Source of the DNA: Sulfurospirillum oryzae
Lineage (GTDB): Bacteria > Campylobacterota > Campylobacteria > Campylobacterales > Sulfurospirillaceae
NCBI RefSeq assembly: GCF_025770725.1
Contig: NZ_JANZKZ010000002.1
Coordinates: 558,001 to 622,000, forward strand
DNA length: 64,000 nucleotides
Direction of reading: 5' to 3'
Shown here in pieces: positions 1 to 64,000 of the stretch. Positions within the stretch are counted from its first letter, which is position 1, and the number at the start of each line of letters is the position of its first letter. The position numbers were made by a program, and so were the translations under genes. The notes below the pieces were generated by a model that made no database searches, was not told where the DNA came from, and was given only the letters and a program-made list of their open reading frames with translations.

Positions 1-1332
1 TCCAAGGCAAAAGCTACTAAACATCTTTTCTAAAATCTCATCGCGTTCAAAGGCAGTGGTAATGGAAGAGATACTTGTAATAGCTTCATTGATGTGAAAG
101 GCAAAGAGTTCTAACTCACCCTCACCTAACCTCGCATAAGAGCTTTGAACATTCTCATACGCTTTTTTCACCGCTTCAATCTGCCTTGTAGAAGTCAGCA
201 TAATGCTATCTTCAACAGCAGTTTGATCTAAAATCCTTTGCAGTTTTTGCGTTAGTTCATAGCTATCATTTTGGCATGAAAGTGCGATAAAATCTGTCCC
301 TAAATGCTTTGTATCAAACTGATTGGGTAAGTCAATCTTATTGAGCACCATTAAGATTTGTTTAGAATCTGCATAATTTTGAAGTAATGCCAACATCTCT
401 TCATCTTCGTGGTCACACTCTTTGCTATTGTCAAACAGTGCAATGACGATTTCAGACTCTTCAATGGCAGCAATTGAACGCTCAATGCCAATTTTTTCAA
501 TCACATCATGTGCTTGCCTAATGCCTGCCGTATCGACAATACGCGCTAAATGCGTACCGATACGAAGCTCTTCTTCAATCGTATCACGCGTTGTTCCTGC
601 AATGTCGCTAATGATAGCTCGATCATAACTTAAAAGCGTATTGAGAAGTGAGCTTTTACCCACATTTGGCTTACCCACAATCGCTATTTTAAACCCCTGC
701 ATAAGCCCTTGTCGTCTTTGGCTACTTTCATACGTTTTGAAAAGCTCTTGTGCAAGAAGGTCAAGCTTGTTTTTGATCTTTTCGATCATATCAAGCGGTA
801 AGTCTTCCTCAGCATAATCAATATTTACTTCAACAAACGCCAAAATTTCGATCAATTGTTCTCTTACATGTAAAACAAAATTACGTAGTTCACCTTTGAG
901 CTGGCGTGTGAGCATTTTTGCGGCATCAGCACTTTTTGTTTCAATGAGGGCAGCAATGGCTTCAGCTTCACTCAGATCAATACGACCATTCAAAAAAGCT
1001 CGCTTGGAAAACTCACCTGGATTGGCGAGCCTTGCACCATGATGAATGAGTGTTTCTAAAACAAGTCCTGCAACAACACTACCACCATGACATTGAAACT
1101 CCACAACATCTTCTGCCGTGAAGCTGTATGGTGCTTTAAAGTAGATAACAAGGGCTTGGTCGATTGCTTCATTTAAGTGATCATGTAAAAAACAGAGTGT
1201 TGCAACACGAGGAGTAAACGTCTCTTTGTGAGAGAGTTTATGAGCCAATGCAAGGGCGTTAGGTCCACTGACACGAATAATCGCGATGGAGCCAACGCCC
1301 GCACTGGTGGCTATTGCAGCAATAGTATCTAT
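1..1332 (-). CDS. mnmE: MnmE, tRNA uridine-34 modification GTPase (last residue and stop lie outside the window)
   Basis: Potassium-activated GTPase that works with MnmG to place the carboxymethylaminomethyl group on wobble U34 of certain tRNAs. The minus-strand frame reads DTIAAIATSAGVGSIAIIRV at the N-terminus (folate-binding domain), then a G domain with GKPNVGKSSLL and DTAGIR, and a tail reaching FCLG at the window edge, one residue short of the usual C-x-G-K end. The frame has no ATG, GTG or TTG before about codon 28; the preceding in-frame stop is three codons above the first family residue. ATA at 1332-1330, with AGGA seven bases upstream and overlapping the jag stop as ATAG, is the best start. 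A sequencing error (ATG read as ATA) is the alternative. Identity is secure; the start is inferred. Confidence 0.93.
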   Translation of the reverse strand, partial: MDTIAAIATSAGVGSIAIIRVSGPNALALAHKLSHKETFTPRVATLCFLHDHLNEAIDQALVIYFKAPYSFTAEDVVEFQCHGGSVVAGLVLETLIHHGARLANPGEFSKRAFLNGRIDLSEAEAIAALIETKSADAAKMLTRQLKGELRNFVLHVREQLIEILAFVEVNIDYAEEDLPLDMIEKIKNKLDLLAQELFKTYESSQRRQGLMQGFKIAIVGKPNVGKSSLLNTLLSYDRAIISDIAGTTRDTIEEELRIGTHLARIVDTAGIRQAHDVIEKIGIERSIAAIEESEIVIALFDNSKECDHEDEEMLALLQNYADSKQILMVLNKIDLPNQFDTKHLGTDFIALSCQNDSYELTQKLQRILDQTAVEDSIMLTSTRQIEAVKKAYENVQSSYARLGEGELELFAFHINEAITSISSITTAFERDEILEKMFSSFCLG

Positions 1333-2309
1333 GCGTTTTTCCTATTGAAATCATTGACAACGATAAATTTACCGCCATCTTTTCCTGATTTAATACCTAC
1401 ATATTTTTCAGGAAATTGTGCGCGAAGTGCTTCAAGAGCAATTTTAATCAACACGCCATCTAAAATTTTCGTTTGACCTTTTCCGCTGTTGCGAATACGT
1501 TCAATCACAGGACAAAGATATTTTTCAATCATCTCTTCTTGATTTTTCAAAAATTCGGCAATTTCAAGACGAATATTAAGACCATATTTTAAATTAATCC
1601 AGTTGTAAAGTAGATAAGAGAGTGCTTTATAACGATACCCCTCTTTTCCAATCAACAATGCTGCGTCTTCACCGCTAAATTCGATTAAAATCGTGTCATC
1701 ATTGTATTTAGAAACCGTTGGGCTTTCAAGCGAAAAACAGCTGTATTTAAAGAGGTTTTTAATTTGTACACGCACTTCATCAATGACATCGTTTAATTCA
1801 CGTTTCTCATGATGAAAATTTTGATCAATTGAAGTTGAAGCAACGCTATGTCTTACTTCTCTCATTGGAGCAGCTTTTGGCGTCTCTGGCTTGAGAGGCT
1901 CAACACGTGGAGCCGCCATTGGAGTAGAAGTCTCTTTTGGAGGGTTGAGTGTTTCAGCACGTTTATTGGCATCTGTTAATTCACTCTTTGGAAATTCTCT
2001 ATTTTTGCCTTTATTGCGTCTATTTTTATTACGTCTGTTACGATCTCTTCGCTCATCATTCATCGGAGCATCAGCATCATTGTTCTCTTCTTTACGAGGC
2101 GCTGAAAACTCTTTTCGCTCACGCTCTTCTCTAAAAGGTTTAGAGCCTTTACGCTGCACTTCAATAATGGCACTTTTTTTAAAGAGCCCAAGAAATCCAC
2201 TTGAGCCATTTTGAACAATGTTAATATCTAAATCTACGACCGAACAAGACAACTCACTCGCGGCTTTGGAGTAAGCTTCTTGGAGTGTTGCTGCTTCTAC
2301 TTTGATCAT
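1329..2309 (-). CDS. jag: Jag/KhpB-like RNA-binding protein
   Basis: Jag-family protein, usually encoded next to yidC and thought to bind RNA and affect cell envelope or division. Residues 1-52 form the Jag-N domain; about 53-180 is a low-complexity linker rich in Arg, Lys, Glu and Asn; a KH-type domain follows with the GKEG loop at 221-224; the C-terminal 75 residues look like the R3H part. At 326 residues it is longer than many homologues because of the linker. Its ATG overlaps the yidC stop as ATGA, and its own stop overlaps the presumed mnmE start, so the three genes are translationally coupled. The exact function in this group is not established. Confidence 0.9.
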   Translation of the reverse strand: MIKVEAATLQEAYSKAASELSCSVVDLDINIVQNGSSGFLGLFKKSAIIEVQRKGSKPFREERERKEFSAPRKEENNDADAPMNDERRDRNRRNKNRRNKGKNREFPKSELTDANKRAETLNPPKETSTPMAAPRVEPLKPETPKAAPMREVRHSVASTSIDQNFHHEKRELNDVIDEVRVQIKNLFKYSCFSLESPTVSKYNDDTILIEFSGEDAALLIGKEGYRYKALSYLLYNWINLKYGLNIRLEIAEFLKNQEEMIEKYLCPVIERIRNSGKGQTKILDGVLIKIALEALRAQFPEKYVGIKSGKDGGKFIVVNDFNRKNA

Positions 2310-3895
2310 TTCTCGACCTTTTGCTCTTCATGTTTTTTTGCGAAAAGTTTATTGACGTAAAACTGTTGTACGATAGATGCCAAATTGTTTGTAAACCAGT
2401 AGAGTGTTAAACCTGCTGGGAACGTCACAAAGAAGAAAGTAAAGATAAGTGGCAAAAACTTCATAATCTTCTCTTGCATTGGATCTGTAAAGGTTGTTGG
2501 TGTAATGCGTTGGTGTAAGAACATGGTAATACCCATAAGCACGGGGAGAATAAAATAAGGATCTTTAATCGCGAGATCTTGTACCCAAAAAATCCATGCT
2601 GCACCTTTAAGCTCAATTGCATTTTGAAGAACACGGTATACTGCGAAGAATACTGGAATTTGCAATATAATAGGCAAACATCCACCCATTGGGTTAGCGC
2701 CATTCTTCTTATACAGTTCCATCATGTGAGTATTGAGTTTTTGTTTGTCATCAGCATATTTTTTCTGTAATTCTTTGACTTTTGGAGCAAGCTCTTTAAG
2801 CTTGTTCATTGAAACCATACCTTTATAGGTCAAAGGATAAAGTACTAAACGAACGGTAATGGTCATTGCAACAATTGCCCAACCCCAGTTACCAAAGATA
2901 CCATGAAGGAATGAAAGAAGCGTAAAGAGTGGTTTAGCAATAAAAGTAAAAAAGCCATATTCAATCACATCGGTAAGTTCAGGATTAATCGCTCCCAATT
3001 TTACATGCTCTTTAGGTCCAATGAAACCACTAAGTTTCATGTCTTCATTACCCTTAACAAAGAGAATCGGGTCTTTATCTTTGCCTACAGAAACAATCGT
3101 TTCTAATCCCTTATCTAAGTCATAGAAAAATGTTGTGTAATATTTATCAGCACCTGCAACAATGCGTGCATTTGAAAAATGATCATCCGCTTTCGCATCG
3201 CCATCAGCAATTGTTTTTACGGTGCCATCTGCCTTTTTAATTAACGCACCATGGAATGTGTAACTATCAACCGCTATACTTGGGCGAAAACCTGGAGAGA
3301 GAAAATACTCTTTAGGTGTTGAGAGCTGTACATGTAAGTCATATTTACCTGATGGGAAGAACGTAATTGTTTTTGTAATGACAAGGTTGCTAAGGGTTTG
3401 CGTTAAAACAACACTGCTTCCATTTTCAGCTACATCAACAGTGCTTTTATCGGCACTGTAAGACATCACAAAAGCATCAGCATTAACGGCTTTATCGCTA
3501 AAGCGAATTTCAAGAGGTAAAAGACTTTGAGAAGCATCAATCAGCTGAAAACGCCCACCTTGATCGTCTTTGTATTTTCCTTCTTCAAGATAAAACTTTG
3601 CAATTCTTCCTAATCTATCAATTTGCACTTCATAGCCTGTGGCTTTGATCGTTGCAATAATCTCACCCTCTTTGCCTGTTGCCATTGGTGGCTGTGCTAC
3701 TACATCTCCACTGGCTACGCTTGACTTAACTTCTGGCGCACGTGTTGCAGTCGTTGTGGTTGCATTTTGTTCAAGTGTGGTTTCGGTTAATGGAGGATTT
3801 TTGGGGATAAAAAAATGATCATACAGAGCAAAAAATAGAAATGATAAAACAGTGGCAAGAATGATGCGCACCTGAGGAGTAAGTTTATCTGTCAC
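2306..3895 (-). CDS. yidC: YidC membrane protein insertase
   Basis: Inner-membrane insertase that works alone or with SecYEG to insert and fold membrane proteins. The 529-residue product has an N-terminal anchor (about residues 9-28), a large periplasmic domain, and a C-terminal core starting near LFTLLSFLHGIFGNWGWAI with the usual set of transmembrane helices. A short basic tail ends in EKVEK. The start is GTG at 3895 with AAAGG seven bases upstream. The length and the long periplasmic domain match the Gram-negative form. It lies 10 bases after yidD and overlaps jag by four bases. Confidence 0.96.
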   Translation of the reverse strand: MTDKLTPQVRIILATVLSFLFFALYDHFFIPKNPPLTETTLEQNATTTTATRAPEVKSSVASGDVVAQPPMATGKEGEIIATIKATGYEVQIDRLGRIAKFYLEEGKYKDDQGGRFQLIDASQSLLPLEIRFSDKAVNADAFVMSYSADKSTVDVAENGSSVVLTQTLSNLVITKTITFFPSGKYDLHVQLSTPKEYFLSPGFRPSIAVDSYTFHGALIKKADGTVKTIADGDAKADDHFSNARIVAGADKYYTTFFYDLDKGLETIVSVGKDKDPILFVKGNEDMKLSGFIGPKEHVKLGAINPELTDVIEYGFFTFIAKPLFTLLSFLHGIFGNWGWAIVAMTITVRLVLYPLTYKGMVSMNKLKELAPKVKELQKKYADDKQKLNTHMMELYKKNGANPMGGCLPIILQIPVFFAVYRVLQNAIELKGAAWIFWVQDLAIKDPYFILPVLMGITMFLHQRITPTTFTDPMQEKIMKFLPLIFTFFFVTFPAGLTLYWFTNNLASIVQQFYVNKLFAKKHEEQKVEK

Positions 3896-3905
3896 AAGAT
3901 TACCT

Positions 3906-4247
3906 TTATTTCAATGTTTTAAAAGATTTTACCACGTAAAAACTTTGCTTATCTTTTGGTACAAACCAAAAAGTTATCGGATGAATAGGTGGATGTTGTT
4001 TGAGAGAAAGAGGAAGAGAAGATGCAAAGCTTCTTTGAATCACGGGGTAATCAATTCCCCCAACAAAAAGCTGATTGCATTTCAAAATGCGTATAAAACT
4101 ATAAAAGATAGCTTTTAAAAAACTATTGTGTAAAAGTTGCTCTTTGGCATATTGCGAACACGTCGGATAATACCTACAACTTCCATAGCCAATCAGTGTA
4201 AAAAACTTCTGATAAAGCTTTATCAACAACAGTGCTAAAGTTTTCAT
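3906..4247 (-). CDS. yidD: YidD, membrane protein insertion efficiency factor
   Basis: Small protein thought to help YidC-dependent insertion, known by the conserved CRYYPTCSQYAKE block (residues about 24-36) after an N-terminal amphipathic helix. The family core is about 70-80 residues. Here a C-terminal extension brings the length to 113, and its last 35 residues show no motif I recognise. The ATG overlaps the rnpA stop as ATGA, and yidC follows 10 bases on, so it belongs to the rpmH-rnpA-yidD-yidC-jag-mnmE transcription unit. Confidence 0.93.
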   Translation of the reverse strand: MKTLALLLIKLYQKFFTLIGYGSCRYYPTCSQYAKEQLLHNSFLKAIFYSFIRILKCNQLFVGGIDYPVIQRSFASSLPLSLKQHPPIHPITFWFVPKDKQSFYVVKSFKTLK

Positions 4248-4582
4248 TCTTTAACACAGTTTAATTTTTTCATAGACCATATAATCCCTTTTTTAAGAGC
4301 TTCATACGATATGTGATTTATCTTCTCTTTTGCTACAAAAACATACACGCCATCATGTAAAGTGTGTTGAATTTCTAAAAAAATAGCCCTAAGTCGCCTT
4401 TTGGCTAGATTTCGCTTGATAGCATTACCGACTTTTTTACTTGCCGTAAAGCCAACTCTTTTTGCTGTATCGTTATTGTAAAAGACTAAGGCACCTTCAT
4501 AGTGCCATTTTTTAGCATGGTTATAAACGTATGAATACTCTCTCGTTGCCTTGAGAGTATCATAATCTTTTAAACGGCCAAT
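4244..4582 (-). CDS. rnpA: RnpA, protein component of ribonuclease P (probable ATT start)
   Basis: Protein subunit of RNase P, which matures the 5' ends of tRNAs. The frame gives 112 residues with the family signature [14 protein letters not shown] (residues 52-65) and [10 protein letters not shown] before it. It contains no ATG, GTG or TTG between the upstream in-frame TAG (nine bases above the proposed start) and the signature. The best start is ATT at 4582-4580, giving [10 protein letters not shown] and overlapping the rpmH 3' end by 13 bases. AUU is a known though rare bacterial start codon (infC, pcnB). The stop TGA overlaps the yidD ATG. Coding identity is firm; the start is inferred. 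Confidence 0.9.
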
Positions 4583-4704
4583 CTTCTTCTACCTTTAGCA
4601 CGACGTGCTGCAATGACTTTACGTCCACCTTTAGTTTTCATTCTAAGTCTGAAGCCATGAGTGCGTTTTTTAGGTGTACTATGTGGCTGATACGTTCTTT
4701 TCAT
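4570..4704 (-). CDS. rpmH: Ribosomal protein bL34
   Basis: 44-residue large-subunit ribosomal protein starting MKRTYQPH and ending GRRRLAV, with the typical [15 protein letters not shown] core and very high Arg/Lys content. The ATG at 4704-4702 has AAAGGAA eight bases upstream. It is the first gene of the cluster. The roughly 100 bases upstream contain a TTACATGTAA palindrome at 4794-4803 and AT-rich stretches with TAAAAT-like -10 candidates, but no convincing -35. Its 3' end overlaps rnpA, as is common for this gene pair. Confidence 0.97.
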
Positions 4705-4807
4705 CAAAAGTTCCTTTAACCAAAAATAATTTTAAGGTATGGATTTTACCTTAGCTTTACTTAAAATTGCATAAGCTTCGATTAAGCCCTGCTTTACATG
4801 TAAGCCC

Positions 4808-6382
4808 TTAGCGAAGCTCCATGACCATTTTTTTCAAAACTTCTTTATCAATTTTCGCTTCACTTGGACTGGTCTGTGGAAGCTTCTCTTTATAGACAAT
4901 AATAGACGGGATCATGTGATTTGGCAAATGTTTCTTCAACTCAAAAACAATCTCATTTTTGGGAATTTCTCTGATTGCGCTGTAAACCATGACAATCTCT
5001 TCTTCTGTTTTTTCATTTTCAATCGAAAAAACAGCACATTGACTGATTTGCGCTAGCTTATCGTGAACAACGCTTTCGATCTCATAAGGGCTGATTCTAA
5101 AACCACTCACTTTGATCATATCATCTTTCCTTGAAACAAAGTAAAGGTAGCCCTCCTCGTCTCTGTAAACAAAATCACCACTAGCAACAACGATTTCATC
5201 GGTTAGATCACCCTCTAAATTAACCACTTTATCTAAAATGGAAATGCTTTTATAACGTTTTTGGGTATCTTCTTTCGATTTCCAATAACCTTTGTAAATG
5301 TAGCCTCCACGGTGAATCAACTCTCCGATTTCACGAGGCTGACACTCAAACCCTTGTTCATTAATAACATGAATTTCAACACCAGGGATTGGCTTGCCAA
5401 TCGAGTTGGGACGAATTTTAAGTTGTGCAGGATCAAGATAGGTTGAACGAAATGCTTCTGTAAGCCCATGCATAGAGTAAAACTTAGCACTTGGGTAACG
5501 CTCTTCAATGTCCGCAATCATTTTAGATGTAATTTTTCCACCTGAAGAGGTCACGATACGCACATTGGCTAAAAGTTTTGCATTGGGAATGCGTTTTGGA
5601 TCGCTTTCAAACATTTGTGTAATGTGTGGAGGCATAAGTGGAAGAACGGTGACACCATCGTTGATGAGATGGTTGAAAAAATCTGCTGGAAGCACTAAAG
5701 AGTGAAGCGCTATGGTCGCGTGATTGTAAATGGAACAGAAGAGTTGGTTAAGACCATAATCTAAGATAAAAGGAAGCGTCCCAGAGATAACATCACTTTC
5801 TTTCAGTTCAAGGTAGTTTGAAGCGACTCTGGCACTATCGATGAGATTGCGGTGCGTAATGACGATGCCCCTTGGAAACCCAGTAAGACCAAAACTATAG
5901 GTAATTGCTGCATTTTTATAGTCGCCAATGTTACATGTAAAGGCATCACTACAACATTTATAAATCTCTTCAAACGAGACAATATCGCGTTCACTGGCTT
6001 CATAGGTGATAATTTTACCGCTAAATTTGATCTCATCAATGCTTTTGATCTTTGATTTATCGGTCATAATACACGCCATACCACAATCGTTAATGATGTG
6101 TTCCACTTGCTCAGGCTTTAAAAGTCTTGAGATCGGTACGAAAATATGTTCCGTTGAGAGAAGTGCCAAAATTGCAATAATCTGCTCACTGCTTTTATGC
6201 GAATAAATACCAATACGTGACCCACTTGGAAGTGCAAGTTCACTCAGATATCGTGCTATTTGATTGACTTTACGAAAAACTTCAGCATAGGTTAGTTTTT
6301 TAGCACCATCAACAATCGCTATTTTATTGGGACACGTTACTGCGGCTTTTTCAATGAGCGCACGAATACAGTTTATAGACAT
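4808..6382 (-). CDS. Stand-alone AMP-forming adenylating enzyme linked to glutamate mutase
   Basis: ANL-superfamily enzyme (524 residues) that would activate a carboxylate as acyl-AMP. Visible motifs: phosphate loop YSFGLTGFPRG (162-172), LDYGLNQL (207-214), A5-like YSMHGLTEA (302-310), SGD (401-403), hinge and A8 region SRKDDMIKVSGFRI (417-430), and a C-terminal lysine region SEAKIDK (507-513). A strong AAGGAG precedes the ATG. It lies 88 bases after glmL, behind a structured spacer. Glutamate mutase makes L-threo-3-methylaspartate, and in actinomycete macrolactam pathways such an enzyme (VinN type) loads that amino acid onto a carrier protein. This suggests 3-methylaspartate or a similar amino acid as substrate, but no carrier protein is visible here. 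An acyl-CoA or D-alanine-type ligase remains possible. Confidence 0.75.
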   Translation of the reverse strand: MSINCIRALIEKAAVTCPNKIAIVDGAKKLTYAEVFRKVNQIARYLSELALPSGSRIGIYSHKSSEQIIAILALLSTEHIFVPISRLLKPEQVEHIINDCGMACIMTDKSKIKSIDEIKFSGKIITYEASERDIVSFEEIYKCCSDAFTCNIGDYKNAAITYSFGLTGFPRGIVITHRNLIDSARVASNYLELKESDVISGTLPFILDYGLNQLFCSIYNHATIALHSLVLPADFFNHLINDGVTVLPLMPPHITQMFESDPKRIPNAKLLANVRIVTSSGGKITSKMIADIEERYPSAKFYSMHGLTEAFRSTYLDPAQLKIRPNSIGKPIPGVEIHVINEQGFECQPREIGELIHRGGYIYKGYWKSKEDTQKRYKSISILDKVVNLEGDLTDEIVVASGDFVYRDEEGYLYFVSRKDDMIKVSGFRISPYEIESVVHDKLAQISQCAVFSIENEKTEEEIVMVYSAIREIPKNEIVFELKKHLPNHMIPSIIVYKEKLPQTSPSEAKIDKEVLKKMVMELR

Positions 6383-6412
6383 TTTGGCTCCTTTGTATCT
6401 TATTTTTTATAC

Positions 6413-6479
6413 GAGGTAAAAGCAAAGCTCTTACCTCTACGTTTGCCACTGAGGCACTAAAGCTTGCCTCTTAAGAGGC
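6413..6479 (-). other. Structured spacer with hairpins between glmL and the adenylating enzyme gene
   Basis: Two hairpins lie between the genes. GAGGTAA (6413-6419) pairs with TTACCTC (6431-6437), enclosing an inner AGC/GCT step. GAGGCA (6451-6456) pairs with TGCCTC (6465-6470); alternatively GCCTC-TTAA-GAGGC (6466-6479) forms a stem that includes the glmL stop codon. They could be partial terminators or processing sites that set the ratio of mutase to ligase. Neither has a clear U-tract on the minus strand. Confidence 0.45.
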
Positions 6480-7664
6480 AGAATTTTCTTTATTTTCCAT
6501 TCCTAACGTCCAGATTGCGTAGTCATAATCCATGACAATATTAGGAGTAGCATGTAGATTCATCACTTTTTTATAGAAGAATTGCATAATCATCTCAACC
6601 TCTTCGTAAGAAAGCACTTTGGTAATACCGCCTGTTAAGACGATTGTATTGAGCAAATCCAGATGCAGTGTCACATACAAAGGATTGAGTCTTGAGACTT
6701 TGTAAAGCACTAAAAAGATGGAAAGTTGCATCAAAATGCGTAACGCTTTTTCGCTCTCTTCTTCTAAAATATTCTCTGTCACATTCAGATACGACAACAA
6801 CTCATAGACAAACTCATTGTTTTTAGCCGCAAAAATAAGCGTTTCGCGAGACTTAAAGACACCCAGCTTTTTAAAGACCAAGCGATCATATCCGCTTTCA
6901 CTCACAATGTTATCGCGAACCAAGTCACGACTGTAATGAATATCCGTCGTAGCCCCACCGATGTCCACGACAATGAATGGATTGACCACTTCAAAGTTCG
7001 CATCAATAAGCGGTAAAGAACGGTTAACAATGTACGGAGTTGAGTAGATTTGATTCGCCGTGATTTCGTAAAGATGCTTGATGTCCTCTTTACCCACGAT
7101 GTCCGCTTGATAGAGGTTGGTAAGGTACTCTTTAAGCTCGCCACCGTTTACATGTAACTTCTCAGTGATGATATTTCCAAGCACTTTAAGTTCTGGAATT
7201 TGCACACTTAAAAAGGAGGCGTCTTGTTTGGTTCCCACATAAACGATATTGCTGTACTGAACGTTTTTGAGGTAATCAAACAGTTTTTCATCAAACACTT
7301 TGCCAATGCCATCAATTCCACCTACGATAATAACCACATCGACCAGTTCGCTAGGCGCTCTGCTCTCCTCTATCTTACTGTACAAAATGGTATCAATAAT
7401 GTTAATGCCCGAATTAAATGCTATGTTCTTAGCAAATTTCAGACTAAAGGAGTTGGTAAGCCCGATGATCAGTGTACTTAAACCACCATTGGCAGAAGAG
7501 CAGATAAAAATATCTTCTTTCTTATAGTTTGCAAAAATATTGCCGCACTTGGTAATCAAATCATCGTAAATATCTTTCTTAAAATCCCTAAAATACTGAC
7601 TGATACCGCTTGTTTGGCATACTTTAAAGTAGGTACTTCCTACATCAATGAGAAGTTTACTCAT
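6471..7664 (-). CDS. glmL: GlmL/MutL-type glutamate mutase accessory (reactivase-like) protein
   Basis: ASKHA-fold ATPase found with glutamate mutase, thought to repair or reload the B12 enzyme. The N-terminus LLIDVGSTYFKV (4-15) is the phosphate-1 type motif and VVDIGGATTDIH (about 233-244) the phosphate-2 motif. Adenosine-motif candidates lie near VLTGGITKV in the C-terminal part. At 397 residues it is somewhat shorter than clostridial homologues, which are about 460 from memory. The ATG overlaps the glmE stop as ATGA. Confidence 0.85.
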   Translation of the reverse strand: MSKLLIDVGSTYFKVCQTSGISQYFRDFKKDIYDDLITKCGNIFANYKKEDIFICSSANGGLSTLIIGLTNSFSLKFAKNIAFNSGINIIDTILYSKIEESRAPSELVDVVIIVGGIDGIGKVFDEKLFDYLKNVQYSNIVYVGTKQDASFLSVQIPELKVLGNIITEKLHVNGGELKEYLTNLYQADIVGKEDIKHLYEITANQIYSTPYIVNRSLPLIDANFEVVNPFIVVDIGGATTDIHYSRDLVRDNIVSESGYDRLVFKKLGVFKSRETLIFAAKNNEFVYELLSYLNVTENILEEESEKALRILMQLSIFLVLYKVSRLNPLYVTLHLDLLNTIVLTGGITKVLSYEEVEMIMQFFYKKVMNLHATPNIVMDYDYAIWTLGMENKENSAS

Positions 7665-9025
7665 AGCATCGCCCCTATGTCGTGAATAATTTTATTGATC
7701 ACCTCTGTTTTGCTCTCAGGTAAATTGACCTTTGATTTTTCATACGCAAAACAGCGATCTGGTAGTGGTAGTTTTCCTTTTTCAATGATGCGGATATTGC
7801 CAGATTCATCGCGAATGGTGATGACTTCATTGTTGTTGATAATATGCGGCGAAAAAGGTACATCAATAAGACCACTTTTGATGGTATTAAACACTTTACG
7901 CCATAAGGTATCGGCAGGGTCATTAAAGACTGCGTCCATAATGGCACGAACTTCAAGCTCCAAGTTCTCCTCTTCCTCAGCGTCATGCACCTGTGGAAGA
8001 CCTTTGAGAGTGCGAAGCGTGTACTTGGTATTGGCAACCGATTGGGCGTTGCACTGCATGGTGGGGATACCAAAGGCTTCATCACGGGTTTTGATGATGA
8101 TTTTATCGGCTCGCACCATTGCCGCAATGACGGTATTGGTGTTAATCAGTGAATCAGAAAGATTTTTATCTCTTGGAAATGCGCCCATCCATTGGTGATA
8201 CACAAGGTTGATGATAGCGTCCTCTCCACCAAACATATCAGCATACTCACGGGCTAGTTTTTTAAGCACATTGGAAGTCACAATATCTTGCATCATGGAG
8301 CCATTTTGTGAAAAACTGACCGAAAACGACTTCACGCCCTCTTCAATGGAAAGCAGCATCTCGATAAGCTGAATGACGATGACAATACACGGAGGAACGA
8401 GTGTCGCGGTCAGTGGTCCAAAAGACTCACGGTTGATCGGTTCATTGAGCGTTGAGTACTTCGCACAGACTTTATCGACGTATTTCCAGTATAAAAAGGC
8501 TTTATCGAGTGGAAAGTTTTTTGAGTAGGGAAGCATGTACGTAATCGGTCCACCTTCGATCTCAAAGATGCCCGAAGCGAGTGCTGTTTCAACCAAAAGC
8601 CTTGCATCAGGAGTTCCGTGACGAAGACTGACAGGTTTATTAAAATGTGTCATCATTTTACGCGTGGTGCGATAGCCGTGATTGACCAGCGGGTAACCGT
8701 TAAGCATGTCCATCTCGTTCTCTTCGGAGAGAGTGAGCATCTTTTTTGCCATGGCATAGTCATTGAGTCTTGTGTTACTATCGATGGTGAGAGGCAGAAC
8801 ATCGATGTCTGCTTTCATAAACTCTTCGTAGAGTTCGAACATCTTTTTATAGGTAGGAAAACCGCCGCGAGGTTGAACAAGAAGACGATCTCGCTTTTTA
8901 AAATGATGGGAGATAAACATCTCTTTATTGGCATTGCGAATAAAATCTTCAATCTCATCAAAATCAAAACTATCAGCATATTCATTTCGGGTGATGACAT
9001 CACGCTCTTTTTGGAGTAAACTCAT
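7661..9025 (-). CDS. glmE: Glutamate mutase (methylaspartate mutase) epsilon subunit
   Basis: Large catalytic TIM-barrel subunit of adenosylcobalamin-dependent glutamate mutase, which interconverts L-glutamate and L-threo-3-methylaspartate. The 454-residue product carries family stretches such as LLVQPRGGFPTYKKM, PVSLRHGTPDARLLVETA and IEGGPITYMLPYSKN, the last two in the substrate-binding part of the barrel. It is a little shorter than the clostridial subunit (about 480 from memory). It overlaps glmS upstream and glmL downstream by four bases each, so the three subunits are co-translated. No methylaspartate ammonia-lyase gene follows, so a role in glutamate fermentation through mesaconate is not supported by this window. 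Confidence 0.92.
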   Translation of the reverse strand: MSLLQKERDVITRNEYADSFDFDEIEDFIRNANKEMFISHHFKKRDRLLVQPRGGFPTYKKMFELYEEFMKADIDVLPLTIDSNTRLNDYAMAKKMLTLSEENEMDMLNGYPLVNHGYRTTRKMMTHFNKPVSLRHGTPDARLLVETALASGIFEIEGGPITYMLPYSKNFPLDKAFLYWKYVDKVCAKYSTLNEPINRESFGPLTATLVPPCIVIVIQLIEMLLSIEEGVKSFSVSFSQNGSMMQDIVTSNVLKKLAREYADMFGGEDAIINLVYHQWMGAFPRDKNLSDSLINTNTVIAAMVRADKIIIKTRDEAFGIPTMQCNAQSVANTKYTLRTLKGLPQVHDAEEEENLELEVRAIMDAVFNDPADTLWRKVFNTIKSGLIDVPFSPHIINNNEVITIRDESGNIRIIEKGKLPLPDRCFAYEKSKVNLPESKTEVINKIIHDIGAML

Positions 9026-9426
9026 GCCTTCTCCTTTACAAAACGCTCAATTTCATCCAGACCCGTGTTGAGATCGACTTGATGGAAAACAAGATCAAAT
9101 CCATACGATTTGTATTTGGGAATGATGTCGCTTTGAGCAGCTTCACCTACAGCTAGGTTTCCACCAATCACAAAAATGACATCTTTAAGTGCGTACTCAG
9201 AGCGCAAAAATTGCAAATCCCGACACCAGCCCTCTGCTTCGCCATTAAGCGAAGAGATGAGTAAAATGTCTGCATCTGTTTCAACAACAGCATCAATAAA
9301 CTCCTCTAAAGAAGTATTTACCCCTAGGTTAAACACCTCAAAGCCTCTTGCTTGTAACGATATATCAATGAGCCTATTTGCGACTACATGGATATCATTA
9401 CCCACTACACCTGTGACTACTTTCAT
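9022..9426 (-). CDS. glmS: Glutamate mutase sigma (B12-binding) subunit
   Basis: 134-residue Rossmann-like cobalamin-binding subunit. The cobalt ligand motif, normally D-x-H-x-x-G, reads D11-I-H13-V-V-A16, so the ligand His is present but the closing Gly is Ala. The later SSL (about 58-60) and GGNLAVG blocks that hold the nucleotide tail are present. It is first in the operon, 86 bases from the divergent cytochrome gene, and overlaps glmE by four bases. Not to be confused with glucosamine-6-phosphate synthase, which shares the symbol. Confidence 0.92.
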   Translation of the reverse strand: MKVVTGVVGNDIHVVANRLIDISLQARGFEVFNLGVNTSLEEFIDAVVETDADILLISSLNGEAEGWCRDLQFLRSEYALKDVIFVIGGNLAVGEAAQSDIIPKYKSYGFDLVFHQVDLNTGLDEIERFVKEKA

Positions 9427-9511
9427 GGACTGACCTAAAATTTGAATGATTTTGCATTTTATCTTAACCTTTGTAAAGGTATAATTAACGCAAATTTTTT
9501 AAAGTGGATCT

Positions 9512-9871
9512 ATGTCAAAAAAAGCCTTTTTGTTCCTTATTTTTCTCATTGTTAGTGCTCAAAGCCTTTTAATCGCCTGCGGTGGAAGTTGTTTAGAGTG
9601 CCATTCTAAGCTTCAGCCCTACATTCGTGACCAAAATCACGTCATTCTAAACGAGTGTACCTCGTGTCACAATAAACCCTCAGAACAAGGGCAATGTGGT
9701 AAAGACTGCTTTGATTGCCATTCGCGTGAAAAAGTCTATGCGAATAATGAGATTGTTGCACATCAAGAGCTCAAAATCTGCGGTTCTTGCCATAAAGAAA
9801 AAGTGGATTTTACAGCCCCTAAACGTTCATCCATTTCCAATCAGCAAAATTTAATACAATTATTCAAATAA
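9512..9871 (+). CDS. Small periplasmic tetraheme c-type cytochrome
   Basis: 119-residue exported protein with an N-terminal hydrophobic signal (about 1-22) and four CxxCH heme c sites at C27-H31, C49-H53, C66-H70 and C90-H94. Spare His residues (43, 84) could serve as distal ligands. It is probably an electron carrier or the small partner of a periplasmic reductase, but no partner gene is adjacent. A TATAAT at 9480-9485 in the divergent gap with glmS is a plausible -10. The rraA-like gene follows after 13 bases, preceded by a good AAGGAG, so they may be co-transcribed. The specific function is not recognisable. Confidence 0.85.
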   Translation: MSKKAFLFLIFLIVSAQSLLIACGGSCLECHSKLQPYIRDQNHVILNECTSCHNKPSEQGQCGKDCFDCHSREKVYANNEIVAHQELKICGSCHKEKVDFTAPKRSSISNQQNLIQLFK

Positions 9872-9884
9872 TCAAGGAGTAACC

Positions 9885-10364
9885 ATGAAATTTTACACCG
9901 CAGACCTTTGCGACAAATACCCAGAGAATATCCAAGTGTTAGATCCTATTATGAAATCTTACGGTGGAGCGAAACGTGTTATGGGACAAATCGTCACCGT
10001 CAAACTTTCAGGACACAATAAAACACTGGTTGAACTGCTTAAAAGTGAAGGTGCGGGTCAAGTCGCCGTTGTCGATGTTGATGCCACATACACCGCCGTT
10101 GTCGGCGATAACCTTATGAAATTCGCTTATGAAAACAACTGGGCTGGAATTGTTATTAACGGGTATGTTCGTGACACTAAAAATACCAAAGAGATTGACG
10201 TAGGGCTTTTTGCGCTGGGAACATGCCCTAAAAAGACGATGACACCCCAAGAGGGCGAATTACATGTAAAAGTAAGTTTTGGGGGAATTAGCTTTAACGA
10301 AGGTGATTATCTTTATGCAGATCGCGATGGCATTATTGTCAGTTCTATGCCTTTGGAGATGTAA
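9885..10364 (+). CDS. rraA: RraA-family protein
   Basis: 159-residue protein of the RraA / 4-hydroxy-4-methyl-2-oxoglutarate aldolase-like family. The N-terminus FYTADLCDKYPENIQVLDP and the GYVRDT block (about residues 90-95) are typical of bacterial RraA, the regulator of RNase E activity. Campylobacterota generally use RNase J and Y in place of a classical RNase E, so the true target is uncertain and an aldolase or other role is possible. AAGGAG lies six bases before ATG. Its 3' end overlaps the convergent cysteine-rich gene by 20 bases. Confidence 0.85.
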   Translation: MKFYTADLCDKYPENIQVLDPIMKSYGGAKRVMGQIVTVKLSGHNKTLVELLKSEGAGQVAVVDVDATYTAVVGDNLMKFAYENNWAGIVINGYVRDTKNTKEIDVGLFALGTCPKKTMTPQEGELHVKVSFGGISFNEGDYLYADRDGIIVSSMPLEM

Positions 10365-10785
10365 CCAAACACGCATGCATGATCTTTTTCCACTCCACAT
10401 CAAAGTGTTTTCGTATGAACGCTTTGGTGTGAGGCACGATGCACGCCGAACAGTCTAAATGCGCCACGTTTTCATATACAAATACCCCACTCTTTTTAAA
10501 ACCAATCGAACATTCACTCTTACATGTAACCCCCTCTTCTACTCTTAACCCTGCATCATTAAAGCGAAAATGGGGGCATGCACACAAGTAGCAATTGAGT
10601 GCTTTAATGTTATGGCACTTTTGTTTGTTAGCATACAAAGGACAAAAATCAGGCTCATTTTCAACCATATTTTCGAAAAGAAAATAGTCAATTATCTTCT
10701 CTTTTGTATACTTTTGAGTATTCAGTTTTTGAACAATTGTGTGATGTTTGTTAGCATGTGTTTCAAACCACTCTAAATAGCTCAT
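10345..10785 (-). CDS. Cysteine-rich small-domain protein
   Basis: 146-residue protein with a dense Cys cluster: CPLYANKQKCHN, then LNCYLCACPHFRF, then CKSECSIGF and DCSACIVPH. This resembles the 'cysteine-rich small domain' family (PF04071 type), presumably metal-binding, of unknown function. ATG at 10785 is preferred: a longer frame beginning with TTG at 10806 would place the AAAGGA ribosome site inside the gene. It is convergent with rraA and overlaps it by 20 bases. Confidence 0.75.
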   Translation of the reverse strand: MSYLEWFETHANKHHTIVQKLNTQKYTKEKIIDYFLFENMVENEPDFCPLYANKQKCHNIKALNCYLCACPHFRFNDAGLRVEEGVTCKSECSIGFKKSGVFVYENVAHLDCSACIVPHTKAFIRKHFDVEWKKIMHACLVTSPKA

Positions 10786-10859
10786 AAAATTTGCATTTCC
10801 TTTCAAAAATTGGCATCTAACTTGAAAATTTTATTGTAAAATTCCGGCAAAGGAATGAT

Positions 10860-11282
10860 ATGAAAAAGTTTTTAACCATTTTAGCACTTATCTCAAAACT
10901 CGTTGCTGAGGATTCCAACGATTTGGACGAAATAAAAGAAGAAGATATACCAAAAATACTCTCAATCATCAAGGATGGAACCAAAGAGCATCTACCTATG
11001 ATGTTAGATGACTACACCACACTTGTTGATATAGTCAGTGTTAACAATGCCATCGAATACCGAAACCGTATCAACTCCGCCAATGAACATGTTAAAACAA
11101 TCCTAAAAGCCGATAAAGGCACACTCATTAAAACAACATTTGAAAATAATAAAAGTTATCTTTGCAGTGATTATGAAACAAGGTTGCTGCTCAAAAAAGG
11201 CGCTGTATTTATTTATGTCTTTTTGGATATGAATAATGCAGAGTTGTTTAAATTTTCGATTCAAGATAAAGATTGCCAGTAA
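10860..11282 (+). CDS. Hypothetical exported protein
   Basis: 140 residues with a short N-terminal signal-like segment (MKKFLTILALISKLVA) and a soluble remainder with two Cys (in YLCSDYE and the final DCQ) that could form a disulfide. No domain is recognised. GGAATGAT just before the ATG contains a weak ribosome site. The gene ends against a perfect inverted repeat made of two TTACATGTAA units, which separates it from convergent clpB. Confidence 0.65.
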   Translation: MKKFLTILALISKLVAEDSNDLDEIKEEDIPKILSIIKDGTKEHLPMMLDDYTTLVDIVSVNNAIEYRNRINSANEHVKTILKADKGTLIKTTFENNKSYLCSDYETRLLLKKGAVFIYVFLDMNNAELFKFSIQDKDCQ

Positions 11283-11316
11283 CTTCTTACATGTAAAGGG
11301 ATTTACATGTAAGAAG
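11283..11316. terminator. Bidirectional hairpin built from two TTACATGTAA palindromes
   Basis: A perfect 15-bp inverted repeat (11283-11297 with 11302-11316) and a GGGA loop lie between the convergent exported-protein gene and clpB. Each arm contains TTACATGTAA. It could end transcription from both sides, though neither strand has a long T-run. Confidence 0.6.
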
Positions 11317-11326
11317 TATTACGTCG

Positions 11327-13900
<2,574 letters not shown>

Positions 13901-13926
13901 GGCATCTCCTTAATTATTTTTCTATA

Positions 13927-13956
13927 ATTTTACAACTTTAGTCTATTGATGTCAAG
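13927..13956 (-). promoter_or_regulatory. clpB promoter overlapping a HAIR-like (HspR-type) operator
   Basis: On the minus strand TTGACA (13955-13950) and TAAAAT (13932-13927) are 17 bp apart, a near-consensus promoter. Covering the -35 is CTTGACA-N7-ACTAAAG (13956-13936), which matches the HAIR consensus CTTGAGT-N7-ACTCAAG at 11 of 14 positions. HAIR is the operator of HspR, which represses clpB and dnaK operons in Helicobacter and Campylobacter. No hspR gene lies in this window, so the operator call is inference; the promoter call is stronger. Confidence 0.6.
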
Positions 13957-14103
13957 TTTATTTAGCAGATTAGCATCACTTTTAACCTAAAAACACTTAA
14001 AAATTTTATACCATACCTACTGCTTTCATAGAAATTTTAGGGAAACTGCACTATAATCATCTCTCAGAGAATACGCATATCATGCTAGGAGCATACACAC
14101 GCT

Positions 14104-15435
14104 ATGAAACACTTACCATTTGCTACAGCTGGCTTCATTGCCACGTTTTTGGGTATTACTACCTTTTTTTCATCAACCCTTTTTGCGGCTGATAATGCTG
14201 AAGGCGAAAAGAGCCGTCTTGCTTCTTTGGCAAAATTCACACGCGTTTTGGCAACTATTGAAAAATATTATGTCGATGACATTAAAATTGACGACATCGT
14301 CAAAAAGTCTATTGAAGGACTTTTAACCAATCTCGACGCACACTCCTCCTATCTTGACGAAAAACATTTTAAAGACCTCAAAATCCAAACCGATGGTGAA
14401 TTTGGTGGACTAGGCATTACCGTTGGACAAAAAGATGGTGCCCTTACCGTCATAGCGCCAATGGAAGGAACTCCTGCTGATAAAGCGGGTGTTAAAGCGG
14501 GGGACATCATCCTCAAAATCAACAAGCAATCCACTCTTAACATGACCATTGATGAAGCCGTTAACTTAATGCGTGGTAAACCAGGCACTGGCATTGAACT
14601 GACTTTAGTTCGTGAAGGTGAAAGTAAACCTCTTCTTATTTCAATTGTTCGTGATATTATTAAAATCGAATCCGTTTATTCTAAAATGATCGAAAATGAA
14701 AACATCCTTTATGTTCGTGTCGTCAATTTTGATAAAAATATCGTTGGTGATGTTCAAGAAGCAATTGGCAAACATAAAAATGTTAAAGGTATCGTTTTAG
14801 ACCTTCGTAACAATCCTGGCGGATTATTGAACCAAGCGGTTGGATTGGTAGATCTTTTCGTTGATGAAGGCATTATCGTTTCTCAAAAGGGACGCATCGA
14901 GTCTGAAAATGCTGAATACAAAGCAAGCAAATCTGCAACGATTACCAAAGCACCTCTTGTTGTTTTAGTAAATGGTGGAAGCGCAAGTGCGAGTGAAATC
15001 GTTAGTGGTTCACTGCAAGATCATAAACGTGCCATTATTATTGGTGAAAAAACATTTGGAAAAGGAAGCGTTCAAGCTGTTCTTCCTGTGGTAGACAATG
15101 AAGCTATTCGTTTGACGATTGCACGTTATTATCTTCCAAGTGGTCGCACCATTCAAGCAGAGGGTGTAACACCTGATATTACTGTGTACCCAGGTGATGT
15201 TCCACATAAAAATAATGAACAAGCACTTAAAGAGAAAGATCTTAAAAAGCATTTAGAGAGTGAACTTAAAAAAGTAGACGACAATAAAACAGAAGTAAAA
15301 GATACCAAAGCAAAAACAAAGACAAAAGAGACAACAAAGGCAGATAAAGAGATCGTGAGTCAAGAAAATCTATTCAAAGACTTACAATTAAAAAGTGCTG
15401 TTGATGCTATCAAAGTACTTGCAATTAAAAAATAA
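14104..15435 (+). CDS. ctpA: Carboxy-terminal processing protease (S41, CtpA type)
   Basis: 443-residue periplasmic serine protease that trims protein C-termini. It has an N-terminal signal (about 1-29), a PDZ domain (about 95-175) with GGLGITV, and an S41 catalytic core. Ser295 in GGSASASEI and Lys320 in [10 protein letters not shown] have the 25-residue spacing of the E. coli Tsp Ser/Lys pair, and Asp306 sits where Tsp has Asp441. A Lys/Thr-rich low-complexity stretch (about 380-420) precedes the C-terminus. A TATAAT at 14052-14057 is a plausible -10. purC follows after 14 bases. Confidence 0.95.
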
Positions 15436-15449
15436 TTGAGGAGCAACCA

Positions 15450-16163
15450 TTGAATAAAGGTGCATTGTTATACGAAGGTAAAGGTAAAAAACTGTTTTTG
15501 ACAGACGATGAAAATCTCTTAATTTCAGAATTCAAAGATGACTTAACAGCATTTAATGCTGAAAAAAGAGGTAATGAAGCGGGTAAAGGTGCACTTAACT
15601 GTAAAATCAGTACTCAATTGTTTCATCTTTTAGAAAAACATGGCATTCAAACGCACTTGGTTAAAACACTTGATGATACACAGCAACTCGTAAAAAAAGT
15701 TAAAATTATTCCTATTGAAGTGGTTGTAAGAAATATTGCAACAGGTTCTCTCTCAAAACGATTAGGTATCAAAGATGGTACGACACTTCCTTTTACATTA
15801 GTAGAGTTTTACTATAAAGATGACGCACTCGGTGATCCACTGATCAACGATGAGCACTGTTTACTTCTCAATCTTGTTAAAAGCGAGTCTGACCTTGAAG
15901 AGCTTAAACGCCTTGGTCGTGAGATTAACGTTATTATGAAAAGCTTCTTTGCGGAGCGCAAACTAAAACTTGTTGACTTTAAAATCGAGTTTGGTGTCGA
16001 TACAGAAGGCAATATTCTACTCTCTGATGAGATTAGTCCTGATAGTTGCCGTTTCTGGGATATGGATACTAACGAGAAACTTGATAAAGATAGATTTAGA
16101 CAAGGATTAGGTGATGTTAAAGTTGCTTACGAAGAAGTCTTAAAACGTATATTATCGCACTAA
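15450..16163 (+). CDS. purC: Phosphoribosylaminoimidazole-succinocarboxamide synthase
   Basis: SAICAR synthetase of de novo purine synthesis, which joins CAIR and aspartate using ATP. The 237-residue product begins [16 protein letters not shown] and has the [17 protein letters not shown] and [14 protein letters not shown] signatures. The start is TTG at 15450, set by GAGGAG seven bases upstream; there is no nearby ATG. It is followed by purS after 21 bases and purQ, so three purine genes run together behind ctpA. purL is not adjacent. Confidence 0.97.
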
Positions 16164-16184
16164 AATCAAAGGAAAAGATAAACG

Positions 16185-16430
16185 ATGAAAGTTATTGTCA
16201 ATATTCAACTCAAAAATGGCGTTTTAGATCCACAAGGAAAAGCGGTTCATCATGCGCTTGCTTCTTTAAAATTTAACGAAGTAAATGAAGTTCGTATTGG
16301 AAAGCAGATCATCCTTGACATTGCAGAATCTGATAAAGCATCTGCAGAAAAAAGAGTCACTGTTATGTGTGAAGAACTTTTAGCCAATACCGTTATTGAA
16401 GACTACACTATTGAGTTTCCAGCATGCTAG
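16185..16430 (+). CDS. purS: Phosphoribosylformylglycinamidine synthase, PurS subunit
   Basis: 81-residue small subunit of the three-part FGAM synthase (PurS-PurQ-PurL). It begins MKVIVNIQLKNGVLDPQGKA, with the family's KAVHHALASLKF and IGKQIILDI stretches. The stop overlaps the purQ start by seven bases, consistent with coupled synthesis. purL must lie elsewhere. Confidence 0.95.
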   Translation: MKVIVNIQLKNGVLDPQGKAVHHALASLKFNEVNEVRIGKQIILDIAESDKASAEKRVTVMCEELLANTVIEDYTIEFPAC

Positions 16431-17095
16431 TAGCGGTTGCTGTATTTCCAGGAACAAACTGCGAAATCGATACTAAATATGCTTTTGAAAAACTGGGACA
16501 AGATGTTGTCCTTGTTTTTCATAAAGAAGAGAAATTACCAGAAGGTACGGATTTAGTTGTCCTTCCTGGTGGTTTTAGCTATGGTGATTACTTAAGAAGT
16601 GCCGCTATTGCTAAATTTTCTCCTATCATGAAAGCGGTTATTGAGTTTGCAAACAAAGGCGGTAAAGTACTTGGTATCTGTAATGGTTTCCAAATGCTTG
16701 TTGAAGCGCGCCTTCTCCCAGGTGCTATGAAACGTAATGAAAATGTTCATTTTATCTCTCAGTTTCATCATCTCAAAGTGATTGCAAACAACAATACATT
16801 TCTCAAAAAATGTGCTGTTGGTGAGCTTTTAAACGTACCTATTGCACATGGTGAAGGAAGTTACTACATCGATGAGGCAGGACTTAAAGAGCTTTATGCA
16901 AACGACCAAGTACTTCTCACGTACTGCGATGAAAATGGAAACGTAAAAAACCCTAATGGCTCAGTTGATTCGATTGCTGGTGTTTGTAATAAAAACAAAA
17001 ATGTTTTTGGACTTATGCCTCACCCTGAACGCGCTATTGAGAAAATTTTAGGCTCGAGTGATGGCGTAAAAATGTTAGAAGGTTTTATAAACTAA
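16424..17095 (+). CDS. purQ: Phosphoribosylformylglycinamidine synthase, PurQ glutaminase subunit
   Basis: 223-residue class I glutamine amidotransferase that supplies ammonia to PurL. It has VAVFPGTNCE at the start, the nucleophile block GICNGFQML (Cys about residue 86) and the His/Glu block MPHPERAIE near the C-terminus. The ATG lies inside the end of purS. Confidence 0.96.
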   Translation: MLVAVAVFPGTNCEIDTKYAFEKLGQDVVLVFHKEEKLPEGTDLVVLPGGFSYGDYLRSAAIAKFSPIMKAVIEFANKGGKVLGICNGFQMLVEARLLPGAMKRNENVHFISQFHHLKVIANNNTFLKKCAVGELLNVPIAHGEGSYYIDEAGLKELYANDQVLLTYCDENGNVKNPNGSVDSIAGVCNKNKNVFGLMPHPERAIEKILGSSDGVKMLEGFIN

Positions 17096-17099
17096 ATTA

Positions 17100-18191
17100 A
17101 TGAAAAAATTTTTCACACTACTGACACTCTCTTTAACCCTGATTTTTACGAATCTGATGGCTGAAGAGAGTGCCTTTTCTGGACAAGCTAAATCCATTTT
17201 TCTCTCCATCGAAGAGATTCCTCAAAAAGTCTACGTAGGACAAGTTTTCCCTATTAAACTTAAAGCTATTGTTGCCAATAACAAAATTGATGCCATTAGC
17301 AACACTTTTTCAAGTGCCACAGGCGTGGATGTTATTAACCCTCAAAACCCTTGGGAACGTTCCGTTAATAACACCTATTACAACACATTTTATTTTAAAA
17401 TTAATTCTAAAACAGCCGTAATGCCAAGACTTAGCGTCTCTTTGATACAGCAGCAAGAAGCCGTAGAGAGCGAAGTTATCGCTTTAAATCTTCCAGCCCA
17501 ACTGGTTCAACTCAAACAAGATCCTTTTTTTAGTAATGTCATTGCACAAAGTTTAAATGTTAACAAATACAAAACAACCACATTTGATGCCAAAAATGTA
17601 ATTGTTGTTTTAGAAATTGAGGCAACTGGGGCCAACTTAAAAGATTTTACGCTCAGTGGCATCGCGAAAAGCGGCATTGACTCTTTTTCTGACAATGGTA
17701 CAACGCAAAAAATTTACTACTATGGCATTGTTCCAAATTATCAAAAAAGTTTTGATTTTACCTACTTTGATCTACCGACGAATAAGTTCAACAAAATCAC
17801 CCTCCCCATGGTTATAGAAAGCGATGAAGTCAGCACGCAACTGGGGCTTAATCCTAAAGAGAGCATTTTTGAATTTTATAAACATATCGCCTATGGTGTC
17901 TTTGCCTTCATTTTCTTCCTTGTGTTACTCAAACGCCGAAAATGGTACTATTTTGTCATCACATTGATTTTTTTAGCACTTTTTTTCTTCGACCAAAATC
18001 CGTTGAATAACGTCAAACTTAAAAGCAATAGCAGTCTAAAAATTCTTCCAATGGAGCGCTCGACAATCTTTTTTACGAGTGATAAAGTCTTAGATGTCGA
18101 AAAATTAGGAGAGAGAGAAAGTTATATCAAAATCTTACTACCTGATGGAAAAATTGGATGGACAGAACGTGAAAATATTAGCAAAAATTAG
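17100..18191 (+). CDS. Exported membrane protein with C-terminal SH3-like domain
   Basis: 363 residues: a signal peptide (about 1-21), a long beta-rich periplasmic region (about 25-255), two hydrophobic helices (about 262-300), and a tail with LKILPMERSTIFFTS and IKILLPDGKIGWTERENI that looks like a bacterial SH3 domain. The layout recalls BatD-like proteins, but I do not recognise the family firmly. The gene starts four bases after purQ and ends just before the acyltransferase gene. The function is unknown; a cell-envelope role is likely from the topology. Confidence 0.7.
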   Translation: MKKFFTLLTLSLTLIFTNLMAEESAFSGQAKSIFLSIEEIPQKVYVGQVFPIKLKAIVANNKIDAISNTFSSATGVDVINPQNPWERSVNNTYYNTFYFKINSKTAVMPRLSVSLIQQQEAVESEVIALNLPAQLVQLKQDPFFSNVIAQSLNVNKYKTTTFDAKNVIVVLEIEATGANLKDFTLSGIAKSGIDSFSDNGTTQKIYYYGIVPNYQKSFDFTYFDLPTNKFNKITLPMVIESDEVSTQLGLNPKESIFEFYKHIAYGVFAFIFFLVLLKRRKWYYFVITLIFLALFFFDQNPLNNVKLKSNSSLKILPMERSTIFFTSDKVLDVEKLGERESYIKILLPDGKIGWTERENISKN

Positions 18192-18204
18192 AGGTTTTTA
18201 TGTG

Positions 18205-18858
18205 ATGGTCGAGTTTGTCATCACTGTACTGATTACCATCGTTTTAATGTATGCTTTTCGTACTAAGACACATCCAATCAGACGTACATGGGGACACTTA
18301 CAAACCTTCCTTATGGGCTTTAGTATCAAACAAATGGGTGAGGCAAGTCCAACAACAACTCTTTTAGTGTTGAATCATCAAAGTCTTGTCGACATTGTTG
18401 CTCTTGAAACAATCTATCCTAAAAACCTCTGCTGGATTGCCAAAAAAGAGATTGAAGATATTCCTCTTTTTGGACATATCATCCCTGCTCCTCGTATGAT
18501 TTCGATTGACCGCAAAGATAAACGCTCCATTATCAAAATGCTCAAAGAAGGCAAAGAGAGGGTTGCAGAAGGGCGTGTGCTTGCGATGTTCCCTGAGGGT
18601 ACGCGTGGACGTGGTGACAAGCTTTTAAAATTTCAAAGCGGTGCAAAAATTTTGGCTGAAAAGTTAGAGCTTATCGTGCAACCTGCTATCATCGTTGGGG
18701 CACGTCATATCCTTGATTCTAAAAACCTTGATGCGCATGGTGGCGAAGTTAAAGTCATCTATCTTGATCCTATCAATCCTAAAGAGGATGAAGCGTGGTT
18801 TGAAAAAATGTACCACACCATGGAAGAGAGATTAGCTCTCGAATTAGCTTCAAAATAA
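18205..18858 (+). CDS. plsC: 1-acyl-sn-glycerol-3-phosphate acyltransferase (PlsC family)
   Basis: Acyltransferase of the LPLAT family that makes phosphatidic acid in phospholipid synthesis. An N-terminal membrane helix (VEFVITVLITIVLMYAF) precedes the NHQSLVD block (HxxxxD) and the FPEGTRGRGD block that binds glycerol phosphate. An upstream in-frame ATG at 18145 lies inside the previous gene and is unlikely. ATG 18205 (or GTG 18202) follows GAGG at 18191-18194. A hairpin at 18868-18889 follows the gene. Confidence 0.9.
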   Translation: MVEFVITVLITIVLMYAFRTKTHPIRRTWGHLQTFLMGFSIKQMGEASPTTTLLVLNHQSLVDIVALETIYPKNLCWIAKKEIEDIPLFGHIIPAPRMISIDRKDKRSIIKMLKEGKERVAEGRVLAMFPEGTRGRGDKLLKFQSGAKILAEKLELIVQPAIIVGARHILDSKNLDAHGGEVKVIYLDPINPKEDEAWFEKMYHTMEERLALELASK

Positions 18859-18867
18859 CAACTCTAT

Positions 18868-18889
18868 GAAAGTCACAAAAGTGGCTTTC
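18868..18889 (+). terminator. Hairpin after plsC
   Basis: GAAAGTCAC (18868-18876) pairs with GTGGCTTTC (18881-18889) around an AAAA loop, with one G-U pair. It is followed by a weak T-rich stretch and lies 10 bases after the plsC stop. Probable terminator before the htpG promoter. Confidence 0.5.
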
Positions 18890-18907
18890 AAATTCTTTCA
18901 ATTTTGC

Positions 18908-18990
18908 TAAAATAGCGCAAAAATTTTTGGATTTATCAAAAGACTTCTTTACATGTAAAGCTTTTTGACAAATCCAAAATAGAAACAAAG
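18908..18990 (+). promoter_or_regulatory. htpG -10 box and long leader hairpin
   Basis: A TAAAAT at 18908-18913 could be the -10, putting the RNA start near 18920. The leader then holds an inverted repeat: 18925-18941 pairs with 18963-18979 at 16 of 17 positions. A nested 14-bp palindrome with TTACATGTAA lies inside (18947-18960). The hairpin ends eight bases before the AAAGGA ribosome site. It could sense temperature, block the leader to nucleases or act as an attenuator. There is no CIRCE repeat and no good -35. Confidence 0.45.
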
Positions 18991-18999
18991 GATAGAACC

Positions 19000-20871
19000 A
19001 TGTCAAAACATCAATTTCAAACCGAAGTCACTCAGCTTTTAGACCTGATGATTCACTCGCTCTACTCCAACAAAGAGATCTTTTTACGCGAACTTATCTC
19101 CAATGCTTCTGATGCACTGGATAAGCTGAATTATCTCACACTCACCGATGACAAATACAAAGCACTCTCATACACTCCACGTATTGATATTGCCATCAAT
19201 AAAGAAGCCAAAACATTGACTCTTAGTGACAGTGGTATTGGTATGAACGAAGAAGATTTGGTTGAAAATCTTGGAACCATCGCTAAAAGTGGTACAAAAT
19301 CATTCTTACAAAATCTCAGTGGCGACAAAAAGAAAGATTCAAGCCTTATTGGTCAATTTGGTGTTGGTTTTTACTCTGCTTTTATGGTTGCCAACAAAAT
19401 CGAAGTCATAAGCCGCAAAGCAGGTGAAGAAAAAGCCTATATGTGGAGCAGTGAAGCAGGCGCAGAATACGACATCGCAGAAGTGACCAAAGAGAGCCAC
19501 GGTACATCAATCACCCTTTACCTAAAAGACGATGAAGATGAATTTTTAGAGTTTTACCGCATTCAAAGTGTCATCAAAAAATACTCAAACCATATCCCTT
19601 TCCCTATTTTTATGGACAAAGAAGTGAAAGAGTACGATGATGAAGGCAAAGAAAAAAGTACTGAAACTAAAAATGAGCAAATCAACAAAGCCAGCGCTCT
19701 TTGGACAATAGCAAAAAGCCAAATCAAACCTGAAGAGTACAAAGACTTTTACCAACAAATTTCTCACGATAGCACCGATCCACTTCTTTGGAGCCACACA
19801 AAAGCGGAAGGTAAATACGAGTACACTACCCTCTTCTACATCCCATCAACGCCTCCAATGGATTTGTTTAGAATGGACTATAAACCAGGTGTTAAACTCT
19901 ATGTTAAACGCGTGTTTATTACCGATGATGAGAAAGAATTGCTTCCTACCTACCTTCGTTTCGTTAAAGGTATCATCGATGCAGAAGACCTACCACTTAA
20001 CGTCAGCCGTGAGATTTTACAACAAAACAAAGTCTTAGAAACCATCAAAAAAGCGTCTGTTAAAAAAATCTTGAGTGAGCTCAAATCACTCAAAGAAAAA
20101 GAGAATGATAAATACCTAGAGTTTTACAAAAACTTTGGGCGTGTTGTTAAAGAGGGACTTTATAATGATTGGGAAAATAAAGAGGCACTTCTTGAGTTGG
20201 TACTCTTTAAATCCTCAAAACGCGATGGACTTGTTAGCCTTAAAGAGTATAAAGAGGCGATGAAAGAAGACCAAAAAAGCATCTACTACATCACGGGTGA
20301 GAATGAGAAATTACTACGTAATTCACCACTGATTGAGCAATTTAAAGCTAAAGACATTGAAGTCCTACTTCTTGATGAAGAAGTCGATGCTATCGTCTTC
20401 CCAATGGTTGGCGAGTACGATAAAACACCGATAAAACCCGTGAACAACTCAGACATTGATGAAGAGATCAAAGAGGACAAAGCCAAAGTAGAAGAAGATG
20501 AAAAAACCTACAAAGAGATTTTGGTCAAAATGAAAGAGATTTTAAAAGACGATGCGAAAGATGTCAAAATTTCAAGTCGTTTGAGTGACTCTCCTTCATG
20601 CTTGGTGTATGACAAAAATGACCCCGATTTCCAAATGCAACAGATGCTTAAACAGATGGGACAGGACAATCTCCCAACCGTTAAGCCGATCTTGGAGATC
20701 AACCCTGAGCATGAAATTTTCAAAAAATTAAGCGCAAAATCTGATCTTTTAGAGCTAAACGATGTGGCTTTCTTGCTTTTAGATCAAGCTAAACTTCAAG
20801 AAGGTATGAAGATCGAAGATACCGCGGCATTTGCCAAACGCTTGAACCGCTTTATCGCTAAAGCACTTTAA
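19000..20871 (+). CDS. htpG: HtpG, bacterial Hsp90 chaperone
   Basis: 623-residue ATP-dependent cytosolic chaperone. The N-terminal GHKL ATPase has [19 protein letters not shown] and [11 protein letters not shown]; the middle domain has [11 protein letters not shown]; a C-terminal dimerisation region follows. The length is normal for the family. AAAGGAT stands before the ATG. Upstream is a leader with a long hairpin, downstream a perfect hairpin made of two TTACATGTAA units. Confidence 0.98.
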
Positions 20872-20876
20872 AACAT

Positions 20877-20912
20877 ACTTTACATGTAAGGATTTTTCCT
20901 TACATGTAAAGT
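20877..20912 (+). terminator. Perfect hairpin after htpG built from two TTACATGTAA palindromes
   Basis: 20877-20892 is the exact reverse complement of 20897-20912 (16 bp) around a TTTT loop; each arm contains TTACATGTAA. It starts six bases after the htpG stop. Likely terminator, although no T-run follows. The stretch from 20913 to 21095 holds no gene I can support. Confidence 0.6.
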
Positions 20913-21061
20913 GTAATTGCCTTTACCTTTCTAAGCTACATCAAACCTCCGTTTTCATAAAATATCACTCATGACTTCTAAAGTTTGTGGAACTTTCATT
21001 GGTTATTGCAAATGGCGAAAATAGAGAAAGTTAAAAGTAAATCCCTATAACCCCCTTATAT

Positions 21062-21125
21062 CTTAAATAAACGAATACTTTCTATGTTCATTTATTTGGG
21101 CATATCAGACTGTTTTGTATATAAT
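21062..21125 (+). promoter_or_regulatory. Inverted repeat and possible promoter ahead of the cassette gene
   Basis: TTGGGC (21096-21101) and TATAAT (21120-21125) are 18 bp apart and lie just upstream of the GTTAGGC core site. This is where an integron cassette promoter would sit. An imperfect inverted repeat (AAATAAACGAA with TTCATTTATTT, about 21065-21097) precedes it. It may drive the cassette gene. No second attC or integrase gene was found. Confidence 0.4.
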
Positions 21126-21141
21126 GTTCGTTAAGTGAATA

Positions 21142-21148
21142 GTTAGGC
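21142..21148 (+). other. Integron core site GTTAGGC at the left cassette boundary
   Basis: GTTAGGC matches the integron core consensus GTTRRRY and is identical to the core at 21993-21999 on the other side of the gene. Recombination between G and TTAGGC at both sites would excise 21143-21993 as a circle. No partner R box of an attC was found to its left, so this could be a relic attI or a secondary insertion site. Confidence 0.6.
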
Positions 21149-21993
21149 GAAAGGAAGTCATGAAACTACGGATTAATTGCATGCAATGTTTTCAGGAACA
21201 AGGGCATCCATCTATTGAATTCCAGCCCGTTGAGATTCGAGACGATGGTCTATACGAATCTACATGCAAAAAAGGTCATACAACTCTTACTGTAATTCAA
21301 GAACAAAAATTTGAAGTTCTATTTGATTTTGGAGCTATGGCTTTAATTGATGGTTATCCTAGAGAAGCAGTCACAAGTATAGCTGCATCATTAGAGAGGT
21401 TCTATGAATTCTATGTCACCGTAATATGCCTGAAATACGATATGGACATAACAGACTTTAAAGCTGCTTGGAAACATGTTGCAGCTCAATCTGAACGGCA
21501 ATTTGGAGCCTATATTTTTTCTTATCTAATTGATCATCAAGGGAAAGAACCACCAGTCATTGACAATAATAAGCCTGCGTTAGATGGAGTATCAAAAGGA
21601 AATACACTTACTTGGAAAGAGTTTAGAAACGCTGTAGTTCACAAAGGATATATACCTTCTATTTCAGAAACACTTGCGTATAGCAATATTGTCTATCTCC
21701 ATTTAAATGACTTAATTGATGATTTGAAAACAAGAAGCAGCGAATATATACAGAAAGCTACTTTTCATCATCTCGCCAGAGCGCATGAAACAGTAAATGG
21801 AAAGGTTGTTTCTACAATGAGTATTCCAACACTTATCAGTCTTATACGTGCTGAAAAGCCTGCCGAATCTTTTGAAGAATCCCTAAAAAGCATTACAGAG
21901 TATAAAAAATGGTTGCATCATGTATAGTCCTAACAAACCAAAAGAGACCAATCAAAAACCCGTGGGCGGCTTTTTGATTGCTCATTTTAAACG
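21143..21993 (+). mobile_element. Lone integron-type gene cassette (851 bp)
   Basis: The unit runs from TTAGGC to the G of the attC core. It has the layout of a classical cassette: 11 bases from the left core to the ATG, one gene, a stop codon directly against the attC. No integrase and no second cassette are in the window. The segment contains none of the TTACATGTAA sites that pepper its surroundings, which fits foreign origin. It separates htpG from yyaL. Confidence 0.7.
21160..21927 (+). CDS. Cassette protein with zinc-ribbon-like N-terminus and HEPN-like motif
   Basis: 255-residue protein of no family I can name. Residues C7, C10, C36 and H40 (CMQC and CKKGH) could form a zinc-binding knuckle. 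A helical middle region (DGYPREAVTSIAASLERFY, about 64-82) and R156-N-A-V-V-H161 give the R-x4-H motif seen in HEPN domains, which are common in RNases of toxin and phage-defence systems. AAAGGAAG lies just upstream of the ATG. The gene sits alone in an integron-type cassette. A defence or toxin role is inference from motif and context; a non-catalytic HEPN-like protein is also possible. Confidence 0.65.
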   Translation: MKLRINCMQCFQEQGHPSIEFQPVEIRDDGLYESTCKKGHTTLTVIQEQKFEVLFDFGAMALIDGYPREAVTSIAASLERFYEFYVTVICLKYDMDITDFKAAWKHVAAQSERQFGAYIFSYLIDHQGKEPPVIDNNKPALDGVSKGNTLTWKEFRNAVVHKGYIPSISETLAYSNIVYLHLNDLIDDLKTRSSEYIQKATFHHLARAHETVNGKVVSTMSIPTLISLIRAEKPAESFEESLKSITEYKKWLHHV

Positions 21994-21999
21994 TTAGGC
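21928..21999 (+). other. attC-like integron recombination site
   Basis: 72 bp with attC architecture. R'' TCCTAAC (21928-21934) pairs with R' GTTAGGC (21993-21999) at six of seven positions. A 5-base unpaired spacer follows. L'' AAAAGAG (21940-21946) pairs fully with L' CTC-A-TTTT (21981-21988), leaving one extrahelical A. The variable terminal part (21947-21980) is itself a hairpin with CAATCAAAAA pairing TTTTTGATTG. The upstream gene's TAG stop abuts R''. The terminal hairpin could double as a terminator. Confidence 0.75.
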
Positions 22000-22027
22000 A
22001 AAAAAAGAGGGCTAAACTTTTAACTTT

Positions 22028-23764
22028 TTACATGTAAAGTGTGATTGCCCTCACCGCTTCGGGGTACGCGTGAGCATACTTTTGAATACCTGAGCCAAAA
22101 CTCTCCAACATATCTTTCGTCCTAATAAACAGTGCCGTATCATTTTCGATCTTTGCTAGCTCAAACAGATTTTTAATCATCGTTGAAAGTGGGCTTTTAT
22201 AGCTGTTATCTTCCAAAACGGCTTTGGCGCGAAAGGCTTTATCGGAGAGGTACCACGTACCTTCTTTGTAGAACTTCTGCTCCGCTTCATGACTGAGTCT
22301 CTTTGCCAGTTCCAAGTAGCGCGCTTCGTTGCTGTGCGCGTAAGCTCGCAATAACGCTTCGATCACAAAAGCGTAATCTTCCAACAAAGCTTCTACTTTT
22401 AAACTGCCGCCAATGACGATTTGATGGTAGAGCGTATGATTTACATGTAACGTTTGCAAAAGAGTTTCCAACACCGTTGTAGCTTTCTCATGAAGTCCTG
22501 CTTCAAACAAAGCAGTGACCATTAAAGCGTTCCACGCAGTCAAAATCTTCGTGTCGATAAACGGATACGCGACTTTTTGACGCTCCTGTTTGAGAAGAGT
22601 GATGGCGTCATTCAAACGTGCAGGTTTTTCGTTACATGTAAGAGTAGGATTGGTACGCTGATGCTCGAAATTGCCGAACTTCGTGATGCCAAAATAATCC
22701 ATTACCGCCTTGGCTTCTACCTCACTCAGCCCACCGTTTAAAAGAGCCTCTTTAGCTTCAGCAAACCCAAAAACAAAGTACTTGCCCTCTTCTCCTTCAC
22801 TGTCCGCATCGCTGGCACTGAGGTAGAGTCCTTCTTTTAAAAACCGCTCATCCATAGCTTCGATGGTTTGATTAACCACCTCTTTAAACAATGGTTTTTG
22901 CGTGATCGCGTACAATTTGGCATAGACTTCAATGAGTTCGGCATTGGTGTAAAGCATCTTTTCAAAATGGGGAATCACCCAAGCCTCATCAACACTGTAA
23001 CGGTAAAATCCACCCTCTATTTGATCGTTTATGCCACCTCTCGCCATCGCACTAAGCGCATCTTCGCTCATATAGAGCGCTTCTAAATTACCCGTTTGAG
23101 TATAAATATCTAAAAGAGCATTCCATGTTGAAGCATGCGGGAATTTTGGTGCACTTCCCACACCTTTAGAGACATCATCATAACTTGCTTTGACATTGCT
23201 CACAAATGCTTCGACAACTGCAACTTTCTCAATGCTCTGTTTTTGCTCAAAACTACGCTCATAATGCTTAATGGCCGCCTCAATACTCTGCGCACTCTTT
23301 TGAACTTCTTCATATTCATCATTGAATTTGCCTTTGATGAAACTGGTTAATTCACGAAAACCCATGCGTCCTTGCGCACTCACTGGTGGCAGATAGGTAC
23401 CTGCGAAAATAACCTGCCCAGTGGGTGTCATAATAATGCTCAGTGGCCAGCCTCCGCTTCGTTTGGTCAGTAGATAATGCACATCTTGATAGTATTTATC
23501 CAGATCAGGCATCTCTTCACGATCGACCTTGATGCTTATGTATGAATCATTGAGTAGTTTTGCACTGACTTCGTCCTCAAATGTCTCGCGCTCCATCACA
23601 TGGCACCAATGGCAGGTGCTATACCCAATGGAGAGGAAAATCAATTTATTTTCATCTTTGGCTTTTAAAAGCGCCTTTTCACTCCATGCCATCCAGTGAA
23701 CGGGATTGTGCGCATGTTGAAGCAGATAAGGAGAATCCTCGTGGATCAATTCGTTAGTGTGCAT
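22028..23764 (-). CDS. YyaL-type thioredoxin-domain protein (DUF255)
   Basis: Conserved protein with an N-terminal thioredoxin-like domain ([17 protein letters not shown], then [14 protein letters not shown], CxxC at about 49-52) and a C-terminal alpha/alpha barrel like those of glycan-processing enzymes. The biochemical role is not established. At 578 residues it is shorter than many homologues (about 650-690 from memory), mostly in the barrel. A TTACATGTAA covers its stop region. It follows the rhodanese gene after nine bases, so the pair is likely co-transcribed. Confidence 0.9.
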
Positions 23765-23772
23765 CGCTTTGC

Positions 23773-24165
23773 CTACGGACGATAGGGTTCAGGAACATAA
23801 CCTTTAGACATAAGCGATTTAATGCCACCTTTTAAATTTACAACTTTATAACCTTGTTTTGAAAGCATTTCAGAAACAGCGGCACTCCTGCTTCCTGTAC
23901 GGCAGATAAGTGCGAACTCTTTATCTTTACTCACATATTTATCAAGTTCTTTCGTAAACGCTTCTGCGTTATAACGACCTTGTTCGTCAAAGAAAGTGAT
24001 AGGAATTGCATTTTCAACTAACCCTGTCTCTTTCCATTCGGGGAGTGTGCGAATATCGATGATTTTCATGCCACTTTTAACAACCTCTTCACTCGCATCA
24101 ATATGACGTAATTCGGCAAAAAGAAATGTTGAAAGAAGGGATATAAGAAGTAAAATTTTAGACAT
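23773..24165 (-). CDS. Exported rhodanese-like domain protein
   Basis: 130 residues: a signal peptide (about 1-17, ending LFA), then one rhodanese domain with [13 protein letters not shown] and the active-site loop [10 protein letters not shown], whose Cys would carry a persulfide. It is probably a periplasmic sulfur-transfer protein. It is encoded just upstream of yyaL on the same strand. The gap between it and the upstream helicase gene contains the 140-bp palindromic repeat. Confidence 0.88.
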
Positions 24166-24242
24166 GGAAAACTCCTATTGTTTTTAGGAGTTATTTTATC
24201 TCTTTTAAGTTAGCAGAACTTTAAAAATTATAGGCTTTTTCG

Positions 24243-24382
24243 TAACCTATGAAAAGATAAAGAGTTCACTAAGAGTGCGTTAATTTTTAAAACTCAAAAT
24301 TGAGTCATAGCCAAAGCTATGGCGATGTTTTTAGTTTTGAAAAGTGATGTGCGATAAGTGATACTCTTTTTTCAATAGGTTA
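24243..24382. repeat. Palindromic repeat A, copy 1 (140 bp)
   Basis: Quasi-palindrome with arms TAACCTAT / ATAGGTTA at its ends, AGAGT/ACTCT and TCACT/AGTGA inside, and a small central hairpin CATAGC-CAAA-GCTATG. A second copy of equal length lies at 54444-54583. The copies agree over most of their length, but differ in the stems in ways that keep pairing. It lies between the UvrD-like and rhodanese genes. Confidence 0.85.
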
Positions 24383-24391
24383 TGCAAAAGT

Positions 24392-26422
24392 CTATTGTAC
24401 CATTCCCGCTTCAACTAAAAATGGAGAATGGGTATAGCTAATCTTTTTAATTTTGTCATACTTCGCGTAAGAGAGAATTAGCATGTCTTTAGCACGCGTG
24501 GTTGCCACGTAAAAAAGACGGCGTTCTTCTTCCAAACTGCCACCTTTTTGCATCAGTTTTCGGTTAGGGAAACGCCCGTCCATAAGGTCGATGACATACA
24601 CCTCTTTAAACTCAAGCCCTTTACTCGCATGAATACTGAGCAGGTTTACACCCTCACCTTCGCTCATTTCATTGCTTCCCAAAGTAAGTGCGTTTAAAAA
24701 ACGCTCGCTTGAAGCGTAACTGCTCGCCAAGTCTTTTAGTAGGTGACCTTTGCGAAAAATACGCGCACGTGCTTCTGTTTTTAATTTTTCATCAACACTA
24801 CCATCTTTTTTGATGGTACGCTTAACCGCCAGCACTTCAGCAATCGCGCTAAAAACTTCCGAGCTTAAAACATGATTGATAAGGCTTTGGGGTGTTTTAA
24901 TTCGCGTCGCATGCTTCATAAACTTATAAAATTGATGTAGAAATTTGGCTCCATCAGTCGTGAGTTTTGGATGTTTTAAAATAGGACTTGAGAGAAAAAG
25001 CTCTTCAAAGCCTAGATTGTAAAAACGACTCACACTGCCAAGATCAAGAATGTCATCAAAAAGCCCTAATTGGTGGTTTTTAGCACGTTTTTTAAAAATA
25101 TCTTCGACATCGCCTCTTGGATGAAAAAAGCCTTGGTAAATGTTGCCATCTCCCAGTTTAAAAAGACCATCAAAAAGCTCTTTTGAGAGCGAACTTCCCA
25201 CACCTCTAGCGTATTCAAAGGTATGGATAAATGCCATCATATCTTTAGGATTCACCACAACACCCACAAGATCGAGCATCGCTTTCACTTCCGCCGAGTC
25301 AAAAAAGCTAATGCCACCTTTTCGTTTACAGGCAATCCCTTGTTCCCTAAGCGTTGCTTCAATACCATCGGCTGTGGAGTTGTTTCGAAAAATAACGGCA
25401 ATATCCGCAGGTGCATGTGTGGAGTGTTTAATCAGTGAAGATATAGACTGATACTGTGAAAAAAGCTCATCATAGATCAACAGTTTTGGTGCTTCAAACG
25501 CCCCATCGCGTGTTACTTCAAGCCTTTTTTCATACAGTCTTGGATTTTTTTCAATGACACGGTTGGCTAAAGAGAGAATTTTATGTGAAGAGCGGTAGTT
25601 TTTATTGAGTGTAAAGACATTGGCATTAGGATAACGTGTACCAAAAGAGCCTATAATGTCGATATTTGCGCCATTAAACGCATAAATACTCTGGTCATAA
25701 TCTCCCACACAAAAAAGTGACTTTGAGCGAAAAGCGTCAATAAGCGAGCCTTGCAACGTATTTGTATCTTGGTACTCATCAATCAAGACTTCATCAAAAC
25801 TAAGCGTATCGGTCGTTTTGAGTGTATCACGCATTAAGATCAAAAGATCGTTAAAATCAACATACCCAAATTCTCGTTTGAGCGCTTGAAACTCTTCAAA
25901 AATGTCTTCATAGATGTCAAAAAAGAGACCATGTTCACTGTCGTTTGACTCAAGCCATTCTGTAAAGCTTTGCGTTACCGTACTGTTCTGGTAGAGTGAA
26001 AAAATATCGTAAAGATAAGCCGCACTGTAGGCTTTTGCACCCGAATCTATATGGTCAAATCTGCGTCTATCGTGAATACTTTTAAGTAAAATTTTGAGGT
26101 CTTTTGGTTGTTTGAGAACAATATTTCGTCCAAGTTTTTTCAAAAGACGGTAACTCACCGCATGAAACGTACCTGATTCAATTTGCGAGGTAATATTTTT
26201 ACCAAAGAAAACACCGACACGCTCAAGCATCTCAGCGGCAGCTTTGTTGGTAAAGGTAAGCAGTAAAATACGAGATGGCTGAATGCCTTGATGTAAAAGA
26301 TGCGCAATTCTCGCTACAATCGTCGAGGTTTTACCCGTTCCAGCACTGGCAATAATAAGATTATGTCCTGAGGGTGCAGTTGCAGCACTTTTTTGCTCAG
26401 CATTGAGTCGACTAAGAGGCAT
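24392..26422 (-). CDS. UvrD/Rep/PcrA-like DNA helicase
   Basis: 676-residue superfamily 1A 3'-5' helicase for repair or replication restart. Motif I ASAGTGKT (25-32) after LNAEQKSAA (Q motif), motif II FDEVLIDEYQDTN, motif III CVGDYDQSIYAFNGA, motif V HASKGLEFKEVYVIDLMDGR and motif VI ERRLFYVATTRAKD are all visible. Which of UvrD, Rep or PcrA it equals cannot be decided from sequence alone. It is on the same strand as the ATPase operon upstream. Confidence 0.93.
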   Translation of the reverse strand: MPLSRLNAEQKSAATAPSGHNLIIASAGTGKTSTIVARIAHLLHQGIQPSRILLLTFTNKAAAEMLERVGVFFGKNITSQIESGTFHAVSYRLLKKLGRNIVLKQPKDLKILLKSIHDRRRFDHIDSGAKAYSAAYLYDIFSLYQNSTVTQSFTEWLESNDSEHGLFFDIYEDIFEEFQALKREFGYVDFNDLLILMRDTLKTTDTLSFDEVLIDEYQDTNTLQGSLIDAFRSKSLFCVGDYDQSIYAFNGANIDIIGSFGTRYPNANVFTLNKNYRSSHKILSLANRVIEKNPRLYEKRLEVTRDGAFEAPKLLIYDELFSQYQSISSLIKHSTHAPADIAVIFRNNSTADGIEATLREQGIACKRKGGISFFDSAEVKAMLDLVGVVVNPKDMMAFIHTFEYARGVGSSLSKELFDGLFKLGDGNIYQGFFHPRGDVEDIFKKRAKNHQLGLFDDILDLGSVSRFYNLGFEELFLSSPILKHPKLTTDGAKFLHQFYKFMKHATRIKTPQSLINHVLSSEVFSAIAEVLAVKRTIKKDGSVDEKLKTEARARIFRKGHLLKDLASSYASSERFLNALTLGSNEMSEGEGVNLLSIHASKGLEFKEVYVIDLMDGRFPNRKLMQKGGSLEEERRLFYVATTRAKDMLILSYAKYDKIKKISYTHSPFLVEAGMVQ

Positions 26423-26490
26423 TGGGTTCCTAGAGTAAAAAAATTAGAGGGAGAATTTTAGTCCAAAAAACCCTAAAACAAAGTAAAGCC

Positions 26491-27027
26491 TCACAGATAC
26501 CAATGACGCTTAACCAACTTACCATCTTTATTTTCGTCAATATAAACTTTTTTTGGATCATCATCAGAAAGCCACAACAAATAGTTCATCTCTGGTGTTG
26601 TAATCTCTATGCGCTTTTCAACCACTCCGTAATTGCCTTTAGAGAGTTGTTCAAAGACTTTGGAAAGGACATGGTTTGTTCGTGGAAGTTTAAGCTCTTT
26701 AAGATTGATGTTGTCATGCATAAACTGATAAATAAGTTTTTTTTGAAGTACTAAAGTTGCAAAATAAGAACCACTTTCGCGGTACTCTTTGGTACTGATA
26801 AGGTTTTTACTGATATTTCCAAGAGGATTGATCGAATCTACTTTCGCACAGGCATCGCCAATGGCAACAAGTATCTGCTCATTTTTATCATTTTTAAGGA
26901 TAAAAGCTGCGCCATCATTGCAAACTTTTTCAAAATTTTTCGCCTCATAATCCCTTAAAACATCGTTATAAGAGTACGCGTACATGTAACTCCAAAAGAC
27001 ACCCAATAATGCTAAAACAACTCTCAT
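26491..27027 (-). CDS. Hypothetical exported protein of the ATPase operon
   Basis: 178 residues with a signal-like N-terminus (VVLALLGVFWSYMYAY) and a mixed helical/beta remainder; no domain recognised. It overlaps the upstream TPR-type membrane protein gene by four bases, and that gene overlaps the ExeA/MshM-like ATPase gene by 11 bases. The three therefore form an operon, and this protein probably acts with them at the envelope. Confidence 0.65.
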   Translation of the reverse strand: MRVVLALLGVFWSYMYAYSYNDVLRDYEAKNFEKVCNDGAAFILKNDKNEQILVAIGDACAKVDSINPLGNISKNLISTKEYRESGSYFATLVLQKKLIYQFMHDNINLKELKLPRTNHVLSKVFEQLSKGNYGVVEKRIEITTPEMNYLLWLSDDDPKKVYIDENKDGKLVKRHWYL

Positions 27028-27677
27028 TCTTGTCCTTTGTAAAAATTTAGAAGCTCTTGCGCTTCTTTAGAATTAATATAGCCTAAAAAAAGTTCCAAAG
27101 ACCTTATAGCCTCCGCTCGTTCCCCTAGATAAAACTTTGCTTTTGCATACAATATCCATGACTTATCCGAACGTGAGTCGTGTTTACTTGCCTCTTTTGC
27201 CCAAAGAATGACCTCGCCATAGGCTTTTCTTTCAAAATAAAAATGTGCCAAAGCATAGGCGTTAGCAAAATTTTGCTCTGCATTATACCGCTTCAAAAGC
27301 GACTGCTCTTCCATCAAAGAACGTTTCGCTTCTTGAGCTTCTTCTGCTGGAAGTTTGACGTCATTTTTGTAAATATGTGGTGCTAAGAAAAGGGATTCTT
27401 CCTTTGGTTCTTGGGATAAAATTGCCGTTTCAATAGCCGATAAATTGCTCTCATTTTGATCACTAAGAATTGGAGGAGCAGGGATGAGCGCTACTTCTTG
27501 TGGCGTGGTGGTTGTAGCAGAAACCATAAGTGGCTCTTTCGCACCATAATTTACCCAATAATAACTACCAAAAGCTATTAAAAACAAAAATGCAATTACA
27601 AAGACTATGCGAATAAATCGCGTCTTTTTAAGCTTGGCGCAGCGTCTCTCTAACTCTTCAAAACGACTACTTGTCAT
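27024..27677 (-). CDS. Membrane-anchored TPR-like protein (MshN/CtsX-like position)
   Basis: 217 residues with a basic N-terminus, one transmembrane helix (about 23-43, FIRIVFVIAFLFLIAFGSYY), a low-complexity linker, and a C-terminal helical repeat region (about 115-210) resembling tetratricopeptide repeats. In MSHA pilus loci an ExeA-type ATPase (MshM) is followed by a TPR membrane protein (MshN), and Campylobacter transformation loci have a comparable CtsP-CtsX pair. The match is by topology and order only. Confidence 0.6.
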   Translation of the reverse strand: MTSSRFEELERRCAKLKKTRFIRIVFVIAFLFLIAFGSYYWVNYGAKEPLMVSATTTTPQEVALIPAPPILSDQNESNLSAIETAILSQEPKEESLFLAPHIYKNDVKLPAEEAQEAKRSLMEEQSLLKRYNAEQNFANAYALAHFYFERKAYGEVILWAKEASKHDSRSDKSWILYAKAKFYLGERAEAIRSLELFLGYINSKEAQELLNFYKGQE

Positions 27678-28467
27678 AAATAAGTCCTATGTCTAGCGCT
27701 GCCATTGTTAAGAGACAACTGTTCAGTTTTCGGTACTTAGAGAGCCCTTTTTTCTGCGCATAATCGAGTAGTTTCATAAGCGTGTAAAGAAATTTTTTGA
27801 TGGTACGAAAATTGCCTTTAGCATACCGAGCAATAACCCTCGCCTCATTTCTGGAAAACATCAGTGCGATCTCACCATGCACATGTCCCATAAAAAGAGT
27901 GTGGATGTAGCGTAGTATCTCATTTTCTTCAAGATTACCATACTCAATGACCAACTTTGTGCGCGTTTTAAACTGCTTTTTTGCAAGCAGTGCCATACCT
28001 TCGTCTTTATGCATGGCAAGGACGAATTGAAAAAGCTTTGTATCGCTTAAAATGCGAAGAAACTCAAACTGATCATTATTGAGAAGTTGCGCCTCATCAA
28101 TGAAAATGGTACAAAGTGTACCCACATAAGCTTCAAAAAGCTCATCCATAAATTCACCTTGGCTTTTGCTTTTATCAAAAGGCATGCCTCTGGCTTCATA
28201 AAGTGCTTTAAAAAGGTCTCGTGGGTCGAAAAAAGGGTGTTCAATTAAAATACTAAGCGAACTCATTGCCGCTGAATAGTGCATAACCCGCATAATGTGG
28301 CTTTTGCCAACACCCGGATCGCCAACAATGAAAATAAGTGGGATTGCAGGGTTTCCAATAGCTTCTTTAAGCTTATTTCGAGCGATTTCAGCACTAATAC
28401 TATCAAAATAAAACGAAGGATCAACCGTATCTTTAAAGAACTCTTTAGCGGCTTCAAAATCTTTCAT
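27667..28467 (-). CDS. ExeA/MshM/CtsP-like AAA ATPase
   Basis: 266-residue P-loop ATPase with Walker A GDPGVGKSH (49-57) and Walker B TIFIDEAQ (120-127). It resembles ExeA-type ATPases of type II secretion and MSHA pilus assembly, and CtsP of Campylobacter natural transformation. It lacks the C-terminal peptidoglycan-binding and membrane parts of ExeA. It leads a three-gene overlapping operon. No secretin, pilin or GspE-type ATPase gene lies nearby, so the partner machinery is unknown. Confidence 0.75.
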   Translation of the reverse strand: MKDFEAAKEFFKDTVDPSFYFDSISAEIARNKLKEAIGNPAIPLIFIVGDPGVGKSHIMRVMHYSAAMSSLSILIEHPFFDPRDLFKALYEARGMPFDKSKSQGEFMDELFEAYVGTLCTIFIDEAQLLNNDQFEFLRILSDTKLFQFVLAMHKDEGMALLAKKQFKTRTKLVIEYGNLEENEILRYIHTLFMGHVHGEIALMFSRNEARVIARYAKGNFRTIKKFLYTLMKLLDYAQKKGLSKYRKLNSCLLTMAALDIGLIYDK

Positions 28468-28590
28468 TAATCACTCTTTTAGTCATACTTTTTTTGTTTT
28501 TTTGATTTTATCATATTCTGAGACTTTTGCTTGTGTATGATTTAATATTGCTTTCGGTAAAATACAAAAATATTATTAAAAGGATAAGCT

Positions 28591-28959
28591 ATGACTATAA
28601 TATTCCCTACAATGAAAGATGATGGACTTGGAGCAAAACGTGGAGCACACTTTGGCAAAGCAACTTTTTATACGGCTGTTGTGGTCATAGATGGGATTGT
28701 TCAAGAGGTAAGTGTCCACAAAAACCCAGGTCATGTCACAGGCGGCTGTGCAAATGCGGTTTCTAACATTCAAGCCCTAGGTGCTGATACACTTGTTGTT
28801 TCAGGCATTGGCGGTGAGCCACTTAAAAAGTTTTTGAGTGTTGGAATTGATGTCTATTTTGATGATAAAAATGATACCGTTGAAGACGCACTACGTGACT
28901 TTATAGCAGGCAAAACAGCTAAGATCAATCCAGATCATAGCTGTAACCATCATCATTAA
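28591..28959 (+). CDS. NifX/NafY-type iron-molybdenum cofactor-binding domain protein
   Basis: 122 residues matching the dinitrogenase iron-molybdenum cofactor biosynthesis domain: MTIIFPTMKDDGLGAKRGAH at the start, FGKATFYTAVVV, then NPGHVTGGCANAVSNI and IGGEPLKKF, ending in a His-rich tail (HSCNHHH). Stand-alone members of this family are common outside nitrogen fixers, so nitrogenase is not implied. AGGATAAGCT precedes the ATG. It is convergent with the FliL-like gene, with four bases overlap. Confidence 0.85.
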   Translation: MTIIFPTMKDDGLGAKRGAHFGKATFYTAVVVIDGIVQEVSVHKNPGHVTGGCANAVSNIQALGADTLVVSGIGGEPLKKFLSVGIDVYFDDKNDTVEDALRDFIAGKTAKINPDHSCNHHH

Positions 28960-29456
28960 AAATTAACGGCGTTTTCTTCTGGTATAAGGGAACGTTTTGG
29001 TAATGGAGGCGCTAAGTTAAGCTGTTGTGATTGTTGATGTTGCTTTGGAGCAGCATTTTGTTGTTGCTGTTGAAAAACACCCTCTTTTTTAATGGCTTCA
29101 ACAATTTCTTGGGTTGTCGGATTGGTCTTAACAGTTAATTCTTGAATATAAACCGAATCAATCACTAAACCATACGTTTTTTTAGTATAGGCGATAATCG
29201 TAGATTTTAAAAGCTCTTTACCCCTAGAAGTGACAAGATCTTCTGCAAAATAACTGCCAATAACAATATTCAGCGCATCAACAACTTTGTATTCACTCCG
29301 CTTGACTTCATTGCCCTCAAAAATGAGACCAACCGTTACTTCTACAGGCTTTTTATCGGACTTTGCAAAGACATTGGCTTTAAAGTGTTCCAACACCAAT
29401 GTCTCTGCAAAAAGGCTTACATGTAAAAGTAAAACTGCTGTTAAAATGCGTTTCAT
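28956..29456 (-). CDS. Hypothetical exported protein, weakly FliL-like
   Basis: 166 residues with a signal peptide (about 1-17, LLLHVSLFA). A middle part (about 75-115, ending TYGLVIDSVYIQELTVK) has the periodicity of the FliL C-terminal domain, and the tail is rich in Gln and Pro (about 127-155). The FliL likeness is weak and may be chance. It lies 12 bases after the 29469-29978 gene on the same strand, so the two may be co-expressed. A TTACATGTAA lies inside it at 29417-29426. Confidence 0.6.
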   Translation of the reverse strand: MKRILTAVLLLHVSLFAETLVLEHFKANVFAKSDKKPVEVTVGLIFEGNEVKRSEYKVVDALNIVIGSYFAEDLVTSRGKELLKSTIIAYTKKTYGLVIDSVYIQELTVKTNPTTQEIVEAIKKEGVFQQQQQNAAPKQHQQSQQLNLAPPLPKRSLIPEENAVNF

Positions 29457-29468
29457 GCGACCCTTTTT

Positions 29469-29978
29469 TTAAACGGATGTATCCAGCACTTTACCACCAA
29501 GCTCTGCAATACGTGCATCGACTTTTTCAAGTGCTTTTTGCATCGTAGTATAACTAATTTCGGGTAATTTTCCACCCCAAAGCTTTTCAGCTTCACTAAA
29601 ACCTTGAAGCATTCCAGAGCGTCCTGCTTGAAGTTTAGAGAGGTCATCTCCCGCACCTTGAATTACAAAATCCGCAATACGAGCACTCGTTTGAGGAATA
29701 CCAAAAAAACCATCATCCGCTACCAAAGCCTTTGCTTCATCCTGACTAAGCTGTCCGATAGGCTTACCCTTATAACCAATATCAGCAAGAGTAAACGTAT
29801 CCGCTTGTGTGCCAAAAGTCGTTTTAGACTCAGAGGTAACTTTCGCCATATAGTCTGCTAAATAACTGTTGGTAATCTGCTTACCCGTCGTCAGTTTTTT
29901 ATCTTTAGCGTTGACGTCTTGATTGCTTTGTGAGTAGGTTATCAAGCCTTTTGATTCATACGAAATTTCCAGATTCAT
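29469..29978 (-). CDS. Hypothetical protein (epsilonproteobacterial type)
   Basis: 169 residues from the preferred ATG at 29978, which has AAGGGGG six bases upstream; an upstream in-frame start at 30014 would put this ribosome site inside the gene. No signal peptide or membrane helix is visible. The C-terminal half is helical (YTTMQKALEKVDARIAELGG). Similar proteins in related genomes have, from memory, sometimes been labelled 'hydrogenase-4 component G', a label I do not regard as evidence of function. The upstream gap holds repeat B. Confidence 0.6.
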   Translation of the reverse strand: MNLEISYESKGLITYSQSNQDVNAKDKKLTTGKQITNSYLADYMAKVTSESKTTFGTQADTFTLADIGYKGKPIGQLSQDEAKALVADDGFFGIPQTSARIADFVIQGAGDDLSKLQAGRSGMLQGFSEAEKLWGGKLPEISYTTMQKALEKVDARIAELGGKVLDTSV

Positions 29979-30010
29979 GATTGCCCCCTTATTTTTCATC
30001 CAAATTCTTG

Positions 30011-30100
30011 ACACGCTTTTAAAGCAAAGCTTTAAAAACTACGTTAACACTGAGTTCTCTTCGGCAGAGAGCCCACGCACCTTTGGTGCTTTTACTTTTT
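30011..30100 (-). repeat. Dispersed repeat B, copy 1 (90 bp)
   Basis: Its reverse complement matches 56563-56652 with nine mismatches in 90 bases by hand alignment (about 90%). It contains three potential hairpins: AAAGC-AAA-GCTTT, a CTCT...AGAG stem, and GCACC-TTT-GGTGC. It lies between the PIF1-like helicase gene and the 29469-29978 gene, with a TTACATGTAA at 30112-30121. Confidence 0.85.
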
Positions 30101-30125
30101 GCTATAAAATCTTACATGTAAATCG

Positions 30126-31454
30126 TCAAAATTCATCAAAAAGTGAATCGCTCTTAATCTCTTCAATTCTCAAAATATCTGATTTTTGATAAAACTCCCC
30201 TACTTTGGGTGAGACTTGCACACACCGCGTCAAATGCTCATAAAAACGCTGATAATGATAGTCGAGCAAAAGCTGTTTTGGGTAACGTGCTCTTGAAATC
30301 GCTACATAAAACTGACTCTTTTCAAAAATGTTGTTGATGTTGCAGACCAATGAGTCGATGCTCATGCCTTGGCTTTTATGAATTGTGATGGCATACGCCA
30401 GTTTGAGGGGGAACTGCTCGATGGAAACGAGTGGTTTTTCTTTGACTTCGCCCTCCATCACCACATTTTCATGCAGCGTGTACTCTTGGCGCTCCACTTT
30501 AATGAGCTCTCCTGCTTTTTCCACAACGACCTCATTTGCATCAATCGCTTTGATGATGCCTCGCTCGCCATTGTAGTATTTGCCCCATTTATTGGTACAA
30601 AACAGCACCTTTGCACCCACTTTTAACGTCAAGTCGACAGGAATGGGAAGCGCGTTTTTCCACCCCTCGATTTTGTTTACATGTAAAGACTGCTCATGCA
30701 CTTTTTCTTTGGCTTTAAGGACAATCGGCTCACTTTCAATCTGCGCTAATTTCTGGATATTGAGCATCTCCGCTTCTTTGTTTCTACCAAACAAAACCGT
30801 TGGGTCATCGTCCCACACACCGACATTGGTACGCAAAGCTTCTAAGTATTCGAGTGTGTCGCTATCCAGTATGCCTCGTCGTATCTTTCCAAGGTGGGAG
30901 AAGAAAAGCACATCGTGTGTACGTTTGGTGATGGTGAGCTCCACCACCACAGGCTCAAAGGCATTCCATGAACTGCTTTCAAACGCATACTCAAAACCGC
31001 CCCACAAAGAGTCGTTTTTTGCTTTTGAGACAGGAGGAAGTTGGAAAAAATCGCCCACAAAAAGCACACTTCCCTCAAACCCCGCATTGCGCAAACGATA
31101 ATAAATCATATCAAGCAAATCAGCCGAAACCATGCTAATCTCATCAATCACCAAAAGATCGCATCTTGTGAGCACTTTTTTGATTTCGGCAAGCCTTGCT
31201 TTAGCATAACGGTCATGACGACTCAATTCATCAAGATGATTGCAGATGCCAAAAGCAAAAAAGCTGTGCAAAGTTTGACCGCCAACATTGACTGCGCTCA
31301 CACCTGTACTGCCTAAAACGACGATTTGTTTACCGATTTTTCGTAGCTCCATAACTATTTCACCGACGAGATAACTCTTGCCAACTCCTGCACCGCCCGT
31401 AAGCAGTACATTGTCTTTTTTTAAGATATCGATGAGTTTTTGTGCTAAGTTCAA
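30126..31454 (-). CDS. PIF1-like DNA helicase
   Basis: 442-residue superfamily 1B 5'-3' helicase. Walker A GGAGVGKSYL (20-29), Walker B LLVIDEISMVSADLL (about 88-102), GDFFQLPPV (motif III) and a C-terminal AITIHKSQGMSID plus FYVAISRA (motifs V and VI) are clear. PIF1-like enzymes unwind structured DNA and RNA-DNA hybrids. It stands alone on the minus strand, divergent from the NlpC/M15 lipoprotein gene with 56 bases between them. Confidence 0.9.
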   Translation of the reverse strand: MNLAQKLIDILKKDNVLLTGGAGVGKSYLVGEIVMELRKIGKQIVVLGSTGVSAVNVGGQTLHSFFAFGICNHLDELSRHDRYAKARLAEIKKVLTRCDLLVIDEISMVSADLLDMIYYRLRNAGFEGSVLFVGDFFQLPPVSKAKNDSLWGGFEYAFESSSWNAFEPVVVELTITKRTHDVLFFSHLGKIRRGILDSDTLEYLEALRTNVGVWDDDPTVLFGRNKEAEMLNIQKLAQIESEPIVLKAKEKVHEQSLHVNKIEGWKNALPIPVDLTLKVGAKVLFCTNKWGKYYNGERGIIKAIDANEVVVEKAGELIKVERQEYTLHENVVMEGEVKEKPLVSIEQFPLKLAYAITIHKSQGMSIDSLVCNINNIFEKSQFYVAISRARYPKQLLLDYHYQRFYEHLTRCVQVSPKVGEFYQKSDILRIEEIKSDSLFDEF

Positions 31455-31510
31455 AGAGGCTTCCTAAGTTGTTTTTGGTATTATAACATTAACGAAAGAC
31501 AAGGCAGATT

Positions 31511-33520
31511 ATGATTTCAATTCGACATATTTTTCTTTTTACATGTAGCCTTTTTGTGGTCACAGGTTGTGCTTTAAAAGAGCCATCAGCTGAAACGTTT
31601 GTTGCGCAAAAAACCGCTTCAAAAGAGATGCTTCTTTACCCTCAAAATGTGGACTTTTTAGCGCAAAACATCACGCCCCAAAGCGTAGCACAAAACGATT
31701 TTACCTATCGCTACTATTCGCCATGGTTTAGAACGCATGTCAGCACGAACAAAGAAGATGCACTCTGGGCGAACAAGTCGTATGGACTGAAAAATCGTTA
31801 CTATGGCGAAAACTTACAACTCATAGATGGTGCAGAGATCGATGCCATCATCAACGCTACGAATGTGGAAGCGTATGGAAGCATCAATGCTCATGCCATT
31901 ATGATTCAAAATGCGCAAATGCGTAACCTCCCCACTGACAAGCCTTTTTTCAAAAAAACGACCTTACCAGGAGAGGGTTATCCGTTTGATTACTTGCAAA
32001 CGTCACGCATTCATGTTGCCGAGCCTATTATCATCTCGCACTACAGTAAAGACGGTGCTTGGGCATTTATTGAGAGCTCTTTTGCCTCTGGCTGGATTCC
32101 TTTTGAGAGCTTTGTGCTTGTCGATGCTAAAGAGCGCACAGAATTTTTGAGTGCCATAAAAATCGCCATCACAAAAGACAATGTGCCTCTTTACAATGGA
32201 AAACAACGGTTCATCACGTATGCAAAAGTGGGAGCCATCTTGCCCATTCTAAGTGAAGACGATGACTTTTTTCATGCCTACATGTACACACGAGACGCTA
32301 CTTTTAATGCTCAAAGACTAGAACTTCGCATCCCAAAAAGTTTTGCACAAACCGTACCTATAAGCTTTAACAAAGAAAATCTCAGTCAAATCGGAGATGC
32401 CCTTTTAGGCGAAAAATACGGTTGGGGAGGCTTTCTTGCAAACCGTGACTGCTCAGCCATGACGCGTGATTTTCTCTCTCCTTTTGGTATCTGGATTCCC
32501 CGTAATTCTGGCGCTCAAAAGAGTTTTGGAGAGTACGTCTCACTCAAAGATTTAACACCCAAGGAGAAAGAAGCGATGATACTCAAAAATGGCATAGCCT
32601 TTTTAAGCCTCATATACCTCAAAGGACACATTATGCTCTATGCAGGTGAATTTGAAGGTAAAGCCCTGGTGATGCAAAACATTTGGGGTGTACGCACCAT
32701 GGAAGAAGGCAAAGAGGGTCGCAATGTTATCGGTAAAGCCATCATCTCAGACCTTTATGTAGGAGCTAACCAACCCAACGTGCCTGAAAATGGACTGCTC
32801 ATCAACCGCGTTGAAGGAATAACAATCAAACCAGCGAATACAAAGAGCAACAATCTGGTTCAAAAATACCCTAGTATAAAGACTATCAAAGATAACACTG
32901 TCTTTTTTATGAATGGAAGCTCACTCCCGTATGATGACAAAAAAGTAAAAACATTTGACGAATTGCTTGAAAATGCAGATATCGAAGATATGTTTAGCCA
33001 AAAATACCCCGCCTTTGCACCCATCACAGAGCCCGCGCTCAATGACGACCCAGGACGTTTTCGCAATGACGCATTTTTGAAAAAGCTCTATGGTTCCAGT
33101 AAAAGCGAGATCGAAAAAAATCTCACGACGGTAAACTGGCTTCCAAACCACGGTGGCAAAAAACTGCAATTTAACAAAAACGAAAACGCGAGCGCACAAC
33201 TACAAAAAGTCTCTGATGAGTTAGACAAATTGCCCGAAGAGTACATGAAGTACCTCAAAAAAGTCGATGGTACCTACTATTTTCGTAAAATTGCAAAAAC
33301 AGAACGCTTAAGTGCACATAGTTACGGTATTGCCATCGACCTTGACACCCACTACTCACGCTACTGGCAGTGGGACAAAACCCATAGTTTTCATAATGAA
33401 TTTCCCAAAGAGATCATCGATATTTTTGAAAAACACGGCTTTATTTGGGGAGGAAGATGGTACCACTACGACACCATGCACTTTGAGTATCGCCCTGAGT
33501 TGTTTGAAAGCATTGACTAA
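31511..33520 (+). CDS. Lipoprotein with SH3, NlpC/P60 and M15 peptidase domains
   Basis: 669-residue predicted peptidoglycan hydrolase. A lipobox VTGC gives Cys20 as lipidation site. SH3-like segments lie at about 130-290. The NlpC/P60 core has Cys314 in NRDCSAMTRDF and His373 in KGHIMLY. The C-terminal part (about 540-665) is an M15-type metallopeptidase with H603-SYGIAI-D610 and H657 in DTMHFEYRP as likely zinc ligands. It could cut two kinds of bond in the peptide stems: D-Glu-diaminopimelate by NlpC/P60, and a D-Ala or L-Ala-D-Glu bond by M15. NlpC/P60 and SH3 together are common; the added M15 domain is less so. Confidence 0.88.
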   Translation: MISIRHIFLFTCSLFVVTGCALKEPSAETFVAQKTASKEMLLYPQNVDFLAQNITPQSVAQNDFTYRYYSPWFRTHVSTNKEDALWANKSYGLKNRYYGENLQLIDGAEIDAIINATNVEAYGSINAHAIMIQNAQMRNLPTDKPFFKKTTLPGEGYPFDYLQTSRIHVAEPIIISHYSKDGAWAFIESSFASGWIPFESFVLVDAKERTEFLSAIKIAITKDNVPLYNGKQRFITYAKVGAILPILSEDDDFFHAYMYTRDATFNAQRLELRIPKSFAQTVPISFNKENLSQIGDALLGEKYGWGGFLANRDCSAMTRDFLSPFGIWIPRNSGAQKSFGEYVSLKDLTPKEKEAMILKNGIAFLSLIYLKGHIMLYAGEFEGKALVMQNIWGVRTMEEGKEGRNVIGKAIISDLYVGANQPNVPENGLLINRVEGITIKPANTKSNNLVQKYPSIKTIKDNTVFFMNGSSLPYDDKKVKTFDELLENADIEDMFSQKYPAFAPITEPALNDDPGRFRNDAFLKKLYGSSKSEIEKNLTTVNWLPNHGGKKLQFNKNENASAQLQKVSDELDKLPEEYMKYLKKVDGTYYFRKIAKTERLSAHSYGIAIDLDTHYSRYWQWDKTHSFHNEFPKEIIDIFEKHGFIWGGRWYHYDTMHFEYRPELFESID

Positions 33521-33544
33521 ATTATTTACTAATAAGGCTTGAAT

Positions 33545-35215
33545 ATGATTTCTTCTTTAAAACTAAAATTTGGACGAACTCCTGAATCGCAACCACATCC
33601 AATTGAAGTAACACCTATTACAGTCTTTGTTGGACCAAATAATTCTGGTAAAAGTAAAATTCTCTCAGAAATTCACCAATATTGTAGAAGCGGAAATAAA
33701 GATGCAACAGCAGTTATTCTTGATAGTATAGATTTTTCTGGACTTAGGAATAACGACAATATTCAAGCAATTGAAAATATCATACAGTTACCAAAGACAG
33801 GAGAGGCACTTAACCTTGATCATATTTTTATTAATGGTCTATATGGGCGTCAACAAGTTCCACGTATTACATTAGAACAATTCGTACAAAATCCATCTCA
33901 AAACTTAACTTGTTTTTGTCAATGGTTTCTTACTAATTATACTTTACTTCTTGATGGAAGAAGTAGAATCAATCTTGTTAATTCACAAAGTGCTTCGGAT
34001 TTGCAACTATCTCCACAATCTAGTTTTCAAGTTCTTTTTAGAGATGATAAAAAGCGTCATGAAGTTCGCCGTATTGTTTATGAAGCACTCGGTTTGTATT
34101 TTGTGATAGACCCAACTAATTTAGGTAATCTACGCATCCGGTTATCACAACGACCACCAATAAACGATTTAGAAGAGCGGGGGATTCATACTGAAGCTGT
34201 AAATTTTCATGCCAATGCTCTATTAATAGATAGTGCAAGTGATGGTGTCAAAGCTTTTACAGGAATTGTAACTGAAATTATTGCTGGAGACCCAAAAGTT
34301 TTACTTATTGATGAGCCAGAAGCATTTTTACATCCTTCATTAGCATCAAAACTTGGGTATGAAGTATCAAAAGCCGCGATATCCACAAATAAAAGAGTTT
34401 TTATTTCAACCCATAGTCCCGCTTTTGTAATGGGTTGTATTCAGTCTGGTGTCCCTATTAATATCATACGATTGACATATAGATCTCATGTTGCAACATC
34501 AAGAGTATTGCCAAGCACAGAAATCTTAGAACTTATGAGAAATCCTTTACTTCGTTCAACAGGCGTACTAAGTGGTCTTTTTTATGAATTTGTTGTTGTT
34601 ACAGAATCCGATAGTGATCGTGCATTTTACCAAGAAATCAATGAGCGTCTTTTGAGGTTTAAGCCTGAATGGGGAATACCTAACTGTTTATTTATTAATG
34701 CACAAAATAAACAAACAGTACAAACCATATTAAAACCACTTCGACAGCTCGGTATCCCTGCCGTGGGAATAGTTGATATTGATATAGTTAAAGAGGGTGG
34801 TACGAACTGGACAAATTTACTGAAAAGTGCGAATGTCCCAGAAATTGCGCAGGGAAGCCTTGCTACATTACGAGCTTCTGTGAAAAAAGCAATGGATAAT
34901 ACTGGAAAAGATATGAAAAAAAATGGAGGAATAACTATTCTGGAAAAAGAAAATCAGGAAGCCGCAGCACATTTATTAAAACAGCTTGCTGATTACGGAA
35001 TATTTATCGTCCCTAACGGTGAATTAGAATCATGGCTCAAAGATTTAAATATTGCAGGGCATGGATCAACATGGCTAATCAATATATTTGAAAAGATGGG
35101 CGAAGATACAGAATCACATGAATATCTCAAACCATCTTCAAATGATGTATGGGCTTTTATTCAAAATATAAGAATATGGCTTTTTGATCCACATAGAAAA
35201 GGAATTCCTGAATAA
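33545..35215 (+). CDS. OLD-family ATPase/TOPRIM nuclease
   Basis: 556-residue protein. The ABC-type ATPase half has Walker A GPNNSGKS (30-37), a signature-like SASDGVKAF (230-238), Walker B VLLIDEPEAFLHP (252-264) and H-loop STHSP (288-292). The TOPRIM half has VVTESDSDRAFY (351-362) and VDIDI (410-414). OLD nucleases act in phage defence. ATG 33545 is chosen: AAGG lies seven bases upstream, whereas a TTG at 33539 is one base from it. No Gabija UvrD partner (GajB) or retron RT is adjacent, so it looks like a stand-alone type. It has no TTACATGTAA sites and looks more AT-rich than its neighbours, which suggests acquisition. Confidence 0.85.
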   Translation: MISSLKLKFGRTPESQPHPIEVTPITVFVGPNNSGKSKILSEIHQYCRSGNKDATAVILDSIDFSGLRNNDNIQAIENIIQLPKTGEALNLDHIFINGLYGRQQVPRITLEQFVQNPSQNLTCFCQWFLTNYTLLLDGRSRINLVNSQSASDLQLSPQSSFQVLFRDDKKRHEVRRIVYEALGLYFVIDPTNLGNLRIRLSQRPPINDLEERGIHTEAVNFHANALLIDSASDGVKAFTGIVTEIIAGDPKVLLIDEPEAFLHPSLASKLGYEVSKAAISTNKRVFISTHSPAFVMGCIQSGVPINIIRLTYRSHVATSRVLPSTEILELMRNPLLRSTGVLSGLFYEFVVVTESDSDRAFYQEINERLLRFKPEWGIPNCLFINAQNKQTVQTILKPLRQLGIPAVGIVDIDIVKEGGTNWTNLLKSANVPEIAQGSLATLRASVKKAMDNTGKDMKKNGGITILEKENQEAAAHLLKQLADYGIFIVPNGELESWLKDLNIAGHGSTWLINIFEKMGEDTESHEYLKPSSNDVWAFIQNIRIWLFDPHRKGIPE

Positions 35216-35222
35216 AATATTC

Positions 35223-35411
35223 CTATTTGGTAAATCCACACGCCTTGACATCCTTGTCATCTTCTTTCACAATCGCTTGCGCGGCGATCACTGTTTGACC
35301 ATTAAACGTTACAGCTGGGTTTCCGTGTAACTTCCAACCGTTATTTAAAAACTCCGTAATCCTCGCACAAAAAGTCGAATCATCGGGTCCTGTAATAAGT
35401 TTGTATTGCAT
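35223..35411 (-). CDS. Small DUF1737-like protein
   Basis: 62 residues starting MQYKLITGPDDSTFCARI, with NNGWKLHGNPAVTFNG in the middle, which resembles the DUF1737 family of unknown function. It lies seven bases after the OLD gene stop, convergent with it, and shares the strand of the RhuM-Fic gene. A TTACATGTAA at 35430-35439 lies just upstream of its start. Confidence 0.75.
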   Translation of the reverse strand: MQYKLITGPDDSTFCARITEFLNNGWKLHGNPAVTFNGQTVIAAQAIVKEDDKDVKACGFTK

Positions 35412-35446
35412 TTTGACTCCTTAAAATCTTTACATGTAAACGTATT

Positions 35447-36436
35447 TTAATCTGTTTCGCTTAAAATATTGACAATAAGCTTTACTATTAGCTCTTTTTG
35501 GTTTGGCTCACTTGCTGCCACGAGAAGAGCAAGTGAGACTAGCGCATTATCGTTTATTTTTGACTCACCATTTGCCTTGTAAGCAATGCCATTTTTATGT
35601 AAAAAAAGAATAAACAAAAACGAACCAATGCGTTTATTACCATCTGAAAAAGCATGATCTTTGATGACATAATAGAGCAAATTTGCCGCTTTTTCTTCGA
35701 TGCTTGGAAGCAGATCGACCCCACCAAACGTTTGATAAATATTGAGCAGTGCGCCTTTAAATTCCCCTGCTTTTTCATTGCCAAAAAGTTCTGTCGCATC
35801 GCCTTTTACCATTAGGTCTTTTTTAAGCTCAAAAATAGCATTTTTGGCTTCATCATAGTCTAAAATAAACCGCTGATTTAGCGTGCCTTGAAGTGCATGA
35901 AGAGCATCTGAGTCATAACCTTGAAGCAATGCCCATGTTTTGGCGTAGTTGTTGATGATGTCAAGCAAGCCTTTGGCTTCATTGCTACTCAGTTCTTTGC
36001 TTTCGATGCTCTTGCGCACCAACTCCATCGTGGCGGTCAGTTCATTTAAACTTTGAGTATTGATGCGTTGGTGGTTGAGGGCATAGCCTTTGATAAGGTA
36101 GTCTTTGAGAATTCTACTTGCCCAGATACGAAACTGCGTACCACGCTTAGACTTTACACGATACCCAACAGAGATAATGACATCAAGGTTGTAATGTGCT
36201 ACATCATAAGTTTTACCATCATTGGCAGTTATCCGGAAATTCCGGATAACTGAATTTTGTTCTAATTCACCTTCTTTAAACACATTCCCAATATGCTCAT
36301 TGATTGTTTTTACATTTTTGTCAAAAAGCTCCGCCATCTGTTTTTGACTCAGCCAAACCGTCTCATTCTCTAAACTGACTTCTAAGCTAACTTGACCCTT
36401 GTCATCGGTATAAAGAATGACGTTTTGATGCTCCAT
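35447..36436 (-). CDS. RhuM-like N-terminus fused to a Fic/Doc domain
   Basis: 329 residues. The N-terminal half (about 15-120) is RhuM-like: LSQKQMAELFDKNVKTINEHI, then YRVKSKRGTQFRIWAS. The C-terminal half carries a Fic/Doc core with H261-AFSDGNKR269, matching HxFxDxNKR, so it may transfer AMP or phosphate to a target protein. It is probably a toxin or effector of a mobile or defence module. No antitoxin with the inhibitory (S/T)xxxE(G/N) helix was noticed next to it. It is flanked on both sides by TTACATGTAA sites (35430, 36452), while the gene itself has none. Confidence 0.85.
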   Translation of the reverse strand: MEHQNVILYTDDKGQVSLEVSLENETVWLSQKQMAELFDKNVKTINEHIGNVFKEGELEQNSVIRNFRITANDGKTYDVAHYNLDVIISVGYRVKSKRGTQFRIWASRILKDYLIKGYALNHQRINTQSLNELTATMELVRKSIESKELSSNEAKGLLDIINNYAKTWALLQGYDSDALHALQGTLNQRFILDYDEAKNAIFELKKDLMVKGDATELFGNEKAGEFKGALLNIYQTFGGVDLLPSIEEKAANLLYYVIKDHAFSDGNKRIGSFLFILFLHKNGIAYKANGESKINDNALVSLALLVAASEPNQKELIVKLIVNILSETD

Positions 36437-36523
36437 TTTAGTCTTTCCCTTTTACATGTAAAGATTTTCAGTTATTTTAACTTTATTTGCACTGCCATTT
36501 AAAAAATATGACAAAATGAAATA

Positions 36524-37654
36524 TTAAATTTCTTCATAACTTTTCACCCTATTTCGCCCTTCAGCTTTGGCTTGATAGAGGCATTTGTCGCCTAAGACGA
36601 CGAGTGTGTTGAAGTCATCAATCGCATCATTATTTTGGATGAGTCCAAGGCTTATTGTGACACGAATCTCTTTGCCATTGTACGAAATGATGGTATCTGC
36701 GACTTTTTGGCGTATGCGTTCGGCTATGATGTGTGCTTCTTCTAAATTTGTTTGAGGCAACAAAATGCCAAATTCCTCGCCTCCAAGTCTTCCGATGATG
36801 TCGTATTCTCTTGTTTGCTCCAATAATGTTTGAGAAACGCTTTGAATCACCAAGTCACCACATTCATGCCCATACGTATCGTTTACTTTTTTAAAATGGT
36901 CGATGTCAAGCATCACAAAAGAGCTTCCTTTATCCACACTCCATTTACGGCGAGACATTTCATACCACGTGCGGCGATTGAGAAGGTTTGAGAGTCCATC
37001 AAGTGACATCAAAATGTGATTTTGTAAAGCGTTTTTGTACGCCTCTTTGCCATTTTTACGGTTGAGCCAAATGACCGAGTACACATAACCCACCAAAGGA
37101 ATGGCAAGAGAGAAAAAAATGACCATCTCCTCAGCACTTTGGTTGGTATATGCCATCACGGCACCCATAAAAGCAACTTGATACCCTTCCATAATGAAAA
37201 AGATTTTGTTGGTGATGAGCGGTGTTTGCATCATCGTAGCAACCAGATAAAAGAACCACGAATAAATCACAAAATGAACAGGATTGCCAAAAAGTAGGTA
37301 GGTCAATGTTACGGCACTAAACCCCATTGTTCCAAACGTCGTAATGGCTAAAACATTGTGGTGTTTAAAGAAAGGATGAATAGAGGCTAAAACCACCATT
37401 ATGGCAAAAAAGACAGCCGTTGCGCGTCCCGCTAAAATAAAATAGAAACTATCACTTCCACGATGCAGTTGATAATCAAACGGTATATAGACAATGGACA
37501 AGAAAAGACCAACACAACTGAAATAGAAAAAATTTTTAGAGATACGTTTCCAAAAATAGACCTCAAACGAGTCAAAATGAACAAGGCGGTTGGGAAGAAC
37601 CATAACAAGCTCCTTACAAAGATCATCCTCGAAATTAAGTATAGCAAAACTCAT
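36524..37654 (-). CDS. Membrane diguanylate cyclase (GGDEF)
   Basis: 376 residues: about six transmembrane helices in the first 200, then a GGDEF domain with LGGEEF in the active site and REYD five residues before it, matching the RxxD inhibitory I-site. It would make cyclic di-GMP with product feedback, in response to an unknown membrane signal. The end is confirmed by DKCLYQAKAEGRNRV. It is divergent from tpx; the 99-base gap holds a Crp/Fnr-type site and a tpx promoter. Confidence 0.92.
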   Translation of the reverse strand: MSFAILNFEDDLCKELVMVLPNRLVHFDSFEVYFWKRISKNFFYFSCVGLFLSIVYIPFDYQLHRGSDSFYFILAGRATAVFFAIMVVLASIHPFFKHHNVLAITTFGTMGFSAVTLTYLLFGNPVHFVIYSWFFYLVATMMQTPLITNKIFFIMEGYQVAFMGAVMAYTNQSAEEMVIFFSLAIPLVGYVYSVIWLNRKNGKEAYKNALQNHILMSLDGLSNLLNRRTWYEMSRRKWSVDKGSSFVMLDIDHFKKVNDTYGHECGDLVIQSVSQTLLEQTREYDIIGRLGGEEFGILLPQTNLEEAHIIAERIRQKVADTIISYNGKEIRVTISLGLIQNNDAIDDFNTLVVLGDKCLYQAKAEGRNRVKSYEEI

Positions 37655-37679
37655 GTGAGGAGAAAATTTTTCAAATTTC

Positions 37680-37721
37680 TAGATGTAGATCAAGGTTTTT
37701 CATTTTTAATTAGGATAAAAT
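37680..37721 (+). promoter_or_regulatory. tpx-nnrS promoter with class II Crp/Fnr-type site
   Basis: TAGAT-GTAG-ATCAA (37680-37693) resembles the Fnr consensus TTGAT-N4-ATCAA with one mismatch. Its centre, 37686.5, is 29.5 bases before the TAAAAT at 37716-37721, so it sits at about -41.5, the class II activator position. The same core (GATGTAGAT, then AAGG) stands at the same distance before the DUF2249 operon at 60683-60696. Confidence 0.6.
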
Positions 37722-37753
37722 GACTCTCATATAAAACAATTGAAAGGATAACC

Positions 37754-38314
37754 ATGATTTTTACCGCAAAAATAGACAAAACAGCCCTCAAAGGCACACC
37801 CGTAAAACTGGAAGGAACCTTCCAAGAAGTAGGAAACTATGCGCCTATTGTCAAAGTTGTCACACCCGACTTACAAGAAAAAACCATCGGTGGAGAGAGT
37901 AACAAGGCACAACTCATCATCGCGGTACCGTCCTTAGACACACCTGTGTGTGACGCAGAAGCGAGACGTTTTAACCAAGAAGTTGCCAAACATGAGAACA
38001 TTGACACGACGATTATTTCGATGGACTTACCGTTTGCGAGCGCAAAATTTTGCAATGTTGCAGGTATTGAAAATCTAACCGTTGGTAGTGACTTTAGACA
38101 CAAAGCATTTGCCCGTGCTTATGGCATGCTCATTGCTGATGGTGCACTTGAAGGCTTGTGTGCTAGAGCGCTTTTTGTGATTAGCAAAGATGGTAAGATC
38201 GTTTACAAACAGGTGGTTCCTGAAATCACAGAGGAACCCAATTATGACGAAGCGCTAAATGCCGCTATCGATGCAGCCAACAGGGGGGCTAGTTGTTGTG
38301 GTTTTTGTCAGTAG
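37754..38314 (+). CDS. tpx: Thiol peroxidase (Tpx) with Cys-rich tail
   Basis: 186-residue peroxiredoxin. The peroxidatic Cys lies in SLDTPVCDAEARRF and the resolving Cys in ASAKFCNVAGIENL, the usual atypical 2-Cys Tpx pair. The C-terminus is longer than usual and ends GASCCGFCQ, adding three cysteines that I do not expect in Tpx. AAAGGA precedes the ATG. The nnrS gene begins within or just before its 3' end, so the two are coupled. Confidence 0.92.
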   Translation: MIFTAKIDKTALKGTPVKLEGTFQEVGNYAPIVKVVTPDLQEKTIGGESNKAQLIIAVPSLDTPVCDAEARRFNQEVAKHENIDTTIISMDLPFASAKFCNVAGIENLTVGSDFRHKAFARAYGMLIADGALEGLCARALFVISKDGKIVYKQVVPEITEEPNYDEALNAAIDAANRGASCCGFCQ

Positions 38315-39497
38315 TTTAACCCCACCAGAGCCTCCAAAAACGACGGCTCTTCAAAACCTTCAAGCACAACCACACCGCATTTTCTTTTTTGCGGGTGTGG
38401 TCAATGGCTTGCTCTTTGTTGCTCTTTTGGGTCTGCATTATGCTGCTCTTTTGAGTTTACATGTAAGCGTTGGGCTATACCATGCTTACGCGATGACGTT
38501 TATCGTCTTTACGCAATTCTTTGCAGGTTTTTTGCTAACAACATTTCCACGCTATCTTTCACGTCCATCGGCAAAGCAAAGCGAGTATATGCCTGTTGCA
38601 TGGCTGATCAACGGTGGTAGTGTGTTCTTTGTGGTATGCTCTTTTATTTCAGAAATGACACTTATCGCGCCTATGTTGGTTATTTTGGCGGGCTATGTGA
38701 AACTCTGCTTACTTTTGCTTGATTTTCAAACGAAAAGTACGGTAACAAATAAAACAGATACCACATGGATGCTCAGAGCTTTTGCTCTAGGAACGGTTGG
38801 TCAAGTGCTTTTTATAGCGAATCTTTTTATTCCAACCTATGCCCTAGCACTTGGAATAAGTTTTTATCTCTATTTGTTCTTTATTGTTCTTATCGTTTCA
38901 CAAAAAATGATGCCTTTTTTTGCGGCTAACAGCATCATCGGCTATACAATGAATAAAAGCAAGCACTTTTTGCTTTTGGTTTTTGTAGCACTCATCCTTA
39001 AGGTCATTTTAGAGGCTTTAAATATGAACGCTTTTGTAGCAGATAGTGCGCTTTTTGGCATCATTACTTATGAGCTTCTCAAATGGCGTCTTCCATTTCG
39101 AAAATCACCTGCTATTTTATGGGTGCTGTTTCTTTCTATCTGGTGGGTTCCAGTAGGGTTTGGACTTTTTGTTGTGCAAGATTTTTCAGCACTGGTTGGT
39201 CATTCTATTTATTTGGAAAAGTCGCCACTACACGCCTTAGCGCTGGGCTATTTTACAACCGTGTTGATTGGTTTTGGAACAAGGGTGATCCTCGGACATT
39301 CAGGTCGTACACCTAAAGCAGATGCTTATGCTGTGACACTTTTTGGACTCATCCAAGCAATGACACTCATTCGTATCATTGCGGGTATTTTCCCACAAAT
39401 TGGCTATTTGCATGCTATATTTACTGTGGCAATACTGTGGATTGTTATCTTTGGATTATGGTCAAAGCGGTATATTCATATTTTATTTGAGAAGTAA
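38298..39497 (+). CDS. nnrS: NnrS-family heme-copper membrane protein
   Basis: About 400 residues with roughly 12 transmembrane helices. RIFFFAGVVNGLLF near the start, YHAYAMTFIVFTQFFAGFLLTTFPRY and the HALALGYFTTVLIGFGTRVILGHSGR block are typical of NnrS, which protects against nitric oxide stress. GTG at 38298 is preferred: AGGGGGG lies at 38282-38287. An ATG at 38259 is in frame but has no ribosome site. Either start overlaps tpx. It is likely under the same Crp/Fnr-type site. Confidence 0.88.
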   Translation: MVFVSSLTPPEPPKTTALQNLQAQPHRIFFFAGVVNGLLFVALLGLHYAALLSLHVSVGLYHAYAMTFIVFTQFFAGFLLTTFPRYLSRPSAKQSEYMPVAWLINGGSVFFVVCSFISEMTLIAPMLVILAGYVKLCLLLLDFQTKSTVTNKTDTTWMLRAFALGTVGQVLFIANLFIPTYALALGISFYLYLFFIVLIVSQKMMPFFAANSIIGYTMNKSKHFLLLVFVALILKVILEALNMNAFVADSALFGIITYELLKWRLPFRKSPAILWVLFLSIWWVPVGFGLFVVQDFSALVGHSIYLEKSPLHALALGYFTTVLIGFGTRVILGHSGRTPKADAYAVTLFGLIQAMTLIRIIAGIFPQIGYLHAIFTVAILWIVIFGLWSKRYIHILFEK

Positions 39498-39503
39498 TGC
39501 GTC

Positions 39504-39525
39504 GTGAGCCGTATAAGCGGCTCAC
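39504..39525. terminator. Hairpin between nnrS and copZ
   Basis: GTGAGCCG (39504-39511) pairs perfectly with CGGCTCAC (39518-39525) around TATAAG, followed by CTCTTT. It lies seven bases after the nnrS stop, between convergent genes. A TTACATGTAA follows at 39530-39539. Confidence 0.65.
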
Positions 39526-39541
39526 CTCTTTACATGTAAGC

Positions 39542-39748
39542 TTAGGATATGACTTCAAATCCCGCATCATCAATCGCTTTTTCAAACACACTCACATCAA
39601 TGGGCGCATCGTATTCGATAACCGTTTTACCGCTAGCAAGGTCAACATTAACACTTTTAACCCCTGCAATTCCCTCTAAAACACCTTTGACGCTTTTAAC
39701 GCACCCCATACAACTCATACCTTTAACTACCAATGTGATTGTTGCCAT
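39542..39748 (-). CDS. copZ: Copper chaperone (heavy-metal-associated domain)
   Basis: 68-residue HMA-fold protein with the metal site GMSCMGC (Cys13, Cys16), followed by VKSVKGVLEGIAGVKSVNVD. It would pass Cu(I) to the CopA pump encoded 22 bases upstream on the same strand. Confidence 0.9.
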   Translation of the reverse strand: MATITLVVKGMSCMGCVKSVKGVLEGIAGVKSVNVDLASGKTVIEYDAPIDVSVFEKAIDDAGFEVIS

Positions 39749-39770
39749 TGCGTATCCTTTTACTATGATT

Positions 39771-41936
39771 TTACTTTTTCATTTTCCAACGTCTTAAAAG
39801 CAGTGAATTACTCACTACCGAGACAGAACTCATCGCCATTGCACCACCTGCGACAATGGGGTTTAACATACCCATAAACGCCAGTGGAATCGCTAAAATA
39901 TTATACACAAAAGCCAAAAAGAGGTTCTGCTTAATTTTTGACATCGTAGCGCGAGAAAGAGCGATGGCATTAACCACATAAAGTGGATCGTTTGCGATTA
40001 AAATCAGATCAGCACTCTCCACAGCAATATCCGAGCCATTGGACATCGCAATCGCTACATCTGCCACCGCAAGTGCGGGTGCATCGTTGATACCATCTCC
40101 CACCATACAGACAAATTTGCCTTCACTCTTTAATTTGGTAATTGCCTCCGCTTTGCCATCAGGTAAGACTTCTGCAAAAAAATGCTTTATACCTAACTCA
40201 TCGGCTACTTTTTGGGCACAACGTTGATTGTCACCTGTCAGCATAAAGACTTCAATGCCATCATTTTGAAGCTTCTCAATGGCTACTTTGGCACTTTCAC
40301 GAATCGTATCTGCAAGTGCGATATAACCGATAACGTACTCTTTGGTAGCAAGAGCGACAATGCTATTTCCTGCCTCTATAAATGTTTGTGCCTCATGTGA
40401 AAGTTTGAGTGAGGTAAACTGTGTTATAAATGCGGGTGAGCCTGCAAAGTAAAGCACGCCATCAATTTCCCCTGAAACGCCCAATCCTGAATAGTTTTGA
40501 AATGCTTGAACACTCGTTGATGCGCTTTGCTGTGCTGAAGCGATGATCGCTTTAGCTAGCGGGTGTTTTGAGCCCTCTTCCAAGCTTGCGGCAAGAACTA
40601 AAAATTGCTCTTTGCTTAAATCATTTTTTTCGATTAAAACATCAACCACTTGCGGATTTGCGTAAGTCAACGTTCCCGTTTTATCAAACACAACGGCATT
40701 AATTTTTCCTACATTTTCAAGCACTTCAGCATTTTTAATCAAAATACCTTCACTAGCCCCTCGCCCAACACCAACCATAATCGCCGTAGGCGTAGCAAGT
40801 CCAAGAGCGCATGGGCATGCGATAACAAGGACTGAAACGGCATTAATGATTGCCTCTTCAAAATTACCTCCAATCATCCACCATGCGCCAAAAGTGATAA
40901 GAGCGATGCTCACAACGATGGGCACAAAAATGCCCGAAATCGTATCAGCAAGGCGTTGGATGGGCGCTTTAGAGCCTTGCGCCTCTTCGATGAGACGTAC
41001 GATGGAAGCTAAAAAGGTGCCTGAGCCTACTTTCGTGGCTTGGCATTTGAGCATACCATCACCATTTTTGGTCGCCCCAACGATATGATCGCCCACGGAT
41101 TTAAGCACAGGCAAACTCTCACCTGTCATCATCGACTCGTCAACCATACTGTTGCCTTCCACAACAATGCCATCGGTGGGAATACTCTCACCTGCTTTGA
41201 CCACAAAAATATCGTTTACATGTAAAAATTCTATGCTGATCTCTTCGAGGATGCCATTTCGCTCAACAAACGCTTTTTTCGGTTGTAAATGAAGCAGTTT
41301 TGCAATAGCAAAACCCGTCTTTGCTTTGGCTCTCACTTCTAACAGTTTTCCTAAAAGTACCAAAGTGATCACCGAAACAGAGGCTTCAAAGTAAAGATGC
41401 AATGGCAAATTAAGAAGCAGAACACAAAGGCTTAAAAAGTATGCGGCACTCGTACCTAAAACGACCAATACATCCATATTGGCACTACCACTTTTTAGGC
41501 TTTTATATGCTCCTATGTAAAATTTTCGTCCGCAGTAAAACTGTACAATAGTGGCTAAAACAAGCTGCAATACAGGCGATAGATGAAGATGTACTCCACC
41601 TAACATGGCTACCATTTCAACTAAAAATGGTGAGGTTAAAAGTGCCGAAAGGATAAATTCTCTCAAAAGTTTACGGTACTCTTGCTCTTTTTCTAAACTT
41701 TTTTGGTTTTGATCAACCTTCGCCGATTCGGTTGCCCCAAAACCTGTTTTTTCGATGGTTTGTATAATTTCAGAAAGGTTGATTTGTGGGTTAGAAGAGT
41801 CGATAAAAGCTTTTTCAGACGCCAAATTGACATTGGCTTTGACACCTTCCAGCTTGCCAAGTACACGCTCTATGCGCGCGGAACATGCCGCACATGTCAT
41901 GCCCTTAATATCGAGCTCAAAATGTTTTTCGGACAT
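39771..41936 (-). CDS. copA: Copper-exporting P1B-type ATPase
   Basis: 721-residue Cu(I) efflux pump. It has one N-terminal HMA domain with MTCAAC, the CPC motif in [14 protein letters not shown], the phosphorylation loop DKTGTLT, an HP motif in SKHPLAKAI, and [10 protein letters not shown] in the nucleotide domain. Eight transmembrane helices are expected. It is first in a two-gene unit with copZ. Upstream (41937-42029) is a TTACATGTAA at 42015-42024; no CueR-type operator is evident. Confidence 0.96.
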
Positions 41937-42029
41937 TTTTTATCTCCTTTATTTTGTGACATTTTAACGCTTCATTACTTGCTCCAAGATGAAACAAAAA
42001 ATGTAGCTTTATCTTTACATGTAAAGGGA

Positions 42030-43334
42030 TTATTCGCTCGCTTTATCTTCCAAAAGCTCTATGGGTTCAATATCGGTATTAAAATCTTGGTATTCGAGTT
42101 TGGCATCTTTAAGATTTTTAGTTGCCTTGGCACCTAAACGCTTTAAATTCTCCACACGACCCAGTATATTACCCGATCCCTCGGTAAGCTGTTTTTGAGC
42201 GTTTTCATAGCTGTTATTCAGTGTTTGAAGCTGAGTGCCTACTTTTTTGAAGCTTTCTGAAAAACCGACCATTTTGTCGTACATTTTGCCCGCTTCATCA
42301 AAGAGCTTCGTGGCAAGCGTACTCGACTGCTCACTTTGCCAGTAAAGATAAATCGTACGCAATGAAACAGTCAATGTTGAAGGGTTCACAATGGCAATAT
42401 GCTTGCGAAGCGCGTACTCATAAAGTTTGGGATCTTCATTGATTGCAACTGAGAATGCCCCTTCAATAGGCACAAACATAAAGACATACTGAAGTGTGCC
42501 TTGTTTGTAGTGCGCATAGTCTTTGCTATCAAGCGTGTCAATATGCTCACGAAAAGCTTGCATCAGTGCTTTAGAAGCAATGTTTTTTTCCTCATCGCTC
42601 TCGGCCCTAATGAATTCATCGTAACTGTTGAGTGAGACTTTTGAATCAATGATGATGGTGCGTTCTTGAGGGAGTTTGATGACGACATCGGGACGTTTGG
42701 TACGACCTTCTTCATCTTTATAACTCTCTTGCGTCTCGTAATGCACGCCCTTAATAAGCCCAGAATATTCCAAAACACTCTCCAAGATCATCTCGCCCCA
42801 ACTACCTTGGCTTTGCTTTTTACCTTTGAGTGCTTTGGTAAGATTTTCAGCCTCTTTAGAGATGTTCATTCCCGCTCTTGCTACCAGTTCAATCTCTTTG
42901 GAGAGTTCAGCAAATTTTTTTGTACTGTTTTCTTGGGAATTTTCAATACTTTTTTTAAAACCATCCAAATTTTCTTTAAAGGGCTTAAGGAGTGTTTCAA
43001 GCGATTTTATCGAGGTGTCATCAAGCTTTTGAAGCTTCTTTTCCAAATGCTGTTCCATAATGGCATTCAGTTTCAGTTCAAGTTTTTTACCCTGCTCTTC
43101 TAGGTCAAACTTTAGTTTTTGATTGCCCTCTTTTTGCGCACCAAGTTCTGCTTGAAGTTTCGCACTTTGCATGTTAAGTGCCACGTTTTCAGCGCCCAAT
43201 TGCTCATTTTTCGCTTTGAGTTCTACAAGTTCATTTGCTTTTTCTTTGAAGCTAGCTCTAATCCATAGCCCAAACACCAACATGGCAACAAAAAATGTGA
43301 TAAAAACAGCTAACAACAGCATCTCTTGAGGCAT
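42030..43334 (-). CDS. rmuC: RmuC-family DNA recombination protein
   Basis: 434 residues: an N-terminal membrane helix (about 5-27), a long coiled coil (about 35-170), and the RmuC nuclease-like domain with KGKKQSQGSWGEMILESVLEYSG, RPDVVIKLPQERTIIIDSKVSL and VMFVPIEGAF. RmuC limits inversions at short repeats; the biochemical activity is unproven. The coiled coil plus PD-(D/E)xK-like IIDSK motif is typical of the family. Confidence 0.92.
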   Translation of the reverse strand: MPQEMLLLAVFITFFVAMLVFGLWIRASFKEKANELVELKAKNEQLGAENVALNMQSAKLQAELGAQKEGNQKLKFDLEEQGKKLELKLNAIMEQHLEKKLQKLDDTSIKSLETLLKPFKENLDGFKKSIENSQENSTKKFAELSKEIELVARAGMNISKEAENLTKALKGKKQSQGSWGEMILESVLEYSGLIKGVHYETQESYKDEEGRTKRPDVVIKLPQERTIIIDSKVSLNSYDEFIRAESDEEKNIASKALMQAFREHIDTLDSKDYAHYKQGTLQYVFMFVPIEGAFSVAINEDPKLYEYALRKHIAIVNPSTLTVSLRTIYLYWQSEQSSTLATKLFDEAGKMYDKMVGFSESFKKVGTQLQTLNNSYENAQKQLTEGSGNILGRVENLKRLGAKATKNLKDAKLEYQDFNTDIEPIELLEDKASE

Positions 43335-43367
43335 AAAAACTCCTAATGTAGTCTTACATGTAAAAAA

Positions 43368-43652
43368 TTAATCGATATAAATGGTGTCTAAAATCTGATT
43401 TTTGAAGCGAATATTTTCCAAGTTTTGTTTTAAAACACGGTTTTCTTCTTTAAGGATCGAGTACTCGCCATAAAGCTTATTAATATCTCGACTCATATAG
43501 TAGATCTGGTTTTTGATGTAGATTTTGGGCAAAATAACCAAAAAAGCAACAAACATCACCATATACACAAGCAATAAAAAACGAAAATCAAGATTTTTCT
43601 CGACTTTCTGCTCGGCATCATACTGTTCTAAGAGTTCGTTTTTATCGCCCAT
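43368..43652 (-). CDS. FtsL-like bitopic membrane protein
   Basis: 94 residues with a short charged cytoplasmic N-terminus, one transmembrane helix (about 24-44), then a coiled-coil segment (about 50-85, SILKEENRVLKQNLENI). Size, topology and location directly after rsmH (its ATG overlaps the rsmH stop by 11 bases) match ftsL, which is usually hard to recognise by sequence. The DivIC/FtsB family has the same shape and is an alternative. The ftsI gene that often follows ftsL is absent. Confidence 0.65.
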   Translation of the reverse strand: MGDKNELLEQYDAEQKVEKNLDFRFLLLVYMVMFVAFLVILPKIYIKNQIYYMSRDINKLYGEYSILKEENRVLKQNLENIRFKNQILDTIYID

Positions 43653-44568
43653 TACGCCCTCTTATCTCAAATACTCTTAACTTTGCACTGCGACTTCTTG
43701 GATTTCTTTTCACTTCAGCATTTGTTGCTTCAATCGGTTTTTTACTAATGAGTTTTCCTATGCTGTGATTATTGCCGCACATGCAACGCATCACGGAAGG
43801 CAAACAGATACAATTTTGACTCCACAGTTTAAACGTCTGCTTCACAATACGATCTTCCAACGAATGAAAAGAGATAATTCCTACAATACAGTGCTCAAAT
43901 TGCGCGTTTTTAATGCTTTCCAAAAGCTCATTCAAGACGCCAAGCTCGTTATTGACTTCGATGCGAATGGCTTGAAAGAGAAGCGTTGAAGGATGAATAC
44001 TCTTTTTGCCTCCCACTTTTTCAGCCAGTTTTGAAAGCTCTTTTGCACTTTCTATAGGTGCTTTTGTCCTCGCATCGCAAATAAGCTGTGCCAGTTTTTT
44101 ATATTCATGGATCTCACCATACTCACGCAAAATAAACTCTAACTCCTCTTTGGAGTAATGATTGATAACCTTATAAGCACTGAGCTCTTGTTTTGGATTC
44201 ATGCGCATATCAAGAACATCGGAGTCAAAGGCAAATCCACGCTCTTTTTTATCAAGTTGCAAAGAAGAGACACCAATATCGGCTAAAATACCACGAATAG
44301 GCAAATTGGAATACTTTGCAATCACTGAAGAAAAGTTGCCATGATGAAACGACACGCGATCACCAAAGCGTTCTAACCGTTTTTGACTAAAGACTAACGC
44401 CTCTTCATCTTGGTCACATCCAATGAGTTTAATATGTGGATTTTGCTCTAAAAGAGCTTCGCTATGCCCGCCATACCCAAGTGTACAATCAATAATAACC
44501 CCTTCGTCAATGCCAGAAAATGCCGCTTTGACCTCTTCTAAAAGTACGGGAATGTGGGGAACGTTCAC
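43642..44568 (-). CDS. rsmH: 16S rRNA (cytosine-1402-N4)-methyltransferase
   Basis: 308-residue SAM-dependent methyltransferase (formerly MraW). HIPVLLEEV at the start, DCTLGYGGHSEALL as the SAM-binding loop, DIGVSSLQLDKKERGFAFD and SFHSLEDRIVKQTF are family signatures. It is followed by the FtsL-like gene in the usual division-cluster order, though mraZ and ftsI are not seen here. Confidence 0.97.
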   Translation of the reverse strand: MNVPHIPVLLEEVKAAFSGIDEGVIIDCTLGYGGHSEALLEQNPHIKLIGCDQDEEALVFSQKRLERFGDRVSFHHGNFSSVIAKYSNLPIRGILADIGVSSLQLDKKERGFAFDSDVLDMRMNPKQELSAYKVINHYSKEELEFILREYGEIHEYKKLAQLICDARTKAPIESAKELSKLAEKVGGKKSIHPSTLLFQAIRIEVNNELGVLNELLESIKNAQFEHCIVGIISFHSLEDRIVKQTFKLWSQNCICLPSVMRCMCGNNHSIGKLISKKPIEATNAEVKRNPRSRSAKLRVFEIRGRNGR

Positions 44569-44601
44569 AGGGTATCCTTAATTAAAATGGCTCTATTATA
44601 C

Positions 44602-45900
44602 TCAACTCAGACTTACAATCGCCTCATAAGCGACATCCATCATTGTCTCAATTTCTTTACATGTAATCACATAAGGTGGCATAAAATAAACAACATTACC
44701 CAGTGGGCGAAGAATAACGCCTTTTTTGAGTGCATACGTAAATATTTTTAAATTGACACGAAAATCTATAGGATAAACATCCAATTCCACTGCGGCAATC
44801 ATTCCCATTTGGCGCACTTTTTGCACGTTAGGAAGCGCTTTAAAACGCTCTAGCTTTGAAGCAATTAAGGCAATTTTTTCTTGATTTTTCTCCAGTATAG
44901 ACTCGTTTTCAAAAATATCCAGTGTCGCATTAGCAGCACTACACGCTAAAGGATTTCCCGTATAGCTGTGCGAGTGTAAAAAGGCTTTAAATTCGGTGTA
45001 ATCACAATAAAAAGCATCATAAACTTTTTGAGTCGTAAGCACAACGGAAAGTGGCAGATAACCTCCCGTTAGTCCTTTCGAAAGTGTCATAAAATCAGGA
45101 CTAACACCTGCGTGTTCACACGCAAACATTTTACCCGTTCGTCCAAATCCAACTGCGATTTCATCGGCAATAAGATGCACATCATATTCATCACACAGTT
45201 TGCGAGCAAGTGTAATGTAATGAGGATGGTACATGTTCATTCCACCTGAGCATTGAACCAATGGCTCAATGATAAATGCTGAAATTTGAGCTGCTTTTTC
45301 TTTAAAAATTTGCGCTAAAGCATCCGCTGCTTTTATGGCACTCTCTTTTGTCTGATCTTTGGGTACAGGCGTTTGAATCGTTTGCAATAAAATATCTTCA
45401 AAAACTTCTTTATAAAGCTTAACATCACCCACCGCTAAAGCACCGATAGTTTCACCATGGTAACTGTTTTCTAAAGAGACAAAAAAAGGTCGTTTTTGCC
45501 CTCTGTTTTTATGGTATTGAAAGCTCATTTTTAAAGCGACTTCAATAGCACTTGAGCCATTATCGGCATAAAAACATTTTTCTAACCCTTGTGGCGCTAA
45601 ATCACACAATCTTTTAGAGAGCTTTACAATCGGCTCATGCGTAAATCCAGCAAAAATAACATGTTCAAGCGTTTCTAATTGCTCTTTGATCTTTTGATTG
45701 ATGTAAGGATTGCAATGTCCAAAAATATTGACCCACCACGAGCTAACACCATCGATATAACAGTTATCATCAAAGTCAACCAAATAAACTCCACGACCAC
45801 TTTTAATGGGGATCAAAGGAAGCGTCTCGTGGTCTTTCATCTGCGTACATGGATGCCAAATATATTTCAAATCATCATCTATTAACTTTTTTGTGTCCAT
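44602..45900 (-). CDS. bioA: Adenosylmethionine-8-amino-7-oxononanoate aminotransferase
   Basis: 432-residue PLP-dependent aminotransferase of biotin synthesis that makes 7,8-diaminopelargonate (DAPA). KYIWHPCTQMKDHE at the start and GVSSWWVNIFGHCNP are BioA markers. The PLP lysine is in LSKGLTGGYLPLS, and DEIAVGFGRTGKMFACE is the cofactor ring-binding block. No other bio gene is adjacent. It is divergent from the ppiD-like gene. Confidence 0.94.
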   Translation of the reverse strand: MDTKKLIDDDLKYIWHPCTQMKDHETLPLIPIKSGRGVYLVDFDDNCYIDGVSSWWVNIFGHCNPYINQKIKEQLETLEHVIFAGFTHEPIVKLSKRLCDLAPQGLEKCFYADNGSSAIEVALKMSFQYHKNRGQKRPFFVSLENSYHGETIGALAVGDVKLYKEVFEDILLQTIQTPVPKDQTKESAIKAADALAQIFKEKAAQISAFIIEPLVQCSGGMNMYHPHYITLARKLCDEYDVHLIADEIAVGFGRTGKMFACEHAGVSPDFMTLSKGLTGGYLPLSVVLTTQKVYDAFYCDYTEFKAFLHSHSYTGNPLACSAANATLDIFENESILEKNQEKIALIASKLERFKALPNVQKVRQMGMIAAVELDVYPIDFRVNLKIFTYALKKGVILRPLGNVVYFMPPYVITCKEIETMMDVAYEAIVSLS

Positions 45901-46005
45901 TGTTACATTTTGCCTTTTTTTGTTAGGAGTTTCACGCGATTTATGGTTATTTAATAACTATATAGATAGAATTATAGCAAAATACGAAGTTCTCAAAGGG
46001 CAAGA

Positions 46006-47469
46006 ATGATTACGTGGATGCAACGTCACAAGAAATATTTGGTCATCACTATCTGGATTAGTACAATAGCATTCGTTGGTGCTGGTTTTGTAGGATGGGG
46101 TGCTTATGACATGAACAAAGATCGCGCCGCTTCTGTCGCGAAAGTAGGTCATCGAACTATTTCCGTCCAAGAGTTTCAATCTGCTTATGCAACCCATTAC
46201 AATTTTTACAACAACCTTCTTGGTGGTAAACTTACTCAAGAACAAGCTGAACAAATGGGACTTAACAAAATTGTTATGAATACTCTTGTTAATCAAGCAC
46301 TTCTTTTGAATTATGCTGATGAAATTGGACTTCTTGCTACAAAAGAAGACGTTAAAGAGCGCCTTAAAAATACTCCAAATTTTCAAACAGATGGCGTCTT
46401 TAATAAAGATCTCTACTACACTATTTTAAAAGCAAATCGTATCAATCCAAACGACTATGAACATGGTCTTGAAAAAGAGATCCTAAATGCAAAACTTGAA
46501 AGCTTTTTCAAATTAGCTCCTTCGCCTAAAGAAATTGACCTTTTTGCTTCTGCTTTTTTTATGGAAGACCGTCTTGCCATTAGTGCTATAACGCTTGACG
46601 CTAACGAGGTCACTGTCAATGAAGAAGCAATTAAAGCCTATTGGGAAAAGAATAAATCGAATTATCTTACAAAGAAAAGCTATACGCTAGAACTTCTATC
46701 GCTACCTCAATCATCAAGCAAATTTGATGATAAGACATTAGAAGAGTTTTTTGCTCAAGAAAAACATAACTATAAATTTGAAGATGGCAAATTAATGAGT
46801 TTTGATGAGGCAAAAGCAAAACTTGCTATTGACCTCAGACTTAAAAATGATAAGAAAAGTGCGTTAGAAGCTTTCCTTGCTTTCAAAAAAGGCGAGATTC
46901 CAGCAACCGAAACCAAAGTTATCTTTGATGACGATACAATCTACCCTCTTGATAAAATCCAAATTGCCGCTAAAGATGAAGTCTTAAAACCACTTGTTAT
47001 CAAAGACAACTACGTCATTATCAAAGTCAAAGAGATCAAACTTCCAGAACCTATGTCGTATGAAGTGGCAAAAAAAGATGCTTCACGTGATCTTTTAGAT
47101 GAGCTTAAAAGTGCCACTCTTGAAAAGAAAGCTCAGGCAAAACTTGAGAATTTGACAGCAGGTAACGATATCGGTTTTGTTAGTAGAGATTCTGTAAAAT
47201 CTATTGCAGGTCTTAGCGAAGCAAAAAGCGCTGAGTTTTTAAGTCACGTTTTTGATAACACAGCCAAAAAAGGTTATAAAGTTATTGACGGTAAAGCCAT
47301 AGTCTACGAGGTTTTGGAACAAAAGTTGCTTAATAAAGAGAAAGCTAAGCAGTATGTTAGCATGATTAGTGAAAATGTTTTACAAGTGAAACAAGCTGAA
47401 TTAAACCAAAATCTTATTAAAAAGCTCGCTGCTGTATACAAAGTCGAGCAATACTACAAAGGAAAATAG
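46006..47469 (+). CDS. PpiD/SurA-like membrane-anchored periplasmic chaperone
   Basis: 487 residues: an N-terminal transmembrane helix (about 9-33), a SurA/PpiD-type helical chaperone domain (VGHRTISVQEFQSAYATHY, LTQEQAEQMGLNKIVMNTLVNQALL), and a C-terminal half with AAKDEVLKPLVIKDNYVIIKV. A parvulin-like core may be degenerate: the usual active-site residues are not evident. It would help periplasmic protein folding. ftsA starts immediately after its stop. Confidence 0.8.
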   Translation: MITWMQRHKKYLVITIWISTIAFVGAGFVGWGAYDMNKDRAASVAKVGHRTISVQEFQSAYATHYNFYNNLLGGKLTQEQAEQMGLNKIVMNTLVNQALLLNYADEIGLLATKEDVKERLKNTPNFQTDGVFNKDLYYTILKANRINPNDYEHGLEKEILNAKLESFFKLAPSPKEIDLFASAFFMEDRLAISAITLDANEVTVNEEAIKAYWEKNKSNYLTKKSYTLELLSLPQSSSKFDDKTLEEFFAQEKHNYKFEDGKLMSFDEAKAKLAIDLRLKNDKKSALEAFLAFKKGEIPATETKVIFDDDTIYPLDKIQIAAKDEVLKPLVIKDNYVIIKVKEIKLPEPMSYEVAKKDASRDLLDELKSATLEKKAQAKLENLTAGNDIGFVSRDSVKSIAGLSEAKSAEFLSHVFDNTAKKGYKVIDGKAIVYEVLEQKLLNKEKAKQYVSMISENVLQVKQAELNQNLIKKLAAVYKVEQYYKGK

Positions 47470-48849
47470 TTGAGCACTACGATTTTAGGTATCGACATTG
47501 GTTCAACCAAGATTTGCGCTATTATCGCTCAAAAAAACGATGATGGTGACATCAAAATCTTAGGCGCAGGTATTGCAAAGTCTCAAGGTCTTAAAAAAGG
47601 TATTATCACCAACATTGACCTTGCTTCAAAGTCGATTCGCAATGCACTTAATGATGCAAAAAGAGTCGCAGGTACACAGTACGAGAGAGTCATTGTTTCC
47701 ATTTCTGGAGCATACACGAAAAGCGTTGATAGCAGCGGTATTGTCAATATTCCTAACCGTGACATTGGTATCAAAGAGATCAATCGTGCGATGCAAATGG
47801 CTGATCATAACGCCAACATCCCGAATGAGTATGAAAAACTCCATGTACTTCCTTACAATTTTAAAGTAGATGACCAAGAGTTTATTGAAGATCCTCTTGG
47901 AATGAACGGCGCACGCCTTGAAGTGCAAGTGCATATCATTACAGCCCAAAAATCATCTCTTAGCAATCTTAGAAAAGCCGTTAAATCAGCAGGCGTAGAA
48001 ATTGATAATATCGTACTTGGTGGTTATGCTTCAGCTATTGCTGTTTTAAATCATGATGAGAGAGAATTAGGCGTTGCTGTCATCGATATGGGTGGCGCTA
48101 CATGTAACGTGATGATTCATGCTGGCAACTCCATGCGCTTCAATGATTATTTAGGTGTGGGATCACTCAATATAACAAACGATCTCTCAACGGCTCTTCA
48201 TACACCATTAGGTGCAGCCGAAGAAATTAAAATTAATTATGGCTCTCTCAAAAGCAACTCAAGCGAACTGATTGAGCTTCCTGTCATTGGCGATGACGGT
48301 TCAACCCATGAAGTATCACTCAATATTGTTTCTAACGTTATTTATGTTAGGGTTGAAGAGACGCTAATGATCTTAGCAAAAACACTTGAAGACAGTAGTT
48401 TTAAAGAACAAATAGGTGCAGGTGTCGTTTTAACAGGTGGAATGACAAAACTGGATGGTATTAGAGAATTAGCGTCAGCTATTTTTGATAATGTACCCAT
48501 CAGAATTGCCAAACCAAGAGAAATGGACGGACTCTTCGAAACACTGAGAGATCCAAGCTATTCAACAGCAATTGGTCTTGTTTTATATGGCGGAGGTTAC
48601 TTCACGCCTTATGAAATCGATTCTAACAAAAAATTACGTTACAAAGATGAAACCATTGAACCAACACGTCATCATCATCAAGAAACATTTGAAGAGAGTG
48701 ACGATGTTGAAGAAAATGAAATTGGAACACTTCCTGCTTCTGATAGCAGTAATGCAAAAGAGAAACTTAAAGATCTCGCAAATATCCAGGAAGAACATAG
48801 TGAGGGTTTTGGCTCAAAGCTATGGAATAGACTGACACAATTATTTTAA
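47470..48849 (+). CDS. ftsA: Cell division protein FtsA
   Basis: 459-residue actin-like ATPase that tethers FtsZ to the membrane. GIDIGSTKICAII at the start, the SHS2-type 1C domain, VIDMGGATCNVMIH and VVLTGGMTKLDGI are clear. The C-terminal SKLWNRLTQLF is the amphipathic membrane-targeting helix. A low-complexity acidic linker (about 395-440) precedes it. The start is TTG at 47470, set by family alignment and the immediately preceding stop. ftsZ follows after 15 bases. Confidence 0.95.
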   Translation: MSTTILGIDIGSTKICAIIAQKNDDGDIKILGAGIAKSQGLKKGIITNIDLASKSIRNALNDAKRVAGTQYERVIVSISGAYTKSVDSSGIVNIPNRDIGIKEINRAMQMADHNANIPNEYEKLHVLPYNFKVDDQEFIEDPLGMNGARLEVQVHIITAQKSSLSNLRKAVKSAGVEIDNIVLGGYASAIAVLNHDERELGVAVIDMGGATCNVMIHAGNSMRFNDYLGVGSLNITNDLSTALHTPLGAAEEIKINYGSLKSNSSELIELPVIGDDGSTHEVSLNIVSNVIYVRVEETLMILAKTLEDSSFKEQIGAGVVLTGGMTKLDGIRELASAIFDNVPIRIAKPREMDGLFETLRDPSYSTAIGLVLYGGGYFTPYEIDSNKKLRYKDETIEPTRHHHQETFEESDDVEENEIGTLPASDSSNAKEKLKDLANIQEEHSEGFGSKLWNRLTQLF

Positions 48850-48864
48850 AGAGGGGTACGAGGA

Positions 48865-49983
48865 ATGAACGGATTTAGCATAGAAGAATCAAAATGTGTT
48901 TATGGAGCTAAAATCAAAGTTATCGGTGTTGGCGGTGGCGGTGGTAACATGATTAACCACATGGTACGAGAAGGTATCTGTGGTATCGATCTCATCGCAG
49001 CAAACACAGACGCTCAGGCCCTTGAAAACTGTTTGGCAAAGACCAAAATCCAACTGGGCAAAAAAGGACTGGGAGCCGGTATGCGCCCAGACATTGGTAA
49101 AGAATCAGCACTTGAGAGTTACGAAGAGATTAAAAGTTCTTTAGAAAAAGCGGACATTGTTTTTATCGCGTCTGGTTTTGGTGGAGGCACGGGAACAGGA
49201 GCAGCACCTGTTGTGGCACAAGCCGCTAAAGAAGTTGGCGCTTTAACCGTTGCTGTTGTAACACGTCCTTTTATGTTTGAAGGTAAAAAAAGAGCTAAAC
49301 TTGCAGAGATGGGAATTAATGAGCTTCGCAAAGAGAGTGATTCAATTGTTATCATTCCTAACGATAAGCTTCTCTCCATCGTTGATGCTAAATTTGGCAT
49401 CAAAGACAGCTTTAAAATCGTTGATGACGTTTTAAGCAGAGCTGTTAGTGGTATGAGTTTGGTTGTTCTTTCATCTGGACAAAGTGATATTAACGTTGAC
49501 TTTGCTGACGTACAAACCGTTATGAGTCATAGAGGTATGGCACTTATGGGTATTGGCGAAAGTACAGGCGAAGATGCAGCAATTGAAGCGATCAAAAGTG
49601 CTATTGAATCACCGCTTCTTGATAATATGTCTATCAATGGTGCGCTTGGCGTCTTGGTTCACTTCCAAATCCCACCAAGTTATCCTATTACTGAAATCAG
49701 CAACGCTATGGGACTTATTCTTGACTGCGCTGATGAAGATGCTGATGTTATCTTTGGTACAACAACCAGTGAAGAGATGGCAGAAAATTCTGTACGTGTC
49801 ACCATCGTTGCAACAGGATTTGAAAATAAAATCGAAGCTTCTAAAGAGCTCAAAATGCTTAATAGCAATCAAGAATCAATTAAAAAAGAGCGTATTTTAC
49901 GTATGAAAAAAGTAAGTGGTGGCTATGAGGGACAAGATGACTATCTTGACATCCCAACTTATATTAGACACCAAATGGATTAA
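48865..49983 (+). CDS. ftsZ: Cell division protein FtsZ
   Basis: 372-residue tubulin-like GTPase that forms the Z ring. IKVIGVGGGGGNMINHM, the tubulin signature GGGTGTGAAPVVAQAAKE and the T7 region NVDFADVQTVM are intact. The end DYLDIPTYIRHQMD is the conserved C-terminal peptide that binds FtsA. The linker is short, as in other Campylobacterota. AGGGGTACGAGGA precedes the ATG. Confidence 0.98.
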   Translation: MNGFSIEESKCVYGAKIKVIGVGGGGGNMINHMVREGICGIDLIAANTDAQALENCLAKTKIQLGKKGLGAGMRPDIGKESALESYEEIKSSLEKADIVFIASGFGGGTGTGAAPVVAQAAKEVGALTVAVVTRPFMFEGKKRAKLAEMGINELRKESDSIVIIPNDKLLSIVDAKFGIKDSFKIVDDVLSRAVSGMSLVVLSSGQSDINVDFADVQTVMSHRGMALMGIGESTGEDAAIEAIKSAIESPLLDNMSINGALGVLVHFQIPPSYPITEISNAMGLILDCADEDADVIFGTTTSEEMAENSVRVTIVATGFENKIEASKELKMLNSNQESIKKERILRMKKVSGGYEGQDDYLDIPTYIRHQMD

Positions 49984-50016
49984 TAAACACCTCTACACTC
50001 CCTCTTCTATGCAGAG

Positions 50017-50047
50017 GAGGAAGCTTCTGGCTTCTTCCTCTATTTTT
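50017..50047. terminator. Bidirectional terminator between ftsZ and the DUF4149 gene
   Basis: GAGGAAG (50017-50023) pairs with CTTCCTC (50034-50040), followed on the plus strand by TATTTTT. It lies between convergent genes and includes the last bases of the DUF4149 gene. An alternative CCTCT/AGAGG stem precedes it. Confidence 0.6.
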
Positions 50048-50510
50048 GACTTAACCAACTTCGTCTTACAAATAATCCAAATTGGGCTACCATTAAAGCT
50101 TTCATAACCCATTCACTCTGCTTATGCATTGTAGCAAATGCCTCTGTTGTTGTTTCAATAGCTCCAAGTTGTTGCGCATGCACAATAAATGGCGTATAAT
50201 AAAACAAAAACAGCCCTGTTGTTATGACAATAACGAAAGACAATAAAAAAGATAAAAAATCATAGTTTTTACGCATCATCCAGACTTGTACTTCATAAAT
50301 AATACTGTAAAGTGCCACAAAACCGATGACAATATTCATCTTTAAAAAGACTTGTGTCATTAAGATACCACTTTGAAAATGCGTTAAAACACCCTCGCCT
50401 AGATATTTATGTGGGAAAAAAATGACAGGAGCAATAAATGCGCCTGCCGCAATTTCAACACCCATAGCAATGCCTAACATCGCCAAATAAATCACCATTA
50501 TACTTTTCAT
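50040..50510 (-). CDS. DUF4149-like four-helix membrane protein
   Basis: 156 residues with about four transmembrane helices (IYLAMLGIAMGVEIAAGAF, FLKMNIVIGFVALYSIIY, LSFLLSFVIVITTGLFLFYY, and a short C-terminal one). GAFIAPVIFF and the YTPFIVHAQQLG loop fit the DUF4149 family of unknown function. Its ATG overlaps the prmC stop by four bases, so it belongs to the M48-prmC unit. Confidence 0.75.
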   Translation of the reverse strand: MKSIMVIYLAMLGIAMGVEIAAGAFIAPVIFFPHKYLGEGVLTHFQSGILMTQVFLKMNIVIGFVALYSIIYEVQVWMMRKNYDFLSFLLSFVIVITTGLFLFYYTPFIVHAQQLGAIETTTEAFATMHKQSEWVMKALMVAQFGLFVRRSWLSQK

Positions 50511-51328
50511 CTCTTCTCCTTAATCCAAAATCCACGATCTAGCCCCGCTAGATCTTTGTAAAACGCTATGTTTAAGCCTTTTTGCTTTACATGTAAAGCA
50601 ATACTCTCACGCTGATCATATCCCATTTCACACGCTAATGCCTTAACGTCTTTTTGCACAAAAAGGTCGATAATATGACAAAGCATCTCATCACCCTTGC
50701 TCCCACCATAAAGCGCTAAAGAGGGCTCATAAGAGAGTCCGATTCCTAGAGGTTCCGCATCTGCAATATAAGGAGGGTTGGAAACGATCATATCAATCTC
50801 TCCACTCACGCCATCTAAATAACTTCCTTCAATAAAGCTAATACGTTCACTAACGCCGTGTTTCTTAGCGTTATGCCTACTTACATGTAAAGCCTCACTC
50901 GAAATATCTACCGCTGTAAATCTAGCCTTAGGCAGTAAAAGAGCCAGCATAATAGAGATAATGCCACTGCCACAACCGATTTCAACAATATGCGCATTGG
51001 GCGAGAGTTCTTTAGCCAATTCCACTGCCTTATCGACAAGTATTTCAGTTTCAGGACGAGGAATAAGTACGCGCGCATCGACATCAAACTCTTTACCATA
51101 AAAACTTGCTCGCCCTAAAATATATTCAAGTGGCTCATGTCCAGCACGACGTTCTAAAAACTTTGTAAACCTCTCATCCACACATATCTCATCATCGTTA
51201 TGCATCACTATCCAACTCATCTCTTTACCCAAAACTTCACCCAAAAGAATCATCGCCTCTTTTTGAGGAATATCCGTAACTTCGCGCAATTGCTCTGCAC
51301 CTTTAGATAAAAGCTCTTTAATGCGCAA
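50507..51328 (-). CDS. prmC: Release factor glutamine N5-methyltransferase PrmC
   Basis: SAM-dependent enzyme that methylates the GGQ glutamine of release factors RF1 and RF2. It has LIPRPETEILVDKAVEL, a SAM loop VEIGCGSGIISIML, and the substrate motif VSNPPYIADAEP. A long frame opens far upstream inside the M48 gene. TTG at 51328 has AAGGAG six bases upstream and is preferred; ATG at 51343 lies just above that ribosome site and is the alternative. Both overlap the M48 protease gene. Confidence 0.93.
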   Translation of the reverse strand: MRIKELLSKGAEQLREVTDIPQKEAMILLGEVLGKEMSWIVMHNDDEICVDERFTKFLERRAGHEPLEYILGRASFYGKEFDVDARVLIPRPETEILVDKAVELAKELSPNAHIVEIGCGSGIISIMLALLLPKARFTAVDISSEALHVSRHNAKKHGVSERISFIEGSYLDGVSGEIDMIVSNPPYIADAEPLGIGLSYEPSLALYGGSKGDEMLCHIIDLFVQKDVKALACEMGYDQRESIALHVKQKGLNIAFYKDLAGLDRGFWIKEKR

Positions 51329-52541
51329 GAGCTTCTCCTTCATCAAAGTGCATTCCCAATTTTTTAAGTCTTTCAGTAAGCGGTGGATGCGTAAAGTAAA
51401 GTGCAATGCTCAAAGGATGAGAAAGCGGAAAACTTTTATTCTCATCTGCTAGTTTCACCAGCGCTGAACACAATGCTTCTTGGCTCTCGCAAGCACTTCC
51501 ATATTCATCCGCTCTATACTCATTGTAACGACTCAAAAGTCCAAAAAGTGGCATTAAAGCAAACGAAACAAGAGGCGAAAGCAGTAAAAATAGCACCATG
51601 ACACTTCCTGCAGATTTCTTTACATGTAAAGATTCAAAAAGCTCTATCGGAAGGTTTCCAAAGAGTGCGAACATGAGAAAAAGCATCAAAGCACTTGAAG
51701 CAATGTTTTTGAGAATATCTTTATGCTTAAAGTGACCCAATTCATGCCCTAGAACAGCTAAAAGCTCATGCTTTTCCAGTTTTGCAATTAAGGTATCAAA
51801 CAATACAACACGTTTAGAACGCCCCAAACCTCCAAAGTATGCATTGAGCCTATTGTCACGTTTACTAGCATCCAAGCTAAAAACGCCACTACTTTTTAAC
51901 CCTGCTTTTTGCAACAACGCCTCAATAGAACTTTTAAGGTTTTCATCTTCAAGAGGCGTAAGCTTATTGAATAGTGGAACGATAATAATCGGATAGATCA
52001 TATTGATAAATAAAATAACCACAAAGGAAAATAAAAACCCATAAAACCACCAATATTCATACGCCATAATAATTGTGCTCATGACCCAAAAAAATGCACC
52101 GCCAAAGAGTACAAACATTAAAGCTGATTTGATCTGATCTAAAACAAATGTTTTGACATCAATCGTTGAAAAACCAAATTTTTTATCAAGTCCAAATGTT
52201 TGATAAAGATCAAAAGGAAGTGTGAGCAGATAATTCACCGAAATAAAGCTCATAACAAACACAATAGAACGAAGGACTTCATTTTCAATACGTAATGTCG
52301 AATCAAGCGTTGCAAACCCAAAGGTTATCCAACCGAAAAAGAGAACAAAATCAAATAAAGAAGTCACTAAAGAGAGCCTTTGTGAAGCTATCTTATAAGC
52401 AGCAGCCTTGAGATAATTTGAAGGTGAGAGAATAACTGCCTTAAACTCGCGTGCTTTACGCACGAAACCTAGTTCCATAAGTGCCGCATACATTTTGATT
52501 AAGAGATAGATGATATAAAAAAGTGTTATAAGTTCCAACAT
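51318..52541 (-). CDS. M48-family membrane metallopeptidase (Ste24/CAAX protease-like)
   Basis: 407 residues from ATG at 52541, which has AAAGGAA upstream; an earlier frame start at 52580 lacks one. It has an N-terminal helix and several later ones, the zinc site GHELGHFKHKD (HExxH) in the middle, and a third ligand Glu in YNEYRADEYGS. This fits Ste24-type intramembrane metallopeptidases (also called HtpX-related). It likely degrades misfolded membrane proteins. It is the first gene of a unit with prmC and DUF4149. Confidence 0.92.
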   Translation of the reverse strand: MLELITLFYIIYLLIKMYAALMELGFVRKAREFKAVILSPSNYLKAAAYKIASQRLSLVTSLFDFVLFFGWITFGFATLDSTLRIENEVLRSIVFVMSFISVNYLLTLPFDLYQTFGLDKKFGFSTIDVKTFVLDQIKSALMFVLFGGAFFWVMSTIIMAYEYWWFYGFLFSFVVILFINMIYPIIIVPLFNKLTPLEDENLKSSIEALLQKAGLKSSGVFSLDASKRDNRLNAYFGGLGRSKRVVLFDTLIAKLEKHELLAVLGHELGHFKHKDILKNIASSALMLFLMFALFGNLPIELFESLHVKKSAGSVMVLFLLLSPLVSFALMPLFGLLSRYNEYRADEYGSACESQEALCSALVKLADENKSFPLSHPLSIALYFTHPPLTERLKKLGMHFDEGEALAH

Positions 52542-52615
52542 AAAGTGCGATTCCTTTGTCAAATTGAAAGACGTTATCATACCAGTTTTTCATCAATATT
52601 GTCTAAATCAATTTC

Positions 52616-52632
52616 ATACAACGCGTTTGTAT
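52616..52632. promoter_or_regulatory. Near-palindrome upstream of the chemoreceptor promoter
   Basis: ATACAACGCGTTTGTAT is a near-perfect 17-base palindrome, ending 11 bases before the TATAAT of the chemoreceptor gene, so it overlaps the expected -35 position. It could be an operator for a dimeric regulator. The owner is unknown. Confidence 0.35.
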
Positions 52633-52643
52633 CAGGGGAATGT

Positions 52644-52705
52644 TATAATTCCAAAAAGTAATAAAATGGTCATATATTACTCTAAATATATGACCATTTT
52701 ATTAC
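52644..52705 (+). promoter_or_regulatory. Chemoreceptor gene -10 box and 20-bp leader stem-loop
   Basis: TATAAT at 52644-52649 predicts an RNA start near 52656. A perfect 20-bp inverted repeat follows at once (52658-52677 with 52686-52705, 8-base loop). It cannot be a terminator of the upstream gene, which runs the other way. The RNA would start with this stem-loop, 15 bases before the AAAGGAAG ribosome site. A 5' stem can protect mRNA or regulate it. Confidence 0.6.
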
Positions 52706-52733
52706 GATTGAAATTCTTTAACAAAGGAAGAAA

Positions 52734-54344
52734 ATGACAATTTCAAAACAACTGATGACTATGCTAGCTATCGCAATTATAGGTATCTTTTTAATCTTCG
52801 GCATAGCAATAACAAAGATGGATATAGTCTATGAAAAAGCAAATTATGGTAACGATAATTCTCTGCCAAGTGTTTTAATTCTCAATCAAGCCATCCAAGA
52901 AGCCTTTAGAGTGAGACTTTACATGTGGCAACATCTTGCTCAAACAGATGTGGCACAAATGGAAAAAATTGAAGAAACGATTGCAAAGACAAAAGCTAAT
53001 ATTAATGAAAATTTTAAAAAATATGAACCTATGATTTCTGATGACACAGACAAAGCATTGCTAGCAAAGGATCGTGAAGTTGCAGCTGCTTATTATGCCT
53101 TTTTAGACAAAGCAATCAAACTCTCAAAAGCCAATCAAAAAGATGCATCACGAGATTTTATACTTAATAATACAGCTATTGGATTAGAATTTACAAACGT
53201 CTTTGTCGAACACATGAACTATAATGAAAAACTCGCGCACGAAGGTGCTCAAATTGGTTTAGACACTAAAAAAAGCGCAAATATATTGATGATCTTTTTA
53301 TCATTGGGTGTCATTATTGGTGTTATCTTTATTAGCGTACTTATCCGCAACAACATCATGCAAGGTGTACATCTTGTACGTGATAGCATTGGCAATTTTG
53401 TTCGCACTAAAGAGCTTAATTTCCGTATTAACTATGAAAAACAAAATGAAATCAAAGAGATGGTGGATAGTTTCAATTCACTGGTTACTACATTAGAAAG
53501 CACCATTGTCGATGCTAAAGCTTCTTCAAGTGAGAATGCTTCCGTTTCGCATGAACTTAGTACTACCAGCATGCAAATAGGACGCAATGCAGAACAAAGT
53601 TCTGCTATCGTCGAAAGTACTATCCATGAAATCAACACTATCAAAACCTTTGTTCAAGAAACAGCAACACTCTCAGAAAGTATGAAACAAAGCATCTCTA
53701 CAGCTGGTAATCGCCTTGATAATGCTAAAGATGAGATTATTACGCTACGCAATGAAGTTGAATCGGCTAGTCAAGCTGAAACGGCTCTTGCCCAAAAACT
53801 TGAGCAGATGAGCCATGATGCAGAACAAGTCAAACAAATCTTAACGGTTATCTCCGACATTGCTGACCAAACGAACCTTCTAGCTCTTAATGCAGCCATT
53901 GAAGCGGCACGTGCAGGTGAACACGGACGAGGTTTTGCGGTTGTTGCTGATGAAGTACGAAAACTGGCTGAGAGAACTCAAACTTCATTAACAGAAATCA
54001 ACGCAACCATCAATGTCATTGTCCAATCCATTATTGACTCGTCAGAGCAGATGGGAAGAAATGCTAAAAACATCCAAAGGCTTTCTGATGTTTCAAGTGG
54101 TGTGGAAACAACCATCCTAGGAACAACACAGGTCATGCAAGAGAGCGTTGCAGCAGTGACAACCAGTGCTCAAAACTCACGAAAAATTTCACAAGATACT
54201 GACAAAATCGTTGATATGGTTACCAACATCAATACTCTAACAAGCCAAAATGCAAGAAGTGTTGAAGAGATCGCAGCAGCAGCAGATCATCTCTCACGTT
54301 TAGCTGAAAATCTTAACAACAAGCTCAATCAGTTCCGCTCATAA
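52734..54344 (+). CDS. Methyl-accepting chemotaxis protein with 4-helix-bundle-like sensor
   Basis: 536 residues: transmembrane helix 1 (about 9-28), a helical periplasmic domain (about 30-180, 4HB_MCP-like), transmembrane helix 2 (about 184-206), HAMP region, and a signalling domain with [20 protein letters not shown] as the CheA/CheW contact tip. The ligand is unknown. No pentapeptide CheR tether is seen. Its signalling tip is nearly identical to that of the chemoreceptor at 56715-58304. Confidence 0.95.
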
Positions 54345-54357
54345 TCTACTTCTTTAC

Positions 54358-54383
54358 TGGGTAAAGCGTTCAGGCTTTACCCA
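54358..54383 (+). terminator. Hairpin after the chemoreceptor gene
   Basis: TGGGTAAAGC (54358-54367) pairs perfectly with GCTTTACCCA (54374-54383) around GTTCAG, 14 bases after the stop. No T-run follows directly. Likely terminator. Confidence 0.6.
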
Positions 54384-54443
54384 ACTACTACGCATTTTCA
54401 TCTTAATGGTATAATACGCGCAAAATAATGGAGACTTCTTTTA

Positions 54444-54583
54444 TAAGCCTTGAAAAGATAAAGAGTTTGTTCAGAGTGCGTTAATTTTTAAAACTAAAAA
54501 TTGAGCCATAGCCAAAGCTACGGTGATATTTTTAGTTTTGAAAAGTGATGTGCTATGGGCAATACTCTTTTTTCAATGGCTTA
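54444..54583. repeat. Palindromic repeat A, copy 2 (140 bp), in the ABC-F leader
   Basis: Same length and orientation as copy 1 (24243-24382). Ends are TAAGCC / GGCTTA. AGAGT/ACTCT and TTGTTC/GGGCAA replace the inner stem of copy 1. The central hairpin is CATAGC-CAAA-GCTACG. It sits between a TATAAT at 54410-54415 and the ABC-F start at 54616, so it is probably in the untranslated leader. Confidence 0.85.
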
Positions 54584-54615
54584 GGAAAGAGGTCTAATAA
54601 AATAAGGTACTTAAT

Positions 54616-56571
54616 TTGGCACTTTTAGATTTAATTGGCATCAACAAAGCTTATGAAACTCAAAAAATTTTAACTGACGTTGATTTTTCACTCCACGAAG
54701 GTGAACGCGTTGCAATCATTGGCAAGAATGGTGGTGGAAAATCAACCCTTATGAAGATTGTCTTTGGCATTTTGGAAGCTGATGAAGGCAGACGAATCGT
54801 TCAAAAAAATATTAAAGTAGGCATGTTAGACCAAACCCCTCGTTTTAAAGAGGGAATGAATGTTAAAGAAGCGATCGAAGAAGAGTTGAAAGAACTCAAA
54901 ATGGCGAGACTTCGTTATGAGGAGGTCATCAAAACATTAGAGCATGATTATCATAATGAAGTACTACTTGCAGAGCAAAGTCAACTGGTTACCTTTTTGG
55001 ACTTACATGATGCGTGGAGTTTGGATGAAAAGATCGAGCAGGTCTTGCAAGAATTTGATCTTAAACAATTCGAGCAAAGTGATGTCAACCTTTTAAGTGG
55101 TGGTGAGCAACGCCGTGTCACACTTGCAGGGCTTATTCTTCAAAAGCCTGATATTTTGCTTCTAGATGAGCCAACCAACCATTTAGATGTCTATATGGTT
55201 GAATTTTTAGAGCAGATGATTTTAAAGTCTAGGTTCACCCTCCTCTTCATTTCGCATGATCGCTATTTTATCGACCATTTAGCAACGCGTACCATTGAAA
55301 TCGATGATGGAAAAGTGAGGAGCTTTGAAGGCGGTTATGAAAATTATCTTACATGTAAAGAGCAACTCATCCTTTCTTTGCAAAAGCAACATGAGAATCT
55401 ACTCAAATACCTCAAAGGTGAAGAGGAGTGGCTAAGACGTGGTGTAAAAGCAAGACTCAAACGCAATGAAGGGCGTAAACAAAGAGTATTTGAACTGCGA
55501 GAGTCTGCTAAAAAGAATCCTTCTTTGGTACGAAAACTAAAGCTTGAATTGGAGAGAGAAAAGCATAATTTCAATGGTGAGAAAATCATCAATAAACAAA
55601 AGATGCTCTTTGAAATCTATAATATTCATAAAAAACTGGGCGATAAACTCCTCATTAAAGACTTTAGTACACGTATTTTACAAAAAGATCGCATTGCTAT
55701 TGTAGGTAAAAATGGTGCGGGAAAATCGACTTTACTGAAAATTTTACTGGGTGATTTGAGCGTTGATAGTGGTACTTTTAACCGAGGAGAGTTTAAGATT
55801 GGTTATTTTGATCAACAACGTATGATGCTAGATGACAACAAAAACCTAATAGAAACTTTTTGTCCCAATGGTGGAGACCGTGTCGATGTCAAAGGCAAAA
55901 ATTTACACGTTTTTGGCTACCTCAAAGACTTTCTCTTTCCCAAAGAAGATCTGAACAAAAAGATTGGTATTCTCAGTGGTGGTGAAAAAAATCGTGTGGC
56001 TTTAGCCCTGCTCTTTTCACAAGAAGTAGATTGTCTCATCCTTGACGAGCCAACCAATGATCTTGATATTCCAACCATCAATATATTAGAAGAGTACATC
56101 CAAAGTTTCGGCGGTGCTGTTATTTTTGTTAGCCATGACCGTTACTTTGTCGATAAAATTGCAAGTAAACTCTATGTCTTTAAAGGCGAAGGGATTATTG
56201 AAGAGAGCTATCAAAGTTACAGTGAATACCTAGAGATTGAAAAAGAGATCAAAGAGCTCGATGCCATGGAGACAAGTCAAGAAGCTCCTTGGATTAGTAA
56301 AGACGAAAATAAAACACAAAAAGCAAAAGAGAGTGTTCCAACCAAACTGAGCTACAAAGAACAACGCCTACTTGAAACGCTACCACTGCAAATTCAAGCG
56401 CTTGAAGATGAGATTGCTACTACGAAAAAATGCCTTGAAAATCCTGAGTGTTACCAAAAAATTGGGCTTAGTAAGCTTAGTCAAACGTTAGAAGAAAAAG
56501 AGGCACTCTTAGAGCCAATGATTGAAGAGTTATTAGAAATAGAAGAAAAAGCAGAACTTTGTAAAAAGTAA
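54616..56571 (+). CDS. ABC-F family ATPase (Uup-like)
   Basis: 651-residue soluble protein with two ABC domains: GKNGGGKSTL with LLSGGEQRRVTLAGL and DEPTNHLD, then GKNGAGKSTL with ILSGGEKNRVALALL and DEPTNDLD. An interdomain linker (about 240-320, rich in Arg/Lys/Glu) and a C-terminal coiled coil (about 580-648) are as in Uup. ABC-F proteins act at the ribosome E site in translation rescue or antibiotic protection. The start is TTG at 54616, where the family N-terminus begins. Its stop codon lies in the first bases of repeat B. Confidence 0.92.
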   Translation: MALLDLIGINKAYETQKILTDVDFSLHEGERVAIIGKNGGGKSTLMKIVFGILEADEGRRIVQKNIKVGMLDQTPRFKEGMNVKEAIEEELKELKMARLRYEEVIKTLEHDYHNEVLLAEQSQLVTFLDLHDAWSLDEKIEQVLQEFDLKQFEQSDVNLLSGGEQRRVTLAGLILQKPDILLLDEPTNHLDVYMVEFLEQMILKSRFTLLFISHDRYFIDHLATRTIEIDDGKVRSFEGGYENYLTCKEQLILSLQKQHENLLKYLKGEEEWLRRGVKARLKRNEGRKQRVFELRESAKKNPSLVRKLKLELEREKHNFNGEKIINKQKMLFEIYNIHKKLGDKLLIKDFSTRILQKDRIAIVGKNGAGKSTLLKILLGDLSVDSGTFNRGEFKIGYFDQQRMMLDDNKNLIETFCPNGGDRVDVKGKNLHVFGYLKDFLFPKEDLNKKIGILSGGEKNRVALALLFSQEVDCLILDEPTNDLDIPTINILEEYIQSFGGAVIFVSHDRYFVDKIASKLYVFKGEGIIEESYQSYSEYLEIEKEIKELDAMETSQEAPWISKDENKTQKAKESVPTKLSYKEQRLLETLPLQIQALEDEIATTKKCLENPECYQKIGLSKLSQTLEEKEALLEPMIEELLEIEEKAELCKK

Positions 56572-56652
56572 AAGCACCGATGGTGCGTGGGCACTCTGCC
56601 GAAGAGAACCTAGTGTTAACGTAGTCTTAAAAGCTTTGCTTTAAAGGTGTGT
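56563..56652 (+). repeat. Dispersed repeat B, copy 2 (90 bp)
   Basis: Reverse-oriented relative of 30011-30100, with about 90% identity by hand alignment. It has hairpins GCACC-GAT-GGTGC and AAAGC...GCTTT and a CTCT...AGAG stem. It overlaps the last codons and the stop of the ABC-F gene. Right after it, TTAGAGTT (56653-56660) pairs with AACTCTAA (56668-56675). Confidence 0.85.
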
Positions 56653-56691
56653 TTAGAGTTTTGTAAGAACTCTAATGATAGTAGAGTCAAA

Positions 56692-56707
56692 GAGGCTAAA
56701 AAGCCTC
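56692..56707. terminator. Bidirectional terminator between ABC-F and the heme chemoreceptor gene
   Basis: GAGGCT (56692-56697) pairs with AGCCTC (56702-56707) around AAAA. On the minus strand it is followed by TTTGAC. It lies eight bases past the stop of the convergent chemoreceptor gene. Confidence 0.6.
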
Positions 56708-56714
56708 CTTGCAT

Positions 56715-58304
56715 TTAAGCTTTAAACGTTGAAAGCGTAGAATCTAGGTTTTGAGAAGACTCAAGCATCGTTTGTGAAATACGTGAAAGCTCTTCGGCAA
56801 TTTTTTCATTGTTATCAGATAAACTTAGTGTTCGTTTCATCTGTTCCATCATCTGATTGGTGAGGTGGGAAATCTCAACAACCTTTTTCGATGCTTTCTT
56901 AGACACATCAATTGACTCTTGAGTACGATCTTTGGTCTCTTCAGTAGCATTTTGAACATCAAATGCATTTTGAGAAATATGACTGATATTTTCAGCATTG
57001 ACTTCCATATTTGCGCTTAGTTGCGTCACACCTTGAACAATGACACTAATCGTTGCATCAATCTCAGCAAGTGATTTTTGTGTACGCTCTGCTAGCTTTC
57101 TTACCTCGTCAGCCACAACCGCAAACCCACGACCATGTTCACCTGCACGAGCCGCTTCAATCGCTGCATTAAGAGCTAGAAGATTGGTTTGATCAGCAAT
57201 ATCTTTAATCATTGCCAACACACCTTTGATCTGGTCAGTTTGTGAAACAACATTTTGAATTTGATGCGCCATATCTTGCTCTTGTTCACTCGCATCATTG
57301 ATCTTCTGAACCACATCATTAAGGGCTATACTCATTTTTTCCAACACGCTAAATGATGCGCTATTGTCTTCTACTGTGTGAATGGCAAGCTCTTCGGAGA
57401 GATCCAAATCAGCTTCAATATCTTTCATAAGATCAAAGGACATCTTGATTTGATGGGCTTGATCTACAACACCTTTGGAAAACTCAACGGCATTCGCATT
57501 AAGTGTTTCGCCCGTATGCTCAACACCTTGTGAAATTTTTTGTGAACTTAAAATAATCGACTGAATTTTTTCAATAAATATATTGATATATTTTGCAATA
57601 TCACCCATTTCATCTTGGCTTTTAATATGCACACGCGCTGTCAAATCTCCATTACCACTCGAAAGATCTTTAATTCTCTCAAGTAGAATTTCCAATGGAT
57701 TACCCACAACCCGTTTAAGTACTAACATAATAAGTACAGAGGTGACCATTAATGAGACCGCAAAAATAGTGATAAGCTTCCAGCTTACAGCCCCAATATA
57801 CGAATCTATGTCAGCAAACGAAAACGTCATATCCATAACACCTAAAACATCGCCTTTTTGAGAAGTCGCATGACATGCTAAACAGTCCTGCTCTGCTACT
57901 AAAGGTTTCAAAAGTCTTAAACGGTGACCTTTATCATCATCAAGGGTAACACTATGTTGTACTGGATTTTTAAAAATATCCATAACGGCTACATCTGTTG
58001 ATGGTTTGGCGCTAATACCAAACGTATCAATAACCACTTGAGATTGATGAATTTTAAGCTCTTTAATCCCTTTCATCTCACCTGCATCTTGCAATGACTT
58101 TTCAATCAAAGCACGATCGCCCAAATTCATTGCGGCGCGCACGGTTTGAAAAACAGATTGACTCAACAAATTGAGATTATTCTCACTCTGAATTTGAGAA
58201 GACTTTTTAAACTCACCTACAATAAAAAACTGTAAGATAATAAAACTACCGAGTAACAGAGGGATAAGCGTTAACCCTATTTTTAAACCTATGCCTTGTC
58301 GCAT
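56715..58304 (-). CDS. Methyl-accepting chemotaxis protein with periplasmic heme c site
   Basis: 529 residues: transmembrane helix 1 (about 9-29), a periplasmic sensor domain with a heme c attachment motif C141-LAC-H145, transmembrane helix 2 (about 173-196), HAMP (about 197-250), and a signalling domain with the [20 protein letters not shown] tip. The sensor resembles Tll0287/DUF3365-type heme domains. It may sense redox state, oxygen or nitric oxide. Its GTG or ATG start overlaps the end of the STAS-like gene by 16 bases, which points to coupling. Confidence 0.9.
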
Positions 58305-58612
58305 GTATACGCCTTTCTGACATTCATGATCTCAACTAAGTTCATGTCATCTAACATCGCATAAAGCTCTTCGCTTCCTACGTTTACATGTAATGTCATT
58401 TTATCCATTTTAATTGATTTAATTAAAAAACCAATGACGGAAGAAGTAATGATAAAAGAGTCTTTAATCATGAGATTGATGATAGCATCGGTGTGTTGCT
58501 CGTGAGTCTTTCGGATAGCCTCTTTAATCGCCTGTGCATTTGCAATCGTCTTAATCGTGCCTGCAATAAGAATATCTACATGCTCACGATGCACTTTAAT
58601 TACTAAATCCAT
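58289..58612 (-). CDS. STAS-like small protein
   Basis: 107 residues from ATG at 58612, preceded by TGGAGG five bases upstream; an upstream in-frame start at 58639 is less likely. The pattern [22 protein letters not shown], then [19 protein letters not shown], then [15 protein letters not shown] fits a single STAS (sulfate transporter/anti-sigma antagonist) domain. The phosphorylatable Ser of true antagonists may be in [10 protein letters not shown]. It overlaps the heme chemoreceptor gene, so it may relay its signal. Confidence 0.65.
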
Positions 58613-58700
58613 TACGCCTCCACAAAAACAAAAAATCAACTTTCATTATAGTATATATTTGTTTATTTTAGAAATTAATATATTATAAAAATGACACTAA

Positions 58701-59000
58701 TTAGCCACACAGTTCCTTTTTGACACGTTCACTTGCCATAGTGATATTCCAAGCAGGTTCCCAAACAATTTCTATTTCACATGTTTCTATACCATCAATT
58801 TTTAAAACAGCATCCTTAGTCCATTGTTGAATGAGTTCATGCAATGGGCATCCTTTTGTTGAAAGTGTCATCGTAACATAGACATTATTCGCTTCAATTT
58901 TAACGCCATAAATAAGTCCTAATGAAACGATATCAAACCCTACTTCTGGGTCAATCACGGTTGAAATAGCATTATAAACATCTTCTTCTGTAACGATCAT
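58701..59000 (-). CDS. MIP18/SufT-like DUF59 metal-sulfur cluster protein
   Basis: 99 residues with the DUF59 fold: VYNAISTVIDPEVGFDIVSL, IYGVKIEANNVYVTMTL and STKGCPLHELIQQW, whose Cys is the conserved one. The family helps iron-sulfur cluster assembly (SufT, PaaD, MIP18). It is last of a three-gene unit with the heme-copper-like protein and the DUF2249 protein. Confidence 0.88.
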   Translation of the reverse strand: MIVTEEDVYNAISTVIDPEVGFDIVSLGLIYGVKIEANNVYVTMTLSTKGCPLHELIQQWTKDAVLKIDGIETCEIEIVWEPAWNITMASERVKKELCG

Positions 59001-59003
59001 TGA

Positions 59004-60266
59004 TTACTCCTTAATATTATAATTAAACGCATGTGCAGCATTAAATGCTACTAAGATTAATGAAGTTAGGAGCAACACACTTCCTAACAAAAAAAGTTTT
59101 TCTAACTGCATTAAAACACCGCCACTAAGCATTATGACTGAGACAAAAAGCATCCATGTTTGGGTATTGGCTACTTTCGTATGAATCATCTGATGTAAGA
59201 GTGGCACCTTCTGTTTTCCAACCAAGGGTGAAAATTTCTCATACCAAATTAAAAAAGGTAAAATTTTATAAATATGACCAATAATAAATGACAACAAAAA
59301 GCCAAAAAAGAAAAGTACTCCTGCAAGTATTCCTATTGCACTGTTACCAAAAGTAAAGTAAGAAGCGTAACAAAGAACAGAACCAACTAAACAAAGAAGA
59401 GCAAAAACAACATTTTTAACCCAATAATCATTTTGCTTGCGTACTCTTTGTTTAAAAATAATTGCCATTTGCACAATAAAACACAAAATTCCTGATGCGA
59501 TTAGCCCAAAAGCAATAGCTTGTATAAAAAAAGGAAATGGAGCAATTAGAGCAATCATACCCAACGCTACTCCAATGCTATGTAAGTACAATGCTGCATG
59601 AATCCACTTCTCTTCAAATCCATGAGAGAGTGAAAACATAGGAATCAGCACCATTGAAACACCCATCACGATCATCATTACAAAACCACCAAGTGTACCT
59701 ATAATGTGCGCTTTAACCCATGCATCAATATCAATCACTAAAAGACCATGTCCTAAACTAAGACCTATAAGTAGCCCTAAGCTCACGGAAATAAACAAAA
59801 AAATCGTACCGATAAGTAAAAATTTGCTTACAAGTGTAATAGTTTCTAAACGATAAAATGTCAAAAAGACATTGAAACAAAAAATGAGCATCGAAAGATA
59901 AGTGATTACCGCACCATAAGGAATAAGCAAATGAAGCTCTGCAAAGGTAAATCCACTCACCATCAATGAAAAACCAACAATGTACATGTAAAACTGAATA
60001 TAGGCAAAATCTTTAGAAAAAATAGGTGCTTCAAGAACAACCGGTAAAAGCTGGTACATTGCCCCAAAAATGATCATCATCACAAAACCAAGTAAATACA
60101 GATGCGAAAATGCGGCTAATGATGAGGAAATAATATAACCTGAAATATCAGAATTCATAAACAAAAGTGCGACACCGCTAAGGCTCAAAAAGAGTATCCC
60201 TGCAATAAAAAAATGCGCTACCAACACAAAAGGTGGTGCCATCTCTGTGGCAAGTGAGACTTTCAT
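59004..60266 (-). CDS. Multi-span heme-copper-oxidase-like membrane protein
   Basis: 420 residues with about 12 transmembrane helices. Helix-embedded His residues in FSHLYLLGF, AHIIGTLGGF and IIGHIYKILPFLIWY recall the heme-ligating histidines of cytochrome oxidase or nitric oxide reductase subunit I, and of NnrS. The full catalytic set (six His and Tyr or Glu) is not confirmed, so it may be a heme-binding relative without oxidase activity. It lies between the DUF2249 and DUF59 genes. Confidence 0.7.
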   Translation of the reverse strand: MKVSLATEMAPPFVLVAHFFIAGILFLSLSGVALLFMNSDISGYIISSSLAAFSHLYLLGFVMMIIFGAMYQLLPVVLEAPIFSKDFAYIQFYMYIVGFSLMVSGFTFAELHLLIPYGAVITYLSMLIFCFNVFLTFYRLETITLVSKFLLIGTIFLFISVSLGLLIGLSLGHGLLVIDIDAWVKAHIIGTLGGFVMMIVMGVSMVLIPMFSLSHGFEEKWIHAALYLHSIGVALGMIALIAPFPFFIQAIAFGLIASGILCFIVQMAIIFKQRVRKQNDYWVKNVVFALLCLVGSVLCYASYFTFGNSAIGILAGVLFFFGFLLSFIIGHIYKILPFLIWYEKFSPLVGKQKVPLLHQMIHTKVANTQTWMLFVSVIMLSGGVLMQLEKLFLLGSVLLLTSLILVAFNAAHAFNYNIKE

Positions 60267-60270
60267 CTCA

Positions 60271-60627
60271 TCAACCAGCGCAATGTTTTTGGCTTAAATC
60301 AACTTTATCACTCATTCCCTCTTTGTAGGAAAAGATAAGTTGGAGTTTTCCACCTTCAAGTTCGGTAACATCAATGTCGTAAAAAGATTGCACTTTAGCA
60401 AGCAACCCAATAGGTGAACGATGGTTAATCATCACCACTTTTTTATGAGCATTATCTAAAAGCTCAAGTGCGATCATCGCATTGACCATTGGCTCTGGCG
60501 GTGCGCACAAAGAGGTATCAAAGCTAATATATTCTATACCATCTCTTATGTAAGAGAAAAAAGGAACGGTTGCATTTTCTACATGTAAAAGTTTTGCTTC
60601 TTGTGGATAATTGTCTGGAGTCATCAT
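60271..60627 (-). CDS. DUF2249-like (SirA/TusA-related) protein
   Basis: 118 residues from ATG at 60627, which has AAGGA seven bases upstream. The CAPPEPMVNAMIALELL stretch after SFDTSL is typical of DUF2249, a TusA-like fold seen in nitrogen-oxide gene clusters. The Cys in SLCAPPEPM could be the sulfur or metal site, and another lies near the C-terminus (KHCAG). It is first gene of the three-gene unit, with a Crp/Fnr-type site at -41.5. Confidence 0.8.
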   Translation of the reverse strand: MMTPDNYPQEAKLLHVENATVPFFSYIRDGIEYISFDTSLCAPPEPMVNAMIALELLDNAHKKVVMINHRSPIGLLAKVQSFYDIDVTELEGGKLQLIFSYKEGMSDKVDLSQKHCAG

Positions 60628-60654
60628 CGTTTCATCCTTATGAATTTTAATGAA

Positions 60655-60696
60655 ACTATAATGCAAAGAAAAGATTATTTCCTTAATCTACATCAA
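60655..60696 (-). promoter_or_regulatory. DUF2249 operon promoter with class II Crp/Fnr-type site
   Basis: On the minus strand TTGAT-GTAG-ATTAA (60696-60683) matches the Fnr consensus with one mismatch. Its centre, 60689.5, is 29.5 bases before the first base of TATAGT (60660-60655), hence at about -41.5. The core and spacing equal those upstream of tpx. The regulator is not encoded in this window. Confidence 0.65.
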
Positions 60697-60768
60697 GAAA
60701 AAGAGAAATATTGTCTTAATTAAAAAAATTGAAGATGAGAGCCCTAAAAAAGGCTCTCATGGAAGATT

Positions 60769-62319
60769 TTAGTGTAAAAAGTGTCTAACACCTGTAAAGT
60801 AGAGTGCCATACCATGTTCATTGGCTGCGGCTACAACTTCGTCATCTCGAATACTTCCACCTGGTTCAATGATCGCTTTAACCCCAGCTGCTGCTGCAGC
60901 ATCAATGCTATCGCGGAATGGGAAGAATGCTTCACTCGCAAGGGCGGCACCACTTACATCAATGCCCATATCTTCTGCTTTTCTAAGTGCTGCTTTAGCG
61001 GCATCAACACGACTGGTCATACCCATACCAATGGCCACCATAGCGCTATCTTTAACATAAACAACACAGTTTGATTTTGTTAAACTTGCCACTTTATAGG
61101 CAATTTCAAGATCACTTAGCTCTTGTTTAGAAGCTGTTCTACGAGTCAAACATTTTGCATTTTTGATCTCATCATCATTTACCATGTCGCTCTCTTGGAA
61201 CACAAACCCACCATCAACGTGCTTAAAGTCATACGCGTCTTCGCTCAGAACAAGGTATTTGCTCTCTTGCGTAAAGATTTTGATACGTTTTTTAGCATCA
61301 AAAACATGTAACGCATCTTCATCCACATTGGCAGCGATGATGACTTCCACAAAAATCTCATTGATTTTCTCTGCAAGTGCTTTATTCAAAGTTCCATTGA
61401 TCGCCACAACACCACCGTACGCTGAAACAGGGTCACATTTAAGTGCTTTGATATAACTGTTTAACAGATCGCCACCAATAGCAAAGCCACAAGGATTGGC
61501 ATGTTTGATGATACACACCGCTGGAGCGTCACCAAAGGAAGCGGCAATTTTAACAGCCCCGTTAATGTCTGTCATATTGTTAAAACTAGCTTCGCCTTTG
61601 AGTGTTTTAAAGTTGTTCGTAAAGAAGTAGTCAAACTCGTACAATGCACCTTTTTGGTGTGGGTTTTCACCATAGCGAGTATCGAACGCTTTGGTTCCAA
61701 CGATAAATTGTTTTTCACCAAAACCGCCGTTGAAGCGTTTGTTCATGTAATTGGCGATCATGCTGTCATAAGCACCGGTGTGCTCGAACGCCTTAATCAT
61801 CAAGTCTCTTCTAAATTCTAAACTGTTTGATCCAGATTTGAGTGCCTCGATGACTCTATCATAATCTAAAACATCCGTAACGATCATAACATCTGCAAAG
61901 TTTTTTGCAGCACTTCTTACCATCGCAGGACCACCGATGTCAATATTTTCGATAATGTCATCAAAGTCATCTGTCTTTGCAATCGTCTCTTTAAACGGAT
62001 AAAGATTGACACAGACCAAATCAATTCCCTCAATACCATGCTCTTTTGCCACTTCAACATGTGCAGGCAAGTCTCTACGATGCAAAATGCCTCCGTGAAT
62101 CATAGGGTTGAGTGTTTTCACACGTCCGTCAAACATCTCAGGAAATTTAGTCACTTCACTGATTTCAAGTGCTTTCACACCCTCTTCTTTTAAAAGTTTA
62201 TAGGTTCCACCCGTTGAAATAATTTCAAAGCCCAATGCCGCCAAATCCTTGGCAAACTCCACGATTCCCGTTTTATCACTGACACTAATTAACGCTCTCA
62301 CGCACTTCCTTTTTGACAT
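60769..62319 (-). CDS. purH: Bifunctional AICAR transformylase / IMP cyclohydrolase
   Basis: 516-residue enzyme for the last two steps of purine synthesis. The N-terminal cyclohydrolase domain has [18 protein letters not shown] and [14 protein letters not shown]. The transformylase domain has [15 protein letters not shown] and [24 protein letters not shown]. The length is normal. It is separated from the purC-purS-purQ group and divergent from the Dsb pair. Confidence 0.97.
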
Positions 62320-62405
62320 GTTAAAGATTTGTTTATTTATTTATTTTACAATACGTTGGTTTTAGTAACGATTAAATACAATACGCAAATTTTCCGGAGC
62401 AATAA

Positions 62406-62840
62406 ATGACCCCATCACAAAACACGTCAAACCTCACATGGACACTTCTTTTTCTCTGTTGGTTGACGGCCATGATCGCAACACTTGGAAGCCTATTTTT
62501 CAGTGAAGTCATGCTTTTCCCGCCCTGTGTTATGTGTTGGTATCAACGCATTTGTATGTACCCTTTAGCTATTATTTTTCTCGTCGCACTTTTAAGTAAC
62601 GATAAAAATGTTTTTAAATACGCTATGCCACTTGTTCTCTTAGGGCTTTTCTTTGCCATTTATCAAAATTTGCTCTACTATGGCATTTTGCCTGAAGCCG
62701 CAGCGCCATGCTCACAAGGTGTTTCTTGTACGAGTGATTATATTAACTGGTTTGGGTTTATCACCATTCAATTGCTCTCGCTTGTTTCTTTTGTCACAGT
62801 TTTCACCCTACTCATCTTTTTAAAACGAAAGGCTTCTTAA
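62406..62840 (+). CDS. dsbB: DsbB-like disulfide oxidoreductase
   Basis: 144 residues with four transmembrane helices. The first periplasmic pair is in PPCVMCWYQRICMYPL (CxxC), and the second pair is in CSQGVSC. It would reoxidise the DsbA-like partner and pass electrons to quinone. The size is normal for the short DsbB/BdbC type. It overlaps nothing and is followed by the DsbA-like gene after three bases. TCCGGAG precedes the ATG. Confidence 0.9.
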   Translation: MTPSQNTSNLTWTLLFLCWLTAMIATLGSLFFSEVMLFPPCVMCWYQRICMYPLAIIFLVALLSNDKNVFKYAMPLVLLGLFFAIYQNLLYYGILPEAAAPCSQGVSCTSDYINWFGFITIQLLSLVSFVTVFTLLIFLKRKAS

Positions 62841-62843
62841 CTC

Positions 62844-63470
62844 ATGAAAAAACAGACACTTATTATTGCTTCACTCTTTACACTTGTTCTTCTCTTTGTC
62901 GGAGGAAGTTATCTTTATAAAAATGCTGACCATAGCGTTACTGGAGAAAAGACAACTGCGCTAATGCGCCCACACGCTTATGTTCTAGGAAATCCTAATG
63001 CTAAAACAACCATTGTAGAATTTTTTGATCCTGCTTGCGGTACATGTAAAAGTTTTTACCCCTTTGTCAAAAATATTCTCAAACAAAATCCTGACAAACT
63101 AAAGCTTGTTTTACGTTATGCACCCTTTCATACCGATTCATACTATGTTGTACAAATGATTGAAGCGGCACGATTACAAGGCAAATATCTTGAAGCCATT
63201 GAAGTCATTTACAAATACCAAGATAAATGGGCAAGCCACGGCACGCCCAATATTGGGCTCATTTGGGGATTTTTACCTGAGGTGGGAATTGACATCGATA
63301 AATTAAAAGACGATATGAAAAAACCTGAGATCGATGCGCTCATCAAACAAGACATCGCCGATACGAAAACACTTGGTGTCAATGCAACACCAGAGTTTTT
63401 TGTCAATGGAAAGCCACTCACAAAGTTTGGATACAAAGAGCTTCAAGCACTCATTGAATCCGAGCTTTAA
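62844..63470 (+). CDS. DsbA-family periplasmic thiol oxidoreductase
   Basis: 208 residues: an N-terminal signal anchor (about 5-24), a thioredoxin fold with active site PACGTCKSF (CxxC = CGTC), and the cis-Pro loop VNATPEFFVNGKPL. It resembles the BdbD/Com1 type of DsbA, encoded beside a BdbC-type DsbB. It would form disulfides in exported proteins. Confidence 0.9.
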   Translation: MKKQTLIIASLFTLVLLFVGGSYLYKNADHSVTGEKTTALMRPHAYVLGNPNAKTTIVEFFDPACGTCKSFYPFVKNILKQNPDKLKLVLRYAPFHTDSYYVVQMIEAARLQGKYLEAIEVIYKYQDKWASHGTPNIGLIWGFLPEVGIDIDKLKDDMKKPEIDALIKQDIADTKTLGVNATPEFFVNGKPLTKFGYKELQALIESEL

Positions 63471-63476
63471 GAGCGA

Positions 63477-63965
63477 TTACCCCTGTTTTGGAGGCATGAT
63501 TTCATTGTAACCATGAAGTCTAATGTCACGACGTCTTTGAGCGTCATGGCAACGCCTCTTTTCCACATCGCTCTCTGGTACAAAGGTTGGCACAGGTGTG
63601 GGCCTTCCTTTGTCATCAACGGCAACCATCGTAAAAAAACAGCTGTTCGTATGGGTTGCTATCCCTTTTTGAATATTTTCTGCAATAACTTTAATACCAA
63701 CTTCCATCGATGTTTTGCCCGTATAATTAACACTCGCTAAAAACGTCACCAGCGTTCCAACAGGGATTGACTGTTTAAAGATGACTTGATCAACGGACAT
63801 CGTCACAACATAACCACCACAATAGCGTGATGCACACGCATACGCTACTTGATCGAGAAGTTTTAAAAGATCTCCTCCATGAACATTGCCAGAAAAATTG
63901 GCTTTATCGGGTGTCATTAAAACAGACATACTTAATGTGTGTCGCTCAAAAGGCGTGGATAGCAT
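63477..63965 (-). CDS. Acyl-CoA thioesterase (hotdog fold)
   Basis: 162 residues of the YciA/BACH-like hotdog family. MTPDKANFSGNVHGGDLLKLLDQVAYACASRY contains the Asn/His-Gly-Gly catalytic block, and DQVIFKQSIPVGTLVTFLASVNYTGKTSMEVGI follows. It hydrolyses acyl-CoA esters; the substrate is not clear. It lies six bases from the convergent DsbA-like gene. The last 35 bases of the window (63966-64000) hold nothing I can identify. Confidence 0.88.
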   Translation of the reverse strand: MLSTPFERHTLSMSVLMTPDKANFSGNVHGGDLLKLLDQVAYACASRYCGGYVVTMSVDQVIFKQSIPVGTLVTFLASVNYTGKTSMEVGIKVIAENIQKGIATHTNSCFFTMVAVDDKGRPTPVPTFVPESDVEKRRCHDAQRRRDIRLHGYNEIMPPKQG

Positions 63966-64000
63966 CTAATTTTTTTCCTTTTTTATCATCTCATACGCTT

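Follow-up and report, generated by a model that had tools for sequence, protein, structure and literature searches.

A palindromic MITE family with IS5-type ends in Sulfurospirillum and the origin of compensatory changes in its hairpin

Two palindromic repeats in the window (the whole 64-kb stretch of DNA analysed here) are, on the reading that we consider very probable, copies of a MITE with IS5-type ends that was cross-mobilised and whose arms were then kept matched by template correction, by purifying selection, or by both. The terminal inverted repeats (TIRs), the target-site duplication, the empty sites, and a partner insertion sequence (IS) with the same ends together point, at the level of sequence comparison, to a MITE cross-mobilised by an IS5-family transposase. 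For Sulfurospirillum, the result is a MITE family whose partner IS can be identified, with insertions of differing age and with empty sites; covariation in a DNA palindrome is usually taken as proof of RNA function, and here the signs of arm copying, of inversion, and of selection can be told apart in individual copies.

The initial annotation had placed a 140-bp palindromic repeat at two places on the + strand and had pointed to long identical stretches. Both repeats are located where it put them, with such stretches (84% identity between copy 1 and copy 2 in a repeat search of the window), but the limits it gave were too narrow: the inverted repeat runs approximately 12-14 bp further on each side, giving lengths of 164 and 166 bp (Table 1). 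Alignment of all copies gives the consensus ends AGACTTCTTTCATAACC...GGTTATGAAAGAAGTCT, also given as TAGACTTCTTTCATAACCC...GGGTTATGAAAGAAGTCTA. In size and coding, the copies are as expected of a MITE (<600 bp, no coding capacity), and the ORF lists of the window contain no ORF of at least 70 aa within copy 1 or copy 2. At the right end of copy 1, the stop codon of the helicase gene, TAG on the minus strand, coincides with the last three bases of the element, CTA; at copy-1 empty sites the stop codon is TAA (TTA on the + strand), that is, the TAG is made by the element end.

Table 1. Coordinates of the two window copies, their ends, and their neighbouring genes
Feature	Position	Strand	Detail	Basis
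MITE copy 1	24231..24394	+	164 bp, terminal TA at each end counted	family alignment
Copy 1 left terminal inverted repeat	24231..24247	+	TAGGCTTTTTCGTAACC	predicted pairing with right end; aligned to family TIR TAGACTTCTTTCATAACC
Copy 1 right terminal inverted repeat	24378..24394	-	GGTTATGCAAAAGTCTA on +	
Copy 1 conserved tip hairpin	24296..24331	+		R1 covariance model, 58.5 bits
MITE copy 2	54431..54596	+	166 bp	family alignment
Copy 2 left terminal inverted repeat	54431..54449	+	GAGACTTCTTTTATAAGCC	
Copy 2 right terminal inverted repeat	54578..54596	-	GGCTTAGGAAAGAGGTCTA on +	
Copy 2 conserved tip hairpin	54497..54532	+		R1 covariance model, 50 bits
Copy 2 left target-site duplication AAT	54427..54429	+	followed by GG, then AGAC element end	empty-site alignment
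Copy 2 right target-site duplication AAT	54596..54598	+	first A is also terminal A of family TIR as written	empty-site alignment, family-wide ANT test
TATAAT, putative -10 box of ABC-F gene	54410..54415	+	kept in relatives' empty sites (conserved ATGGTATAATACGCGC)	
ABC-F type ATPase gene, 3' of copy 2	54616..56571	+	TTG start	ORF; assigned from translation
UvrD/Rep-like helicase gene, 3' end abutting copy 1	24392..26422	-		ORF; assigned from translation
Rhodanese-like gene, other side of copy 1	23773..24165	-		ORF; assigned from translation

The two window copies belong to a larger genomic set. The source genome (2.63 Mb, 11 contigs) has 11 full-length copies and two end fragments, together with short derivatives (L057, L060, L072, L073) that keep the family ends at a length of approximately 33-50 bp, and many more copies are present in congeners. 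From the source genome and relatives we retrieved 59 full-length copies; among 120 relatives searched, full-length copies occur mostly within Sulfurospirillum, with 75%-identical elements in G050, a genome of another family. The TIRs come as matched inverted pairs, and a reversed control pattern had almost no matches. The copies show no preference in orientation relative to flanking genes (20 ++ vs. 17 --). Gaps between convergent genes hold 2 of 54 classified copies, vs. approximately 15% of the intergenic length of the window, the numbers being small.

Family-wide, the copies carry a 3-bp target-site duplication, mostly AAT or ATT, the feature for which the initial annotation had proposed a search. 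In 29 of 59 copies (AAT or ATT in 25 of the 29), the 3-mer that precedes the left AGAC also follows the right GTCT, vs. a mean of 12.2 and a maximum of 21 for re-paired flanks used as a control; about half of the copies are without an exact 3-bp duplication, and the flanks of copy 1 fit poorly. A 2-bp TA duplication was considered and was replaced by a 3-bp ANT duplication, because the left TA is preceded by the same base that follows the right TA. Empty sites, likewise proposed as a check, were found in relatives for both window copies, each of which is thus polymorphic between filled and empty. The copy 1 site is empty in G012, G020, G016, G014, G009, and others (queries made of the joined flanks match continuously), is filled in G004, G008, G015, G019, and G023, and carries a short remnant only in G006. 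Since copy 1 is present in several congeners, we conclude that its insertion is old. Among the 24 Sulfurospirillum genomes searched, copy 2 is present in the source genome only, and the empty site in relatives places its insertion between the conserved TATAAT and the ABC-F gene start; with TATAAT as the putative -10 box, copy 2 probably lies within the 5' leader of the ABC-F gene.

The partner IS is a 905-bp element in G019 that is bounded by the MITE ends, with an identical 16-bp core; that is, the MITE has terminal inverted repeats in common with an autonomous element, the two having little in common past the terminal 17-18 bp. The IS has two ORFs, which overlap and encode HTH_Tnp_4 and DDE_Tnp_4 domains (PF13613 and PF13359, above cut-offs), and the two ORFs consecutively match the NCBIfam IS5-family model NF033581 transpos_IS5_4, each below the whole-protein cut-off. 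A 3-bp ANT duplication is a feature of the ISL2 group of IS5, and AAT flanks the 905-bp IS on both sides in all four copies read. By these features the partner IS is assigned to the IS5 family and, probably, to its ISL2 group. The IS was located at L105:1501-2409 and G019:C1:1494186-1495094, 2132187-, and 2147927-; it looks active, and one copy is within a flagellar gene beside fliG. An IS in G300 that has the same ends, is internally deleted, and has a truncated transposase ORF illustrates how derivatives with these ends can arise. Neither a DDE_Tnp_4 match nor a relative of the G019 IS protein was found in the source genome, and a simple 14-bp inverted-repeat search found no TIRs for 63%-identical IS5-type transposases of G008, G014, G016, and G011. 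According to the hypothesis of cross-mobilisation, an IS5-family transposase encoded elsewhere would recognise the 17-18-bp MITE ends and would insert the 166-bp palindrome at A/T-rich sites with duplication of 3 bp (ANT), transposition being attributed to a G019-type IS. The suggestion of a MITE-like mobile hairpin in the initial annotation is borne out by the TIRs shared with the IS5 family, the target-site duplication, the filled/empty polymorphism, and the multiple copies.

A literature search that included Sulfurospirillum plus MITE, judged on titles, found no description of the family; the family is apparently undescribed, its kind being well known (NEMIS, ERIC, RUP). The Correia/NEMIS elements, which are palindromic MITEs like the Sulfurospirillum repeat but unrelated to it in sequence, make a 2-bp, TA-type duplication. 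We know of no partner IS for ERIC/IRU/RU-1, whereas the Sulfurospirillum MITE, also unrelated to it in sequence, shares its ends with a partner IS. Correia/NEMIS of Neisseria are approximately 105-155 bp, are transcribed with their neighbours, and are proposed RNase III targets; ERIC/IRU/RU-1 of enterobacteria is a 127-bp intergenic repeat that may affect mRNA stability in an orientation-dependent manner; and RUP of Streptococcus pneumoniae is a 107-bp MITE tied to an IS by common terminal repeats (PMC2229807). The partner of RUP is IS630-Spn1, with a TA target, whereas that of the Sulfurospirillum MITE belongs to the IS5 family, with a 3-bp duplication. The 905-bp partner IS resembles ISCaa2 and ISCaa3 of the ISL2 group (914-916 bp, two overlapping ORFs; PMC3196728) in size, in its two overlapping ORFs, and in HTH_Tnp_4 / DDE_Tnp_4; the Sulfurospirillum repeat, in contrast to ISL2-group IS, carries no gene and matches the IS in its terminal 17-18 bp only.

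Both window copies fold far more stably than shuffled sequences. With 8 bp of flank on each side, fold energies are -61.7 kcal/mol for copy 1 and -66.5 kcal/mol for copy 2, vs. means of -26.5 and -28.9 after shuffling (z approximately -10.5); the full copy 2 fold has -76.0 kcal/mol on the + strand vs. -50.0 on the - strand. The initial annotation had noted paired changes in a terminal and an inner stem. The family consensus of the terminal stem is TAACCC/GGGTTA, relative to which copy 1 (TAACCT/AGGTTA) has replaced C-G by T-A in the last pair and copy 2 (TAAGCC/GGCTTA) has replaced C-G by G-C two pairs earlier; the paired changes are thus real and still pair, being two changes, one in each copy. 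The changed inner stem also pairs in both copies (TTCACTA/AGTGAT in copy 1, TTTGTTC/GGGCAAT in copy 2). In a wider set of 56 distinct copies, with a hairpin of 72 pairs, 96.2% of pairing cells pair, and 25 of the 72 pairs have changed on both sides, vs. 14.2 +/- 2.1 in shuffled data (none of 500 reaching 25) and 4-12 when the structure is slid; for the covariation score, the values are 0.162 vs. 0.094 in the control. The covariation accordingly exceeds chance and extends to the whole family, and neither chance-level covariation nor a lone pair of copies with non-compensatory changes describes the data. The further step from paired changes to a selected fold is unsafe for a palindrome in DNA, where a switch of template from one arm to the other yields compensatory changes without selection, and covariation alone is therefore no proof of a selected RNA; selection is nevertheless plausible from the slow divergence of orthologues and the one-strand G-U asymmetry described below.

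Template switching between the arms of inverted repeats homogenises the arms and can invert the spacer, as documented in yeast (PMC8604942); it can also give rise to hairpins and preserve them, with compensatory changes, as documented in RNA genes (PMC8794818). In the MITE family, 32 parsimony events alter both partners of a pair on one branch, including CG to GC, AT to TA, TA to GC, and AT to CG, and many such events are transversions without a wobble intermediate. In L227, the copy of G008 at the copy-1 locus, the central approximately 60 bp is inverted in place relative to orthologues, and the 19-21 differences between L227 and its orthologues fall to 5-7 once the centre is re-inverted; loops are altered in orthologues L187/L243 and L207/L218. 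The double transversions and the L227 inversion have the appearance of marks of template switching. The covariation might therefore be wholly mutational, with template switching homogenising the arms of a hairpin that has no cellular function, a reading to which we give a substantial chance, if one short of even. Multi-base and transversional double changes without intermediates, the inversion in place, the changed loops, and the precedents in RNA genes and yeast inverted repeats all favour it; but it does not predict the one-strand G-U excess, and it is at odds with the finding that, between species, the elements usually differ less than the genes that flank them, since unbiased copying should not slow divergence.

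In the copy-1 group (without the inverted L227), the element is 92-96% identical and adjacent gene segments approximately 80-86% in most comparisons; at most other loci in common the element is 95-100% identical, above its flanks. The element is more alike than its flanks at L203/L206, L223/L226, L187/L243, L208/L238, L195/L234, L209/L210, and L213/L214, and also at L222/L241, where, however, right flanks align poorly; the exception is the locus L207/L217/L218, where the element is no slower than its flanks. Concerted evolution or gene conversion among copies was considered as the source of the high orthologue identity and was rejected, because in nearly all comparisons a copy is closer to its orthologues than to its paralogues (with near-ties for the G015 copy); unbiased arm correction, by argument rather than by simulation, should not lower the divergence rate either. 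Ascertainment is unlikely to explain the slow divergence, because 75%-identical copies are detectable, though wholly deleted copies are missed. The slower change relative to surrounding genes hints that some resident copies may have acquired a use.

The + strand is the stabler fold in 59 of 59 copies (mean -75.9 vs. -52.5 kcal/mol for the - strand), the reason being that a number of near-invariant non-Watson-Crick pairs read G-U on the + strand and A-C on the - strand. With DNA parameters, too, one strand is favoured (-41.0 vs. -34.0). Changes assigned as Watson-Crick to GU number 67, vs. 33 for Watson-Crick to AC (binomial p = 4e-4, for a test picked post hoc and for related copies), and orthologue comparisons give G-U vs. 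A-C 27:6, in a set partly overlapping the 67:33 set. On terminal branches, the G-U excess is present in the ++ context (24:7) and absent from the -- (7:6) and -+ (7:8) contexts. Host-gene orientation was rejected as a cause of the strand asymmetry, since the copies are not biased in orientation and the fold energies of ++ and -- copies do not differ significantly; mutation biased by strand would also yield such a G-U excess. Because the tests were post hoc, the copies are related, and mutation bias may be at work, we regard RNA-level selection as plausible only.

We entertain, more tentatively, the reading that resident copies are domesticated RNA hairpins, transcribed within leaders or 3' ends and controlling the mRNA stability or expression of neighbours, a role of the sort suggested for NEMIS and ERIC. 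It would account for the slow divergence at common loci, for a + strand that is the stabler in every copy, and for a preference for G-U over A-C that is strongest in copies co-oriented with flanking genes, and it accords with the position of copy 2 between the conserved TATAAT and the ABC-F start; it sits poorly with the lack of orientation preference, with copy 1, both neighbours of which are on the - strand, so that the better-folding strand is antisense there, and with the absence of copy 2 from all other species searched. Movement as single-stranded DNA by a RAYT/IS200-IS605 transposase, that is, the REP-type element suggested by the initial annotation, we hold to be highly improbable: the repeats are palindromic, intergenic, and multicopy, and folding with DNA parameters likewise favours one strand, but the copies are 166 bp rather than 20-40 bp, occur in both orientations, and have an ANT duplication and IS5-type TIRs in common with a DDE-transposase element. 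It is scarcely credible that the repeats, although strong hairpins in intergenic DNA, are ordinary transcription terminators or a classical structured RNA family spread by gene duplication alone; identical ends and interior recur at unrelated loci with target duplications, and empty sites, which such an origin does not predict, exist. The window contains no Rfam match at the gathering threshold, matches in relatives are sub-threshold chance matches only, bar a tRNA in one flank, and no terminator-like T-tract follows the main stem of copy 2. On the preferred reading, that of a cross-mobilised MITE with IS5-type ends, arm-templated correction would copy a change in one arm to the other, at times inverting the centre, and purifying selection would preserve the hairpin, most likely as + strand RNA, in some of the resident copies, the two processes not being mutually exclusive.

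A symmetric 3x3 internal loop, UGA/GAU, predicted to form tandem G-A pairs plus U-U, interrupts the innermost hairpin, TTGAGTCATAGCYRAAGCTATGGCGATG. A covariance model of this tip hairpin matches 11 of 11 source-genome copies and has clear matches in other Campylobacterales genera, with no match in most genomes of the class. In the other genera, the tip hairpin sits inside longer, two-hairpin elements. Those at L154, L155, L317, L319, and L327 are 266-269 bp, resemble the MITE in their TIRs (same or near-same) and tip hairpin, and differ from it in being longer, in having two large hairpins, and in an otherwise different interior; in others the ends differ. Since the tip hairpin occurs inside differing elements, we conclude that it is a module common to different MITE families. 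We offer as speculation, and as more doubtful than otherwise, the combined proposal that resident MITE copies are under G-U-tolerant purifying selection as + strand RNA and diverge less than neighbouring protein genes, and that the tip hairpin is carried between different-sized MITE families of several Campylobacterales genera. The right arm contains an extended -10 facing outward (TGCTATAAK) that might have served as a portable promoter, an idea dropped because the fourth base of the motif varies freely.

L154, L155, L317, L319, and L320-L329 form a wider set of approximately 270-300-bp two-hairpin intergenic elements in Campylobacterales with the tip motif in common, part of which has the same IS5-type ends and part of which has others, e.g. 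AACTGACCTTACGCACC in L329. L150 and L151 (99-101 bp) have the MITE ends and a different palindromic interior with a GATTGCTTCGTCATT...GCAATGAC repeat. The window also contains inverted repeat pairs at 30002-30100 / 56563-56661 (99 bp at 88%) and at 53856-54026 / 57033-57203 (171 bp at 80%), the latter overlapping a chemotaxis gene (52734-54344) and possibly reflecting gene paralogy. A further palindrome, TTACATGTAA, occurs 31 times in the window vs. 0.14 expected (e.g. at 20880, 20900, 22028, 36452, 42015, and 50587), with 18 of the 31 sites in predicted genes and 13 in intergenic DNA, which makes up approximately 8% of the window. A literature search found the string in published work only on other subjects. 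The count of the sequence TTTACATGTAAA is 549 in the source genome and ranges over 14-792 per genome across 24 Sulfurospirillum genomes, vs. 0-3 for a reversed control, and the TTACATGTAA repeat resembles highly iterated palindromes, e.g. HIP1, or uptake sequences.
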